The position numbers and the translations under genes were made by a program. From a virus, in IMG/VR virus record IMGVR_UViG_3300027842_000203, positions 1 through 49,639 of that record: 49,639 bases of DNA; one strand, 5' to 3'. Under the pieces are notes generated by a model. That model did not search any database. It saw nothing but the letters and a program-made list of their open reading frames with translations, and was not told the DNA's origin. Positions within the stretch are counted from its first letter, which is position 1. Each line of letters starts with the position of its first letter. Below are positions 1 to 49,639 of this stretch, piece by piece.

Positions 1-336
1 GTGTCCATCACTGAATACATTTTGGCCGAGGGCCGCAAAGACCTTGAACAGGGCGGCCCTATCCCCCAGTCCGGCGCGGGACGTACAACGACCGTCGACA
101 CCTCGCGTCCCGCGTCGGCAACCGTAGCTGAACTCCAAGCGCGGGTAGACGAAGCGCGCGCGGGAATTCTTGTCCGCAACACCCATCTGGCGGAAATTCT
201 GGACGAAGGCAACAACGCCCTGAACGCCTGGGCGCTGCGGCTGCACATGGAGCGCAACTGCGGGCGCGATGAATGCCACCAGGGCGCAACGATTTTAGAA
301 ACGGAGAACGTACTCGAAAAAGTTTTGCAGAGCTAA
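1..336 (+). CDS. Hypothetical protein at window edge
   Basis: Reads from a GTG at the first base for 111 residues, so the true start may lie outside the window. I do not recognise a family. The middle third is helical and Glu/Ala-rich, and a short Cys-containing segment (NCGRDECH) lies near the C-terminus. Its position upstream of the annealing-protein gene suggests it belongs to the early operon. Confidence 0.5.
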   Translation: MSITEYILAEGRKDLEQGGPIPQSGAGRTTTVDTSRPASATVAELQARVDEARAGILVRNTHLAEILDEGNNALNAWALRLHMERNCGRDECHQGATILETENVLEKVLQS

Positions 337-390
337 CCGGCTCTGTGCTGGCGCGCCCTCTCCGGGGCCTTTTCTGCGGAGAACAAAAAC

Positions 391-433
391 GGCGGCTGGT
401 CATAGTTTTCAAGCGCCGGCATGATCAGCCGCC
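391..433. other. Inverted repeat in the 337-458 gap
   Basis: The 122-base gap before the Rad52-like gene holds 13-base arms (391-403 and 421-433) with one mismatch and a 17-base loop. A-rich tracts lie on both sides. Read on the minus strand, the stem is followed by GTTTTTG, so it could stop antisense transcription; on the plus strand it has no U-tract. The Shine-Dalgarno stretch of the next gene (aaacggag) follows it. Confidence 0.4.
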
Positions 434-458
434 AACAAAAAGAAACGGAGAAACCACA

Positions 459-1418
459 ATGGCAACTGCAACCGTCCCCCATGGACCCCAGAGAGTGATG
501 GAAGAGATACCCATCGTCACCGCCTCTTTACCGCCGGAGATCGAGGCCAGGCTGAAAGCGCCTCTGCCTCCTGAGGCCATCGGCACCCATCCCCGCATCA
601 AGGGCCTTTCCTCCATCAAAGCCGCTTTCGTCATCGAGCGGTTGAACGATGCCTTCGGAATCGGCGGCTGGCGCGACACCGTGCGCGAGATCGCCATGAA
701 CTCCCGCAAAGAGACATGGGGCAAAGACACCGACAAGCAGCGCGAGGTCACCCTCCATGTGGCCACCGTGCACCTGACCTTCTACGTGGAGAAGTACGGC
801 ATCCACAAGGAGAACTTCGGCGGCTCGGATAACGAAGACCTGGGCGATGCCCTGAAGGGCGCGCGCACCGATGCCCTGACCAAGATCGCCTCTGAACTCG
901 GCATCGGTCTGGACATCTACAAGAGCGGACGCGAGAGCGAATCGAACGCTCTTCCACCCTGCCCCAACTGCGGCAAGCAGCTGCGCAAATCCAAAGATGC
1001 CGGCGAGTACTACTGCTGGACCAAGAAAGACGGCTGCGGCGCGACTTTCACCGAAGAAGGATTGAAGGCCGCGATCGCGAGCAAGCAGAAGCCAGCTGCC
1101 GCTCCCGGGCCGCAGAAGAAAGCTCCCGCTGCGGCGCCAGCTGTTGCGGCTCAAGCCAACGGCGCGGAAAAGATCACGATCGTCAACCAAATCACCGATA
1201 TCCGCGAAGACCAGGGGCGGCTGTGGGTGATGGTGGGCGAGCGCAAGTGCACCACCGCCGATACCGAGACCAAGAAGCGCTTCTTCGCCAAGAAGGGCTG
1301 CTACGCGGAATTGCTGGTGGCGCCGATCAACTCCAAAGAGTACGGCCAGATTTACCAAATCTCCAAGGTGATCTCCATCCGCACCGCGAGAGAGGAGGCT
1401 GGCCATGCCGGCTTCTGA
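459..1418 (+). CDS. Rad52-like single-strand annealing protein with zinc finger
   Basis: Probable single-strand DNA annealing protein for phage recombination. The start at ATG 459 has an aaacggag ribosome site; reading upstream of it adds a basic low-quality extension. Residues 45-157 resemble the Rad52/22 fold, including GGSDNEDLGDALKGARTDAL followed by a LGIGLDIYKSG segment typical of that family. Four cysteines (168, 171, 186, 193) form a treble-clef-like zinc motif. After an Ala/Pro linker (about 205-245), the last 75 residues look like a small beta-rich, OB-like domain. The gene heads a tightly overlapped early operon and is followed two genes later by a Gp157-like gene, a common pairing in siphoviruses. 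The Rad52 assignment is by recognised motif, not by search. Confidence 0.8.
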   Translation: MATATVPHGPQRVMEEIPIVTASLPPEIEARLKAPLPPEAIGTHPRIKGLSSIKAAFVIERLNDAFGIGGWRDTVREIAMNSRKETWGKDTDKQREVTLHVATVHLTFYVEKYGIHKENFGGSDNEDLGDALKGARTDALTKIASELGIGLDIYKSGRESESNALPPCPNCGKQLRKSKDAGEYYCWTKKDGCGATFTEEGLKAAIASKQKPAAAPGPQKKAPAAAPAVAAQANGAEKITIVNQITDIREDQGRLWVMVGERKCTTADTETKKRFFAKKGCYAELLVAPINSKEYGQIYQISKVISIRTAREEAGHAGF

Positions 1419-1767
1419 AATGGAAAAGCTGCCGACCAGTCATGACTTAGCACGAGCCCTGCAGCAGACCGCCGAGTGGCTGTTGTCGCGTCCTAGCTTT
1501 CAGATTGAAGAGCGCTTCGACGCTATGACGTGGCAGTCAATCAACTTTAGCCAGAAGGATAAATTCCTCGCAGCCGTGCGCGCCATCGGAACTGGGAAGA
1601 AGGCCTTTCGTCCTCACGAGGTGGAAGTAAAGGCCGAGATTCCTGGAGGAAGGATCTATCTTAAGGCTCCGCGCGACCTGGTATGCCGCCTGATTCGGCC
1701 AGCCGAGTATGAGTGCGATCCTTTTCTGTCTCCTGAGGAAGAAAAGCAACTTGGGGGTGCTGAATGA
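1405..1767 (+). CDS. Hypothetical protein
   Basis: 120 residues starting at ATG 1405, inside the 3' end of the annealing-protein gene, with a strong gagaggagg ribosome site upstream. No recognised domain; a helical N-terminal half precedes a beta-rich segment. The 14-base overlap upstream and 4-base overlap downstream imply translational coupling within the recombination operon. Confidence 0.7.
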   Translation: MPASEMEKLPTSHDLARALQQTAEWLLSRPSFQIEERFDAMTWQSINFSQKDKFLAAVRAIGTGKKAFRPHEVEVKAEIPGGRIYLKAPRDLVCRLIRPAEYECDPFLSPEEEKQLGGAE

Positions 1768-2423
1768 GCACCCTCAGACTCTACGACATCCCGGCCGAGG
1801 TCGATTTCTTTGAGCAGGAACTCATCCACTCCGGCGGCGAGCTGACCCCGGAACTGGAAGAGCGCTGGAAGACGTTCGTCAAGGCCGGGCGGGACAAGAT
1901 CGAAGGCGCCTGCATGGTGGTCAAGAACCTTGAAGCGATCGCCGACGTTTCCGGGGAAGAATCCAAGCGCCTCTACGACCGCGCCCACCAGTTCCAGAAG
2001 AATGCCAAGCGCCTGAAAGACCTGATGGTCTACGCCGTCGATGCCTTCGGCGGCAAGGTCAAGACCATGCTCTTTACGGTATGGACGCAGAACGCTGCCA
2101 ACCGCACCAGCGCTGAGCTCAGGGACGGCACCGACCTGGTCGCGATCGAGAAAACCCATCCCCAGTTTGTGCGCGTGAAGCGCGAGCTTAACACCGAAGA
2201 AATTCTCAAGTACCTCGGAGAGTCCGGCTGGAAACCGGCGCCGCTGCCCTCGGACTGCGAGCAATGCAAATCGCTGGCCGAGCCGGGGCGGATCCCGGTG
2301 GCCGAGTGGATTGAACATCACCCCAAGTGCACGGCGGAAGCCGATGCCGAGAAACACGCCAACCTTCCAGCGGGAATCACCGTGCGCTGGGTCAGAGGCG
2401 TGAGATTTCTCCGAGTCAAGTGA
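1764..2423 (+). CDS. Gp157-like phage protein
   Basis: 219 residues. Residues about 10-115 match the pattern of the Siphovirus Gp157 family (PF05565): an acidic N-terminal helix, the VVKNLEAIADV segment, a coiled-coil-like helix with repeated K/R (RLYDRAHQFQKNAKRLKD), then a short beta strand around KTMLFTVWTQ. The C-terminal 70 residues are an extension with a CEQCKS motif and a His/Cys pair that may bind metal. Gp157 proteins were linked to phage resistance in Streptococcus thermophilus and often sit beside annealing proteins, as here. It overlaps its neighbour by the ATGA arrangement. Confidence 0.7.
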   Translation: MSTLRLYDIPAEVDFFEQELIHSGGELTPELEERWKTFVKAGRDKIEGACMVVKNLEAIADVSGEESKRLYDRAHQFQKNAKRLKDLMVYAVDAFGGKVKTMLFTVWTQNAANRTSAELRDGTDLVAIEKTHPQFVRVKRELNTEEILKYLGESGWKPAPLPSDCEQCKSLAEPGRIPVAEWIEHHPKCTAEADAEKHANLPAGITVRWVRGVRFLRVK

Positions 2424-2435
2424 AAGGGAACGGCC

Positions 2436-2609
2436 ATGCGCTTCAACATTGAATTCGATATCGACATGTGGTTGGTGGTTCCCGCCGAAGACGGACCCTA
2501 TTCTTCGCAGGGCGAAGCTCAACTGGAGTGTAATTCCAGAAACAAATCACTCGGCTGGACCGGCTCCTGGGTTGGCGAAGAGGAAGAGCCAGAAGGTGAA
2601 GCCGCATGA
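2436..2609 (+). CDS. Small acidic hypothetical protein
   Basis: 57 residues, starting at ATG 2436 after a gaaagggaacgg ribosome site. It begins with alternating Phe/Ile/Asp residues and ends in a Glu-rich tail (GEEEEPEGEAA). No known family. The stop overlaps the next start by four bases, which supports real coding. Confidence 0.6.
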   Translation: MRFNIEFDIDMWLVVPAEDGPYSSQGEAQLECNSRNKSLGWTGSWVGEEEEPEGEAA

Positions 2610-2734
2610 CCCTCGCTCTGGCCTGGATTCTCTGCTTTATCGCCGGCGCTGCCTTCGGCGCGGGAACGATCCTGATGCTCATCGGTCATCCTTCGACTGA
2701 GCCGACCAATGAGAAAGGATCTCCGGCGGCGTGA
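2606..2734 (+). CDS. Small single-span membrane protein
   Basis: 42 residues, ATGA-coupled to the gene before and GTGA-coupled to the gene after. Residues 3-27 form one hydrophobic helix rich in Ala, Leu and Gly, so it is probably a membrane protein with a short polar C-terminus. Function unknown. Confidence 0.5.
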   Translation: MTLALAWILCFIAGAAFGAGTILMLIGHPSTEPTNEKGSPAA

Positions 2735-3036
2735 CCGACGACCAAATCACAATCCGCGAACTCGGGCGCTTCCGCTGGTCGCTCGAATTTCCCTACAACG
2801 AGGAATTCATCTCCTGGCTGAAGCAGCGTATTCCGCATCAGGACCGCACTTACGATCCTGAGACGCATATCTGGATAGTTAGCGGCGACAGCGATGTTCG
2901 TTTGAACGCAATCGAGAGCATCGCCGTCCAAAAGTTCCGCTTCGCCGTGCGCTGGTACCGCAACTCAGACGGCAAGCTGACCATGCGCAATCTCAAAACC
3001 GGAGTGGAGACGGTGCAGGAGGAATTGTTCACATGA
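2731..3036 (+). CDS. Hypothetical protein
   Basis: 101 residues from a GTG start that overlaps the upstream stop. Residues 12-50 contain a pattern (hydrophobic strand, FPYNEEFISWLK, YDPETHIWIV) reminiscent of small HARP-like substrate-binding modules of SNF2 helicases, but this resemblance is weak. The rest is basic and beta-rich. A nucleic-acid-binding role is only a guess. Confidence 0.55.
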   Translation: MTDDQITIRELGRFRWSLEFPYNEEFISWLKQRIPHQDRTYDPETHIWIVSGDSDVRLNAIESIAVQKFRFAVRWYRNSDGKLTMRNLKTGVETVQEELFT

Positions 3037-3329
3037 GCGGCCACCACACTGCCGGACCTCTCATGCATGATGCCGATGCCCTTGTAGTCAAGGACCTAGC
3101 AGGCCGTCTTATCGCGAAACTGAGCCTATCCTGGGGTGAAGTCACGCGCAACGAAGCTGTTGCGAATGGCTTTCTCTTCGCCTCCGCTCCTGACTTGCTG
3201 GCTGCCTGCCATGCATTCTGCCGCGCTTTCTCAGAACCAAAACAGGACCTCGACGCGGAGAAGAACGCGATTCGTCACGCCTACGACTTGGGGCGGACTG
3301 CCATCGAGAAAGCGGAGGGCCGCCGATGA
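3033..3329 (+). CDS. Conserved small phage protein
   Basis: 98 residues. The segment around residues 44-60 (NGFLFASAPDLLAACHAF) matches the A-N-A-x-x-I-A-A-P-D-L-L-x-A-L signature seen in many small phage proteins of unknown function. The C-terminus is a charged helix. ATGA overlaps on both sides place it in the early operon. Confidence 0.65.
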   Translation: MSGHHTAGPLMHDADALVVKDLAGRLIAKLSLSWGEVTRNEAVANGFLFASAPDLLAACHAFCRAFSEPKQDLDAEKNAIRHAYDLGRTAIEKAEGRR

Positions 3330-3562
3330 AACGCTCTGACGCTACGAAAATTCACCACACCAACCTGGTCATAGACAAAACCTATCGCCTGCGTTCGAGC
3401 AAAGGCGAAGGCGATGTCCAGCTGCTCGAAGACAAAGGCGTCGAGGGCTGGCTGGTGATGATCATCCGTGGCCAGTTCACGGTGTTTGAAAAGAAATACC
3501 GAGCGGGCGAAACCTTCTTAGTTCCGCCTACCTGGGACGGCTGGTACGAACTGCAAGCATGA
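3326..3562 (+). CDS. Hypothetical protein
   Basis: 78 residues, ATGA-coupled to both neighbours. Predicted mostly beta strand, with aromatic residues at the C-terminus (TWDGWYEL). The N-terminal half contains several Lys/Arg residues. No family recognised. Confidence 0.6.
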   Translation: MKRSDATKIHHTNLVIDKTYRLRSSKGEGDVQLLEDKGVEGWLVMIIRGQFTVFEKKYRAGETFLVPPTWDGWYELQA

Positions 3563-4029
3563 ACTTTGGACCCACATATCGATTGCCCCGCGTGAGTGCG
3601 CGCATCCGGAGTTCCCGGATGTCGACACCGCGGAAGCGCGGGAAGCACTGGCAGCGGAAGCCGGCAGTGATCGTCTTTCCCGATCGCCGTGAGATCTGTA
3701 ACCAGTCCAAAGCTGCCGGCCGGGGCGAGTACCGTTTCCGACTCTTCCTGATGTGGGTGCGCCAGTACGAGCCCTCGCTCGATTACGTCCGCTGCTGCAA
3801 CTGCGGATTAAAGCTGCACCTGGTGGACGCCTGTTTTGAGCATGAGCACTTTAGGACGAAGGCCCGGCGCGACGATCGTATCGCTATCTTCGACGAAGAC
3901 GGCCGCTTCGTGAAGCACATCAACGGCGCCAGTCATGCTCATTGCAATTCGGCAAGAGGCTCTCGCCGCACGGAGATCTGGCACGGCTCGAATTGTGTGA
4001 TTGAGAAGGAGGCCTGCATAGATGGCTGA
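3559..4029 (+). CDS. HNH-like zinc-binding protein
   Basis: 156 residues. A very basic N-terminus (residues 1-60) precedes a CCNCG knuckle (about 80-84), an EHEH pair and a late HAHCNSARGSR segment. The order C-x2-C, D/E-H, H-x2-C-N-x2-R/K-G matches HNH-type folds, although the catalytic spacing is not classical, so it may be inactive or only DNA binding. It starts by ATGA overlap and its end overlaps the next gene by eight bases. Confidence 0.55.
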   Translation: MNFGPTYRLPRVSARIRSSRMSTPRKRGKHWQRKPAVIVFPDRREICNQSKAAGRGEYRFRLFLMWVRQYEPSLDYVRCCNCGLKLHLVDACFEHEHFRTKARRDDRIAIFDEDGRFVKHINGASHAHCNSARGSRRTEIWHGSNCVIEKEACIDG

Positions 4030-4372
4030 CCTTGTCGGCACTTGCCCCAAAGATTTCTGGGAAGAATGGATTGCTGAAGGCGATGCGGCTGGCGATCCCG
4101 AAACGGGCGAAGAGTGGGGCTGGTACACGGGGCATCACCTAGCGGCGAGCATTAAGCCCGGAGACCGCTTCTATGTCGTTGCTCATGGAAAGCTGCGCGG
4201 CTGGGCTCCGGTGACGCGGGTGGAGAAACCGCAGGAAGGGTTCGTGATTTGTCGGCGCGGCGGAGCGGTGGCCTGCACCATCCCTGAGCCGATACCTGGG
4301 TTTCGCGGATTGCGACTCAGATGGTGGAAAACGGAGATTGAGCAACCGTTTCCAGATTGGAAGCGGCCATGA
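4022..4372 (+). CDS. Hypothetical protein, possibly PUA/ASCH-like
   Basis: 116 residues. A KPGDRFYVVAHGKLRGWAPV stretch (around residues 45-64) has the feel of the strand-turn-strand of ASCH/PUA-like nucleic-acid-binding folds, followed by Cys and many Trp. The family assignment is tentative. The gaaggaggcc sequence before ATG 4022 is a strong ribosome site. Confidence 0.55.
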   Translation: MADLVGTCPKDFWEEWIAEGDAAGDPETGEEWGWYTGHHLAASIKPGDRFYVVAHGKLRGWAPVTRVEKPQEGFVICRRGGAVACTIPEPIPGFRGLRLRWWKTEIEQPFPDWKRP

Positions 4373-4773
4373 CTATCACCCACACATTCTCGATTCTTCC
4401 CGTGAGCCCTGCGACCTTTAAGGAGATTCAGTCAAAGCTGAAGGCAGCGGGCTACGATCACGCACTCTTCCAAGTGATCGACATGCACGGCATCGCCCTG
4501 AAGGTGGATGACGGCAAAACCTATATGCCCACGACACCGGCGCGGCGAAAGCACCCGCTAGCTTTCGTCGCCGACCAAGGCCTGCTGGCCGAAGCTCTGG
4601 GGCTGTCCCGCCAGGACTGCATACCGATCGAGGAAATCGTAGAGAAGTGCCTTAACCAGAACAAGTCGATGCGCGAATTGTTCGAGATGGTCAGTGAGCT
4701 GGAAATCAGCGACGAGCTCTGGGCCAGCTTTCTCTACACCTACGGCTGGTGGGATGGAAGGAGGCGGTACTGA
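4369..4773 (+). CDS. Hypothetical protein
   Basis: 134 residues from ATG 4369, chosen because it overlaps the upstream stop (ATGA); an in-frame TTG at 4357 would add only four residues. The N-terminal 60 residues look like a small alpha/beta domain and the C-terminal half is acidic and helical, ending in WWDGRRRY. No family recognised. Confidence 0.65.
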   Translation: MTITHTFSILPVSPATFKEIQSKLKAAGYDHALFQVIDMHGIALKVDDGKTYMPTTPARRKHPLAFVADQGLLAEALGLSRQDCIPIEEIVEKCLNQNKSMRELFEMVSELEISDELWASFLYTYGWWDGRRRY

Positions 4774-4940
4774 TGAAGATCGTTCCCTACCCTCCCTCTC
4801 CCGACAATGAATTGCTGAAGAACAAGTCCATGATCCGCCTGGACAAGCTGATCGAGATGGGAGCCCCTGAGCCAATTATCAAGAACGAAGCGGAGCACTT
4901 GCTGCGGCTGCTGGGAACCTCTGAGGTGGGAACGGCATGA
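4773..4940 (+). CDS. Small hypothetical protein
   Basis: 55 residues from ATG 4773, which overlaps the previous TGA by one base and has a strong aaggaggcgg ribosome site. It is a helical, Leu/Glu-rich peptide after a Pro-rich N-terminus. Function unknown. It is GTGA/ATGA-coupled to the radical SAM gene. Confidence 0.6.
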   Translation: MKIVPYPPSPDNELLKNKSMIRLDKLIEMGAPEPIIKNEAEHLLRLLGTSEVGTA

Positions 4941-5926
4941 GGCAGGCAGCCGTGATCAACATGAGCCGCAAGTACTACAACCTTGGCGCGCAAAAGCTGA
5001 CCAACTGGCTGCGCGCTGAAGGCTGGACGGTTCGCGAGTTTGATGGCGATCCCGGCTTGTTCCTGAACGGATGCGATCTGATTTGCCTCTCTGTCATCTT
5101 TTCTTGGGATGCGCCCGATGCTCTCAACATCGCACTGCTCTGGAAAGACCGCGCCGAGGTATGGGCCGGGGGACCCGGCCTGTTCGCGCTCTGCAACTGG
5201 TGGAAAGAACACGCCGGATTCGACTGTCACAAGGGGTTAGACCAACGCTTCGAGAATCAAGAGGGCAAATACCGCTACACCTTCGCGAGCCGCGGCTGCC
5301 CGGTCAATTGCTGGTTCTGCATCGTCCCGCGTCTTGAAGGAAAGACCTTCACGCTGAACTGGGATTTTTCGCTGGCTTCAATCCTTTGCGACAACAATCT
5401 TTCCGCTCTGCCGATGGGCTTTCAGTGCCACATCGTGCGGCGATATTCCGAGCCTGGCGCGCCGCCGCTGCTGGATTGCAACAGCGGCTTCGAGCCCAAG
5501 AGCTTTGACTGGCAGACCTATGCCGTATGGAAGTACGTGCTGCGCGGGCCCTGGCGCTTCGCCTACGACTATCTGCCAGAAAAGCGCGACGTCGCGCGCA
5601 TGATGAAGATTCTCCACGCCGAGCCGCGAAAGAAGAAGCGAGTCTACGTCCTGATCGGCAATGAGCCGATGGAGGCCTGCTACGAACGGGCCATCCAGGT
5701 GGTCGAGTGGGGCGGCGAGCCATTCTGCCAGCCGGTGCTGCCGCTGAATGCTCTCTCCAAAGACGCCTTCACCATCCGCTACGACTGGACCAAGCAGAGG
5801 CTGATCGACTTTGCGCGCTACTTCAATCGTTTCCTCTGGAAGTATGCGCCGCTCACCGAATACAGAAGCCGCCAGCACGAACCGGCCCCGTTCGCAGGTA
5901 GCCAGTTCACGAGGTGCTACGCGTGA
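4937..5926 (+). CDS. Radical SAM enzyme
   Basis: 329 residues. The CPVNCWFC motif (Cys 121, 125, 128) is the C-x3-C-x2-C ligand set for the [4Fe-4S] cluster of radical SAM enzymes. The preceding 110 residues read as a Rossmann-like, B12-binding-type domain without the canonical D-x-H-x2-G cobalamin motif. The layout (domain, then ASRGCPVNCWFC) resembles MiaB/BchE-type B12-family relatives. The C-terminal third has the alternating strands expected of the second half of the barrel and no TRAM domain. Substrate is not deducible: it could modify a tRNA, a protein or a nucleotide. It sits among replication and early genes with no partner that names the pathway. Confidence 0.8.
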   Translation: MRQAAVINMSRKYYNLGAQKLTNWLRAEGWTVREFDGDPGLFLNGCDLICLSVIFSWDAPDALNIALLWKDRAEVWAGGPGLFALCNWWKEHAGFDCHKGLDQRFENQEGKYRYTFASRGCPVNCWFCIVPRLEGKTFTLNWDFSLASILCDNNLSALPMGFQCHIVRRYSEPGAPPLLDCNSGFEPKSFDWQTYAVWKYVLRGPWRFAYDYLPEKRDVARMMKILHAEPRKKKRVYVLIGNEPMEACYERAIQVVEWGGEPFCQPVLPLNALSKDAFTIRYDWTKQRLIDFARYFNRFLWKYAPLTEYRSRQHEPAPFAGSQFTRCYA

Positions 5927-6147
5927 CCAACCCTCACACGGTAATCACGGTCAAGTGCGCCAGCTGCCAAACCATCAAGCAGGAGGCGAACCACTGGTTT
6001 GTAGCGTCGACGATTCACGGCAAGTTCATATCCGAGCCTATGGAGACCTGGGGAGAACTGGCAGCAACTGATTTACCGCTGTGCGGCGAGGCCTGTGCAC
6101 AGAAGGAGTTTGGAAAATGGCTGGCAAAGATCAAAAACGGAAAGTAG
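5923..6147 (+). CDS. Small zinc-binding hypothetical protein
   Basis: 74 residues from GTG 5923, overlapping the radical SAM stop. Four cysteines in two pairs (CASC near residue 12, then CGEAC near residue 56) suggest a zinc ribbon. The C-terminus is basic. The proximity to the radical SAM gene is suggestive but does not prove a partnership. Confidence 0.6.
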   Translation: MTNPHTVITVKCASCQTIKQEANHWFVASTIHGKFISEPMETWGELAATDLPLCGEACAQKEFGKWLAKIKNGK

Positions 6148-6401
6148 GCGGGCAGTTCGCGATGCTGCCCAGAGTGGCGCGGCTGGCGCTGAAAGACGAA
6201 GACTTGGCGCAGCTGGCAGCCGATGACTACGCGCGGGCCGAGACATACGAGCTCGAGCTCTGCGATCGGCATCACCCGGAGATCGTTCTGGGCAGCATGG
6301 CCGTAGTGGTCGTCTGGGGCTCGACCGAAGCAGTGAAGGCGTGCCAAAAGCTGCTGGTCGAAGGCTCGGAAGTGCTGCGCGAAGAAAGCGGAGAGATTTG
6401 A
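6117..6401 (+). CDS. Hypothetical protein
   Basis: 94 residues from ATG 6117, inside the end of the previous gene and 8 bases downstream of aaggag. A basic N-terminus is followed by a ferredoxin-like beta-alpha pattern (residues 45-75). No family recognised. Confidence 0.55.
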   Translation: MAGKDQKRKVGGQFAMLPRVARLALKDEDLAQLAADDYARAETYELELCDRHHPEIVLGSMAVVVVWGSTEAVKACQKLLVEGSEVLREESGEI

Positions 6402-6410
6402 GGAAAAGGC

Positions 6411-7265
6411 ATGAGCGCTGAATCTGTAATCCAAAAGCTCTGCAAGTGGCGCGCTGTCTTTGCGGGATGGCAATTGGGCACTCGTAGCATCGAGGATCCC
6501 GAATGCCAAGCCGTCCGCGACCATCGCGAAGTCACCATCCTGCTGCGCGCCGAAGTCAATGCCTTGACCGGACTGCTGATCAAGAAGGGCTTCTTCACCG
6601 CCGAAGAATTCACGGCCCAGGTCGGCCTTGAAGCTCAGCACCTCGACAAGACCTTTGAACGCAGGTTTCCGGGATTCTCTACGACCGAAGACGGCGTAAC
6701 CATGAAAATGCCGGAAAGTGGCAGAGACCATGAAGAACTGGAGGCCATAGCAGGTGAAACGAACTCCTACAGTTGCCATGCGGCGCGAGTACGAGAGATG
6801 GTCGGCGCTGCACCCGAAAAGCCAGAATCGGCAAATACACCTGCGCGGCGCTACGATGACCAGGAGCAAGGCGTTTACGGCTCTCGGATGTTCGAATCCG
6901 GACTCGCTGCAGGGCGTAAAGAAGCCAGCGCAGAAGTGGACAGGTTGAATGCAGTTATCAACACTCCGGAACTGATCGACTTCAGCAAAGCCTGTCATGT
7001 GGAAGCGGTACACCAGCGTGAACGGTGGGGATTGGAACATGACTCCGGCAAAGGACCGGAAGACTGGTTCTGGCTCATCGGCTATCTGGCCGGAAAGGCC
7101 CTATGCGCGGCCAAGGCTGGCGACCGCGACAAGTTACTTCACCACATCGTAACCACGGCGGCAGCGCTGAATAACTGGCATGCACAAGTGCTGGGCGCAT
7201 CGGACATGCGGCCCGGTATCTCCGCTGAAAAGCAGAGCTCCATCGACGGAGGCATATCGGCGTGA
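6411..7265 (+). CDS. Two-domain conserved phage protein
   Basis: 284 residues. Residues 1-100 resemble a conserved phage domain rich in LLRAEVNALTGLLI and FTAEEFTAQV motifs. Residues 180-262 resemble a second domain with HQRERWG, HDSGK, DW and AAALNNWHAQ motifs, found in many phage proteins and similar to nucleotide-pyrophosphatase-associated helical folds. In my memory of phage genomes these two occur as separate genes, so this looks like a fusion joined by a polar linker (about 100-180). Function unknown for both. ATG 6411 follows gaggaaaaggc. Confidence 0.65.
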   Translation: MSAESVIQKLCKWRAVFAGWQLGTRSIEDPECQAVRDHREVTILLRAEVNALTGLLIKKGFFTAEEFTAQVGLEAQHLDKTFERRFPGFSTTEDGVTMKMPESGRDHEELEAIAGETNSYSCHAARVREMVGAAPEKPESANTPARRYDDQEQGVYGSRMFESGLAAGRKEASAEVDRLNAVINTPELIDFSKACHVEAVHQRERWGLEHDSGKGPEDWFWLIGYLAGKALCAAKAGDRDKLLHHIVTTAAALNNWHAQVLGASDMRPGISAEKQSSIDGGISA

Positions 7266-7687
7266 CCCTTCCCGCCATTCCGAACGCAGCCCACGAGCAG
7301 GAGTTGGTCCGCGCCTTCCTGGCCTGGCTCAATGACTCCCTGGGAGACCAGCAGGAATTGGCCACGGAAGAGCTCTTGCTCCGCTACGGCTACATGCGTT
7401 TAAACCGCATGGACCTGCTGAATGACTGGGCCAGGAAAGACAAGCCGCCAGCCGACAACCGGATGATGAAGGCCAGAGATTGTTTTGACTCAGGGCACTG
7501 CCCGGCCTGCTTCGGCGACAAGCGCAAAAGCAAAGATTTTATCTGTACTCCGTGCTGGCGCCGGCTTCCCCGGGAGCTGAAAGAACCATTGCTTCCCGGC
7601 TGGAAAGACGGTGACAACGTGGAGAACTTCTTCAGAGCACTGAACTGGCTCAGGCTGAAAGCCAGCGAGCCGGTAGTTTGCAGGTAG
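7262..7687 (+). CDS. Zinc-ribbon phage protein
   Basis: 141 residues from a GTG that overlaps the previous stop. Residues 77-103 carry C-x2-C and C-x2-C pairs (CPACF, CTPCW) followed by RRLPRELKEPLL, a zinc-binding motif seen in many phage proteins of unknown role. The N-terminal 60 residues are helical. Confidence 0.65.
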   Translation: MTLPAIPNAAHEQELVRAFLAWLNDSLGDQQELATEELLLRYGYMRLNRMDLLNDWARKDKPPADNRMMKARDCFDSGHCPACFGDKRKSKDFICTPCWRRLPRELKEPLLPGWKDGDNVENFFRALNWLRLKASEPVVCR

Positions 7688-7710
7688 GTAAACAAAGCAG
7701 GAGGTGATAG

Positions 7711-8061
7711 GTGGCTCCCAATGACGAGCTATACGAACTAAACGTGGGCAACATCCTGGGCGGCAAGTTTCCCGAGATCTTTGCCCGCGCCTTTCAGCAA
7801 CTGATCGCGAACATGCGCGATCCCAACACGCCGGCGGAGGCGGTCCGCAAGGTGACCTTTGAATTCACGATCGAGCCCAACTCTGACCGCAGCGTTGGCG
7901 AAATCACGCTGAAGACGCCGCTGAAGCTGGCCGGCATCGAGTCGATCTCGGGCACGCTCTACGTGTCTCAGGCGGGCGGCAAGCTGCAGGCCTACTGCCG
8001 CGATCTCCGGCAGGAAGTGCTGTGGGACAAGACCGCAGACGGCGATAGCAAGAAGCAGTAA
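7711..8061 (+). CDS. Conserved phage protein, replication region
   Basis: 116 residues from GTG 7711 after a strong gcaggaggtgat ribosome site. The pattern (LNVGNILGG, then a helix, DPNTPAEAVRKVTFEF, then beta strands) matches a small protein found beside recombination genes in Gram-positive and Gram-negative siphoviruses. It is probably co-expressed with the next gene. No biochemical function is known to me. Confidence 0.65.
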   Translation: MAPNDELYELNVGNILGGKFPEIFARAFQQLIANMRDPNTPAEAVRKVTFEFTIEPNSDRSVGEITLKTPLKLAGIESISGTLYVSQAGGKLQAYCRDLRQEVLWDKTADGDSKKQ

Positions 8062-8106
8062 ATCCGGAGCTACAAAAGACTTTTGGAAAGGAAGCGATAA
8101 CCACAC

Positions 8107-8832
8107 ATGGGCTGGCTGGATGAAGGACTGGAATTCTTAAAGGGTGCGTTTAAAACACCCGTCGAACTGGTCGGAGCTAAGAAGTTTTCGACTGAAACTT
8201 TCGCCGAGATCAAAACCATTGATCCGCTCAAAGATACATTTAGTGTCACCACCCTCGCCGCGCTGCGCGACCTGATCAACTGCAACGCGGAGAAGCTCAC
8301 GGAAGCGGCTATTCCGCTGATTCACATTGTCAACCATGCCGAGGTGCGGCTGGAAGTCGGGCTCAGCGATGTGGAAGGGCGTCGCCAGGTGTTCGCCAAA
8401 GCCTCTCCTGTTCCCTATGACGGCTTCAAGTTCAATGCCTATCACTCGGTCGAGAACTTCGTCATCGCGATCCAGGCGCACTTTGCGCTCACGCCTGACC
8501 GTGACTATCTCTTAAAAACTGCCTCGCGCGTAACGGATGAGGGCGTCACCGTGGCCGAGGATGACGGCATCTCGCAGAGAGTTACGGTCAACGCGGCCCT
8601 GGCTCTCAAGACCGCGGAGACGTTGAAATCACGGGTCAGTTTGCGTCCGTTCCGGATATTTCCCGAGGTTGAGCAACCGGAATCGGAGTTCATCTTCCGC
8701 GCAAAAAAGAGCGATCAGGGAGTTCTGTTGGCACTCCACGAAGCCGATGGCGGCAAATGGAAAGTTCGCGCGATCGAGAACATTGCCTGGCACCTGCGCA
8801 ACCTGGAAATCAAACTTCCGATCATCTCCTGA
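8107..8832 (+). CDS. Conserved phage protein, DUF2303-like
   Basis: 241 residues, ATG 8107, with ggaaagg upstream. It has an N-terminal LAALRDLI/N helix, a beta-rich middle containing VRLEVGLSD, and a C-terminal VEQPESEFIFRAKK segment typical of a widespread phage family paired with the preceding small protein. I relate it only loosely to DUF2303. It is likely cytoplasmic and early. Confidence 0.6.
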   Translation: MGWLDEGLEFLKGAFKTPVELVGAKKFSTETFAEIKTIDPLKDTFSVTTLAALRDLINCNAEKLTEAAIPLIHIVNHAEVRLEVGLSDVEGRRQVFAKASPVPYDGFKFNAYHSVENFVIAIQAHFALTPDRDYLLKTASRVTDEGVTVAEDDGISQRVTVNAALALKTAETLKSRVSLRPFRIFPEVEQPESEFIFRAKKSDQGVLLALHEADGGKWKVRAIENIAWHLRNLEIKLPIIS

Positions 8833-8836
8833 TGCG

Positions 8837-8977
8837 ATGGCGGTTAAACGCACACCGCGCAAGGGAACGAAGAAGGCTTCAATACCCTTCGTTCCCTGCG
8901 TACACAACAACAACGTATTCGAGTGTGACGAGTGCCTGAGAATCCGCAAATCGCTGGGGATGGCAAAGCCGAAGTAG
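8837..8977 (+). CDS. Small zinc-finger-like protein
   Basis: 46 residues from ATG 8837. A Lys/Arg-rich start is followed by a C-x10-C-x2-C arrangement (CVHNNNVFECDEC) that may bind zinc. Its last 46 bases overlap the next gene. Short and therefore uncertain. Confidence 0.4.
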   Translation: MAVKRTPRKGTKKASIPFVPCVHNNNVFECDECLRIRKSLGMAKPK

Positions 8978-9138
8978 TCAAGCTCTGCGGCTGGCGAAAG
9001 GCCGGCCAGGAGCGCTGCATCAAGCCTCGCCGCAAGGGGCAGCGGTACTGCGACGATCACCATGCGGAGTATATGCATGAGTGGCGCAAGCGGCAGGCGC
9101 GGGAATTCAAATGGCTGAAGGAGATGGCGGCGAGATGA
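8932..9138 (+). CDS. Small Cys/His basic protein
   Basis: 68 residues from GTG 8932, with no better in-frame start. Cysteines and histidines (CGWRKAGQERC, then YCDDHH) followed by a basic helix (HEWRKRQAREF) form the zinc-knuckle-plus-helix pattern common in small phage DNA-binding proteins. It is ATGA-coupled to the initiator gene. Confidence 0.55.
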   Translation: MPENPQIAGDGKAEVVKLCGWRKAGQERCIKPRRKGQRYCDDHHAEYMHEWRKRQAREFKWLKEMAAR

Positions 9139-10067
9139 GCCGAGGGATGCGTATTGAATTTCGCTTTGTCCCGTTCCCGCAAGAGATCTGGAGCGGCAAA
9201 GGCATCGACCTTACGGAAGCGGAGTTCAAAGTTTTGGGCTACCTGCTCTACCACCAGGCCCGGTTCGGGCAGGCCATCATCTGCCTAACCGACGAAGAGA
9301 TGCTCAACGGCAAGAGACTGAACGATGGCAGGCGCGGAGATGCCGGATGTGGAGTAAAGGGAAGAAACAACTTCAAGGCCGCTCGCGAAAAACTGATCGC
9401 TCGTGAGTGGATCGAATTCGAGCCCGGCCATGGTTACCGCGTGCTGCTCAGCACGATCTACCAGCAGGTGTCCGAAACAGACACCCGACTATCCGAATCG
9501 GACACCGAGGATATCCGAAGCGGACAGGCGATTCGTCCGAATCAGACACCAAAAGTGTCCGAAACGGATACCCCTAATAAGGAAGAAAAGAAAGAACTAG
9601 AAGGAACTAAGAAAACACCAAAGGCGCAAGCGCCCTTTGTGCTTCCGGATTGGATACCGCAGGAAAGTTGGGATGGGTTCGAGGAGATGCGGAAGAAAAT
9701 CCGCAAGCCGATGACCGATCGCGCGCGCGGAATGGTGATCACCGAGCTGTTCAAACTCAAGAACCGTGGCCACCCGGCCGGCGAAGTGCTGGATCAATCG
9801 ACCAGGAACTGTTGGCAGGACGTTTATGAGCTCAAAGAAAAGCGAAGCAATGACAGTGGCAACGGAAATCACAAAAGCGCAGCAGCCGGCAGGCAATCTC
9901 GAAACATTGAAGCGCTTGTACGCAGCAGCGTGGGAGCAGGCGTTCAACGAAGTGATGTTTCTGATGGCGGAGCAGTACGGCCTGGAGCTGCTGGTGGAGC
10001 TGCCGACCAGGGAGAAAGTTCCATCGCCGTTGGTGAAGTTCTGGCGCGAGAGCCTGATCGGCCTTAG
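9135..10067 (+). CDS. O-like replication initiator with embedded origin
   Basis: Start ATG 9135 overlaps the previous stop. Residues 5-112 form a winged-helix-like domain of phage replication initiators (LTEAEFKVLGYLLYHQ, FKAAREKLIAREWIEF). Residues 112-160 are a low-complexity linker whose DNA carries five iterons (separate entry). Residues 172-232 form a helical domain (WDGFEEMR, MTDRARGMVITELFKL, VLDQSTRNCWQDVY) common in initiator and DnaD-like C-termini. The last 75 residues are Ala/Gly/Arg/Ser-rich, overlap the next gene by 242 bases, and may be a spurious extension. By analogy with lambda O it would bind the iterons and recruit the loader. Confidence 0.75.
   Translation: MSRGMRIEFRFVPFPQEIWSGKGIDLTEAEFKVLGYLLYHQARFGQAIICLTDEEMLNGKRLNDGRRGDAGCGVKGRNNFKAAREKLIAREWIEFEPGHGYRVLLSTIYQQVSETDTRLSESDTEDIRSGQAIRPNQTPKVSETDTPNKEEKKELEGTKKTPKAQAPFVLPDWIPQESWDGFEEMRKKIRKPMTDRARGMVITELFKLKNRGHPAGEVLDQSTRNCWQDVYELKEKRSNDSGNGNHKSAAAGRQSRNIEALVRSSVGAGVQRSDVSDGGAVRPGAAGGAADQGESSIAVGEVLAREPDRP
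9471..9639 (+). other. Predicted replication origin (iterons, AT tract, inverted repeat)
   Basis: Five copies of TCCGAANCRGACACC start at 9471, 9492, 9514, 9536 and 9558, a 21-22 bp period. The core TCCGAATCGGA is itself a dyad. Copies 3 and 4 fall in other reading frames than copies 1, 2 and 5, so the repeat is conserved as DNA rather than as protein. A purine-rich AT tract (9575-9618) and an inverted repeat (9619-9639, CAAAGGCGC / GCGCCCTTTG with one bulge) follow. Order and location inside the initiator linker copy the lambda origin. Confidence 0.75.
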
Positions 10068-10509
10068 CCCTGCGGAGATGCGGGAAGGGCTCAGGAATTA
10101 CATGGCCACAGAGCGAGGGAATTTCAAACCCAACCCTGAAGAGATCCGAGCCAATGCGCCACAGGATGCCAAAGACAAGCCGCGGCTGAAAATCAACCCC
10201 GGCTGCACAGACTGCCACGGCATGGGCTGGCGCCAGGCGAAGAGGCCGGATGGTACGCCGCTCAAGGGCGTGGTCCGCTGTGAGTGCAGCGTCACCGAGT
10301 ACGCCGGTGAGATCTACATCGACGCTCCGCGCCAGTTGCCAGCGGCGCCGAAGGCCGACCCGGTGAAAGCGGAACTGATCGACAAGCGCGTTAACGCAGC
10401 AGCACCGTCGAAACGGTTTCCGATTTCCAGTTCACGGCCTTTGTCTGATTCCGAACTGGAGCAGAAGAAAGCCGAGGCCGTGAAGGTGGCCCAGAGGTTT
10501 CAAAAATGA
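9826..10509 (+). CDS. P-like helicase-loader candidate
   Basis: 227 residues from ATG 9826 (AGGA six bases upstream); ATG 9850 is an alternative. The KFWRESLIGLSPAEMREGL segment (about residues 75-93) and the following GNFKPNPEEIR match the C-terminal pattern of lambda P-like loaders, in which a W...L.GLS.EQ...GL motif precedes a P-x-x-x-E-F region. A C-x2-C-x-G-x-G motif plus CEC (residues 124-150) looks like a zinc finger. It follows the O-like gene directly, as P follows O. The role would be loading host DnaB. It overlaps the next gene by ATGA. Confidence 0.6.
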   Translation: MSSKKSEAMTVATEITKAQQPAGNLETLKRLYAAAWEQAFNEVMFLMAEQYGLELLVELPTREKVPSPLVKFWRESLIGLSPAEMREGLRNYMATERGNFKPNPEEIRANAPQDAKDKPRLKINPGCTDCHGMGWRQAKRPDGTPLKGVVRCECSVTEYAGEIYIDAPRQLPAAPKADPVKAELIDKRVNAAAPSKRFPISSSRPLSDSELEQKKAEAVKVAQRFQK

Positions 10510-10985
10510 ACAGCGTTAACGTATCCCCGGCCGTGGCCATCTTCCACAAGCGGGCAAGGTCGATCTATGACGGCATGAAGGCAAGGGCGAAAGAGCTGCA
10601 TATCGAACTGCCGTTTGATCTGGACATATTCACCATGTGGCTGCTGGACCGCTTCAATTCGGGCCCGGCGGGAACGACGCGCTGCGAGTACTCCGGCAGG
10701 GTGCTATCGGCTGAAGATTTCTTCGTCGACCACAAGACGCCGATCAGCCGCAAAGGAAGCTTCTGGCTGGACAACCTGGCGATCTGCTCCGAGAAAGAAA
10801 ATCTGCGCAAGGGGAACATGGACGCGGCCGAGTATCGCGCGCTGCAGGAGTTTGCGCGCTGCTTGCCGCCAGAAGTTGAGGCTTCGATCTGGCGCCGCCT
10901 GGAAGTCGGAGACGTGCAGCGTCATAGCTATTTTCGCAGGAAAGCGAAAGCGCGAAAGGAGGTTCTTTTTATGAAACCACAGTAG
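10506..10985 (+). CDS. HNH endonuclease family protein
   Basis: 159 residues. CEYSG (Cys 60), DHK (Asp 75-His 76), LDNLAIC (Asn 90, Cys 94) and N-x2-K-G (Asn 99 to Gly 103) give a full HNH signature. The N-terminus (1-55) is a helical domain and the C-terminus is very basic. Role unknown; it could be a free-standing homing nuclease or a replication-associated nuclease. It is the last gene of the replication operon and is followed by an intergenic gap. Confidence 0.75.
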   Translation: MNSVNVSPAVAIFHKRARSIYDGMKARAKELHIELPFDLDIFTMWLLDRFNSGPAGTTRCEYSGRVLSAEDFFVDHKTPISRKGSFWLDNLAICSEKENLRKGNMDAAEYRALQEFARCLPPEVEASIWRRLEVGDVQRHSYFRRKAKARKEVLFMKPQ

Positions 10986-11121
10986 CGACATCTTTCTCCG
11001 CGAAATTTACGCGGGAAGAGGTAGCGCGAGAGCGAACAGCAAAATCATTTGACGATCTGGAAAGGGCCGGCAGTAAGGCTGGGCCGGCCCGGCCCAGATA
11101 AACCGGGGAGGAGAGAACCTG
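10986..11121 (+). promoter_or_regulatory. Intergenic region with GC palindrome and possible promoter
   Basis: The largest gap so far between early genes. It contains a CCGCG/CGCGG dyad near 10999, a TTGACG box at 11049-11054 whose matching -10 is weak, and a perfect palindrome GGGCCGG-C-CCGGCCC at 11081-11095. The ribosome site ggggaggagag precedes ATG 11122. A promoter or operator for the Fis-type regulator is plausible. Confidence 0.4.
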
Positions 11122-11475
11122 ATGAACCAGCTACGAGCGCCACAAGCCACAGCCACAACTGTTAATCCGGCAGACCTGCCGCACAGCTTCAACCACCAGA
11201 TGACCGCCATCGTGCAGCAACTCTGGGCCACCCGCGTGAGCTACGGCGAGTCAGTGCGCGAATTCAAGAAGCGATTCATCCGCCATGTGTTGCGCGAGAA
11301 CCATGGGAACGCCTGCCGCGCGGCCCGCGAACTGGGCATACACCGCAACACCCTGAGCCGAATCTGTCAGGAGCTGCGCCTCGATCCGCGCGACTTCCGT
11401 CCCGGCTACTACAGGCGGCCGGTGAAATCGGTTCCGGCCAGAGAAGCGCTGCGGAGAATCGAGCAGGGAGCGTAA
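11122..11475 (+). CDS. Fis-type HTH transcription regulator
   Basis: 117 residues. Residues 46-88 (FKKRFIRHVLREN then NACRAARELGIHRNTLSR) are a Fis/NtrC-type helix-turn-helix, the DNA-binding end of AcoR/NtrC-like activators without an AAA+ domain. Small stand-alone versions occur in Acidobacteriota genomes, as far as I recall. The C-terminus is basic and Arg-rich. The upstream GC palindrome may be its site. It is coupled to the next gene by overlap. Confidence 0.75.
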   Translation: MNQLRAPQATATTVNPADLPHSFNHQMTAIVQQLWATRVSYGESVREFKKRFIRHVLRENHGNACRAARELGIHRNTLSRICQELRLDPRDFRPGYYRRPVKSVPAREALRRIEQGA

Positions 11476-11678
11476 TGGCCATCGGCTCACAACCTGAGAT
11501 CGTGAGGCACCGCCTGCGCCTTACGCCGACTGGGACTGCCGTGCCGGTGCGCACCGTCGAGCGCTTCTTTCTGGGCAGCCAGTGGAGTTTCTACGAGCTC
11601 GAGGACGGCCGCGCCTTCTGGGTCAGCGAGCGTACCGGCAAGCGGCTTGAGTCGGAGCGCAATCGGAAGGAGAAGTAA
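11475..11678 (+). CDS. Small basic hypothetical protein
   Basis: 67 residues, overlapping both neighbours by one base. Basic and beta-rich, ending in RLESERNRKEK. No family recognised. Probably co-translated with the Fis-type gene. Confidence 0.55.
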   Translation: MAIGSQPEIVRHRLRLTPTGTAVPVRTVERFFLGSQWSFYELEDGRAFWVSERTGKRLESERNRKEK

Positions 11679-11869
11679 TGGCGAAGCACCACATGCGGAA
11701 TGAGGTGTCGTTTTCGAAGTGGTGCAACAAGTGCCAGGCGTTCACGCAGCACCGAGTCGATGGAGTCAAGGACGGTCCGTGTCTGCAATGTATCGAGCGC
11801 GCGGAGAAAGAGCGGCAGGAACGAAAGAAGATCCCGCCGCCAGCCAAGCAGGAAGGATTCAAATTTTGA
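11678..11869 (+). CDS. Small zinc-ribbon protein
   Basis: 63 residues. CNKC, a conserved TQH, and CLQC form a C-x2-C...C-x2-C zinc ribbon (residues 16-40) followed by a basic helix. It resembles ribbon motifs of phage and ribosomal proteins, but no function is implied. aaggagaag precedes ATG 11678. Confidence 0.6.
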   Translation: MAKHHMRNEVSFSKWCNKCQAFTQHRVDGVKDGPCLQCIERAEKERQERKKIPPPAKQEGFKF

Positions 11870-12024
11870 CTTGTCGCCACTGCCATGACGATATATACGA
11901 GGTCATCCAGGTAACCGGGCCACCCATCCTGGTGCACCAGAAGACCGGCCTGCGGCACTGCAATGCCGACTTTGAAGTCAAGGCCTCGACCATAGCCGAG
12001 CCAGCGGAGGTTAAGAGTGTCTAA
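11866..12024 (+). CDS. Small zinc-knuckle protein, TTG start
   Basis: 52 residues from a TTG that overlaps the previous stop (TTGA). It opens with CRHC and has a later H-x11-H-x-C-type pair, a plausible half zinc ribbon. The aaggattc upstream is a fair ribosome site. Lower confidence because of the rare start codon. Confidence 0.45.
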   Translation: MTCRHCHDDIYEVIQVTGPPILVHQKTGLRHCNADFEVKASTIAEPAEVKSV

Positions 12025-12304
12025 AGAGCTTCTGCTTATAGACTTCGCCTGCAACGATCCCAACAACGGAACATTTACGGGGCGCTGCGAAAAGATCGCT
12101 TTACCAAAGAGCGCGATGGACCTGGATTACACGCTTCTCTATCGCGGCATCACCATCGGCGCCTACGGCTTCTGGGTCAAGCACGGATTCAACGGTATCT
12201 GGGTTGACTTTGTGCCCGCAGCCAACTCCGTCAAGGAAGCTGACGATTCCCGGATGACGTTAGGCCAGGAGTCCGAGGAAGAGGAAGAACTGCAAGAAGC
12301 ATGA
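12017..12304 (+). CDS. Acidic hypothetical protein
   Basis: 95 residues from GTG 12017. A beta-rich N-terminal region with aromatic residues is followed by an acidic tail (QESEEEEELQEA). No domain recognised. ATGA-coupled downstream. Confidence 0.55.
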   Translation: MSKELLLIDFACNDPNNGTFTGRCEKIALPKSAMDLDYTLLYRGITIGAYGFWVKHGFNGIWVDFVPAANSVKEADDSRMTLGQESEEEEELQEA

Positions 12305-12651
12305 ACGATGCCGAAGCCCGGCAGGCAGAAGAGAATGAGCTGGAGATCCAAAGACGGAGCATCTACCTCGCGGATCGCTCCGTCTTTTGCCATGCCGGCG
12401 GATACCGTAACTTTCTGGCCGCGGGGCACCTGAGCGAGCTACACCCAAACTACGGGCTGCCCTGCGTCGGTGGCTGGATTTATTGGGAAGATGGAGAGGT
12501 CACGTTCAGCGAGAGATGCGTGTTTTGTGGAGGCAAGCCGGCCATGTACGACTACGGCCGAGAACCTGGAAAGTGGGAGCAGGACAAACCGAGGGAGTTG
12601 CGAAATTTTTATTCAGGAGAAAAGCATGGATCAGCAGCAAGCAAAGTTTGA
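12301..12651 (+). CDS. Hypothetical protein with Cys pair
   Basis: 116 residues. The C-terminal half has a CVFC pair and a Gly/Tyr-rich segment. No family recognised. Its end overlaps the next start by 26 bases in another frame. Confidence 0.55.
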   Translation: MNDAEARQAEENELEIQRRSIYLADRSVFCHAGGYRNFLAAGHLSELHPNYGLPCVGGWIYWEDGEVTFSERCVFCGGKPAMYDYGREPGKWEQDKPRELRNFYSGEKHGSAASKV

Positions 12652-13072
12652 GGGCTGGGCCGTAATTGAAATGTTCGGCCATCAGCGTGAGGCGGGCTTT
12701 GTCACGACGCAGTACTTTGGCAATGCCGCCATGTTCCAACTAGACGTTCCCGAACTTGAGGAGCGCGAGCAGACCACATCGCGGCCCGGATACATCGACG
12801 GCCAGTTCTGTCCGGCAGGAACGAAGTGCAAAAAGGCGGCGGTAATTGGGCGGTCGCGGCTCATCAATCCGAGCGCGGTTTATGCGATGAACCCCTGCTC
12901 GAAAGAAGCAGCGCTGAAGGCCATCGACGAAATCAGCCCGCGAGAGATCAAGGTAATCGAATTACCGAATCAGCCCCAACTTGCCACGACACTGCCCGGA
13001 GAAGATGGCGGCGACTCCGCGCTAGATGATGAATTCGAGAACGACCCAGAGGAAGAAGAAATTGAGTACTGA
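12626..13072 (+). CDS. Conserved acidic phage protein
   Basis: 148 residues from ATG 12626, with a good aggagaaaagc ribosome site; longer reading frames upstream look like shadow. Residues 8-50 (GWAVIEMFGHQREAGFVTTQYFGNAAMFQLDVP) match a pattern I recall from phages of several soil bacteria. The C-terminus is strongly acidic (EFENDPEEEEIEY), as in some DNA mimics, but this is only a resemblance. Last gene before the accessory island. Confidence 0.6.
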   Translation: MDQQQAKFEGWAVIEMFGHQREAGFVTTQYFGNAAMFQLDVPELEEREQTTSRPGYIDGQFCPAGTKCKKAAVIGRSRLINPSAVYAMNPCSKEAALKAIDEISPREIKVIELPNQPQLATTLPGEDGGDSALDDEFENDPEEEEIEY

Positions 13073-13147
13073 GGCGAGGACAAACCGATGCCACGGTATT
13101 TCCAGAAGGTTTTGAGTCTAGACAGCGTGAAACGAAAGTAGTGCATG

Positions 13148-13161
13148 ACGGGTCCCTACCC
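13148..13161. repeat. Cassette-border motif, copy 1 (inverted)
   Basis: ACGGGTCCCTACCC is the exact reverse complement of the 14 bases at 13979-13992. It lies in the 120-base gap upstream of the GNAT-like gene. See copies 2 and 3. Confidence 0.6.
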
Positions 13162-13192
13162 GCAAACAGGGTGAAAGGTTGAGAGAGTTCGG

Positions 13193-13726
13193 ATGTTGCT
13201 TCCGCTGACCGACGGCCTAATTCGGACAACACACTTCGATGGCGAAATGTCACTACTGGCAGATCGCCACTATTCCCGGCGTACGGTAGGAGCTCGGCAG
13301 TTCCTCTACTCGGGCCGAAAGCTGGTTCTTCGCAACTGCGAAGGGACCGTGCTCTTTGGGTGGATATGGCCGGACGACGATAAGCGGATGGACGGGCAGA
13401 CGGGTTACAACTGCGCCATCTTCCGCAACGAATCGGGGCGCAAGTCGAGCGAGATCATCCTGGAAGCGGAGCGCCTCGCATTCGCTAAGTGGGGCCCGAA
13501 TCGCCTGTACAGCTACATCGACCCCGCGAAAACGCAGACCATCACAGCGCTGCGGGACTATCCGAAATGGGGCATCAGACGCGGCGAACGGATTGTGGGC
13601 TTCTGCTATCGAAAGGCGGGATGGAAACCGCGCCTCAAAAAGAATGGCAAGCCTCACCTGTCGATGGCTGGCCAATGGTTATTCGTAAAAACGCACAAAG
13701 GAGAAAGCAATGCAGCTAATCAATAA
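13193..13726 (+). CDS. GNAT-like protein
   Basis: 177 residues from ATG 13193. The segments ADRHYSRRTVGARQFL, LVLRN, NCAIFRNESGRKSSEIILEA and FCYRKAGWK match a phage family that I associate with the GNAT acyltransferase fold. Mom-type DNA modification enzymes share that fold, but the sequence is not clearly Mom. A role in modification of DNA or a nucleotide is an inference. The gene carries no overlap with upstream coding, unlike most genes here, and is followed by a coupled 82-residue gene. The ribosome site is weak (gagagag). Confidence 0.55.
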   Translation: MLLPLTDGLIRTTHFDGEMSLLADRHYSRRTVGARQFLYSGRKLVLRNCEGTVLFGWIWPDDDKRMDGQTGYNCAIFRNESGRKSSEIILEAERLAFAKWGPNRLYSYIDPAKTQTITALRDYPKWGIRRGERIVGFCYRKAGWKPRLKKNGKPHLSMAGQWLFVKTHKGESNAANQ

Positions 13727-13958
13727 AACAGACCTTCAGTTTTCAGACATTTCAAGCGAAAAGTACCGGCAATATACATTCGCGGCCAGCGACGGATCGG
13801 ACATCACGATAAGGGTACATGCCCCGCTATACCTCAACGTGAGCGAGAGCGGCGGCCATCGGATACTCGATGCTGAAGGGGTGTCGCATTACATTCCGCC
13901 GAAGTGGATTCACCTGGAGTGGAAGACAAAGGATGGCCAGCCGCACTTCGTAAAGTAG
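13710..13958 (+). CDS. Small hypothetical protein
   Basis: 82 residues from ATG 13710, with a strong aaaggagaaag site, overlapping the GNAT-like gene by 17 bases in another frame. Beta-rich and slightly acidic. No family recognised. Ends just before a long hairpin. Confidence 0.6.
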   Translation: MQLINKTDLQFSDISSEKYRQYTFAASDGSDITIRVHAPLYLNVSESGGHRILDAEGVSHYIPPKWIHLEWKTKDGQPHFVK

Positions 13959-13974
13959 ACACCTAAAATGCTGG

Positions 13975-14008
13975 CCGTGGGTAGGGACCCGTACGACTCT
14001 ACCCACGG
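13975..14008 (+). repeat. Perfect hairpin containing border motif, copy 2
   Basis: Ten-base arms CCGTGGGTAG (13975-13984) and CTACCCACGG (13999-14008) enclose a 14-base loop. The motif GGGTAGGGACCCGT occupies 13979-13992. No U-tract follows, so it is not a standard terminator. It divides the GNAT-like genes from the PD-(D/E)XK gene. Confidence 0.65.
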
Positions 14009-14056
14009 AGCACGGCAGTTGAGAGTAAGAGCGGGGCGAGACGCAAAGGAGCGGGC

Positions 14057-14608
14057 GTGACACACGATGAACTGGTAGACCGTGCATTGCGTTGGCTTCG
14101 CGGGCGCAGGTGTAATCCGATATTCAGCGATTGCGCTTCGTGCGCGGAAATCCCCGACGCGATTGGATGGTCAAGCAGTTGGAAGATGCGCGGAAGTGTC
14201 GTGGTCGAGTGCAAGGCTTCGCGGAATGACTTTTACGCGGACCAAAAGAAACGCTTTCAGTGGCGGCATCCCGAATGGGGACACCGGCTACGGGCGTCGA
14301 GAATCGGGAAGAAAGAAGCCGCCAAAGAAGGCTGGATAAAAGAGATGATCCCGCGCATGGGCAACTTTCGTTTCTACATGACCACGCCGGGAATCATCAC
14401 GCTTGAACTTCTGGAACAACACGCGCCGAATCATGGGCTATTGGTGGTCGAGGGCCGTAAGGTGGTAATTGCAAAGATGGCTCCGAGGCAGGAAGCCATC
14501 AACCATGACGCCGAGATCAGATATTTGCGGTTCGCAATCATAAACCGGAAAACAGCCTTTGATGCAGCACCAGAAACAGCAGCCACGATTCAGGATGTCG
14601 GCGGGTAA
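14057..14608 (+). CDS. PD-(D/E)XK nuclease-like protein (MmcB-like)
   Basis: 183 residues from GTG 14057, with a caaaggag site. The catalytic pattern is visible: IPDAIGW (Asp 34), VVVECKASRNDF (Glu 51, Lys 53), then QKKRF. The later YMTTPGIITLE and LLVVEG strands match the MmcB/DUF-type family of nuclease-fold proteins. Such proteins are linked to DNA repair in Caulobacter and occur in phages. Flanked by a GNAT-like gene and a Dam-type methylase, it could process or counter modified DNA; this is inference. Its stop lies inside a border-motif copy. Confidence 0.7.
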   Translation: MTHDELVDRALRWLRGRRCNPIFSDCASCAEIPDAIGWSSSWKMRGSVVVECKASRNDFYADQKKRFQWRHPEWGHRLRASRIGKKEAAKEGWIKEMIPRMGNFRFYMTTPGIITLELLEQHAPNHGLLVVEGRKVVIAKMAPRQEAINHDAEIRYLRFAIINRKTAFDAAPETAATIQDVGG

Positions 14609-14617
14609 GGGACCCGC
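14601..14617 (+). repeat. Border motif, copy 3, with hairpin
   Basis: GCGGGT-AAGGG-ACCCGC is a six-base hairpin. Its GGGTAAGGGACCCG (14603-14616) differs from the other copies by one inserted A. It overlaps the TAA stop at 14606-14608. Confidence 0.5.
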
Positions 14618-14679
14618 GGAGCAGCAGCCACAGAGCATGACGGCTGCGAGTAAAAGGATTTTGGAACGAGGGGGGGGGA

Positions 14680-14838
14680 GATGATGGAGCGTGAGCCTAC
14701 TAATCGTGAATTACTAGACGAGTTTAAGTCCTGTTGCGCCAATGATATTGGGCGTGGGCTTTTAGAGCCGAGCGCCAAGACGCTCGCCGTCGAAGCAAAG
14801 ATTTTGGCCCGGATGGGCCCGGATGATGGAGCGTGAGC
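14680..14838. repeat. 17-base direct repeat pair
   Basis: GATGATGGAGCGTGAGC occurs at 14680-14696 and again at 14822-14838, 142 bases apart. The first copy includes the start of the 51-residue gene and the second its stop. Confidence 0.7.
14681..14836 (+). CDS. Small hypothetical protein between direct repeats
   Basis: 51 residues from ATG 14681 (or 14684). A run of nine Gs (14670-14678) acts as the ribosome-site region. Polar and helical. It is bracketed by a 17-base direct repeat, so it may be a duplication- or deletion-prone piece. Nothing else is recognised. Confidence 0.45.
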   Translation: MMEREPTNRELLDEFKSCCANDIGRGLLEPSAKTLAVEAKILARMGPDDGA

Positions 14839-14839
14839 G

Positions 14840-15052
14840 ATGAGCGAACTGAAGTACCTGCCGATTTTAAAGTATTTCGCAGATGGCCAAGATGTCTATC
14901 TAGGCGGACTTAAGGCGGAGAGTCCAAAGCTGATCTGCACTGCGGTATCGAGACGATTGGCGCAAAAGATCGCGGCCAACATGAATTTGATGGAATCGCG
15001 GAAACAAAGGGCACACGAATTATTTATGCGCGGGGAGGCGGTAACGCCATGA
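14840..15052 (+). CDS. Small hypothetical protein
   Basis: 70 residues from ATG 14840. Helical and basic, with one KLICTAVSRRLAQKIAANMN segment. No family recognised. Overlaps the next gene by ATGA. Confidence 0.55.
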   Translation: MSELKYLPILKYFADGQDVYLGGLKAESPKLICTAVSRRLAQKIAANMNLMESRKQRAHELFMRGEAVTP

Positions 15053-16494
15053 GTGAGCGGGGCGATCTTACAGAGCTTTCACAGGTTGTAGCATTTTGGC
15101 GCGAATGGTGCGATCAACAGTATTTTGCGATGGCCGTTTCCGATTTTACCGAGAAAATCGCGCAAAAGTTTGCCTTGGCCTTCCATCAAAGCACGCTGGA
15201 AATACAGGGCAACGCTCCCGGCCAGACATTCGAGGGAACCGTGGCGGAGCTGGCGGAGAAGTACGTAAAACGGGTTGGCAGACGAGCGCCAGTATTCAAG
15301 GATTTGGTGGATTTCGGCACAGAGCTAACGGCTCTACGCAAGGGCTGGACTCTGGTGGAGGACTCCGTACTGGAGCGGCTGAAGAATGAGGCGCAGATCG
15401 TCGAGTTGTCGCTAAAGAACTGGCGATACGGCTGCTTTGTCGGGGAATGGAATGAGGAAGCGGCGACAAGGCTTAGGCATGAAGGCGAAGCCATTGCCCG
15501 CGAACTATTTCAGGCCGTGCAGGCGCTGGCAAAAGAACGCGGACTGGAATACGTGAAACTCGATGCAACCGCGCCCGTGGAGCGGCTGAAGGGGGAAGCC
15601 CGCACAGCGGCGGAATTGCTGCAAGATGTTAGCGACATCGCCCAATACCTCAGAGACGGAGAGCAAGGGATGGCGCTTGATGCTTGCTACGAAATTCTGC
15701 AATCGGCGGAGCTGACGGAGAAGGCGGAAGCGCGCACAGAGAAGGCGGAAGCGCGCACAGAGAAGGCGGACGGACGAATTCAGCGCTTTGAAGATAAGCA
15801 GGCGCAAGAGACGCTCGGGAATATCTTCTTTAACGACAGCAAGTTAAATTGGACTGCCATCATTAACCGTGCGACTCAACTGCAAGATAAGTATACGGCG
15901 GAGCAGACGGATAAGGCGGAAGCGGCCCCGGAACGGCTAAACGTAAATCCCGCGTGGACGGAAAAGGAGATTGCCGTGATCGGGCAGTTGGCCTTGCGGC
16001 AGGATATTTCGCCAGCAAAAGTTATCCAGCAGGCACTTCGGCTGTATCAGCTCCACATTGAAAAACCGCCAATCCTTCCCGACAAGTTCCAACCCACCGA
16101 GCGGCCATCCTCGGGCACAGCGACCCAGCCCGTGAGCGCGGAGCAGTTGGCGCGGAAGATGGTCGAGTTTGACGGCGAAATGCCGAAAGGACTCAGCGAG
16201 GCTCAAAAGGTCGGTTTCTATATCCGCGATGCCGCACTAGCGCTGCGTGCCCTCGCCGCCCTGCAATCCGGTTCGCCGCCGAAGGAGCCCGTCGATCTGG
16301 CAAAGCTGGCGCGGAAGTGGTATGAGGCCATGAAAGCCGACGATGCGCACCACTTCGCGGAGCATGAACAAGACGACGGCGGCGATTTCCCCACAACACA
16401 CCTAGAGTATACGTTCGAGCAATTCCGCGAATCGCCAATAGTTAAACGTGGGCTGGCCCTGCTCACTGAGGAGCTGGGCAAGGAGGGGAGATGA
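15049..16494 (+). CDS. Large accessory protein of unknown function
   Basis: 481 residues from ATG 15049. Mostly helical. Residues 224-241 (TEKAEARTEKAEARTEKA) come from a 21-base tandem repeat. Residues 305-335 (WTEKEIAVIGQLALRQDIS, then VIQQALRLYQLH) look like a ribbon-helix-helix-type or helix-turn segment. Pro-rich linkers surround it. No enzyme motif is apparent. Its composition is more A-rich than its neighbours, and it lies in the accessory island, so it is probably transferred. A large regulatory or structural accessory role cannot be excluded. Confidence 0.6.
   Translation: MSERGDLTELSQVVAFWREWCDQQYFAMAVSDFTEKIAQKFALAFHQSTLEIQGNAPGQTFEGTVAELAEKYVKRVGRRAPVFKDLVDFGTELTALRKGWTLVEDSVLERLKNEAQIVELSLKNWRYGCFVGEWNEEAATRLRHEGEAIARELFQAVQALAKERGLEYVKLDATAPVERLKGEARTAAELLQDVSDIAQYLRDGEQGMALDACYEILQSAELTEKAEARTEKAEARTEKADGRIQRFEDKQAQETLGNIFFNDSKLNWTAIINRATQLQDKYTAEQTDKAEAAPERLNVNPAWTEKEIAVIGQLALRQDISPAKVIQQALRLYQLHIEKPPILPDKFQPTERPSSGTATQPVSAEQLARKMVEFDGEMPKGLSEAQKVGFYIRDAALALRALAALQSGSPPKEPVDLAKLARKWYEAMKADDAHHFAEHEQDDGGDFPTTHLEYTFEQFRESPIVKRGLALLTEELGKEGR
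15718..15770 (+). repeat. 21-base tandem repeat, 2.5 copies
   Basis: The unit GAGAAGGCGGAAGCGCGCACA repeats exactly at 15718 and 15739, followed by 11 bases of a third copy. It is in frame and encodes a seven-residue E/K/A/R/T unit. Confidence 0.8.
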
Positions 16495-16700
16495 AAAGGT
16501 CCAAGAAGCCGATTGCGCGGCGATACTCTGGCAAGCCGAGCGACAAATTTTGGAAAACCGTCAACAGTATCCCACGCAATCATGGCGGCGAGACGGCCTA
16601 CATGCTTGGATGTTTGCTCCAAGATTTCGAGGAGCGAGTACTGGGATACATAAACTCAAAACAGCCCGCGCCCCAGCCCCCGAAAGGACGCCAACCATGA
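16491..16700 (+). CDS. Small basic hypothetical protein
   Basis: 69 residues, ATGA-coupled at both ends, with aaggaggg at its ribosome site. Basic N-terminus, Pro-rich C-terminus (PAPQPPKGRQP). No family recognised. Confidence 0.55.
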   Translation: MKRSKKPIARRYSGKPSDKFWKTVNSIPRNHGGETAYMLGCLLQDFEERVLGYINSKQPAPQPPKGRQP

Positions 16701-16852
16701 CGCGGGAAGAAATTACACAAGAGATTTTCAACGTGGTCCCTGGTTTCAATCAGGCGGCGTGGAAGGAATGTGAGAAATGCGATGAACTGGACAAAGCCGC
16801 CGAGCGTCTCCGCCAGTTGACCACCGGGGCCGAGGAGAGGAGGGAGCCGTGA
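16697..16852 (+). CDS. Small Cys-containing hypothetical protein
   Basis: 51 residues from ATG 16697, overlapping the previous stop. Contains a CEKC pair. GTGA-coupled to the methylase gene, which supports it as real. Confidence 0.5.
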   Translation: MTREEITQEIFNVVPGFNQAAWKECEKCDELDKAAERLRQLTTGAEERREP

Positions 16853-17277
16853 GCGTTTGGTCCACGCCGCAATCGCTATTCGACAAACTAAATGCCGAGT
16901 TCGGTTTCTCGATTGACGTGTGCGCCGACCACGACAACAAAAAGGTGGTTCCCTACCTGACGCGGGAACAGGGGCTATCGGCACCGTGGCGCGGCAAGTG
17001 CTGGCTAAATCCCCCCTATGGCCGCGAGATCTCGGCGTGGATGAAGAAAGCATTCGAGGAATCGCTATCCGGCGCAACGGTTGTCGCATTGGTCCCGTCC
17101 CGAACAAACGCTCCATGGTGGCATGACTATGTAATGCGGTCGGACGAGATCCGGTTTATCAGGAAAAAGGTGCCATTTGTAGGAAGTAAGCGCGGCGTCC
17201 CATTCTTCGGCTCGGTGATAGTCATATTCGGAGCAAAACGGCAAAAGCCAATAGTTTCATCATGGGAGCAGCCATGA
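16849..17277 (+). CDS. Phage Dam-type DNA N6-adenine methyltransferase
   Basis: 142 residues from GTG 16849. The NPPY motif (54-57) with CWLNPPYGREI, an N-terminal WSTPQSLFDKLN-EFGFSIDVCA segment, and VALVPSRTNAPWWHD are the full signature of the phage adenine-methyltransferase family (PF05869). It would methylate adenine N6 in DNA using S-adenosylmethionine, probably for protection from host restriction. The length is near the short end of the family (usually 140-180), and all core motifs are present. Belongs to the accessory island with the GNAT-like and nuclease-like genes. Confidence 0.9.
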   Translation: MSVWSTPQSLFDKLNAEFGFSIDVCADHDNKKVVPYLTREQGLSAPWRGKCWLNPPYGREISAWMKKAFEESLSGATVVALVPSRTNAPWWHDYVMRSDEIRFIRKKVPFVGSKRGVPFFGSVIVIFGAKRQKPIVSSWEQP

Positions 17278-17353
17278 GCACCCCCAAGCCGCTATGCACT
17301 CTGAAAAACTCTGAACCCAACCACGCTAGTTAGCCGTTAGTTAGGGGAGAGAG

Positions 17354-17569
17354 ATGGCATTCCAACGCCGCAAGCGATTGACCGAACTGGAAAAGAGAAC
17401 CCTGCGTCTCCTTCTGTCCGGACTGAGTAACAAGGAGATCGCGGCGGACATGGGCACGGAAGAGCAGTGCGTCAAGAACCGTCTGCGCTCCGGGTTCCGC
17501 AAGCTGGGGCTCAAAAACTCGCGCCAGGTCATCCCACGGGCCGGCGAGATCCGGGCGATGATCGAATAG
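17354..17569 (+). CDS. LuxR-type HTH regulator (short form)
   Basis: 71 residues from ATG 17354 (ggggagagag site). Residues 10-58 (LTELEKRTLRLLLSGLSNKEIA, then VKNRLRSGFRKLGLK) are a LuxR/GerE helix-turn-helix with no receiver domain. It is the last gene before the AT-rich leader of the NusG-like gene and is a likely regulator of it. A second LuxR-type gene occurs at 19986. Confidence 0.8.
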   Translation: MAFQRRKRLTELEKRTLRLLLSGLSNKEIAADMGTEEQCVKNRLRSGFRKLGLKNSRQVIPRAGEIRAMIE

Positions 17570-17752
17570 TTCCACGTGCAACAAACTATAGTTTTCAAAA
17601 CTTTAGAGTAGTTGCAATCCAACCACAACCGATTGTATGTATTAAGCAACCTTCTCCTTATACCTGGGCACAATAGGTTGGGTCGGTTGTGAACTTCGAA
17701 GATCATTCACAGCCGGTCCCACTAATAAAGGAGTAAGGCCGAATCAGCCGCG
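17570..17752 (+). promoter_or_regulatory. AT-rich leader with dyads before the NusG-like gene
   Basis: This 183-base gap is clearly more AT-rich than its surroundings. It contains a perfect palindrome AGTTTTC-AAAACT (17590-17602), a possible promoter (TTGCAA at 17612-17617, 18-base spacer, TATGTA at 17636-17641) and nine-base inverted arms CACAACCGA (17624-17632) and TCGGTTGTG (17683-17691) that could fold in the leader RNA. A ribosome-site-like aaaggag lies 26 bases upstream of ATG 17753. Assignment as a middle/late promoter region is inference. Confidence 0.5.
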
Positions 17753-18397
17753 ATGCTGGGCCATCAGCAGCAAGCAACAAATCGGCCAGAGATGCTCCAG
17801 GAAAGTCAACCTGGAGCGGCTGCATTTTCCGATAAGCCCTGGTTCCTGATCCATTCTCAGCCCTGCCGCGAGCGCTCAGTGATCTCCAAGCTGGGCGGCT
17901 TTGGCATCAAGACCTTCCTGCCACTCACCTTCCAGAGGCGCGCCAACGGATTCCACTGCCCTCTATTTCCGTCATACATCTTCGCGTCGTTCGAGTACGC
18001 CATGCACCGCGACGTGAATGAAAGCCTTTCACGTCTGCCGCTGCTGGGCAGAGTGGTCTACTTCGGATCGCGCCCGGCAGAGGTCCCGGTAGAAATTCTG
18101 GTCGCTCTGGCGGAGCGCCTGGACGCCGCGGGCTGCCTGATCACCGACGATCGCACAGACGTCTCCGCACCGGTTGCCCGCTTCGATGCCGGCGACCGCG
18201 TACTGATCTCCGATGGCCCGCTCAAAGGCATGATGGGAATCTTCCAGGGCACGGTCAAAGGCAGAGAGGCCGCCTACGTTCTCCTGACCACCATCGAGCA
18301 CCACTCGCAGGGAATCTCCTGCGGAAGACAATTACAGGACCTGAAGGGCTCGAGCTGGCGCGTGGAAGTGGACGCCAGAAATCTGGTGCTGGCATGA
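17753..18397 (+). CDS. NusG-family (RfaH/UpxY-like) antiterminator
   Basis: 214 residues from ATG 17753 (ATG 17792 possible). Residues 28-125 fit an NGN domain: PWFLIHSQPCRERSV, a TFLPLTFQRR segment, LFPSYIFA and GRVVYFG. Residues 144-175 contain a KOW motif (FDAGDRVLISDGPLKGMMGIFQG). NusG paralogs bind RNA polymerase and reduce pausing or termination; specialised ones need an element in the leader. It follows a LuxR-type regulator and leader and precedes the lysis and structural genes on the same strand. A role as the phage's late antiterminator, replacing a Q-type protein, is inferred. The domain call is firm. Confidence 0.85.
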   Translation: MLGHQQQATNRPEMLQESQPGAAAFSDKPWFLIHSQPCRERSVISKLGGFGIKTFLPLTFQRRANGFHCPLFPSYIFASFEYAMHRDVNESLSRLPLLGRVVYFGSRPAEVPVEILVALAERLDAAGCLITDDRTDVSAPVARFDAGDRVLISDGPLKGMMGIFQGTVKGREAAYVLLTTIEHHSQGISCGRQLQDLKGSSWRVEVDARNLVLA

Positions 18398-18561
18398 AAC
18401 GAAGCGCAGCTCTCGAAGTCGAAATCGCGCGCTCGCTTCTCCGCCTCTGCAACGGTGAATGCGGATGCAGCGGCGGATCGATCTGCGGGCGGATGATCGC
18501 CAAAGACGGCAGCGTCTGGCCGGCACGAGACACCGGCTTCAGGATGAAGAAGGCGGCATGA
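18394..18561 (+). CDS. Small Cys-rich protein
   Basis: 55 residues, ATGA-coupled to the NusG-like gene. The CNGECGCSGGSICG segment has four cysteines that may bind a metal. Function unknown. Confidence 0.55.
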   Translation: MKRSAALEVEIARSLLRLCNGECGCSGGSICGRMIAKDGSVWPARDTGFRMKKAA

Positions 18562-18761
18562 GCCAACCCCGCTTCCGCATTGAAAAGCGCGTCACCGTAG
18601 CCGTAAGCGACAAGCTCTGCGCCTGCCGGGTATCGATCCAGGGCGGAGCCAACAAGGAATCGCGGATTGTGCACTCCAGCCAGTGCCAGCCGTCACACAA
18701 GGCGACCATCAGGAAACTGGAAGCGATCGCCGAAGAAGAGCTGGAGGCAATGCTGAAATGA
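18558..18761 (+). CDS. Small Cys-containing hypothetical protein
   Basis: 67 residues from ATG 18558. Basic, with a CACR site and a Cys near residue 43. Helical C-terminus (EAIAEEELEAMLK). ATGA-coupled at both ends. Confidence 0.5.
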   Translation: MSQPRFRIEKRVTVAVSDKLCACRVSIQGGANKESRIVHSSQCQPSHKATIRKLEAIAEEELEAMLK

Positions 18762-18865
18762 AAACCCAAGTCATGACGCGCGAAGCTTACGAAAAAGCCA
18801 ACGGACCCGTGCGGGGCGGGGCTCGCAGAAGCGAAGAAACCCTGGCCATGTGGAAAAAGCGGTAG
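18758..18865 (+). CDS. Very small hypothetical protein
   Basis: 35 residues from ATG 18758, ATGA-coupled to the previous gene. Basic. Its stop lies in the left arm of a long perfect hairpin. Short, so uncertain. Confidence 0.35.
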   Translation: MKTQVMTREAYEKANGPVRGGARRSEETLAMWKKR

Positions 18866-18899
18866 TGTCCTAAGAGTGCGTAGAGTTAGGACACTACCG
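18860..18899. repeat. Perfect 14-bp stem-loop
   Basis: Arms CGGTAGTGTCCTAA (18860-18873) and TTAGGACACTACCG (18886-18899) enclose 12 bases. No U-tract follows on the plus strand; on the minus strand the stem is followed by CTTTTTCC, like an intrinsic terminator. The GTG start of the next gene sits in its loop. Confidence 0.75.
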
Positions 18900-19106
18900 A
18901 AAAAGCTGAAGAAGCTGGCGATTGTTGAGTTCCTGATTCTGGAACCGGAGAAGGGTGAAGACGTGAATAAGCTCCGCACTTCCTGGTACGCCAAGCTGAG
19001 CAAGATGGCGAAGGACACGCGATCCACTTTCCACCTGCGCCTGGCGATCAACCGTCAGGAAAACCACATCGTGGCCTGGAAAGAGCCAAAGCTTCAAACG
19101 CGGTAA
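18876..19106 (+). CDS. Small basic hypothetical protein
   Basis: 76 residues from GTG 18876, in the loop of the hairpin. The ribosome site (tcctaagag) is weak and would be hidden in the stem, so translation could depend on the hairpin opening. Very basic, with K-K-L repeats. No family recognised. The true start may be elsewhere. Confidence 0.45.
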   Translation: MRRVRTLPKKLKKLAIVEFLILEPEKGEDVNKLRTSWYAKLSKMAKDTRSTFHLRLAINRQENHIVAWKEPKLQTR

Positions 19107-19305
19107 ACGAAGTCGCACTCCGGAGTTGCCGGTCCCGTCTCTCGCCTTATCTGGGGCAAACGACCGTCAAGAAAACACAGCCGGCAGCTCCGGAGCCGTA
19201 GAGATCGCCTGGCAAGCAAGGCGAAATTCGGTGAGGAAAGGAGGTCGCGGAGAATCGCCAGAGCCGTCGAGGGCCGGAGTAATCCGGCCTCGATGAAATG
19301 AAGAT
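19107..19305 (+). other. Intergenic region with hairpin
   Basis: No convincing gene is seen in these 199 bases. A stable hairpin occupies 19268-19292: CGAGGGCCGGA, GTAA loop, TCCGGCCTCG, with one bulged G. It is not followed by a U-tract. An aaaggaggtcg motif near 19240 looks like a ribosome site but leads to no open reading frame I trust. Confidence 0.5.
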
Positions 19306-19491
19306 ATGAGCAAGCTTCTGAAGCTCCCCAAACTCCCGACCTGGAAGCAGAAGCGCTTCAAGTTCCCGGCCCGCGATTCGAAGTTCAGCGATCGCGACAT
19401 TCTCTGGCTGGCCGGCGTGATTATCGTCTTGGGCTTCGCATTCATATCGGGAATCATCTTCGGTTTTGCGCTCGCCTGGAGGCTTCAGTAA
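19306..19491 (+). CDS. Small membrane protein (holin-like candidate)
   Basis: 61 residues. A Lys-rich N-terminal half precedes one hydrophobic helix (residues 33-58, GVIIVLGFAFISGIIFGFALA). It starts at ATG 19306, with gatatgag around it. A lysis or membrane-anchoring role is suggested by position before the transglycosylase. Confidence 0.55.
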   Translation: MSKLLKLPKLPTWKQKRFKFPARDSKFSDRDILWLAGVIIVLGFAFISGIIFGFALAWRLQ

Positions 19492-19716
19492 ATGGATTGG
19501 ACGCGGCTTTCCGAGATGGCAGTTGTTGGCAGCAGTTGCGGCGCCGTGATCGTGGCGGCGTACAAGGTCATGAAATTAGCGGACCGCCTCATTGGAATCC
19601 TCCGCGACTTTCCGCCGCACCGTCACGTGAACGGACACATCATTTACCCGGACGGATACGAACCGACGGCAATTGAAGAATTGCAAAAAAGCAACGCAAT
19701 GAGCGCAGGCGCGTGA
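19492..19716 (+). CDS. Small membrane-associated protein
   Basis: 74 residues, starting directly after the previous stop. Residues 9-30 are hydrophobic, then a basic and His-rich segment (DFPPHRHVNGHIIYPDGY). It could be a holin-like or anchor protein, but I cannot assign it. Confidence 0.5.
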   Translation: MDWTRLSEMAVVGSSCGAVIVAAYKVMKLADRLIGILRDFPPHRHVNGHIIYPDGYEPTAIEELQKSNAMSAGA

Positions 19717-19719
19717 CAG

Positions 19720-19989
19720 GTGAAATCAAAACATCTGTTTCTGGCCGCGCTGATCTTGATTGCCACAGCATCGGCCAAGAAGCACGAAAGAATCCGGCTG
19801 GTACCCGGGCACTGCGTTCGTATCACGAACTTCGATGAAGTGGCCAAGCAGTTCTTCCGCCGCGACAAATCGGATCGGCTGATTCCCGCCGGCTACATCG
19901 CCAACAAGGTCCATTTCGTCATCAAGTCCGACCCCGATTGCGGGGAGTTCGACGGCCAGAACATTTTGCACCTGGCGAGACCTGAGTGA
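19720..19989 (+). CDS. Exported protein with signal peptide
   Basis: 89 residues from GTG 19720. KSKHLFLAALILIATASAKK is a typical Sec signal peptide, with cleavage near Ala 19. The mature part has a Cys pair, suggesting a periplasmic protein. Role unknown. GTGA-coupled to the following LuxR-type gene. Confidence 0.6.
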   Translation: MKSKHLFLAALILIATASAKKHERIRLVPGHCVRITNFDEVAKQFFRRDKSDRLIPAGYIANKVHFVIKSDPDCGEFDGQNILHLARPE

Positions 19990-20297
19990 AGCTGCCCGAC
20001 GGCTTCTGGGAGTGGTCTTCAGACGCGCAGGAAGATTGGATCACCAGATTCATCCGCGAGGCCTGCGGAGTTGCTCCCCAGCTGACGCCCAAGGAAAAGC
20101 AATGCGCGCGCCTGGTGCGCGAGGGCCTGACGCAACCGGAGATCGCGCGGCGGATGTGCGTCAGCGTCAGGACCATGAAGGTCTATCTGCATCGCGTCTA
20201 CCGAAAGATGGGAGTCAGGAGCCAGGTGGAACTGCTGGGAGTGTTGACTCTGCCGATCAATTCTCCGCTGCGTCGGCAACCAAGAAAGCTGGCCTAA
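19986..20297 (+). CDS. LuxR-type HTH regulator (second)
   Basis: 103 residues from GTG 19986. Residues 33-78 (LTPKEKQCARLVREGLTQPEIA, then MKVYLHRVYRKMGVRSQ) are a LuxR/GerE DNA-binding domain after a 30-residue N-terminal arm with Trp/Asp (WEWSSDAQEDW). Lies inside the lysis region, so it may control it or the late genes. Confidence 0.8.
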   Translation: MKLPDGFWEWSSDAQEDWITRFIREACGVAPQLTPKEKQCARLVREGLTQPEIARRMCVSVRTMKVYLHRVYRKMGVRSQVELLGVLTLPINSPLRRQPRKLA

Positions 20298-20302
20298 AAA
20301 AC

Positions 20303-20761
20303 ATGGATCAGGAATCGCTAGTCGAGCAAGTCCAGTACCAGGCGCGGCTTTATGGCGTCGACCCGGCTCTTGCTTGCGCCGTGGTCGAACAGGAATCTTC
20401 CTGGAATTGCTGGGCGATCCGCTTTGAGCCTGCGTTCGAGACGCGCTACATCAAGCCGGCATTGCCCAACGCGCCGACCACGGAAGAGATGACGCGGGCC
20501 ATGTCCTTCGGTCTCTTTCAGGTGATGGGCGAAAACGCCCGCGAGATGGGATTCCAGCACCAGTTCCTCTCCATGCTCTGCGATCCGGATATCGGGATCT
20601 CGGTTGGGGTCAGGTTTCTGAAGAAATGCCTGGACGCAGCAGAGGGCGACACAACGAAGGCATTGCTGCGCTGGAACGGCGGCGGCAATACCGCTTATCC
20701 CACTCAGGTCATAGCGAGGATGGCGAAGTATCAGACGCCCGCACAGGGAGCAAGCGCCTAA
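20303..20761 (+). CDS. Lytic transglycosylase (endolysin candidate)
   Basis: 152 residues from ATG 20303. ACAVVEQESSWN holds the SLT catalytic Glu (E31), and MSFGLFQVM matches the G-L-x-Q-x-M motif. It would cleave the peptidoglycan glycan backbone. No signal peptide is visible, so export may rely on a holin. Neighbouring membrane proteins are candidates for that. Start chosen because upstream sequence is in another coding frame. Confidence 0.85.
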   Translation: MDQESLVEQVQYQARLYGVDPALACAVVEQESSWNCWAIRFEPAFETRYIKPALPNAPTTEEMTRAMSFGLFQVMGENAREMGFQHQFLSMLCDPDIGISVGVRFLKKCLDAAEGDTTKALLRWNGGGNTAYPTQVIARMAKYQTPAQGASA

Positions 20762-20773
20762 CAGGAGGGATTT

Positions 20774-20965
20774 ATGCCAGCAGGAATCGGCGGCGGAGTC
20801 ATCATCGTGCTGCTCGGACTCGCCGGAGCGTACTACGGCGGCAAGGCTGCTTATAAACATGTGGTCAAGCCGGTTGACCATGCGGTTTGTCGCGCGGTCA
20901 CGTTCGGACACAAGTGCAAGCCGTCACCAAAGCATCCAGCGGCCGCGCAAACGGAGACGAAATGA
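20774..20965 (+). CDS. Small membrane protein, holin-like
   Basis: 63 residues from ATG 20774 after aggagggatt. One hydrophobic helix (residues 4-27, IGGGVIIVLLGLAGAYYGG) and a basic C-terminus with a CRAV...CKPS pair. Directly downstream of the transglycosylase, so a lysis role is plausible. Confidence 0.55.
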   Translation: MPAGIGGGVIIVLLGLAGAYYGGKAAYKHVVKPVDHAVCRAVTFGHKCKPSPKHPAAAQTETK

Positions 20966-21123
20966 AAGCGCTCAAAGAAATCATCGCGGCGATGCGGGAA
21001 CGGGCGGACACACTCAACAGTAAACACTCCGCAGCCGACCGCTGGACCCCTGAGCGTGAAGCAGAGCGCGCCGAAGTCGCGAGACTGCGCCGGCACGCCG
21101 ATGACTTGGAGCGTTTCGCATGA
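20962..21123 (+). CDS. Small hypothetical, coiled-coil-like
   Basis: 53 residues from ATG 20962, overlapping both neighbours. Helical and highly charged (Arg/Glu/Ala-rich). Might be a spanin-like or regulatory peptide; unassigned. Confidence 0.5.
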   Translation: MKALKEIIAAMRERADTLNSKHSAADRWTPEREAERAEVARLRRHADDLERFA

Positions 21124-21362
21124 ATCCCGACAAGAAAGAACTGATCGAGACTTTCATTCTGGCGTTCCTAACCATCGTCTTTACCGCCTGCTCCGTGCTG
21201 TGCGTGAAGTGGGGAGCGAGCTATCAGACGCTGATGGTTTTCTCCGGCCTGGCTGGATCGGCCCTCGGCGCGCTGGCCATGAAGATGAAGGCGAGCAGCA
21301 ATGGCAATGCTCCTCCTCCTTCTGCTGCGCCCGTAGTTGAATCGCCGATCGCTCCGAAATAG
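21120..21362 (+). CDS. Two-helix membrane protein, holin candidate
   Basis: 80 residues, ATGA-coupled to the gene before. Two hydrophobic stretches (about 12-30 and 34-56, FILAFLTIVFTACSVLCVKW and LMVFSGLAGSALGALAMKM) and a Pro-rich tail match a class II-like holin topology. Strongest holin candidate here, but unproven. Confidence 0.6.
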   Translation: MNPDKKELIETFILAFLTIVFTACSVLCVKWGASYQTLMVFSGLAGSALGALAMKMKASSNGNAPPPSAAPVVESPIAPK

Positions 21363-21364
21363 CA

Positions 21365-21583
21365 ATGACAGTAAGGCGGGCGGAAAAGATCCTGGAAAAG
21401 CTGATCCGCGAAAACATGGAGCGGCAGCCAGCCGTCCCGGTTCAATGCAAGAGCGTCAAGAGTGATCTTCCACCAGCGCCATTTGCCGATGCTCCGCCGA
21501 TTGATGATGAGATTCCCGATCTGACCGATTACAGCGACGAATCGCGGATCGACCGAGATTGGCGCAGAGCAAAAATCTGGTAA
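21365..21583 (+). CDS. Small acidic hypothetical protein
   Basis: 72 residues from ATG 21365, closely following the holin candidate. A basic helix precedes an Asp/Pro-rich segment (DAPPIDDEIPDLTDYSDES). No family recognised. Confidence 0.5.
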   Translation: MTVRRAEKILEKLIRENMERQPAVPVQCKSVKSDLPPAPFADAPPIDDEIPDLTDYSDESRIDRDWRRAKIW

Positions 21584-21586
21584 CTC

Positions 21587-22192
21587 ATGCCCATTAAGTG
21601 CTTCCTGATCGAACCGACAGGAAACGTATTCAGCGAAACGATACGAACTGAACACGGCCAGTGCCCGCGCAATGGTTCTTACCACTGGGCCAATCGCATC
21701 CTTAAGCGCTCCGTACTTCCGCCGGACGGAAAGCACCCGGAGAGAAATATCAATTGGGATGACCTGACTCTCTGGCCCGCAAAGTGTGAATGCGGCTTTG
21801 AGTTCACACCAGATTCGAGCAGGAGTACCGGCGGCGGCAGTGAATATCGGCGCAGCGATACGGGCGAAGTGAAGGACAGGCTCCGCGACTTCCCTGCCGG
21901 CGCGATGTGGCGCGCGACCTGGTACAAAAGCGCCGCCGGGCTCTATGGCCACGATTGGGATAACGCGACGGAGCCGCCATTAATCGTTTGCACTCCCGGC
22001 GGATCCTGGAACATTGACTCCCGCGCCTCGAACTGCACCATGCCGAATGACCGCACGCACCGCTGCTGGATACGTCACGGTGTTCCGCCGGAGATCACGG
22101 TCGACAAATCCGGCTTCACCTGCCAGGCCGGTGCAGGGTCAATTCAGTGCGGCAACTACCACGGATTCTTGCAGAACGGCTACCTGACATGA
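21587..22192 (+). CDS. Conserved phage protein of unknown function
   Basis: 201 residues from ATG 21587. The C-terminal half (WNIDSRASNC, CWIRHGVPPEITVDKSGFTC, AGAGSIQCG-YHGFLQNG) matches a conserved phage domain I recognise without a known role. Cysteines near 65-67 (CECG) may bind zinc. Probably virion-associated or lysis-region, to judge from neighbours. Confidence 0.6.
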   Translation: MPIKCFLIEPTGNVFSETIRTEHGQCPRNGSYHWANRILKRSVLPPDGKHPERNINWDDLTLWPAKCECGFEFTPDSSRSTGGGSEYRRSDTGEVKDRLRDFPAGAMWRATWYKSAAGLYGHDWDNATEPPLIVCTPGGSWNIDSRASNCTMPNDRTHRCWIRHGVPPEITVDKSGFTCQAGAGSIQCGNYHGFLQNGYLT

Positions 22193-22398
22193 TGCCGACG
22201 CGCTCAGCGAACCGCGCACTATCGGCATTCTCGACGGATCGGCCAGAGGATTGGATACGCGAGCTGGAAGCTGCCGGGTGGAAGAAGATTCAGTCAACCG
22301 TCTGGCGCTCGCCGTCCGGTCATATGTTTGGCGGCCCATACAAAGCTTGGACGCTGATGTATTCGCATCCTGAACTCAACATTCCGTGTTCTTCCTGA
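22189..22398 (+). CDS. Small hypothetical protein
   Basis: 69 residues from ATG 22189 (ATG 22192 also possible), coupled to the gene before. Helical N-terminus and aromatic-rich C-terminus (WTLMYSHPELNIPC). No family recognised. Confidence 0.5.
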   Translation: MMPTRSANRALSAFSTDRPEDWIRELEAAGWKKIQSTVWRSPSGHMFGGPYKAWTLMYSHPELNIPCSS

Positions 22399-23201
22399 TC
22401 ACCAATCGCACCGTCAACGCGAACGGCTGGACATCAGATCGTAACCCGAACAGCAACACGTTCTGGTCGAATCTGGGACAGCCGCTGTCTCCGTTCTCGA
22501 ACTGGAAGATGGCCGACAGGGAAGAATGTCTGGCGCTGATCAGCGGAATTGGCAAGCCGCCGCTGGTATGGATTCACGGATTCAATAATTCACCGGAGAA
22601 GGCTCTGGGAACTCTGCAGGCGATCGCCGCAGGCCTGGGTGACTCTTTCACCTACATCGCCTACCTCTGGCCCTCACAAGCACGGGAAGATTTGATCGGT
22701 TATCAGGAAGACTCAAAGACGGTGGAGGCTTCGGCGCCGCAGATTCTGGATGCACTGAAGCTGTTCGACAATCCCACGGTAATCGCGCACTCGCGCGGTA
22801 ACTATGCCATCCAGAAAGCGCTGTATCAGGAGTGGACGCAATCGGCCGAGAAGGTGATCGGCGCCTTCATCTCCGTGGCCGCGGACGTTGACAACGACAT
22901 CCTGGCCCAGGTGGGAGGCCAGGGACTGAAGAACCTGGTGGAGCGCGCGCTGGTCCTGCTGACTCCCAAGGACGGAGCCCTGATCGCTTCCGCCGAGATT
23001 CATCTTGGTCGGCTGCGTCTGGGGCTCACCGGTCCCGATGGACCCTGCCCGGGTAACTTCGTGAAACAGGACTGCACCGAGCTGATGAAGATCGACAACG
23101 TCGAACTCTGGCTGAATCACAGCGCTTACTTCCAGTCGCCCAAGGTCTACGAACTGGTGGGTCAGTTTCTGGGAGGGCAGGCGAAGGCGGTGGGCGCGTG
23201 A
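22386..23201 (+). CDS. Alpha/beta hydrolase (DUF900-like)
   Basis: 271 residues from GTG 22386. VWIHGFNNSPEKALGTLQ (oxyanion region), LWPSQAREDLIGYQEDS and AHSRGN (nucleophile Ser 136) form the core of the DUF900-like alpha/beta hydrolase family (PF05990). The acid would be Asp 167 or 169 and the base His 245 in LNHSAYF. No signal peptide is seen. Next to the lysis genes, it may cleave an ester in the cell envelope or a lipid, comparable in place to LysB, but substrate is unknown. Confidence 0.75.
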   Translation: MFFLITNRTVNANGWTSDRNPNSNTFWSNLGQPLSPFSNWKMADREECLALISGIGKPPLVWIHGFNNSPEKALGTLQAIAAGLGDSFTYIAYLWPSQAREDLIGYQEDSKTVEASAPQILDALKLFDNPTVIAHSRGNYAIQKALYQEWTQSAEKVIGAFISVAADVDNDILAQVGGQGLKNLVERALVLLTPKDGALIASAEIHLGRLRLGLTGPDGPCPGNFVKQDCTELMKIDNVELWLNHSAYFQSPKVYELVGQFLGGQAKAVGA

Positions 23202-23419
23202 AAGCCGAACGTTGCGAGCCATGTCTAAGCGGCAGGCGCGACGGCCAGCCGTGCAATAGAAAGACATGTTTGTGCCGTTGCCATCGGGAAGGTCGAGCAG
23301 CGGTTGACGCTCTCGCAGATCGCGGTCTTGATAAAGCGCGAGCGGCGCGGGGATTCAGGTATCGCGGGCAAGCGCTCACGTTGGACGTGCAGCGTCTCAT
23401 CGAAGAGGAGGGCGCGTGA
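23198..23419 (+). CDS. Small Cys-rich basic protein
   Basis: 73 residues from GTG 23198, GTGA-coupled on both sides. Cysteines in the N-terminal third (CEPC, C...CLCRCH) may form a zinc site; the rest is basic and helical. Function unknown. Confidence 0.55.
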   Translation: MKAERCEPCLSGRRDGQPCNRKTCLCRCHREGRAAVDALADRGLDKARAARGFRYRGQALTLDVQRLIEEEGA

Positions 23420-23904
23420 ACCTGGACGATTGCTCGGTTTACCTCTTCGTGCGTCAGGATATTCCGCTGGCGCAGCAGCTGGTGCAGTCGAATCACGCGC
23501 TGCTGATGATGGCGTGGCCGGAATTGCCGGTTTGCACTATAGCCATGGATTCGGGAGCGGCTAGCTCGATATTCGCCTCGAGCACAAACGTCGTGACCCT
23601 TGGCGATCATGGACATCCCAACATCATCCTGATTGGCGTTCCTGACGTAAAGGCGCTGGAGCGCGTAAAAGCCAAGCTAGAGCGTCTGCAAATCGTTCAC
23701 TACGCTTGGCGCGAACCTGATGAGCCCGGCCTCGGCTTCACGGCAATCGCTACGGCGCCGCTCGACAAGCCGCAGCGCAATCAGCTTCACAGTTACAGAC
23801 TTTGGAAATACTCGGGTAGCTCAGAGAAAGAGCACTCCGTTTCTAACGGAGAGGTCGATGGTTCAAGTCCATCCCCGAGTGCCACCTCTTTGAATTGCAC
23901 TTAG
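23416..23904 (+). CDS. Peptidyl-tRNA hydrolase-like protein (Pth2-like)
   Basis: 162 residues from GTG 23416 to TAG 23904. LFVRQDIPLAQQLVQSNHALL (residues 10-30), ILIGVPDVKALERVKAKLE, then YAWREPDEPGLGFTAIATAPL and LHSYRLWKY resemble the short Pth2/archaeal peptidyl-tRNA hydrolase fold. Some expected residues are changed, so catalytic activity is uncertain. The homologous part ends near residue 131; the last 30 residues are encoded over the tRNA gene and are probably an added tail. A role releasing peptidyl-tRNA or binding tRNA is inferred. Confidence 0.6.
   Translation: MNLDDCSVYLFVRQDIPLAQQLVQSNHALLMMAWPELPVCTIAMDSGAASSIFASSTNVVTLGDHGHPNIILIGVPDVKALERVKAKLERLQIVHYAWREPDEPGLGFTAIATAPLDKPQRNQLHSYRLWKYSGSSEKEHSVSNGEVDGSSPSPSATSLNCT
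23810..23884 (+). tRNA. tRNA-Arg (anticodon TCT)
   Basis: A complete cloverleaf is visible. Acceptor arms ACTCGGG and CCCGAGT pair perfectly; the D-stem is GCTC/GAGC, the anticodon stem CTCCG/CGGAG with loop TTTCTAA (anticodon TCT), the variable loop AGGTC, and the T-stem GATGG/CCATC with loop TTCAAGT. Discriminator G is followed by encoded CCA. The seven-base D-loop lacks the usual GG. The tRNA reads AGA codons, probably rare in GC-rich host DNA. It overlaps the 3' end of the hydrolase-like gene. Confidence 0.93.
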
Positions 23905-23914
23905 GAGAAAAATC

Positions 23915-24556
23915 ATGATCTCTCGTATCTTCGCGCCTCGCGGCGCACTGAGCATTTTGCTATGCGTGGCCGTGACGGCTGCGATTCCATTTACCACCGG
24001 CTGCAGCTACAGCCAGGCGCAGATCACTTCCGCGGTCCAGAAAGTTGAGAACGGACTGAAAACCACGAAAGCGCTGCTGCCCTCGGCCAACGTCATCCTC
24101 GCCGATCTCCAGGTTGTACAGCCGGACGTCGCAGAATACCTGGCGCCGATTCTGGCGAATGCAGGACCGGCGATCGATAAAGTCATTGCCGCCTGCGATG
24201 CCTACCTGGCCAATCCTGGCGCTGATGCCTATCAGGCGATATTGAACGGCGTCGATGCGATCACGGCGCAGGCAGACCAGGCAGCTCTCAAGATTGCCGG
24301 CGTCAAGAACCAGGCGTCGCAGAACAAGGCCGCGACCTACATTGCGCTGGTCTCAACCGGTCTTCATGTGGCGCTGGGAATCCTGGAAAACTACGCCACC
24401 AAGAAACAGGTGCAGGCAGTGAAGGCCGCATCCGCGCGTGTTCCTTTCGAACAGGTCAAGCCTCTGTTGAATCGCGACTACGCGCGCAACGAGCTGGCCG
24501 ATCTGGGCTACTCGCCTGCGGAAGTCGACTACGCGATGGAGCGGGCCGGGCTGTAA
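23915..24556 (+). CDS. Predicted lipoprotein
   Basis: 213 residues from ATG 23915 with a strong taggagaaa site. The signal peptide ends FTTGC (Cys 30), a plausible lipobox, though position -3 is Thr rather than Leu. The mature part is Ala-rich and helical with a C-terminal YARNELADLGYSPAEVDYAMERAGL region. It would sit on the outer or inner membrane. Phage-encoded lipoproteins often block superinfection or take part in lysis; either is possible. Confidence 0.65.
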   Translation: MISRIFAPRGALSILLCVAVTAAIPFTTGCSYSQAQITSAVQKVENGLKTTKALLPSANVILADLQVVQPDVAEYLAPILANAGPAIDKVIAACDAYLANPGADAYQAILNGVDAITAQADQAALKIAGVKNQASQNKAATYIALVSTGLHVALGILENYATKKQVQAVKAASARVPFEQVKPLLNRDYARNELADLGYSPAEVDYAMERAGL

Positions 24557-24564
24557 AGACAAGA

Positions 24565-24580
24565 TTCCGCGAGAGCGGAA
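24565..24580. other. GAGA-loop hairpin
   Basis: TTCCGC-GAGA-GCGGAA, a perfect six-base stem with a GNRA loop between the lipoprotein gene and the next. No U-tract follows, so it is probably not a terminator. Confidence 0.4.
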
Positions 24581-24609
24581 AATTCAGAAGAAGAAAAGAG
24601 AAGAAGAAC

Positions 24610-24903
24610 ATGCTGACAGTCAAGTTGTGCAAGGGCCACACGATGAAGATCGTGGAGGCGAGTGAAGTTGAAATATTCCCGTGCGGTCGGGCTCCAAACT
24701 CGGACGCCGAGCCCGAAAAGCGCACCAACTCTGTGCGAGAAATTGCGGTCACGCGCTGGAACGGCAGTCACGATGTGTTTTACGTCTCCGACGGTCCGGT
24801 AAACGACAAAGTCGCGCATTCCGGCGTTGACGTCGAGTATTTTGACTGCGCCTACATCGAAAACGCTCACGGCGCTACCACGGAAAAAGTTCACGCCTAT
24901 TAA
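24610..24903 (+). CDS. Hypothetical protein
   Basis: 97 residues from ATG 24610 after a purine-rich gaagaagaac stretch. Beta-rich. No family recognised. Confidence 0.5.
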   Translation: MLTVKLCKGHTMKIVEASEVEIFPCGRAPNSDAEPEKRTNSVREIAVTRWNGSHDVFYVSDGPVNDKVAHSGVDVEYFDCAYIENAHGATTEKVHAY

Positions 24904-24904
24904 C

Positions 24905-25288
24905 ATGAAACTTGCTCTCTGCCTGCTGGCGCTCAGCCTTTCCTGCTTTGCCCAGCAGGCGGACTCTACATCGTCCGCATCGCAGCCTCCCAGCGCCCCG
25001 CAGCCCAAGGTTCACGAGACGCTCTTCGATCCTCAGAACGTCACCATGTTCTGGGCCGATGCCACGGCGATGGCTGGAGAGATCGGCGCAAGCTGCTCGG
25101 ATACTACGGTCTCTAGGTTGGACTGCCGCAACATCGCGATCGGCGGTGCCGGATTCATGGCGGTCGAGGTCCTGGGCACGGCAGTACTGCACAAAACCGG
25201 CCACCACAACTTCGAAAGAGTTCTCCCACCGGCCGCGATCCTGTTTCATGTAGCGCGGCTGGTCTATGTGAGTACTCACCGCAAATGA
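24905..25288 (+). CDS. Exported membrane-anchored protein
   Basis: 127 residues from ATG 24905. LALCLLALSLSCFAQQ is a typical signal peptide (cleaved near Ala 16). A hydrophobic helix lies at about residues 76-92 (IAIGGAGFMAVEVLGTAV) and another near 106-122 (VLPPAAILFHVARLVYV). Probably an envelope protein of unknown role; ATGA-coupled to the next exported gene. Confidence 0.6.
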   Translation: MKLALCLLALSLSCFAQQADSTSSASQPPSAPQPKVHETLFDPQNVTMFWADATAMAGEIGASCSDTTVSRLDCRNIAIGGAGFMAVEVLGTAVLHKTGHHNFERVLPPAAILFHVARLVYVSTHRK

Positions 25289-25815
25289 AACGCATACTCG
25301 TAATCGCCTCATCTCTCGCGCTGGTTGCGGCAACACACGCGCAGAGCGTGCGCCTGCCGAATCCCAAGCTCACGCCGGGCGCGACGACAGATGCCACGGC
25401 TACGGCGCTTTGCTCGAAGAGCTTCCACACGGGCTCGGTGCGCAACGTGCCGGAGTCGGAGAAGAATGCCGTCTACAAGGAATATGGCATCTCGAACCAT
25501 AAAGGCTACTGCGCGGGCGCGGAAGGCTGCGAGATCGACCATTTGATCTCGCTGGAACTGGGCGGCTCGAACGACATCAAGAATCTCTGGCCGCAACCTT
25601 ACGGCCAGCATCCTGGCGCACACGAGAAAGACTGGCTGGAGAATGCATTGCATAGACTGGTTTGTGCGCGAAAGATCAGTCTAGAGAAGGCTCAGCAAAT
25701 GATTGCGCGGGATTGGTACAGCGCGTACCGGCAAATCTGTATAGAGTTCCCGCCCGCCAATTCCTCAGGTAGCACGCCTTGCAGAGCCCACGGGACACGT
25801 GAGGCGAAGAAGTAG
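25285..25815 (+). CDS. Secreted HNH-type nuclease, 3' end apparently replaced
   Basis: 176 residues from ATG 25285. Signal peptide MKRILVIASSLALVAATHA. The core GCEIDHLISLELGGSNDIKNLW is the D-H...N motif of a secreted HNH family, followed by KDWLENALHRLVCARKISLEKAQ and DWYSAYRQ. The DNA from about 25640 is more AT-rich than the first 350 bases, and the region downstream holds a second copy of the same C-terminal segment (26222-26368). The simplest reading is that the 3' end was swapped when the adjacent endonuclease inserted. The protein is probably still full length. Confidence 0.7.
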   Translation: MKRILVIASSLALVAATHAQSVRLPNPKLTPGATTDATATALCSKSFHTGSVRNVPESEKNAVYKEYGISNHKGYCAGAEGCEIDHLISLELGGSNDIKNLWPQPYGQHPGAHEKDWLENALHRLVCARKISLEKAQQMIARDWYSAYRQICIEFPPANSSGSTPCRAHGTREAKK

Positions 25816-26221
25816 AGTGGCACTCCTGACAACAATCAAATCCAATACCCCATCGGCCATTCTTGCCATGAAGAAGGCAGTGGTCGATCTGGTGAAGCAG
25901 TTCGAGGTTCGTTGGCCTGTTATCGGCGCGGTCATGGTTCTTGTGGTGTACATGCTCATTGGTTGCAAGCTGCCTGCCCAACACCTGCTCCATGACCAAG
26001 CGATGCTCCATCGAGAACCGCCCTCTGCTGTCATCCCAGACCATGACGTAGCCATTGAAGATATATCTGGCACTCTTATAGGCTACCGATCGTCCGTCTC
26101 CTCTCTTAATGCACATGTTGTACTTGCCAGCGCACGACAGATTGCAGAACTTTCGAGGCCTAGCTTTCTGCCGGCTGATGATGGGCGCGCCGCACTGGAT
26201 ACAGCTAAAACTAAATGGCAT
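25676..26221 (-). CDS. HNH homing-type endonuclease
   Basis: 181 residues on the minus strand, start ATG at 26221. CIQCG...CNLSC (zinc), HRLVMEQVLGRQL, EHVHHKNHDRADNRPTNLEL (HNH), IDHCLLHGK, and CQEC...CKACYLRNWRAG (second zinc site). This is the HNH_3-type layout of free-standing homing endonucleases. It is the only convincing minus-strand gene in the window and lies between two copies of another gene's 3' end. The DNA is more AT-rich than its neighbours. The last 25 residues overlap antisense to the upstream gene and may not matter. Confidence 0.8.
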   Translation of the reverse strand: MPFSFSCIQCGAPIISRQKARPRKFCNLSCAGKYNMCIKRGDGRSVAYKSARYIFNGYVMVWDDSRGRFSMEHRLVMEQVLGRQLATNEHVHHKNHDRADNRPTNLELLHQIDHCLLHGKNGRWGIGFDCCQECHSTSSPHVSRGLCKACYLRNWRAGTLYRFAGTRCTNPAQSFAEPSLD

Positions 26222-26368
26222 GACGAGAGAGTAACACAGTTGGAAAACTGGCTACATCGCCAGGTCTGCGCGAAAGCGATGTCGCTGGCCGAGGCGCAGA
26301 AAGCCATCTCGGGCAACTGGTACGCAGCCTACAGGAAGATGCTGGCGGCGCAGGGCGTGAAGCGGTAA
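26222..26368 (+). pseudogene. Displaced 3' end of secreted HNH nuclease gene
   Basis: Encodes RVTQLENWLHRQVCAK then AQKAISGNWYAAYRKM, similar over 40 residues to the C-terminus of the gene at 25285 (LEN.LHR.VCA..., AQ..I...WY.AYR), though the DNA differs. It has the GC-rich composition of the surrounding phage. It looks like the original 3' end, left downstream of the insertion, with no start of its own. Ends in TAATG overlap with the next gene. Confidence 0.6.
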
Positions 26369-26832
26369 TGCCTACCGCGCCAGCCGTCGCGTGTAGATGC
26401 GGCGGACTGAACTGCACCGAGCATAACCGTTCCGGTAATCAGCGCGCAGCCGATCGGTTCCGCGGTAGTTCCAATTCACGTGGTTATGGGCATAACTGGC
26501 GCAGTCGGCTACAGCCTATGGTCTTGGCGCGTGATCCACTCTGCCGAGATCCGTTTAAACGCGGCTGTACCAATGCCAGCCGCATAGGCGATCACATCAT
26601 CCCAAAGGCTCACGGTGGTACGGATGCCCTAGAGAACCTGCAAGGCATTTGCACGGATTGCCACAATGCCAAGATCCACCTTGAGCAGCAGGTCAAGTTC
26701 ACAAGAGACTGCGCCTGCGAGATACCCATGACTGCTCGCCTGATCGCAACGAACGTGATCGCCCTTGCCTGCGAGGCGCATGCCAAGCCTGGCTCGCTGC
26801 CAGTGGCATCGTGGACTAGGATGGTCGCCTAG
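26368..26832 (+). CDS. Packaging-associated HNH endonuclease
   Basis: 154 residues from ATG 26368. RGYGHNWRSRLQPMVLARDPLC, then GDHIIPKAHGGTDALENLQGICTDCHNAK is the classical HNH signature (D-H, N, C-x2-C-H-N). HNH genes immediately ahead of terminase genes are typical of cos-type phages, where the protein works with terminase on DNA cleavage. The N-terminal part has extra cysteines (CRCGGLNC). Confidence 0.85.
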   Translation: MPTAPAVACRCGGLNCTEHNRSGNQRAADRFRGSSNSRGYGHNWRSRLQPMVLARDPLCRDPFKRGCTNASRIGDHIIPKAHGGTDALENLQGICTDCHNAKIHLEQQVKFTRDCACEIPMTARLIATNVIALACEAHAKPGSLPVASWTRMVA

Positions 26833-26946
26833 CAGCAAGGGGTAGGGCGGGTCGATTTTCTAAAACCGACCGCCTTCGCGACCGCCGCGCAGCATAATTT
26901 TTACATCCCCAAAACTCAATATTTCAACATTTCCATATTGTGGAAT
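26833..26946 (+). promoter_or_regulatory. Gap upstream of TerS: hairpins and cos candidate
   Basis: Contains a long imperfect hairpin (26847-26873, GGCGGGTCG...CGACCGCC with an inner TTTT/AAAA pair), an AT-rich stretch with oligo-T, and a perfect hairpin CCATATT-GTGG-AATATGG (26933-26950) that holds the start codon of TerS. Position between HNH and TerS is where cos often lies, but no cos sequence is recognisable. Confidence 0.4.
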
Positions 26947-27396
26947 ATGGCCAGACCGAGAAAAACAGCAGAAGCACTCGAATTGAACGGTGCTTTCAAA
27001 AAAAACCCCAACCGGCGACGCATTGATCCGGTTTCGCGCGGCCCTCTGGGCGATCCGCCGGCGCATCTCTCGGAATCTCAACGTCAAATCTGGCTGGAAT
27101 TCCTGGCGACCTATCCCGACGGTGCGCTGAACAGCGAGAACCGGGTGTGGATCGAGATCGCCTGCGTTCTGACTGACAAATTCCGCAAGGCCGGCAAGGA
27201 TGGGCGCCCTCCGATGCCAGCCAGCGAGATAACGGCGCTGCAACGAGCCCTGCATGAGATGGGCGGCTCGCCGACATCGAAGGCCAAGCTTGGCAGACCG
27301 GCAAAAGAAAAGATCAAGGAAGACGGCAACCCGTTCGCGGATTTCCTCGACTCGCCGCACAAGCAAAGCGGGAAGAGCGGCGGCTCAGTCAACTGA
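26947..27396 (+). CDS. terS: Terminase small subunit
   Basis: 149 residues from ATG 26947. The RPRKTAEALELNGAFKKNPNRRR start and the PPAHLSESQRQIWLEFLATYP segment are typical of P27-like small terminases. Gene order (HNH before, TerL after) supports it. It would recognise the packaging site. The start codon lies in a hairpin, and the ribosome site is weak. Confidence 0.85.
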   Translation: MARPRKTAEALELNGAFKKNPNRRRIDPVSRGPLGDPPAHLSESQRQIWLEFLATYPDGALNSENRVWIEIACVLTDKFRKAGKDGRPPMPASEITALQRALHEMGGSPTSKAKLGRPAKEKIKEDGNPFADFLDSPHKQSGKSGGSVN

Positions 27397-29095
27397 TCTC
27401 AGCTTCTGCGGCGTTGCCAATAAATATGCCCAGGATGTTGTCTCAGGAAGGATTGTGGCGTGCCGGCTGGTCATCGCCGCCTGCCGACGCCATCTCAACG
27501 ATCTGAAGCGCGTTGGCGATCCCGAATTCGGCTACCGCTTTGATCCGGCCAAGGCTGAAAGATGCTGCAGGTTCATAGAGAGGCTTCCACACGTGAAGGG
27601 TAAGTGGGCATCGCGGAAAGAAACAATCAAGCTTACAGCATGGCAGGTATTCATAGTCTGCTGTCTGTTCGGGTGGGTGAACGCATCCACGGAATGTTAT
27701 CGCTTTCGTGAAGCCTATATCAAGGTCGCGCGCAAGAACGCGAAGAGCACGCTCTCTGCCGGCATCGGGCTCTATAAGTTTTCGGCCGACGGTGAGTTCG
27801 GAGCTGAGGTCTACTCCGGAGCCACAACAAAGAAACAGGCCTGGGAAGTTTTCCGGCCAGCTCGCCAGATGGTCGACCGGACGCCCCTACTCAAAGGAAC
27901 TCTCGGCATCAGAGTCAATGCCGAGAGCCTGGTCATTGAAGCCAATGGTAGCCGCTTCGAGCCGGTGATCGGAAAACCTGGCGATGGCGCTTCACCATCG
28001 TGTGCGATCATCGATGAATATCACGAACATGCCAGCGATGACCTCTATGACACGATGAAGACTGGCATGGGCGCCCGGGACAATCCCCTGCTAATCGTAA
28101 TCACCACCTCCGGCAGCGATCGCTCCGGACCTTGTTATGCGCTCGAACAGGATGCCATCAAGGTCCTCGAAGGCAAGCTTCGGAATGATGAGTGGTTCTG
28201 CATTGCCTATGGGATCGATGAAGGCGACGATTGGAAATCTGAACTCGCACTGCTAAAGGCCAACCCGAACTATGACGTCAGCGTGTTTGGGGACTATCTC
28301 AAGCGGCAGCAGCGCGACGCCGTCAACTCCGCGCGCAAGCAGAATACATTTAAGACGAAGCACTTGGACGTCTGGGTCAACGCCGATGTGGCATGGATGA
28401 ATTCAGCCAAGTGGGACGCCTGCACCGATCCGAATCTAAAGCTTGATGACTTCGAAGGCGAGCCATGCATAGCCTCATTGGACCTAGCCAGCCGCAAGGA
28501 CCTGGCCGATAAGGTCCTGATGTTCCGCAAAGCGATCGACGGCAAGTTCCACTATTACGCCTTCGCCACGCACTATCTGAACGCTTCGGCCATAGAGGAA
28601 GCCAAAGGCAGCCATTATGAGGGATGGGCCGCCGCGGGCTTGATTGTGAAGACCCCGGGAAACATCACCGATTACAAGCGCATTTCGGACGACATGATCG
28701 CCGACACAAAGAAATTTCGGGCGATCGAAGTTCCTCACGATCCCTACCACGGCGCCGCGCTGGTGCAGTTCATGCAGGCCGAGCCTGAGTGGAACCAATC
28801 GGCCCGGGTCGTAGAGGTCCGTCAGACCGTGGCCATGATGTCGCCGGCCATGAAGGAATTTGAAGCGATCGTGCTTGACGGCCGCTTTCATCACAATGGT
28901 GACCCGGTCCTCAGCTGGATGGTCACCAACGTGGTTTGCCACATAGACAGGAAGGACAACATTTTTCCCACGAAGCAGAATGCAGAGTCGAAGATCGACG
29001 GCGCCATCTGCCTTTTCATGTCTCTGATTCGATGGATGGCCAATCCCGGTGATGGTACGTCCGTCTATGAATCCCGCGGCCTTTTAAGCGTATGA
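27254..29095 (+). CDS. terL: Terminase large subunit
   Basis: The frame is open from ATG 27254 (613 residues), but the first 47 residues are Arg-rich shadow of TerS; the true start is unclear (TTG 27290 and GTG 27455 are other options). Conserved part begins near residue 57 (KYAQDVVSGRIVACR). ATPase Walker A is KNAKST (161-166) and Walker B IIDEYHE (Asp 254, Glu 255). The nuclease domain has LDLASRKD (about 409-416), the PHDPYHGA loop and SKIDGAICL near the end, giving the RNase H-like Asp triad. Length and motifs match the Terminase_1/HK97-type family. It packages DNA into proheads. Confidence 0.93.
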   Translation: MRWAARRHRRPSLADRQKKRSRKTATRSRISSTRRTSKAGRAAAQSTDLSFCGVANKYAQDVVSGRIVACRLVIAACRRHLNDLKRVGDPEFGYRFDPAKAERCCRFIERLPHVKGKWASRKETIKLTAWQVFIVCCLFGWVNASTECYRFREAYIKVARKNAKSTLSAGIGLYKFSADGEFGAEVYSGATTKKQAWEVFRPARQMVDRTPLLKGTLGIRVNAESLVIEANGSRFEPVIGKPGDGASPSCAIIDEYHEHASDDLYDTMKTGMGARDNPLLIVITTSGSDRSGPCYALEQDAIKVLEGKLRNDEWFCIAYGIDEGDDWKSELALLKANPNYDVSVFGDYLKRQQRDAVNSARKQNTFKTKHLDVWVNADVAWMNSAKWDACTDPNLKLDDFEGEPCIASLDLASRKDLADKVLMFRKAIDGKFHYYAFATHYLNASAIEEAKGSHYEGWAAAGLIVKTPGNITDYKRISDDMIADTKKFRAIEVPHDPYHGAALVQFMQAEPEWNQSARVVEVRQTVAMMSPAMKEFEAIVLDGRFHHNGDPVLSWMVTNVVCHIDRKDNIFPTKQNAESKIDGAICLFMSLIRWMANPGDGTSVYESRGLLSV

Positions 29096-29274
29096 ATCCT
29101 GCCCACACCGAAAGAATTGCCGACGTCCTCGCCCTGGCCGGCATCGCCGCTGCAGAGGTGGGGACGTATCAGCTGAACCACTGGGCCGCGCTGGTACTGG
29201 GCGGGGCCTTCATGATCGCTTTTGCTCTCTGGATCGGACGGGCCAGCGCACGGCGCCAGCCCAAGGAAGGGTGA
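29092..29274 (+). CDS. Small membrane protein
   Basis: 60 residues, ATGA-coupled to TerL. A hydrophobic helix (about residues 33-50, ALVLGGAFMIAFALWIG) precedes a basic tail. Small membrane proteins between terminase and portal occur in some phages; function unknown. Confidence 0.6.
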   Translation: MNPAHTERIADVLALAGIAAAEVGTYQLNHWAALVLGGAFMIAFALWIGRASARRQPKEG

Positions 29275-29281
29275 ATAACCG

Positions 29282-30922
29282 TTGGGGCTGATCGCATCTC
29301 TGTTTCGCGCAGAGGTCTACGACACTTCGCCATTCTCCGATTTCTGGTATCAGCCTATCGGGGTCGATTCAGCGGCCGGGATCCGCGTCACTCCGGATTC
29401 GGCCATGCGCTCGGAGGCTGTATTCTCCTGCGTCCGGGTTCGTGCGGAAACGCTGGCCTCGCTGCCTCTGATCGTCTATAAGCGGCTGCCCGATGGCGGG
29501 AAAGAACGGGCTTCGAACCACCCGCTTTACAGAGTGCTGCACGATCAGCCTAACAGCTGGCAGACCTCGCTCGAATTTCGGGAGATGTCGAACGCTCATC
29601 TCGATCTTCGCGGCAATGCTTATGCCCAGATTCTTCCTGGTCCCAACGGCCCGATTGATCAGCTGGTGCCTCTGCATCCTGACCGTGTGCAGGCCAAGCG
29701 CTATACCGATGGCAGTTTTGATTACACGGTGCGCAAGTTAGACGGAAGCACCGAGACCTTGCAGCCGCAGGAGATGCTGCATATCCGCGGGTGGTCTTTG
29801 GATGGAATTGTGGGGCTAAGTCCGATCAGCGTAGTGCGCGAAGCTGTAGGCATCGATCTCGGTCTACAGGATTTTGCGGCGCGATTCATCAAGAACGATG
29901 CCAGTCCGGGGATGATTCTGGAGCATCCCGCGAAGCTGAGTCCGGAAGCATATGCCCGCGTCCGTGAATCTTTCCAGGAGCGGCAGACCGGAGCCAATCG
30001 GGGAAAGACCGCCATTCTCGAAGAGGGAATGAAGGCCAATAAGCTGGGCATGACCAACAAAGATGCTCAATTTTTGGAGGCCCGCAAATACCAGAAGACT
30101 GGAATCGCCGCTATCTACCGCGTGCCGCCGCACATGATCGGCGAACTCGAGCGGGCTACGCATTCGAACATTGAGCATCAGGGCATCGAGTTCACGGTTT
30201 ACACCATGCTCCCGATCGCCAAGCGCTGGGAGCAAGCCATCTCGCGCGATCTGTTCTTCCAGCTGCCTAATGATGACAACGAATACTTCGCTGAATTCCT
30301 CATGGACGGCCTCAACCGCGGCGACATGGACAGCCGTTATACGGCCTACGCCATCGGGATCAACTGGGGATGGCTCTGTCCGAATGATGTACGCCGACTC
30401 GAAAACATGAATCCCATTGCCGGCGGGGATATCTATCTGCGGCCGTTGAACATGACGCCGGCGGGGAGCCGTGGACCGGATCCATCGCTGCCGACCGAGG
30501 AAGATGGGGAAGAACAACCCGGCGATGCGCCGCCCCAAGATACAGGCGATGAAGAGCAGCAGACGGCCCGGACGCAGCGCACCAGGCTCCTGGCTCTCGC
30601 GGAATCGGCTGCAGCGCGCATGATGAGAAAGGAATCCTCGGCGTTAAAGCGGCTTCTGCAAAAACATCGCAGCGGGATTTCGAATGGCGGCGGCCGTGAA
30701 GAGTTCTGCAGCGAGATCTCAGGGTTTTATGAGGCCCATGCCCGCGTGATCGCCGATGCGCTGCGCATCCCCGAGGCCCGCGCTTTCGCTTTCTGCACAC
30801 AGAACGCTGCTCAGATTATGCCCTCGGCTCGGACCGGTGATTGGAGCAAAGTGGAAAGCAAGATCCTGATGAATGAGGGCCGTGCTCGAGACCTGGCCCA
30901 GATCGCCGTGGAGGTTTTGTAA
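29282..30922 (+). CDS. Portal protein (HK97 family)
   Basis: 546 residues from TTG 29282, with ggaaggg upstream; no ATG fits. SEAVFSCVRVRAETLASLPL, RGWSLDGIVGLSPISV and NPIAGG identify the Phage_portal family (PF04860). It forms the dodecameric ring at the head vertex through which DNA enters. The C-terminal 130 residues are an extra helical region following an acidic Pro/Glu/Asp linker (PTEEDGEEQPGD). ATG of the protease gene overlaps its stop. Confidence 0.92.
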   Translation: MGLIASLFRAEVYDTSPFSDFWYQPIGVDSAAGIRVTPDSAMRSEAVFSCVRVRAETLASLPLIVYKRLPDGGKERASNHPLYRVLHDQPNSWQTSLEFREMSNAHLDLRGNAYAQILPGPNGPIDQLVPLHPDRVQAKRYTDGSFDYTVRKLDGSTETLQPQEMLHIRGWSLDGIVGLSPISVVREAVGIDLGLQDFAARFIKNDASPGMILEHPAKLSPEAYARVRESFQERQTGANRGKTAILEEGMKANKLGMTNKDAQFLEARKYQKTGIAAIYRVPPHMIGELERATHSNIEHQGIEFTVYTMLPIAKRWEQAISRDLFFQLPNDDNEYFAEFLMDGLNRGDMDSRYTAYAIGINWGWLCPNDVRRLENMNPIAGGDIYLRPLNMTPAGSRGPDPSLPTEEDGEEQPGDAPPQDTGDEEQQTARTQRTRLLALAESAAARMMRKESSALKRLLQKHRSGISNGGGREEFCSEISGFYEAHARVIADALRIPEARAFAFCTQNAAQIMPSARTGDWSKVESKILMNEGRARDLAQIAVEVL

Positions 30923-32016
30923 TGAACTATTCCCGAATTCTAAAAGCATTTTATTCCTCAACCTGGGCGATCCTGCCGGAGAAATATGCGGCGATCAAGG
31001 CGCTGATCGAACTCCGTGCCCGCGGCGAGTATGTAAGCGAAGAACAGATTGCGGCCGTCCGCGCAGCGACTAGGCCTTCACCGCGGACCGCCGGCAATAT
31101 CGCTGTGATTCCCGTGTATGGAGTGCTTTGCTACCGCGCCAACATGTTCTCTGATTTCAGCGGCGGCACTTCGGTGCAGCAGCTCACGAAGACCTTTCGC
31201 CAATGCCTGGCGGACGATAATACCAAGGCCATCATCTTTGACGTCGATTCCCCTGGCGGTGACGTCGATGGTATCCAGGAATTTGCAGACGAAATTTTCA
31301 ATGCGCGGGGCCAGAAAAAGATGGTCGCCGTGGTCAACACGCTGGCCGCCAGCGCGGCCTATTGGCTGGCGAGTTCAGCTGAAGAACTTGTGGTGACTCC
31401 ATCGGGAATGGTGGGCAGCATCGGCGTGTTTACCACGCATGAAGACATTTCCAAGATGGATGAAGCCATGGGCCTAAAGGTGACCTATATCAGCGCCGGG
31501 AAATACAAGACCGAGGGCAATCCTGATGAGCCGCTCAGTCCCGAGGCGCAGGCTGCTATCCAGGCAAATGTCGACAGCTACTACAACGCCTTCGTGAATG
31601 CGGTGGCACGCAATCGCGGAGTTGCTGCGAACGACGTGCGCAACGGGTTCGGCGAAGGCCGTGTGGTAGTGGCCAAAGACGCGCTGAAAATGAAAATGGT
31701 CGATAAGATCGCGACCTTCGATCAGACCCTCGCCCGTTTCGGCGCCAGCGGCCAGGTGAAGCCGATGAATACGGCCGAGACGGAGAGCCCGACAATTCAG
31801 GCGGCCGATAAGCCCGACCCCGAAGACGGAGAAGATCCGGATGAGTGCATGTGCAAATGCCAGGCCTGCATTAAAGGCGAGCACGCGCAATGCATGGAAC
31901 TGCAATGCGATGACGCCTATTGCAAGGAGCAGGGCTGCCCGCAGCAGGGCCAAGGGAACGCCGCATCGATCGCACTGAAACATCGCCGCCGGCGTACGGA
32001 GATGGCATCTCTCTAA
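30922..32016 (+). CDS. S49-type prohead protease with Cys-rich tail
   Basis: 364 residues. The SppA/S49 core runs from about residue 58 to 290: FDVDSPGGDVDG, NTLAASAAYWLAS with nucleophile Ser 144, GSIGVF, and the general-base Lys in AGKYKTEGN. Such proteases mature capsid, scaffold or portal in HK97-type heads. The last 60 residues carry eight cysteines (CMCKCQAC, HAQC, QC, YC, GC), not usual for the family, which may bind metal or scaffold partners. Follows portal directly. Confidence 0.88.
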   Translation: MNYSRILKAFYSSTWAILPEKYAAIKALIELRARGEYVSEEQIAAVRAATRPSPRTAGNIAVIPVYGVLCYRANMFSDFSGGTSVQQLTKTFRQCLADDNTKAIIFDVDSPGGDVDGIQEFADEIFNARGQKKMVAVVNTLAASAAYWLASSAEELVVTPSGMVGSIGVFTTHEDISKMDEAMGLKVTYISAGKYKTEGNPDEPLSPEAQAAIQANVDSYYNAFVNAVARNRGVAANDVRNGFGEGRVVVAKDALKMKMVDKIATFDQTLARFGASGQVKPMNTAETESPTIQAADKPDPEDGEDPDECMCKCQACIKGEHAQCMELQCDDAYCKEQGCPQQGQGNAASIALKHRRRRTEMASL

Positions 32017-32154
32017 AGAATTTCAACAACAAGTTCCAAGGCTGATCGCCGCGCCGTTGCGCGATGTGATGCCGGACCGCGTCCTGGAAATGGAAGCCCG
32101 TCGGCTCGCCTTTCGCAGGTGCCAATCGAAAAAACCGAAAGGAAAAAAAGAACC
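32017..32154 (+). other. Leader between protease and capsid
   Basis: No convincing gene. An in-frame GTG at 32119 opens into the capsid gene, but ATG 32155 has the better site (aaaggaaaaaaagaacc). The leader is 138 bases long and otherwise featureless. Confidence 0.45.
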
Positions 32155-33819
32155 ATGAAACAGCGTTATTTCAAAAGCATGGGCGAGAAGCGCAAGTTCT
32201 TTAACAACGTGCGCTATTTCGGGGGCACCCGGAATATCGCCATCACGGGCCTGGGCCTGATGCCGGCACTCGGCATCCTGGGCGCGGTCATTGTGGCTGT
32301 GATCGTGCTCGCCGGTCTCTTCGGCGGGTCGCATCCGGTCGAAACTGCTTCTGCGGTCAAGCATCACGGTGGACTTCTCACTGCCATGGGCATGTTGGCC
32401 TTTGGCGCCGTAGCCGTGCTCGATCCGCGAACCTTGATCCAGGAGAAAGTCAATCTGGCTAAAGAGAATCGCGCCTTGATTGATGCTGCGGAGAAAGACA
32501 ATCGGGATCTCACGGCCGAGGAAGATGCTAAGTATAAGGCGAACCTCGAAAAGATGAAATCCCTCACCACGCGCATCGAACGCATCCAGGAGCAGCGCGA
32601 AGTAGAAGCGACTACGCAGCGGACCGAGGCTTTGCCTGCGAATAATCCCGGCAATGTGCGCGCCGGAGATTTCGGCGCCAGCGCCGAAGTGTTGGACAAA
32701 CCTAAATTCAAGACTTTCGGCGAGCAGCTCCTGGCCGTGGCCCGTTTCCGTCAAACCGGAGGCATCAACCGCGATCCACGTTTGATTGCTGAAGGCAGCC
32801 CTGAAGCTTTGGCTACCATCGTGGATGGATTTATGGCTACAGGGATGACCGAGCAGCAGGCTTACAAAGCTGCAGCTGGTTTAAACGAGTCGGTACCGGC
32901 AGAGGGCGGCTTCCTGGTCCAGGGAGATCTCGCGGCCGGTCTTCTCCAGCGAACCTATGAAACCGGCGAAATCTTGAGCCTGATGCCCAATCCGATCGAG
33001 ATCTCGAGTCCGGCGAATCGGGTAAGCGTTAATGGGATTGATGAGCAGAGCCGGGCCAATGGGTCGCGGTTCGGCGGTGTGCAGGCCTTCTGGTCGAATG
33101 AAGCCGGCACGCTCAGCGCCACCAAGCCCAAGTTCCGGCGCATCGAATTGGTGCTCAACAAACTGATCGCGCTCTGCTATGCCACCGATGAAATGGTGGC
33201 GGATGCCGCGGTCATGGAGTCGATCATCAACACCGTGTTCCCGCTGGAATTCTCGTTCCGGATTGAGGACGCGCTCTTCAACGGAACCGGCAATGGACAG
33301 CCGCTGGGCTTCCTGAACTCGCCGGCGCTGGTCGTAGTGGCCAAAGAATCCGGCCAGGCTGCCAGCACGGTGGTCGCGGCCAACGTCATGAAGATGTGGG
33401 GTCGCTGCTGGGGACGTTCGCGGCGTAACGCGGTCTGGTGCATCGATCAATCGATCGAGCAACAGATGTATCAGTTCACCATTACCTCGACCGGTGTCTC
33501 GGTTCCGATCTACCTGCCGAACAACAGCTTGTCCGGTTCGCCTTACGGCACGCTGTTTGGACGGCCGGTGGTCCCGACCGAGTACAACGCCGCTCTGACC
33601 AACCAGGGCGATATTACGCTGGTGGACTTCTCGCAGATGGCCTTCGCGCGCAAGAGCGTGCTCCAGGCCGCGAGCTCCATGCACGTCAACTTCCTGACCG
33701 ATGAGATGGCCTACCGCTTCACCATGCGGTTGGACGCTCAGCCGAGCTGGAACACCGCGCTGACCCCGAAGAACGCCGGGCCGACGCTCTCGCCCTATGT
33801 AACCCTGGCTGCGCGGTAA
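32155..33819 (+). CDS. Major capsid protein (HK97 fold) with hydrophobic N-terminus
   Basis: 554 residues from ATG 32155. Residues 195-554 match the HK97 major capsid family (PF05065): GGFLVQGDLAAGLLQRTYETGEIL, IINTVFPLEFSFRIEDALFNGTGNGQPLGFLN, and the late PVVPTEYNAALTNQGDITLVDF. Residues 94-150 are the coiled delta domain. Upstream of it are two hydrophobic stretches (32-57 and 73-89), which are unusual for a capsid. It forms the head shell. The protease gene precedes it and a strong terminator follows. Confidence 0.93.
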   Translation: MKQRYFKSMGEKRKFFNNVRYFGGTRNIAITGLGLMPALGILGAVIVAVIVLAGLFGGSHPVETASAVKHHGGLLTAMGMLAFGAVAVLDPRTLIQEKVNLAKENRALIDAAEKDNRDLTAEEDAKYKANLEKMKSLTTRIERIQEQREVEATTQRTEALPANNPGNVRAGDFGASAEVLDKPKFKTFGEQLLAVARFRQTGGINRDPRLIAEGSPEALATIVDGFMATGMTEQQAYKAAAGLNESVPAEGGFLVQGDLAAGLLQRTYETGEILSLMPNPIEISSPANRVSVNGIDEQSRANGSRFGGVQAFWSNEAGTLSATKPKFRRIELVLNKLIALCYATDEMVADAAVMESIINTVFPLEFSFRIEDALFNGTGNGQPLGFLNSPALVVVAKESGQAASTVVAANVMKMWGRCWGRSRRNAVWCIDQSIEQQMYQFTITSTGVSVPIYLPNNSLSGSPYGTLFGRPVVPTEYNAALTNQGDITLVDFSQMAFARKSVLQAASSMHVNFLTDEMAYRFTMRLDAQPSWNTALTPKNAGPTLSPYVTLAAR

Positions 33820-33838
33820 TCCTGCGCTCCTTATCCGA

Positions 33839-33860
33839 GGGAGGCGCGGGCCTCCCTTTT
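33839..33860 (+). terminator. Rho-independent terminator after capsid
   Basis: GGGAGGC (33839-33845), loop GCGG, GCCTCCC (33850-33856), then TTTT. Extends by an A-T pair. Lies 19 bases after the capsid stop. Probably reduces transcription of downstream genes relative to capsid. Confidence 0.85.
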
Positions 33861-33886
33861 GAAGATCGATTCTCAGGAGAAATTCA

Positions 33887-34372
33887 ATGAAAGGGATTTA
33901 TACCGCACAGCAGGAGCACGTGGCTTCTGTCATCGCCCCGGTCGATTTCACCGGCGGCAAAACCGGACGCTGGCTGTCGCTCGCCAAACACGAGCACATC
34001 ACGTTCATTCTGAGTATCGGCGTATCCGCGGCCGCCCCGACTGCGCTGCTGGTCAAAGGTGCACAGGATTCATCGGGAACGAACGCCGCCGCCATCGCTT
34101 TCGATCTGTTCACGGCGGAGACCGCGACCGTCGATCTGCTTTCCACAAAGCAGCGCATGACCACCTCCGGATACACCACGATTTCGGCCAATGACGATAT
34201 TTTCTATGTCATCGAAGTCGATGCCTCCGATGTGGCCGCGCAACTCGGCGAGAGCTTCAACCACGTCACCGTTAACGTGACAAACGTCACCAACTCAGTG
34301 ATCGCATCCTGCGTTGCCATTTTGAGCGGCGCGCGCTTTGCCGGCGATCAGAGCCCGAGCGTCAACGTCTAA
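33887..34372 (+). CDS. Head-associated protein, decoration-like
   Basis: 161 residues from ATG 33887 with a caggagaaa site. Ser/Thr/Ala/Val-rich, beta-rich, with VTVNVTNVTNSVIASC near the C-terminus. Placed between capsid and connector genes, where head decoration or stabilising proteins lie. No family is recognised with certainty. Confidence 0.55.
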   Translation: MKGIYTAQQEHVASVIAPVDFTGGKTGRWLSLAKHEHITFILSIGVSAAAPTALLVKGAQDSSGTNAAAIAFDLFTAETATVDLLSTKQRMTTSGYTTISANDDIFYVIEVDASDVAAQLGESFNHVTVNVTNVTNSVIASCVAILSGARFAGDQSPSVNV

Positions 34373-34388
34373 ACCCTTAACCTTGAAA

Positions 34389-34414
34389 CGGGCTCCGGTG
34401 CAAACCGGGGCCCG
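34389..34414 (+). terminator. GNRA hairpin terminator-like element
   Basis: CGGGCTCCGGT, GCAA tetraloop, ACCGGGGCCCG: 11 pairs with one G-U. Followed by GTTCTTCC and a TTTTT nine bases on. Stem is strong, and the U-tract is moderate. Lies 16 bases after the preceding stop. Confidence 0.7.
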
Positions 34415-34451
34415 GTTCTTCCAAGCTTTTTCCAGGAAAGCAGGATTCCCG

Positions 34452-34679
34452 ATGTACGTGCGAATGAACGTAGGAGCCTACAAGGGCGAGATCCGCGGTC
34501 CCTTCACCGTGGACATCGCCAGGAATCTGATCGCCACGGGCCAGGCAGTTGAAGCCAAGACCGTTGACGGCAAGATCGCGGTACCCATCGACGAGTCGCA
34601 GGAAGTGGCGGCGGAAACCGCCGAAGTAAAGAGTTCTGAGCAGGTCCATCACAAGAACAAGGCGAGATCGGCGAAGTGA
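34452..34679 (+). CDS. Small hypothetical head-region protein
   Basis: 75 residues from ATG 34452. Begins MYVRMNVGAYKGEIRGPFTVDIARNLIATGQA, then a charged tail. A helix-strand N-terminal domain and polar C-terminus; no family recognised. GTGA-coupled to the connector gene. Confidence 0.55.
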   Translation: MYVRMNVGAYKGEIRGPFTVDIARNLIATGQAVEAKTVDGKIAVPIDESQEVAAETAEVKSSEQVHHKNKARSAK

Positions 34680-35356
34680 GCTTTCTCGGGTCGGAGCTTA
34701 CAACCAAACTGATCACGCCGCCAACCGCCGAGCCGGTGACACTGGCTGAGGCCTGCGGTCATCTGAAGATTGGCGTCGGCTCGGACGATACCTACGTAAC
34801 GGGCCTGATCACGGCGGCCCGGGTCTATGCGGAGATGTTCACGCGCCGCGCGTTCCTTACCCAGGAGTGGGAGCAGTACTTCCACAGTTTCCCACGGGCT
34901 GGGATATTTCCCGATCGCCATCAGCTTCAATATAGCGAGCATGCCCATCATTGGTTCATCCGGCTGCTCAGACCGCCGCTGCAAACAGTCGAATTCATCA
35001 AATATGTCGACACCGGCGGCAATGTGGTCACCTTGGATCCATCGCTCTATGTCGTTTATACGCAGAGCGAACCTGCACGCATCTCCCCGATCTTCGGCGG
35101 ATTCTGGCCGCCGACGCGAATCACCGGGACCGCGGCCAATCCCTTTCCTGTCACCGTGCGGCATAAATCAGGATTTGGGGATACCGCATCAGCCGCATTG
35201 TCGGCCGAGCCGAAGTTTCAGGTGGTGAAGACCTTCATCATGCAGGCGATTGGCCACTGGTATTACAACCGTGAGCCGGTGGTCGCCGGAAGCGTGAGCG
35301 AGCTTCCACACCACATGAAGAACCTGCTTTATTGCCTGGTCTGCGATGAGTTCTAA
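34676..35356 (+). CDS. Head-tail connector (phiE125 gp8 family)
   Basis: 226 residues from GTG 34676. PPTAEPVTLAEACGHLKIG, DDTYVTGLITAARVYAEMFTRRAF, LRPPLQTVEFIKYVD and the late FIMQAIGHWYYNREPV are the family pattern (phage conserved protein of phiE125 gp8 type, HK97 gp6-like). It joins the portal ring to the tail. The length is typical. Confidence 0.85.
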   Translation: MSFLGSELTTKLITPPTAEPVTLAEACGHLKIGVGSDDTYVTGLITAARVYAEMFTRRAFLTQEWEQYFHSFPRAGIFPDRHQLQYSEHAHHWFIRLLRPPLQTVEFIKYVDTGGNVVTLDPSLYVVYTQSEPARISPIFGGFWPPTRITGTAANPFPVTVRHKSGFGDTASAALSAEPKFQVVKTFIMQAIGHWYYNREPVVAGSVSELPHHMKNLLYCLVCDEF

Positions 35357-35558
35357 AGCGGCCGCAGCAGAAGTGACGCTCTCGCTGGATGATTTTCATG
35401 GAGGGCCGCAAGTGATGGAGATTCTTGCTGAACGCATCCGAGAAGCAAAGGTGACCGTGGTTGTGGCCAAAGCTATGACGGGCAATGCCGAGCTCAGGAT
35501 TCACGGCTGGTTGGAGGAGCACGGTGCAGTCTCCGTGGAGTTCAGAAAAACGAGATGA
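35346..35558 (+). CDS. Small hypothetical head-tail protein
   Basis: 70 residues from ATG 35346, overlapping the previous gene by 11 bases. Helix plus two strands (VMEILAERIREAKVTVVVAKAM). No family recognised. ATGA-coupled to the joining protein. Confidence 0.5.
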   Translation: MSSKAAAAEVTLSLDDFHGGPQVMEILAERIREAKVTVVVAKAMTGNAELRIHGWLEEHGAVSVEFRKTR

Positions 35559-35938
35559 ACCCCGCTCGCCTTTCCACAGGGAAGCGTCACGCTCCCATCG
35601 GTTCAAAGACCAGCCAGGTACAGCTTCAGCGACGCACAGGGCCCCCGGATGCCTATGGCCAGCCGAGCACGACCTTTACCACCTATGCGACGGTCTTTGC
35701 CCGCGTGCGCTCTCTCGGCGGCTCGGAATTATTCAAGAGCCAAGAGATGGCGCCGGAGGTTACTCACGAAATATCGCTCGATTGGTTCCAGGGCTTAACC
35801 GATTCGATTACGCAGCTCGATTGCGTATTGCTGTCGGACGGCACAATTCTCGACATCGCCTATCCCAATTATTCCGAGAATCATCTCGACGATATCGTCC
35901 TGCTCTGCAAGCAACGTCTGGGTTCAACCGCCAAATAA
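35555..35938 (+). CDS. Head-tail joining / head closure protein
   Basis: 127 residues. Contains VQLQRRTGPPDAYGQPSTTFTTYATVFARV, then EISLDWFQGLTDSITQLDCVLLSDGTILDI: the beta-barrel pattern of the Phage_H_T_join family (PF05521). It seals the head and accepts the tail. Confidence 0.85.
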   Translation: MNPARLSTGKRHAPIGSKTSQVQLQRRTGPPDAYGQPSTTFTTYATVFARVRSLGGSELFKSQEMAPEVTHEISLDWFQGLTDSITQLDCVLLSDGTILDIAYPNYSENHLDDIVLLCKQRLGSTAK

Positions 35939-35982
35939 CTTTCCGGTTTTCCAATTTCCAACGAAGCGAGGAATAAAACACC

Positions 35983-36342
35983 ATGCCTGCACCGACCAAC
36001 ATCAACGTACAGATTCCGCTCGGGGCCTATCCCGGGACCGTGGGCGCACTGGCTCTTGACCTGCTCATGACCGCCGCCGACGTCACCAACGGCAACAGCT
36101 TTCAGATCACCGGCCGCGAAATCCTGATCGTTTGGAATAGCGACGTTTCCGGACATCACTTCACATTGTCCAGCGTGGCCGACAAAAAAGGCCGCTCCGG
36201 CGATGTCTCCGCCTACGCCATCGCTGCCGGCGTGATCTCGGCATTCAACTTCAACGGCACAGAAGGCTGGTCGCAGGGCACCGGCGTATGCAACATCTCC
36301 GCCGATAACGCCCTGGTCAAGTTCGCGATCCTGCGCTACTAG
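35983..36342 (+). CDS. Hypothetical structural protein
   Basis: 119 residues from ATG 35983 with aagcgagg upstream. Beta-rich; contains a LSSVADKKGRSGDVSAY loop. Location between the closure protein and the gp10-like gene suggests a virion role. Not recognised. Confidence 0.55.
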   Translation: MPAPTNINVQIPLGAYPGTVGALALDLLMTAADVTNGNSFQITGREILIVWNSDVSGHHFTLSSVADKKGRSGDVSAYAIAAGVISAFNFNGTEGWSQGTGVCNISADNALVKFAILRY

Positions 36343-36351
36343 AACAGGCGG

Positions 36352-36813
36352 ATGGCGAACAACGTCAAGGTCGTAGGCCTCACGGAGCTGGGCGCCGCGC
36401 TCGATCTCCTTCCCCGTAAGATTGAGCAAGAGTACATTCGCACAGCGGTCAAGAAAGGCGCAGAGGTGATCCGCGCCGATGCCGAAGCGCGCGCGCCCAA
36501 GCTCTCCGGAGATATGGCCAGCAAGATCACGGTCAAGACCTTGACTTCGCGCTTCAAAGGCACGTTCACGGCCATCATCGGCGTGCGCTTCATGCGACTG
36601 CTGGCCAGCTTCGGACGGCATGGACACGCGCCCAGCTCCGAGGATCCCGGCATCTATTCGCGGTTCGTCGAAGAAGGACGCCCGGGGAAGGGCGGACACA
36701 CCCACCAGGAGGCGCATCCGTTCATCGGCCCGGCGTTCGATGCCAAGACGGCCGAGGCCGAGCAGGTTGTCGCTGATGAACTGAAGCGGCAACTCGGCGG
36801 CCTGGTGAGCTGA
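36352..36813 (+). CDS. HK97 gp10-like neck/tail-completion protein
   Basis: 153 residues. GLTELGAALDLLPRKIEQEYIRTAVKKGAEVIRADAEARAPKLSGDM and the FVEEG...GGHTHQEAHPFIGPAFD ending match the HK97-gp10 family (PF04883). It acts in head-tail connection. Confidence 0.85.
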   Translation: MANNVKVVGLTELGAALDLLPRKIEQEYIRTAVKKGAEVIRADAEARAPKLSGDMASKITVKTLTSRFKGTFTAIIGVRFMRLLASFGRHGHAPSSEDPGIYSRFVEEGRPGKGGHTHQEAHPFIGPAFDAKTAEAEQVVADELKRQLGGLVS

Positions 36814-36820
36814 TCACGCG

Positions 36821-37222
36821 ATGCTTCCCGATCTGGTCGCTTTCCTCAATGCGAACACAGGCGTAAATACACTGATCGCAGGTCGCCTCACGCCTGGCAT
36901 TCTCGACGAAGCCTCGCCGTTGCCTGCCCTGACCTATACGGTACTCGACGAGAAGCGCGAGCACGCGATCGATGGGACCTACACCGGATTCCATCCCGTG
37001 CAGATGGAGTTCGAATGCTGGGCAGCCACCTACTCCGACGCCGTCGCGCTCTCTGCCGCCGTGATCGCCGCGATCGATGGCGTAAACAACACCACCATGG
37101 GAACCACAAAGATTCAGGGAATCCTGGTGGAGAGCGAAAGCGATCGCGACCGCGAAGTCTACGGAACCCGCCGCCAGTACTGCCACGCGCTCGACGTGCT
37201 GGTCATGTACGGCGACTCGTAA
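36821..37222 (+). CDS. Tail terminator-like protein (DUF3168)
   Basis: 133 residues. Contains LNANTGVNTLIAGRLTPGILDEASPLPALTYTVLDEKRE and QMEFECWAATYSDAVALSAAVIAAIDG, the pattern of DUF3168 (PF11367) tail-completion proteins. It caps the tail tube. Confidence 0.85.
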   Translation: MLPDLVAFLNANTGVNTLIAGRLTPGILDEASPLPALTYTVLDEKREHAIDGTYTGFHPVQMEFECWAATYSDAVALSAAVIAAIDGVNNTTMGTTKIQGILVESESDRDREVYGTRRQYCHALDVLVMYGDS

Positions 37223-37238
37223 AGTTTAGGAGGAAACA

Positions 37239-37655
37239 ATGAGCAATTCATTTGCGGCAATCGGAACTGTTTTTCAGAAGAAGAACACGACCGATGTGTC
37301 CTACGTCCACATCGCTGAGGTTATCAGCATCAACTGGGCTAACGTAAAGCTCGATCTGATCGACGTCACCAACATGGACTCCACCGGCTTCTACCGTGAA
37401 TTCCTGCCCACGCTGTTCGATGGCGGCGAGATCTCGTTCGAGCTGAACTACCTTCCCCAGGATGCTACGCAGCAGGCGCTCAAGACTGATTACGACGCGC
37501 GCACGCTGCTGAACATGCAGCTGGTGCTGCCCAGTTCGCTCGGAACCTGGAGCTTCACCGGCTACATTCAGGAGATGGGCAAAGTGCTCGAGATCGACAA
37601 GCAGGCCAAGCAGTCGGTGAAAGTCAAAGTCACCGGCAAGCCCACCTTCGCATAA
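37239..37655 (+). CDS. Major tail tube protein
   Basis: 138 residues from ATG 37239, with a taggaggaaac site. HIAEVISINWANVKLDLIDVTNMDSTGFYREFLPT and the FELNYLP and KVTGKP segments fit lambda V/tail tube type proteins. Strong ribosome site and a terminator after it suggest high expression. Confidence 0.82.
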   Translation: MSNSFAAIGTVFQKKNTTDVSYVHIAEVISINWANVKLDLIDVTNMDSTGFYREFLPTLFDGGEISFELNYLPQDATQQALKTDYDARTLLNMQLVLPSSLGTWSFTGYIQEMGKVLEIDKQAKQSVKVKVTGKPTFA

Positions 37656-37690
37656 TCCGTTTTTCCTTGGTTGCCTGTTGCCTCCTTGAA

Positions 37691-37738
37691 AGGGGCGGTC
37701 CGGGTATGGACCCTGCCGCCCCTGCTTCTCATTTTTTT
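37691..37738 (+). terminator. Terminator-like hairpin after tail tube
   Basis: Arms AGGGGCGG (37691-37698) and CCGCCCCT (37716-37723) with partly paired interior (GGT/ACC), then TTTTTTT at 37732-37738. The U-tract is eight bases from the stem, so strength is uncertain. Placed between the tail tube and chaperone genes. Confidence 0.65.
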
Positions 37739-37750
37739 GATAGGAGAACC

Positions 37751-38128
37751 ATGCCTGATCCAACAGTTCCAATTGTAGAAATCAATCTCGATCGCGTGCG
37801 GCACCTGGTGCTGGACTTCAACGCTCTGGCGGCGGCTGAAGAGGTGCTGAAGGAAAGCGTTCTCAGCACGGACTTCTGGAAGTCCATCTCCGCGAAAAAG
37901 CTGCTGGTCCTGGTGTGGGCCGGGCTGCTCGATGAAGATCCCAATATCACGCTCGATCAGGTCAAGAGCTTGCTGCGCCGGCGCAACACCGCTCCCATTG
38001 TCCAAAAGATCATGGAGGCCTGGGGGGTGGCCTCACCTGAGCCGGACCCTACGCAGAGAGCGGACCGGTCCTCTCCTGGCTCGAACTCTGGGCCATCGGG
38101 CGGTACGACCTCCGTCTTACCGAACTAG
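37751..38128 (+). CDS. Tail assembly chaperone (G-like)
   Basis: 125 residues from ATG 37751, with a taggagaacc site. VEINLDRVRHLVLDFNALAAAEEVL and ISAKKLLVLVWAGLLDEDPNITLDQVKSLL are typical of the first chaperone of siphovirus tails. The C-terminus, DPTQRADRSSPGSNSGPSGG, is unlike a domain and probably reflects a region that is mainly bypassed by frameshifting. Confidence 0.78.
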   Translation: MPDPTVPIVEINLDRVRHLVLDFNALAAAEEVLKESVLSTDFWKSISAKKLLVLVWAGLLDEDPNITLDQVKSLLRRRNTAPIVQKIMEAWGVASPEPDPTQRADRSSPGSNSGPSGGTTSVLPN

Positions 38129-38400
38129 AGTTCTGGAAACTCACGCTGCGCAAGCTGGACGCGCTGATGAAACGCCGCGAGGATGAGCAGAATCACCAGC
38201 GCTTCTGCTCAGCCATCGTGGCCTCGACCATCGCCTCCGCGTGGACCGGTAAATCTCATCCGCCGTCAGACTTCATGCCCGAGCAGCGTCCTCGCTCCCC
38301 ACAGCGCATGACGCCAGAACAGCAGCTGGAAGCCATCAAGAAACTGCACAAGGCCTTCGGCGGAGACATGAAGGACTTTGAACACCGCAACATGAACTGA
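38041..38400 (+). CDS. Tail assembly chaperone C-terminal part (GT-like frameshift)
   Basis: In the -1 frame relative to the G-like gene, an open stretch begins after the stop at 38038-38040. From about 38065 it reads PVLSWLELWAIGRYDLRLTELEFWKLT, then KLDALMKRREDEQNH, which is the typical second half of siphovirus chaperones. No ATG/GTG/TTG occurs until 38167, so translation probably comes from a -1 ribosomal frameshift between 38041 and 38080, or from a non-standard start. No canonical slippery heptamer is seen. Confidence 0.65.
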   Translation, partial: AGPYAESGPVLSWLELWAIGRYDLRLTELEFWKLTLRKLDALMKRREDEQNHQRFCSAIVASTIASAWTGKSHPPSDFMPEQRPRSPQRMTPEQQLEAIKKLHKAFGGDMKDFEHRNMN

Positions 38401-38404
38401 CCCA

Positions 38405-41400
38405 ATGGCCATCAAACTCGGTCAAATCATCGTCGAACTGCAGGCCCGGACGGATGCCTTTACGAAGGGACTGTCCGACGCCAAGAACTATACGTTCACC
38501 AGCGTGGACGGCATTGTGGCCTCGCTGGGCAAGATCGGCGATGCCTTCGCCAAGCTGAAGTTCGATAACGCCTCGCAGATCAACCGCTCCCTCACCATCA
38601 TGGGCGGAGTGGCTGCGGGCGCCGCCGTTGCTGCCGCGGCTGCGCTGGGCGAGATGACCAAGAAAGGCATCGAGACCGCAGCTAAGTTCGAACTGCTCTC
38701 GCAATCCACTGGTGTCAGCACTGAGACGCTCTCCGCGCTCGGCTTTGCCGCCAAGCAGAACGGCGTGGAGCTGGACTCCCTGGCCACCGCCATGGAGCGC
38801 TTCTCCCGGACCGCGCTCACTGCCGCCCAGGGTGGCATGCGAGGGCAGACTGCTTTTCGCCAGCTAGGGATCTCGGTAACTGACGCCCAAGGAAGAATGA
38901 AGCCGACCAACGAGCTCATGCTCGAGGTGGCGGACAGATTCTCCAAAATGCAGGACGGCGCCCTGAAGACCGGGCTGGCCATGCAGCTGTTCGGACGAGC
39001 CGGCGCGCAGATGATTCCCATGCTCAACCAGGGGCGTGAAGGCCTGGCTGCGCTGGAGAATCAGGCGAAGACTCTGGGCATTGTCATCGATTCCGACACC
39101 GCGGCCGCGGCGCACCGCTTCGAGCAGGACATCAATCTGCTGAAAGCCGCCGGCGAAGGCTTTGCTCTCCAGATCACCAAAGAGATGCTCCCGGCGCTCG
39201 ATTTCCTGGCCGGGAAATTGAAGGAGACATTTGCCTCAGGAGGTGCGCAGAATCTCGCCCATGACATGGGAGTAGCTGCCAAGGGCGCGATCGCCGTGGC
39301 CGACACGTTTCTTCATGCCTTCGACCAGATCGGCATTGCTCTGGAAAGCCTGGGCCGGCTGGTGCTGGGAGTATTCGAAACCATCGGCGGGGCCCTCTTC
39401 GGCCTGGCAGAGGCCGCGGTCCTCGCCTCGCGGGCATCATTCAGGGCGAGCATCTTTGACTTCGCCGGAGCCAAGGAAGACCTGGATCGAGGCTTCAGCG
39501 CGCTGAAATCGCAAACCCAGCACGGTCTGGGAGAGATCTCGGGAGCGTTCACCGATTTCTGGAACAACAGCAAAAAGACCTGGGCTGACAATGCCGCCTT
39601 CATTACCGGCATCATGGATGGCAAGAATGCTCCCAGCAAAGAAGCTCGCAAGCCCGGCACAGCCCCGGGCGTAGTCAGTACGCAGGTCGACGTGCTCGGT
39701 CAGACCGTCGCCAAGCTGAAAGAGCAGGCGCAAGCGGAGCTGGCTCTCGCGCAGGCGCAGCTGATCGGCGAGCAATCGGCGCGGGCCACACTCGCCGCCA
39801 GCGCGGCTGAGAAGCTGGCCATGGAAGCCGCCATCAAATTGGCCGGTCAAGAGAAGATCTCTCTCGCCGCCGCACAAGCCCAGGTAGAAGCCAAGATCGG
39901 CGCCGACATTCGCGCCTTCACTGCGCTCAACGAAGACGCCAAGGTCTCGGCTGCGTTCAACAAATCGCTGAGCGACGGCGTGCGCGACAACGCCATTGCC
40001 GCCGATGCTCAGGACCGCCTGGCGCAGGCCACCCTGAAGGGCGGAGCGGCCGTGCGCCAAGCCACTATCGCCAACCAGCTTGACGCCATGGTGCGCAAGG
40101 CCGGGATCCAGCTGACCGACCAGCAGCGGCAGAAGCTCGAAGAACTGGCTGCGGCTCTGCGCAAAGTTCAGGCCGAGGAGCTCACGGCCAGGTTCGCGAC
40201 TCAGACTGTGACTATGCAGCACGCGATCGAAGCCACCCGGGCCCTCACCATGGCCCACATGAGCGACAACGAAACTCAGATTCAGGCGCAGGCGCGGATT
40301 GAAGCTCTAAACTTCGCCTATCAGAACAATATCGACATCAATGACCGGCGGATCAAGCAGCTCCAGGAGGCCTATGCCAACCAGCTGCGCGCCAACCAGG
40401 TGCAGCAGACCGCGAACGAGCTGATCAACAATTACGATCCGGCCAAAAAGTACCAGCAGTCGCTCGATCAAATCAACCAGGCCATCAAGGCCAAGATCGG
40501 TCTGGAGGAAGATGACGTCCGCGTGCAGGCGGCGCTGAACGTCGCCCTGGGCCAGTACATCCAGGCCAACGCCAAGCTGGCTGCCGATGCTGAAATGGGC
40601 CCGTGGGCGGGAATCAGGACACAACTCGCCCTGCTGACCATGCAGTACGCCAGCGTTACGCAGGCCTTTCAGAACGCCACGCAGACCGCGCTTACCGGGA
40701 TCGGCAATTCCTTCAGGACTGCGTTTACCAGCATTCTGATGGGAACCAAATCCATTGGCCAGGGATTCGCCGAGATGGGCCGCTCGATGGTAGAGAGCGT
40801 GGTCCAGGCGCTGGCTCAGATCGTCGAGCAGTGGATCATGACTCATGTGATCCTGGCTGCGCTCAACAAAATCTTCGGCACCGATCTCGGCCAGGGGTTC
40901 GATGCTTCCGCACAGACCGCCGCCAATGCCGGCCTCGCCACCTCCGATGCCTTTCTCGCCGCCGCCAACGCGCTGGCCACAGTTCCCTTCCCGGCCAACA
41001 TTGCAGCCTCGGCTGAAGTGCTGGCGCTGGGACTGGGCTATGCGGCCGGGGCGTCCGCTTCCGGCGCCATTGCCTCGGGGTCGGCGATGGGCAGTGGAAT
41101 CTCTGGAGCTATTCCTTCCGGAGCCGGCGGTTTTGATGTGCCTTTCGACACGCTGATGCAGGTCCACGCGCAGGAAGTAGTGCTGCCGGCTCGCCTCTCG
41201 CGCGGCTTCAAGGACATCATCAATAGCTTCAGCATGCCCAAGAGCGTGCAGTCCGGAGGCGGACCGGCGCTGCATTTCTACGACAACAGCAGCTTCTCCT
41301 CCATCAATGCTGAGGGGATGGCGGATGTGCTCAACACCCATCGCCGCGCTCTGGCCTCGACCATTCAAGGACTGATCGATGGCCGCCATCTGAAACTGAA

Positions 41401-41410
41401 TCCTGCTTAA
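38405..41410 (+). CDS. Tail tape measure protein
   Basis: 1001 residues, the standard position after the chaperones. Long helical Ala/Gln-rich stretches (residues 430-800, AQAELALAQAQLIGEQSA and similar), a hydrophobic segment near 70-85, and LGQIIVELQARTDAFTKGLSDAK at the N-terminus, which is typical. A hydrophobic Gly/Ala-rich stretch near 860-920 may be the membrane-interacting part. At about 1.5 A per residue the tail would be roughly 150 nm. Confidence 0.93.
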   Translation: MAIKLGQIIVELQARTDAFTKGLSDAKNYTFTSVDGIVASLGKIGDAFAKLKFDNASQINRSLTIMGGVAAGAAVAAAAALGEMTKKGIETAAKFELLSQSTGVSTETLSALGFAAKQNGVELDSLATAMERFSRTALTAAQGGMRGQTAFRQLGISVTDAQGRMKPTNELMLEVADRFSKMQDGALKTGLAMQLFGRAGAQMIPMLNQGREGLAALENQAKTLGIVIDSDTAAAAHRFEQDINLLKAAGEGFALQITKEMLPALDFLAGKLKETFASGGAQNLAHDMGVAAKGAIAVADTFLHAFDQIGIALESLGRLVLGVFETIGGALFGLAEAAVLASRASFRASIFDFAGAKEDLDRGFSALKSQTQHGLGEISGAFTDFWNNSKKTWADNAAFITGIMDGKNAPSKEARKPGTAPGVVSTQVDVLGQTVAKLKEQAQAELALAQAQLIGEQSARATLAASAAEKLAMEAAIKLAGQEKISLAAAQAQVEAKIGADIRAFTALNEDAKVSAAFNKSLSDGVRDNAIAADAQDRLAQATLKGGAAVRQATIANQLDAMVRKAGIQLTDQQRQKLEELAAALRKVQAEELTARFATQTVTMQHAIEATRALTMAHMSDNETQIQAQARIEALNFAYQNNIDINDRRIKQLQEAYANQLRANQVQQTANELINNYDPAKKYQQSLDQINQAIKAKIGLEEDDVRVQAALNVALGQYIQANAKLAADAEMGPWAGIRTQLALLTMQYASVTQAFQNATQTALTGIGNSFRTAFTSILMGTKSIGQGFAEMGRSMVESVVQALAQIVEQWIMTHVILAALNKIFGTDLGQGFDASAQTAANAGLATSDAFLAAANALATVPFPANIAASAEVLALGLGYAAGASASGAIASGSAMGSGISGAIPSGAGGFDVPFDTLMQVHAQEVVLPARLSRGFKDIINSFSMPKSVQSGGGPALHFYDNSSFSSINAEGMADVLNTHRRALASTIQGLIDGRHLKLNPA

Positions 41411-41412
41411 AT

Positions 41413-41583
41413 ATGAACTGGGAAGCCATCGCCGAAGAAGGCTACATCAAATACGCGCAGCAGATGCGCCAGGCGGGTCAGCAGCCCAAGACCTGGGAGC
41501 AGCTGTCCACTGCCGAGCAGGGCGCGTGGTTGCTCGCCGCGAAGCAGGTAGGCCTGCTGGTGGTCAAAGCATTCCTGGCATAG
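41413..41583 (+). CDS. Small hypothetical tail protein
   Basis: 56 residues from ATG 41413, two bases after the tape-measure stop. Helical, rich in Gln/Ala, ending in a hydrophobic stretch (VGLLVVKAFLA). Not recognised. Confidence 0.5.
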   Translation: MNWEAIAEEGYIKYAQQMRQAGQQPKTWEQLSTAEQGAWLLAAKQVGLLVVKAFLA

Positions 41584-41589
41584 TCACCG

Positions 41590-42261
41590 ATGCCCGATCT
41601 CCTCTTTCCCAAACTCTCTCCCGCCTGGGGCATCAAGCGCACGATGGCGATGAGCACGCAGGTCTCGCGCGCGCCATCCGGCCGCCGCGTCGCCGTCCAA
41701 TTCCAGCAATACCCGCGCTGGAACTTCCAGCTGCAGCTGCTCTCCCTGAGCTCTGACGGCGTAGTCCACTCGCCCAATATCTACGATGACTTCAACAGCT
41801 TGCTGGGTCTGATGCTGCAGGCCGGAGGGCGGGCCAAGACCTTCCTCTTTTCGGCGCGCGACTACAACTCCGTCGCCGGCCAGGCGCTCACTATCCTGAC
41901 CGACGATTCAGGAAATAAGTTCTCCCCGGTCCGCTACTCCATCGGCCCATTCACAGACATGGTGACCGATCTCAACGGAGCCATTGTGGTCCGCGACAAC
42001 GGCGTGGTGAAGACGCTTGGAACCGACTTCATTCTTCAGACCGGAGTCACATCCAGCACCTTCAGCGAGCCGGGCCTGATCATCGCCTGGCAATCCGGGC
42101 ATAACCCCACCGGTCCGGTGACCGCCGACTTTGCCTTCTACTACCGCTGTGCGTTTACCAGCGAAAGCGTGAACGATTCCACCCCGCCGAGCTTCGAGAA
42201 CTGGATCCAGAACTATTGGAAAGTGCCGCTCGAGTTCGAGAGCGAGTTCGACAATGCCTGA
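41590..42261 (+). CDS. Distal tail protein (DUF2460 family)
   Basis: 223 residues. LSPAWGIKRTMAMSTQVSRAPSGR and RWNFQLQLLSL, then FLFSARDYNSVAG and SPVRYSIGPFTDMV, match DUF2460, the RcGTA gp12-like distal tail family. It forms a hub ring at the tail tip. Overlaps the next gene by 8 bases. Confidence 0.88.
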   Translation: MPDLLFPKLSPAWGIKRTMAMSTQVSRAPSGRRVAVQFQQYPRWNFQLQLLSLSSDGVVHSPNIYDDFNSLLGLMLQAGGRAKTFLFSARDYNSVAGQALTILTDDSGNKFSPVRYSIGPFTDMVTDLNGAIVVRDNGVVKTLGTDFILQTGVTSSTFSEPGLIIAWQSGHNPTGPVTADFAFYYRCAFTSESVNDSTPPSFENWIQNYWKVPLEFESEFDNA

Positions 42262-42616
42262 ATTGCATACAAGCAAACCCTCTTTAGGTCTCGGGACCAA
42301 AGTGCTTTTCGACGGGATAGAGTTAGGGAACGTTATTTCCCTTTCAATCAAAGACGGAAAGATACGGATATCGTGCTTCTACATACCCGACGATCCCGGA
42401 CAGCAGGCTATTCTCGACGCAGCAATGCAGCCTGGTCAAATACAGCATCATTCTGTGCTCATGCGCTTTTCCAGCGGCGCTTCAATCTGCTACGGTGGTA
42501 AGAAAGTAAGCGGCGGCGTGAAGATCGGGCCACCATACGATGATGCGATAACCATGGATGTGGCCTGCTGGGAATTTGTCCGCTGTTCGCGAACCTCCGA
42601 GGAGCGACATGCGTAA
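42254..42616 (+). CDS. Hypothetical protein inside tail-tip module
   Basis: 120 residues from ATG 42254. Beta-rich, more AT-rich than the flanking genes, and lies between DUF2460 and DUF2163, which are normally adjacent. Could be a tail accessory or a moron. Not recognised. Confidence 0.55.
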   Translation: MPELHTSKPSLGLGTKVLFDGIELGNVISLSIKDGKIRISCFYIPDDPGQQAILDAAMQPGQIQHHSVLMRFSSGASICYGGKKVSGGVKIGPPYDDAITMDVACWEFVRCSRTSEERHA

Positions 42617-43514
42617 GGTGACCGGCGGCAGCGGCGCCGACACCACATCCACCGTTCTCGCCTTCCTCCAAGCTGGCCACGTCTTCGAGATCGCCCACCT
42701 CTACCTGATCGGCGAGCCCGATGATCCCGTCGCGCTTTTCCTTACCGACTGGCAATCCCCGCTCAAATATCCCGTCTGGGGCACGTTTAAAACAGCCGCC
42801 ATCTCGCGCGCTGCAGTAAAAAGCCAGATCGGGCTCCAGGTCGATAATCTCGACATCACCTGGTCTCCGGCCGCGGCCACTTTCACGCAAAACACGCAGA
42901 CCGCTGGCCCGCTGCAGCTCGCGCATCAGGGGTTCTACGACAACAAGAAAGTGAGGGTCTGGAAGGTCTACATGCCCACGCCCGGGGATGCCTCGACCTA
43001 CGGAGCGTCGGAATTGTTCGGCGGCTGGATCGCCAAGACCGAGATCTCGCGCGGTGTGATCAAGTTCACGGTCCAATCTTTCCTGAACGTGATCGACCAG
43101 TACGTGCCTGGGCACATCATCGAGCTGACTGACAACGTCGACAACTACGCCGGAGTCACGCCGCCCGCTGGAGTCAGCTCCGTCCCGCAGTTCGCGGTAA
43201 TTGCCGGTAGTTCTCAGACGGTGCTGATCCTGGATGCGACCTCGCCATCGCCCCACCACATCTTCGGGACCAACGCTCTGTTCGGCGGTGCCGTGTTCTT
43301 CAACAAAGGCGGCTCGCAGACGCTGGGCGGGATTTGGAGCGGGATCGCCTCCAACAAGCTGATCACCATCAGCAGCGTCAACTACAACCAGGTTGCTCTC
43401 TACACGCCGTTGCCATGGGCCCCGACTCCCGGCGTGGACACCTGCTTCATCGGCGCGCGTCCCAACACCGGGAATGGATTTCTTTATGTGCCGGCGCCGG
43501 AGAGCGCAGTCTAA
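42609..43514 (+). CDS. Tail hub protein (DUF2163/BR0599 family)
   Basis: 301 residues from ATG 42609. HLYLIGEPDDPVALFLTDW, LQVDNLDITWSPA and WKVYMPTPG with a VGL-like C-terminus fit the phage BR0599/DUF2163 family, the baseplate hub of RcGTA-like tails. Follows DUF2460 and precedes NlpC/P60, the usual order. Confidence 0.85.
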   Translation: MRKVTGGSGADTTSTVLAFLQAGHVFEIAHLYLIGEPDDPVALFLTDWQSPLKYPVWGTFKTAAISRAAVKSQIGLQVDNLDITWSPAAATFTQNTQTAGPLQLAHQGFYDNKKVRVWKVYMPTPGDASTYGASELFGGWIAKTEISRGVIKFTVQSFLNVIDQYVPGHIIELTDNVDNYAGVTPPAGVSSVPQFAVIAGSSQTVLILDATSPSPHHIFGTNALFGGAVFFNKGGSQTLGGIWSGIASNKLITISSVNYNQVALYTPLPWAPTPGVDTCFIGARPNTGNGFLYVPAPESAV

Positions 43515-43742
43515 ATGGCTATATCGTTAAAATTCACGTTCGACGACTCAGCCATCCAGAATGCGCTGCGAATGATCAAGCAAAATCCCTTTGCGCATGA
43601 GCGCGTCTGTCTAATGCTGAACGCCGGCCGCTTCCGCGAACTGTTTACCATGCGGAGCGAACCCGTTTCTTTCGACACTCTGCTGATCTTGCTTGAGCCG
43701 ACGCCGGCGCTTCTGGCGATCTGCGCCTCGGTGATGAACTGA
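43515..43742 (+). CDS. Small hypothetical protein
   Basis: 75 residues starting directly after the hub stop. Helical, with one hydrophobic C-terminal region (FDTLLILLEPTPALLAICASVM). Not recognised. Confidence 0.5.
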   Translation: MAISLKFTFDDSAIQNALRMIKQNPFAHERVCLMLNAGRFRELFTMRSEPVSFDTLLILLEPTPALLAICASVMN

Positions 43743-43745
43743 CCC

Positions 43746-43895
43746 GTGAAAACCCGCACCTGCCCGCGCTGCAAAGGTGTTCAACGCAAGCGGCCCACTC
43801 GAACCGGAGTGAAATGGTGCCACGTTGAGCGCGGAGCCGGCGAGAGATGCAGAAAGATGCGGGAGAAAGACCAACTCAAGCTGCAATTGAAATGA
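43746..43895 (+). CDS. Small zinc-finger-like protein
   Basis: 49 residues from GTG 43746. CPRC, WC and RC cysteines plus a very basic sequence (RKRPTRTG) suggest a zinc-binding peptide. ATGA-coupled to the NlpC/P60 gene. Confidence 0.45.
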   Translation: MKTRTCPRCKGVQRKRPTRTGVKWCHVERGAGERCRKMREKDQLKLQLK

Positions 43896-44380
43896 TCACT
43901 CGCTCCGAAGTCGTTGCCGAGGCCCGCAGCTGGCTCACTACTCCCTATATCCGTCGCGCGCGCGTCAAGGGCGCCGGCTGCGATTGCTTTACGCTGCTCT
44001 TTGCCGTCTACCTCTGGGCCGGATTCATTCCCGAGAGCGAAGCGGAAAAGGTAGACAACGCCGTCATCTCCTCCGACTGGTTCTGCCACGTCGATAAAGG
44101 CGATGAGCGCTACATGTATTGGCTGCTCAAGCACGCCTCGAAAATCGGCGAAGGCATCGGCAGCGCCGGCGGAACTCTGCCCGGCAACCTGGCTCTCTGC
44201 CGCTCCGTCGGAAGCTCTGTGTTTAATCACGGTGGCCTGATCGTGAAGTGGCCCAGGGTGATTCACTGCACTGTTTCCTCAGGTGTGGCCGAAGTCAGCG
44301 CTGCCACCGATCCGCTGTGGTGCCATAACCAGCTGGTAATCCTGGATTCGTGGGCGAAGTTAGAAGCCAGCGCCCAATAG
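43892..44380 (+). CDS. NlpC/P60-family tail peptidase
   Basis: 162 residues from ATG 43892. WLTTPYIRRARVKGAGCDCFTLL holds the catalytic Cys, and NHGGLIVKWPRVIH the His. The family cleaves cell-wall peptides. Its position before the J-like protein is the RcGTA gp14/lambda K place, indicating an enzyme helping DNA entry. Confidence 0.87.
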   Translation: MITRSEVVAEARSWLTTPYIRRARVKGAGCDCFTLLFAVYLWAGFIPESEAEKVDNAVISSDWFCHVDKGDERYMYWLLKHASKIGEGIGSAGGTLPGNLALCRSVGSSVFNHGGLIVKWPRVIHCTVSSGVAEVSAATDPLWCHNQLVILDSWAKLEASAQ

Positions 44381-44389
44381 CTTCCCTTC

Positions 44390-47300
44390 ATGTTTCAGAA
44401 ACTTTCTCAGTCCAAAACCAAGCCCACCGCGGTTGATACGCAGATTCAGGCCTCGGTCTATGGCGCCACCATTCCCAAGATTCTGGGGACGGTCCGCGGC
44501 CGCGTCTACGTGATCTGGGCGGCGAACCTGCGCAAGGGCTCGAGCGGAAAGAAGGGAAAGAAGTCCAGCAAAAAAGGCCAGCCCACCTACGTAGAGAACA
44601 TCGATTTCCTGCTGGCGGAAAACCCCATCGTGGCCGCTCTGCGCGCCTGGTACAACACCAGCAACAAGCTTGACCTCACGTTTACCAGCCTGACCACCAC
44701 CGTCTCCGGAGGATCGCCACTGGCGCTTGGCCAGGTGGTGCAGCTGCCCACCGATTGCTATGCCGTGATCGGCGTGACCATGCAGACGCCGTACTCGGTC
44801 ACCTTCAACGACTACGGCGGCAGCGGCTCGATCTCGCTCAGCGGCAACTTCGACACGCCCTGCTGGAATGAAAACTTCCACGGCCCCGATCCAGCCAACC
44901 AGTCCGGCTACCGCAATTTCCCATTCATCTATCGCATCATCCCCGGCTATGTTGTCTTCGACAACCCCATCAGCGTGGGCGTTTCCGTCACCATCCACTA
45001 CGCCAAGCTGATCAACAATAAGGTGCCGCTGGCGCAACTGCGCCTAAGCTTTGAGTCCACTCTCGGTAGCGGCAGCGAGTACGCCGGCTTCTCGGCGCAG
45101 CAACTTCTCTATCCGCAGTATGCTGGTGCAGGCTCTCCCGACCTCGACCTGGGCTCGGGGCCAGCCATTCCCAACATCAACCTGGAACTGATGGGAGCCT
45201 TTCCGGTCTATGCGTCGGGCGATGCCGATTTTGCCGACATGATCGAGGCCATCATCAAGCTGGGATATGACCAGGCGGGCATCGATCCCACAACTGGAGC
45301 AACGCTGGGACAGGCCTACGCCGGCACACAGGGTGGACTCTCCTGCTTCAATCTTCCCGGTGCATTGCAAAAGAAGTTTCGCAGTGGCCTGGAGGCGATG
45401 GGTACGGGAGGCTTTCCTGGATCATGGGCCGCGAGCACGTCCTTCGGTCCGCCCCAGAACATCCTCGATCCATCGGGAAACATTCAAACGGCGATCGTGA
45501 GCGGGACCACCGGCAGCTCCATGCCCACGTTTAACGACACTGGTGGGCTCACGCATGATGGCACCGTTACCTGGATCAATGCCGACTTCCGCCATATCCA
45601 GTTCACACTGCCCAACACTGCCGGCAACGTACTGGTAGTGTGCGCAAGTTGTAAAGCTGCCGCCATCACCGGCATTCAGGACACGGCTGGCAACACCTGG
45701 ACCGCCGTTTTTCCCGGTACTCCGGTGTATCAGGTCTTCTACGCCACTAATATCGCCGCCGCCAACAATAACGTGATCATGATCAAAGGTTCGGAGTGGG
45801 GAGACTCCGGTGGCCTGCTTGACACAAATGGCGATGACTGGGACCTCTCCATCTTTGAAATCGCCGGCGTCGACTCGGTGGACGTGGTAGCAAAAACGAC
45901 CGGAAGCGGCACGACCATTGATCTCAGCGTCACTACGACCAACGATCAGGGCAAGAGCGAATATCTGCTGGGCTTCGTGCGCGTAGCGCCGGGAAGCGGT
46001 TCGGTCAACGAAAGCATCCCGCAGTGGTCGCCGCTGATTGCTTCACAGAACCTGGCCGGGACTGGACTCGGTCCGGCCTGGCATCTGACCCAGCAGCGCC
46101 AGGTATCGAACCCGGGCACCTACCACTTCACCACCAGCACCACCAGCAACAACTGGGCCGCCGTGCTCCTGTCATTCAAGGCGACACAACCGCCCGCCAA
46201 GGCCGGTGGCTTTGGCGACATCATCGATCTTCCCACGCTCAATCTTTCCCGCCTGCAGAGCCGGGCCAACGGGCTCTGGGGATCGCTCTACATGGATTCC
46301 CAGCGCAAAGCCTCGGAATGGCTGCAGGAGCTGTACATGGCCATGAACGCGGCGCCGGTCTGGTCCGGATTCAAATTGAAGTCGATTCCCTACAGCGAAG
46401 TCTCGGCCGTGGGCAACGGCGCCATCTACAACGCGCCCACCGCGTCTGGCCCGATCGCCGATCTCTCCACCGAGAGCAACGACTTCATCGGCGCGCCCGG
46501 GCAGGCGGCCGTCACCGAGCAGCGGACCTCGCCGGTAGTCCATCCTGACATCATCCAGATCCAGCACCCCAACCGGGCCTCGGACTATGCCAGCGTGACT
46601 GAATCGCTTCCTGAAACGGGCAGTGTTGCGCTCTACGGGCCGCGCAAGGCGTCGCCGATCAATCTGTCATGCGTCTATGACTCCGGCGTCTCGCGCGCGC
46701 TGCTGGGAATCCTCACGCGCAGGCAGGCCTACATACGCAGCAGTTACAAGTTCAAGCTGCAGCCAAAGTGGGCGCTGCTCGAGCCCATGGACCTGATCAC
46801 CATTACCGATCCGCTTGCTGGTTTAAACAAGGTCCCGGTGCGGATCACCTCCATCTCAGAAGATGACAAGTTTGCTGGGGCCTCCGAGGCGGAGCCCTTC
46901 ATCTATGGCACGCACGCGCCCACCGCCGTCCCGGTGGCCACGTTTCCAACTCCTTACCAGCCGCCCACGGGCGCCACGCCGGCGAGCGTGAACCCGCCCA
47001 TCATCTTCGAACCGGTACCGGCGCTCTACGGCCAGCAGAACCAGCAGGAATTGTGGCTGGCCGTTTCCGATCCTGATCCGCTCTATGGCGGATGCCTGGT
47101 TGAGATCTCAACCGATGGCGGGAATAGCTACAACCCGCTGGGCTCGATCGCGGGTAATTCCGAGATGGGCGTCTCCACCGCCGACTGGCCGGCCGCGGCC
47201 GATCCTGATACCACGAACGATCTGCCGGTCGATCTGACCATGAGCCTGGGAACGCTCGGCTCTTATTCGGTGGCTCAGGAAGATCAGTTCGTCGCTCCCT

Positions 47301-48319
47301 GCTTCATCGAGACGCCTCTTCCCTCATTCGTCCAGTCCAAAACCGGACAGGGAGCGAGTCCGGTGGCCGTAGCCTTCACCAGCCCCAACACGCTGCACAA
47401 TGGGATTCTGGTCTTCATCCACTCCAATCTCGATACCGACACCATTGCCGTTAGCGATTCTCAAAGCAACACCTACCATCTGATCCAGTCGGCAGTTAAG
47501 AGCGGATCCGGCTGCGTAAAAGTCTTCGTCGCCTACAACGTGGCTGCGGGCGCCAACACGGTGACAGTCACGGGCTCGGGGACGCACCTGGATGTGGCAG
47601 TCGAAGAATGGGCAAACCTGGCGCTGGCTTCCGCGTTCGACAGCGAATCCCACGCCTCCGGCATCCCGGGATCGATCGCCACCGGCAGTATTACTCCCGC
47701 TCAGGATATGGAGCTCGTGATCGCCTGGGGCTTTGTGCAGGGTACCTTCAACAGTTCGCTCGCGGGATTCACCAACCGCATCAATCAGTCGTTCAGCGAT
47801 GGTGCGATGGCGATCTGGGACAAGAGCTTTGTTGCCGCGCCATCCGCGCAGTCGGCCACCATCGTCGCAGCCAGCGGTGTGAACGAGCAGGAAGTCGGCA
47901 TCATTGGACTCAAGAGCTATAACTCGACGGGCATCCCCTACGAGCTGATGAGCTATGCGGTGGCCAACCTGACCACGGCCAACAAATACACGCTCAAAGC
48001 CACCGGCGGAGGAACCAACCATCTGCGCCGCGCGGTCTTCGCCGCGCCATCGAGCGGCCAGGGACTGGACCATCCCTTGGGATCCCGCTTCGCCCTGCTA
48101 TCGCCCGATGGCTCAGGAATCCTGAAAGTCCAGATGGATCCGCGCTGGATCGGCGTGCAGCTCTTCTTCAAATTCCTGGCCTTCAACCAATTTGGCAACG
48201 GCCAGCAGCAGCTGACCGATTCGAACGTGGTGGCCTATACCTACACACCGTCGGGCACCGTTGGCTCGGTGAACCCCAACGGAGTCTCCGGCCCGACGTT
48301 TGGAGTGAACGGAAGCTAG
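44390..48319 (+). CDS. Tail tip host-specificity protein (J-like) with two inserted modules
   Basis: 1309 residues. The N-terminus (DTQIQASVYGATIPKILGTVRGRVYVIW) and the TGP-type core identify a J-like central tip protein. Two similar beta-sandwich regions are inserted: about residues 394-600 (SCKAAAITGIQDTAGNTWTAV, FEIAGVDSVDVVAKTTGSG) and 977-1177 (NGILVFIHSNLDTDTIAVSDS, VEEWANLALASAFDSESHASG). Both follow the same A-G-N-x-L-V-V, D-T/S-x-G-N-T, E-x-A/W pattern and are plausible cell-surface binding modules. Between them lies the hub-type core. It probably recognises the host receptor. Confidence 0.83.
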   Translation: MFQKLSQSKTKPTAVDTQIQASVYGATIPKILGTVRGRVYVIWAANLRKGSSGKKGKKSSKKGQPTYVENIDFLLAENPIVAALRAWYNTSNKLDLTFTSLTTTVSGGSPLALGQVVQLPTDCYAVIGVTMQTPYSVTFNDYGGSGSISLSGNFDTPCWNENFHGPDPANQSGYRNFPFIYRIIPGYVVFDNPISVGVSVTIHYAKLINNKVPLAQLRLSFESTLGSGSEYAGFSAQQLLYPQYAGAGSPDLDLGSGPAIPNINLELMGAFPVYASGDADFADMIEAIIKLGYDQAGIDPTTGATLGQAYAGTQGGLSCFNLPGALQKKFRSGLEAMGTGGFPGSWAASTSFGPPQNILDPSGNIQTAIVSGTTGSSMPTFNDTGGLTHDGTVTWINADFRHIQFTLPNTAGNVLVVCASCKAAAITGIQDTAGNTWTAVFPGTPVYQVFYATNIAAANNNVIMIKGSEWGDSGGLLDTNGDDWDLSIFEIAGVDSVDVVAKTTGSGTTIDLSVTTTNDQGKSEYLLGFVRVAPGSGSVNESIPQWSPLIASQNLAGTGLGPAWHLTQQRQVSNPGTYHFTTSTTSNNWAAVLLSFKATQPPAKAGGFGDIIDLPTLNLSRLQSRANGLWGSLYMDSQRKASEWLQELYMAMNAAPVWSGFKLKSIPYSEVSAVGNGAIYNAPTASGPIADLSTESNDFIGAPGQAAVTEQRTSPVVHPDIIQIQHPNRASDYASVTESLPETGSVALYGPRKASPINLSCVYDSGVSRALLGILTRRQAYIRSSYKFKLQPKWALLEPMDLITITDPLAGLNKVPVRITSISEDDKFAGASEAEPFIYGTHAPTAVPVATFPTPYQPPTGATPASVNPPIIFEPVPALYGQQNQQELWLAVSDPDPLYGGCLVEISTDGGNSYNPLGSIAGNSEMGVSTADWPAAADPDTTNDLPVDLTMSLGTLGSYSVAQEDQFVAPCFIETPLPSFVQSKTGQGASPVAVAFTSPNTLHNGILVFIHSNLDTDTIAVSDSQSNTYHLIQSAVKSGSGCVKVFVAYNVAAGANTVTVTGSGTHLDVAVEEWANLALASAFDSESHASGIPGSIATGSITPAQDMELVIAWGFVQGTFNSSLAGFTNRINQSFSDGAMAIWDKSFVAAPSAQSATIVAASGVNEQEVGIIGLKSYNSTGIPYELMSYAVANLTTANKYTLKATGGGTNHLRRAVFAAPSSGQGLDHPLGSRFALLSPDGSGILKVQMDPRWIGVQLFFKFLAFNQFGNGQQQLTDSNVVAYTYTPSGTVGSVNPNGVSGPTFGVNGS

Positions 48320-48320
48320 C

Positions 48321-49466
48321 ATGCCGATCCCGCCGTATCCTCCATTTCGCAACCTGAGCGATAGCAACCCGGCCACCCCAACCGGGCAGCGCAACATCAA
48401 GTTTCAGGTCAGTGGGCAGTACACCGGGCAATTCCTCGTCAACGGCGTCCCTACCAACTTCACCGAAGAGGACGTCTCCGCCTACGTTCCCAACCTGGGC
48501 GGCGTCGACGCGCGTACCACGACTTCAGAAACCGTTGGCCTGGCCAGCCAGGGCAAGCTGGTCACCTTCTCGAACGCCAGCGCGATCGCGGTCACGCTCG
48601 ACAGCACTGCGGGGGCCGGTTTCTTCTGTGCGATCGAGAACCTGGGCGTGGGAACGGCCACACTCACGCCGAGTTCTGGAACGATCAATGGGTTGGCGAG
48701 CCTTCAACTATCAACGAATTCAGGTGGATGGATATTCTTCGATGGAACCAACTGGCTGGCGGTCACCGGCGGAAGTGTAACGCCGTCGGCGATTCAGCAG
48801 AACAGCTACATCTTCGCCACCGACTCAGGCACCGCCAATAATTATGCCGTGACCATCTCGCCCGCGCCCACGCTGATCCAGGGCTCGGGCATCGTCTTCA
48901 TCGCGGCTCACGCCAACACCGGGGCTTCTACGCTGAAGGTAAATGGCGGCTCGGCCATAACCATCAAGAAGCAGGTGACCTCAGACCTTGGAGCGGGCGA
49001 TATCGCCGCCAGCCAGGCGGTGTGGCTGATCTATGACGGCACCAATTGGCAGCTGATGTCGAAGGGCAACGCCGGTACCGCCGGCGTGCGCGCGACCGTT
49101 ACCAAAACCACGGCGTCGCTGGCCAACAACGCCACTGAAACCGGAACGGTTACCGTCGCCAAAACATTCACCATGATGAAGGCGGTGGCCACGGTGCAAT
49201 CGCGTATCCGGCTCTATTCGACCGTAGCGGCCCGGGATGCGGATATCTCGCGATCGATCGGTGTGATCGTTCCTCCCGATTCAGGCCTGCTGCTCGAACT
49301 GGTGCTCAACAGCGGCAGCATCCTGAGTTATCCCCTGTCGCCCATGATTGTGGGCGCGAACCTTGAAACCTCGCCTTCGGCGGCGATCGCTTATTCCATC
49401 ACCAATATCAGCGGCTCCACGTCCACCGTGGGAGTCACCTTCACCTATCTCGCTTTGGAGAGCTGA
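48321..49466 (+). CDS. Tail fibre protein
   Basis: 381 residues starting one base after the J-like gene. Repeated short strands with Gly/Ala/Thr/Asn (ANTGASTLKVNGGSAITIKKQ, IYDGTNWQLMS) are typical of fibres. The N-terminal part (PPYPPFRNLSDSNP) could attach to the tip. No peptidase or chaperone domain is visible. Confidence 0.75.
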   Translation: MPIPPYPPFRNLSDSNPATPTGQRNIKFQVSGQYTGQFLVNGVPTNFTEEDVSAYVPNLGGVDARTTTSETVGLASQGKLVTFSNASAIAVTLDSTAGAGFFCAIENLGVGTATLTPSSGTINGLASLQLSTNSGGWIFFDGTNWLAVTGGSVTPSAIQQNSYIFATDSGTANNYAVTISPAPTLIQGSGIVFIAAHANTGASTLKVNGGSAITIKKQVTSDLGAGDIAASQAVWLIYDGTNWQLMSKGNAGTAGVRATVTKTTASLANNATETGTVTVAKTFTMMKAVATVQSRIRLYSTVAARDADISRSIGVIVPPDSGLLLELVLNSGSILSYPLSPMIVGANLETSPSAAIAYSITNISGSTSTVGVTFTYLALES

Positions 49467-49468
49467 CA

Positions 49469-49639
49469 ATGCAATTCAACGCAGGTCCCGATTCAACGTT
49501 CATCAGTGGCCGCGTCGTGCTCGACTCCGCGGCCGAGCCCATTCCCTTTCAAACCACTGGTTCCGACGTGCTTCCGCATGGCGTCAGCCTGGCCACTGCC
49601 CAGGAGCCCAAGGTCTTTCAACGCTCCATCCCGGAGTAG
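49469..49639 (+). CDS. Small hypothetical protein at window end
   Basis: 56 residues from ATG 49469 to TAG at the last three bases of the window, so it is complete. Directly follows the fibre gene. No family recognised; it could be a fibre accessory. Confidence 0.55.
   Translation: MQFNAGPDSTFISGRVVLDSAAEPIPFQTTGSDVLPHGVSLATAQEPKVFQRSIPE

Follow-up and report, generated by a model that had tools for sequence, protein, structure and literature searches.

In a 49,639-base virus record, the whole of which we call the window, a minus-strand HNH endonuclease gene lies between two copies of the C-terminal segment of an HNH-like nuclease. We interpret this locus, with good but incomplete confidence, as a homing element that operates without splicing, in which a divergent substitute 3' end is joined in frame to the host gene, an antisense HNH gene accompanies it and the original end is displaced downstream. 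The usual view is that a homing endonuclease entering a coding sequence either relies on a self-splicing intron or an intein or else breaks the gene. A substitute gene end carried along by the element is a third way to invade coding sequence, otherwise described, as far as we found, only in fungal mitochondria.

Two copies of a nuclease C-terminus around an antisense HNH gene

The host gene is a plus-strand open reading frame of 176 codons (25285-25815) that lies upstream of a TerS/TerL/HK97-portal cassette and is made of three parts. Its 5' part (25285-25635, plus strand; EIDHLISLELGGSND...NLWPQPY...GAHEKDW) runs in frame into the supplied, or substitute, 3' segment (25636-25737, plus strand; LENALHRLVCARKISLEKAQQMIARDWYSAYRQI), and this is followed by a chimeric tail with the stop codon (25738-25815, plus strand), whose 26 codons derive from the strand opposite to that encoding the endonuclease C-terminal Zn-ribbon rather than from nuclease sequence. 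The endonuclease gene occupies the opposite strand (25676-26221, minus strand, 181 codons), and its last 20 or so codons are antisense to the supplied nuclease copy, so that the two genes are interlocked at that edge. A spacer of 18 nt (26222-26239), which forms the right edge of the element, separates the endonuclease start codon from the displaced and presumably original nuclease 3' end (26240-26368, plus strand; LENWLHRQVCAKAMSLAEAQKAISGNWYAAYRKMLAAQGVKR-stop). This orphan is a second copy of the last 42 or so codons of the nuclease, with the segment LENWLHRQVCAKAMSLAEAQKAISGNWYAAYRKM at 26240-26341 and then a tail to the stop codon at 26366-26368, and it has neither a start codon of its own nor an N-terminal part. 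The initial annotation had described these pieces from the sequence alone, with an upstream copy fused in frame, a downstream copy without a start and the minus-strand HNH gene between them, and all of them are present; its junctions, at about 25640 and 26222, are refined here to 25635/25636 and about 26239/26240.

Two further reading frames overlap or adjoin the locus. A 189-codon open frame on the plus strand (25799-26368) traverses the full length of the HNH gene in antisense, continues into the orphan copy and is probably due to chance. Directly after the orphan copy, beside TerS and TerL, lies a second, unrelated HNH gene (26368-26832, plus strand; PF01844); an HNH gene beside the terminase genes is also found in many TerL relatives, and the one in the window is probably an ordinary terminase-associated HNH protein.

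The minus-strand gene matches Pfam HNH_3 (PF13392) above the curated cut-off (38.3 bits against 24.8, E=1e-9) and PHROG HNH families with a best E value of 3.9e-21, and is of the homing type. It encodes an N-terminal CxxC finger, an HNH core (EHR...VHHKN...DNRxxNL, 25904-26008) and a C-terminal Zn-ribbon (25769-25834), and an alignment with 17 relatives shows that the catalytic residues H73, H92, H93, N95, N101 and N105 are present. Neither a group I or group II intron nor any other Rfam RNA was found between 25000 and 26900 at E values up to 1. Being antisense to its host gene, the HNH gene needs a promoter of its own, and a consensus scan found no sigma-70-like promoter for it, a point that counts against the reading as a homing element.

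The host nuclease belongs to a family, and about 170 relatives are found among viral and bacterial contigs. Its label as a secreted nuclease should be read as provisional, as it rests on a hydrophobic, signal-like N-terminal stretch recognized by eye and on an HNH-like motif that Pfam HNH matches at E=0.008, under the curated cut-off. Sequence searches of solved structures returned no match, and comparing folds gave no information on the nuclease. The duplicated segment contains several residues that hardly vary across 42 aligned family members (E119, N120, L122, H123, C127, Q137 and W144). Both copies in the window keep these residues, the supplied one E119, N120, H123, C127, Q137 and W144 among them. 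The relatives stop shortly past the equivalent of 25737, where the foreign tail of the window gene starts. The AlphaFold model of the nuclease is confident, including the helices of the duplicated segment, and the chimeric tail is disordered or of low confidence. An insertion before LEN that brought no substitute would delete the segment with these nearly invariant residues.

Origin of the two copies

The upstream and orphan copies are identical at 56% of amino acids and 57% of nucleotides, and a DNA-level repeat search detected no repeat between them. Their similarity score of 104 exceeds those of all 7,482 mismatched flank pairs (maximum 66), and the resemblance is therefore not a chance one.

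Third-position GC content (GC3) is 0.76 in the nuclease 5' part, 0.58 in the upstream copy, 0.62 in the HNH gene and 0.86 in the orphan. The composition break that had been proposed from the sequence thus holds in its direction, with lower values in the upstream copy and the HNH gene than in the 5' part and the orphan, but it is weak (Fisher tests, p=0.047 for the 5' part against the upstream copy and 0.008 for the orphan against the upstream copy) and rests on small samples. A second indication comes from covariation within the family: nuclease relatives that carry G111, as the window does, have an aromatic residue at position 121 in 41 cases against 11, and those without G111 in 7 against 66, and residue 121 is tryptophan in the orphan and alanine in the upstream copy. 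Compared with ordinary genes, rank congruence with the 5' part falls at the 0.8th percentile for the upstream copy, which is unusually low, and at the 14th for the orphan, a result that is suggestive only. These three weak lines favour the downstream copy as the native one, and the direction of events in the window is inferred rather than observed. Maximum-likelihood tree placement does not discriminate between the copies: it does not put the orphan with the window's own 5' part, a point against the insertion reading, and it gives no clear answer on the donor lineage with which the initial annotation expected the upstream copy to group.

The roles could also be reversed, with the upstream copy native and the downstream one brought in with the HNH gene. 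We consider this very unlikely: it fits the in-frame position of the upstream copy behind the 5' part, as well as maximum-likelihood placement at the tree position of the 5' part, where the lnL deficit of the upstream copy is the smaller one (5.7, compared to 9.5 for the orphan), but it is the orphan that has the aromatic residue and the glutamine typical of a PGAHEKD-type 5' part, the orphan whose GC3 is nearer to that of the 5' part, and a downstream copy that empty alleles in mycobacteriophages, described below, show to be native.

Alternatively, the window may once have held two tandem paralogous nuclease genes, between which an ordinary intergenic HNH gene landed before the 5' part of the second paralogue was deleted. 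The copies have diverged as paralogues would (56% at the amino acid level) and tree placement ties neither of them firmly to the 5' part. Uninterrupted tandem paralogues had been named at the outset as the observation that would overturn the insertion reading, and no complete pair occurs among 169 relatives, where a partial extra match with matching coordinates is seen in two contigs only (L227 and L233). Nor would tandem paralogues account for the distance of 18 nt between the HNH gene and the start of the orphan, a spacing rule that other loci follow (L016, L354, L335 and the mycobacteriophages, below), or why a mobile unit should include the supplied copy, and we judge this origin improbable.

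An uninterrupted allele of the window gene itself was not found. Single-protein and profile scans of viral and bacterial contigs and of 399 genomes of one class returned no uninterrupted close relative of the nuclease, the nearest relatives being about 60% identical. In no TerL relative does the nuclease gene precede TerS, and the contig of the nearest one (76% in TerL) ends at TerS.

Recurrence at other genes and a mobile unit in mycobacteriophages

The layout of the window, with copies of one coding segment on both sides of an HNH gene, recurs at other genes. At 87 distinct loci with HNH relatives, we compared the edges for flanking copies, taking mismatched pairs as the null, and in the narrow screen the window, L016, L354 and L332 scored above every null pair, with L335 at 4 in 10,000. 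At L016, the C-terminal segment of a DNA methyltransferase (LEERYVEIAIKRLQQSVLPLE) is followed by an antisense HNH gene, and an orphan (CEEKYCEIAARRLRQSVLPLEGVA-stop) begins 15 nt past the HNH start codon. At L354, an unknown gene ends in LIFRSKEKLESFQERVPG...NLNG-stop, the ATG of a same-strand HNH gene overlaps that stop, and an orphan (LIFRDKAKMESFAERVPG...NLS-stop) lies 1 nt past the HNH stop. At L335, a methyltransferase has ALKPAFEPVVCARKP before a nested HNH gene and AARPAFEPVVVARKPLSGTVAANV after it. Replacement of a 3' end proper is seen only in the window, L016 and L354, none of which has empty-allele proof of its own. Separately, an HNH gene at L332 (1723-2827) lies between two copies of the N-terminal region of a gene (QCAACRDTLSASLAYEVAILLTRHAGG and SCARCRETVPSARALEVVVLLTARRGG), the downstream gene being complete, and may represent such a unit placed at a gene start.

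In every one of the six cases measured, the native copy resumes a few nucleotides from the edge of the HNH gene (18, 15, 1, 1, 4 and 4 nt). GC3 of the host 5' part is nearer to the native than to the supplied copy in 6 of 6 cases, of which those in Mantra and OwlsT2W are not independent, and the pattern at L016 is not clean. Where the two copies have identical residues, their codons are also identical at 22 of 80 positions, compared to 30.3 expected from codon usage (P=0.027). Because codon sharing is this low, we regard the supplied copy as fully recoded, as is expected if its own enzyme must not cut it, or if its source is a distant homologue.

The arrangement is a minority one, as 11 further HNH-relative loci from phage records (L397-L407), mostly at ordinary intergenic positions, showed no convincing flanking copies. 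In a stricter flank screen L054 was borderline, and L012 and L359 were rejected as low-complexity artefacts; a screen with loose thresholds was swamped by low-complexity matches.

Alleles with and without the insertion can be compared directly in mycobacteriophages. In Mantra, OwlsT2W, ShiLan and Murica, an HNH gene lies, in a different frame, within a DNA methyltransferase gene, whose own reading frame runs through the insertion, whereas Contagion, Ksquared, PopTart and SirDuracell have empty alleles that read ALKP/[AS]FEP[IV]VVARKPL. Occupied alleles read ALKP/SHEPVVVARKP...HNH.../AFEPIVVARKPLVG, that is, a divergent segment of the form S[HY]EPVxVAxKP follows ALKP, then comes the HNH gene, and after it AFEPIVVARKPL returns. 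Of the 33 nt downstream, 25-31 agree with the empty alleles, and of the 33 nt upstream only 16-21. The inserted unit measures 606 bp, a multiple of three, and its ends are the same in all four phages with occupied alleles. Comparison of Murica (Kostyavirus) with OwlsT2W (Cheoctovirus) gives 99.2% identity for the unit and 97% for its supplied 33 nt, but 68% and 74% for the flanks; with megablast, full 606-nt matches were found in Murica, MISSy, Filuzino, Pollywog, Bipolar, ShiLan and OwlsT2W, and a match with 98% cover in Starcevich. As the unit is nearly identical between such diverged flanks and the empty alleles match the downstream segment, these allele comparisons identify the downstream copy as native in mycobacteriophages and show the supplied segment and the HNH gene to be mobile as one unit. 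The proposal, made initially for the window, of an insertion that carries its own replacement 3' end draws its support from these empty alleles and the 606-bp unit, together with the recurrence at L016 and L354.

These data also bear on whether endonuclease mobility needs to be invoked at all. Illegitimate recombination might have pasted a segment with nuclease and HNH sequence from one phage into the 3' part of the homologous gene of another; phage mosaicism is common, the upstream junction in the window falls within a conserved homologous stretch, and there are no cleavage data. However, a defined element is indicated by the ends of the unit, which coincide exactly across several phages from two genera, and by the small, constant distance that separates the HNH gene from the native copy, and we find such pasting hard to credit as the origin of the locus.

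The methyltransferase gene of mycobacteriophages is an insertion hotspot in other respects as well (L408:551-3433 in ShiLan, L317:1413-3737 in Mantra and L324:314-2290 in Kersh). That of ShiLan also has an intein-like insert (CLTADTEV...FITGNSG), and those of Mantra and Kersh have an in-frame LAGLIDADG-like insert (YWLAGLIDGEG). In the Mycobacterium phage MKC-IRE-02, an HNH gene (L319:2306-2851, plus strand) lies antisense inside a coding sequence annotated as methyltransferase (1935-3488, minus strand), which stays open across it; the site differs from that of the 606-bp unit and no flanking copy was seen at this HNH gene. Short genes annotated as methyltransferases are found in Ksquared (gp58, L323:1989-2240), OwlsT2W (gp68, L325:2625-2876) and ShiLan (gp67, L408:3573-3824), the first two being orphan 3' ends of 83 amino acids. 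No HNH gene separates these three from the preceding methyltransferase genes, whose own ends are formed by an unrelated tail (VVTTKLRLRADLTPEQVDHVVARLREAGVEID).

Proposed mechanism and relation to known systems

Under the homing-element reading, the window would contain an intronless element of about 604 bp (about 25636-26239), composed of a copy of the last 34 or so codons of the host gene and an antisense HNH gene. The endonuclease is presumed, without cleavage data, to cut uninterrupted alleles just before the conserved coding motif KDx/LENWLHRQVC, and homing is likewise inferred: repair from an occupied allele would copy the element in, with the host 5' part and the original 3' end serving as homologous flanks. 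The supplied segment would be joined to the 5' part by continuity of the DNA, so neither RNA nor protein splicing would be needed, and would restore a working C-terminus, although function of the hybrid nuclease is an inference. The recoded DNA of the supplied segment may protect the occupied allele against renewed cutting, an immunity that we deduce and have not observed. The original 3' end would remain as an untranslated orphan; its silence, like expression of the hybrid gene, is inferred. More generally, phages may carry widespread, exactly bounded and splicing-free units in which an HNH gene of either orientation is combined with a recoded piece of the invaded gene, at 3' ends or inside genes, the piece keeping the gene working and the occupied allele uncuttable, a generalization on which our judgement is evenly divided.

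Such units matter beyond the window. Culturable mycobacteriophages carry the HNH version as a mobile unit with exact limits, which opens the mechanism to laboratory tests. Comparisons of phages should reckon with gene ends of foreign origin, and the annotated methyltransferases of some mycobacteriophages hide an overlooked, nested endonuclease gene.

Like group I introns and inteins, the window element occupies conserved coding sequence and does not destroy the gene it enters. Unlike group I introns, it has no Rfam intron match, and carried coding DNA, not splicing, would restore host function; an intein is excluded by the antisense orientation of the endonuclease and by the stop codon of the host gene. 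With the free-standing seg and mob endonucleases of T4, which insert between genes or split them (mobE in nrdA, mobA in gene 60), it shares an intronless endonuclease gene within or beside a conserved phage gene, but no substitute host-gene end, as present in the window, turns up in the consulted passages or in a term search of a review of T4-type mobile DNA (PMC2988022). The I-HmuI-like HNH endonucleases, for example those of lactococcal Skunavirus, have in common with the window element homing-type HNH catalysis, variable presence and many insertion sites, and a 2025 survey of Skunavirus HNH genes, as far as a term search shows, does not mention a duplicated host-gene segment such as the one found here (PMC12724721).

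The literature, searched with subscription papers largely outside our coverage, yielded a fungal precedent and no phage description of the arrangement. In mitochondrial gene hybrids, a foreign C-terminal segment in frame is followed by an endonuclease gene and then by the displaced native C-terminus, as in atp6 of Allomyces macrogynus, atp6, atp9, cox2 and nad3 of Glomus, atp9 of Rhizopus and cox2 of Mortierella (PMC3630166). The window has the same order of parts, and in both systems the copies differ widely at the DNA level, with the protein conserved. Whereas the mitochondrial hybrids carry LAGLIDADG or GIY-YIG enzymes, the enzyme in the window is of the HNH_3 family and is found in a phage, and in both the window and L016 the endonuclease gene is antisense and overlaps the supplied copy. 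By analogy, then, the window element appears to work like the fungal mitochondrial group without being a member of it.
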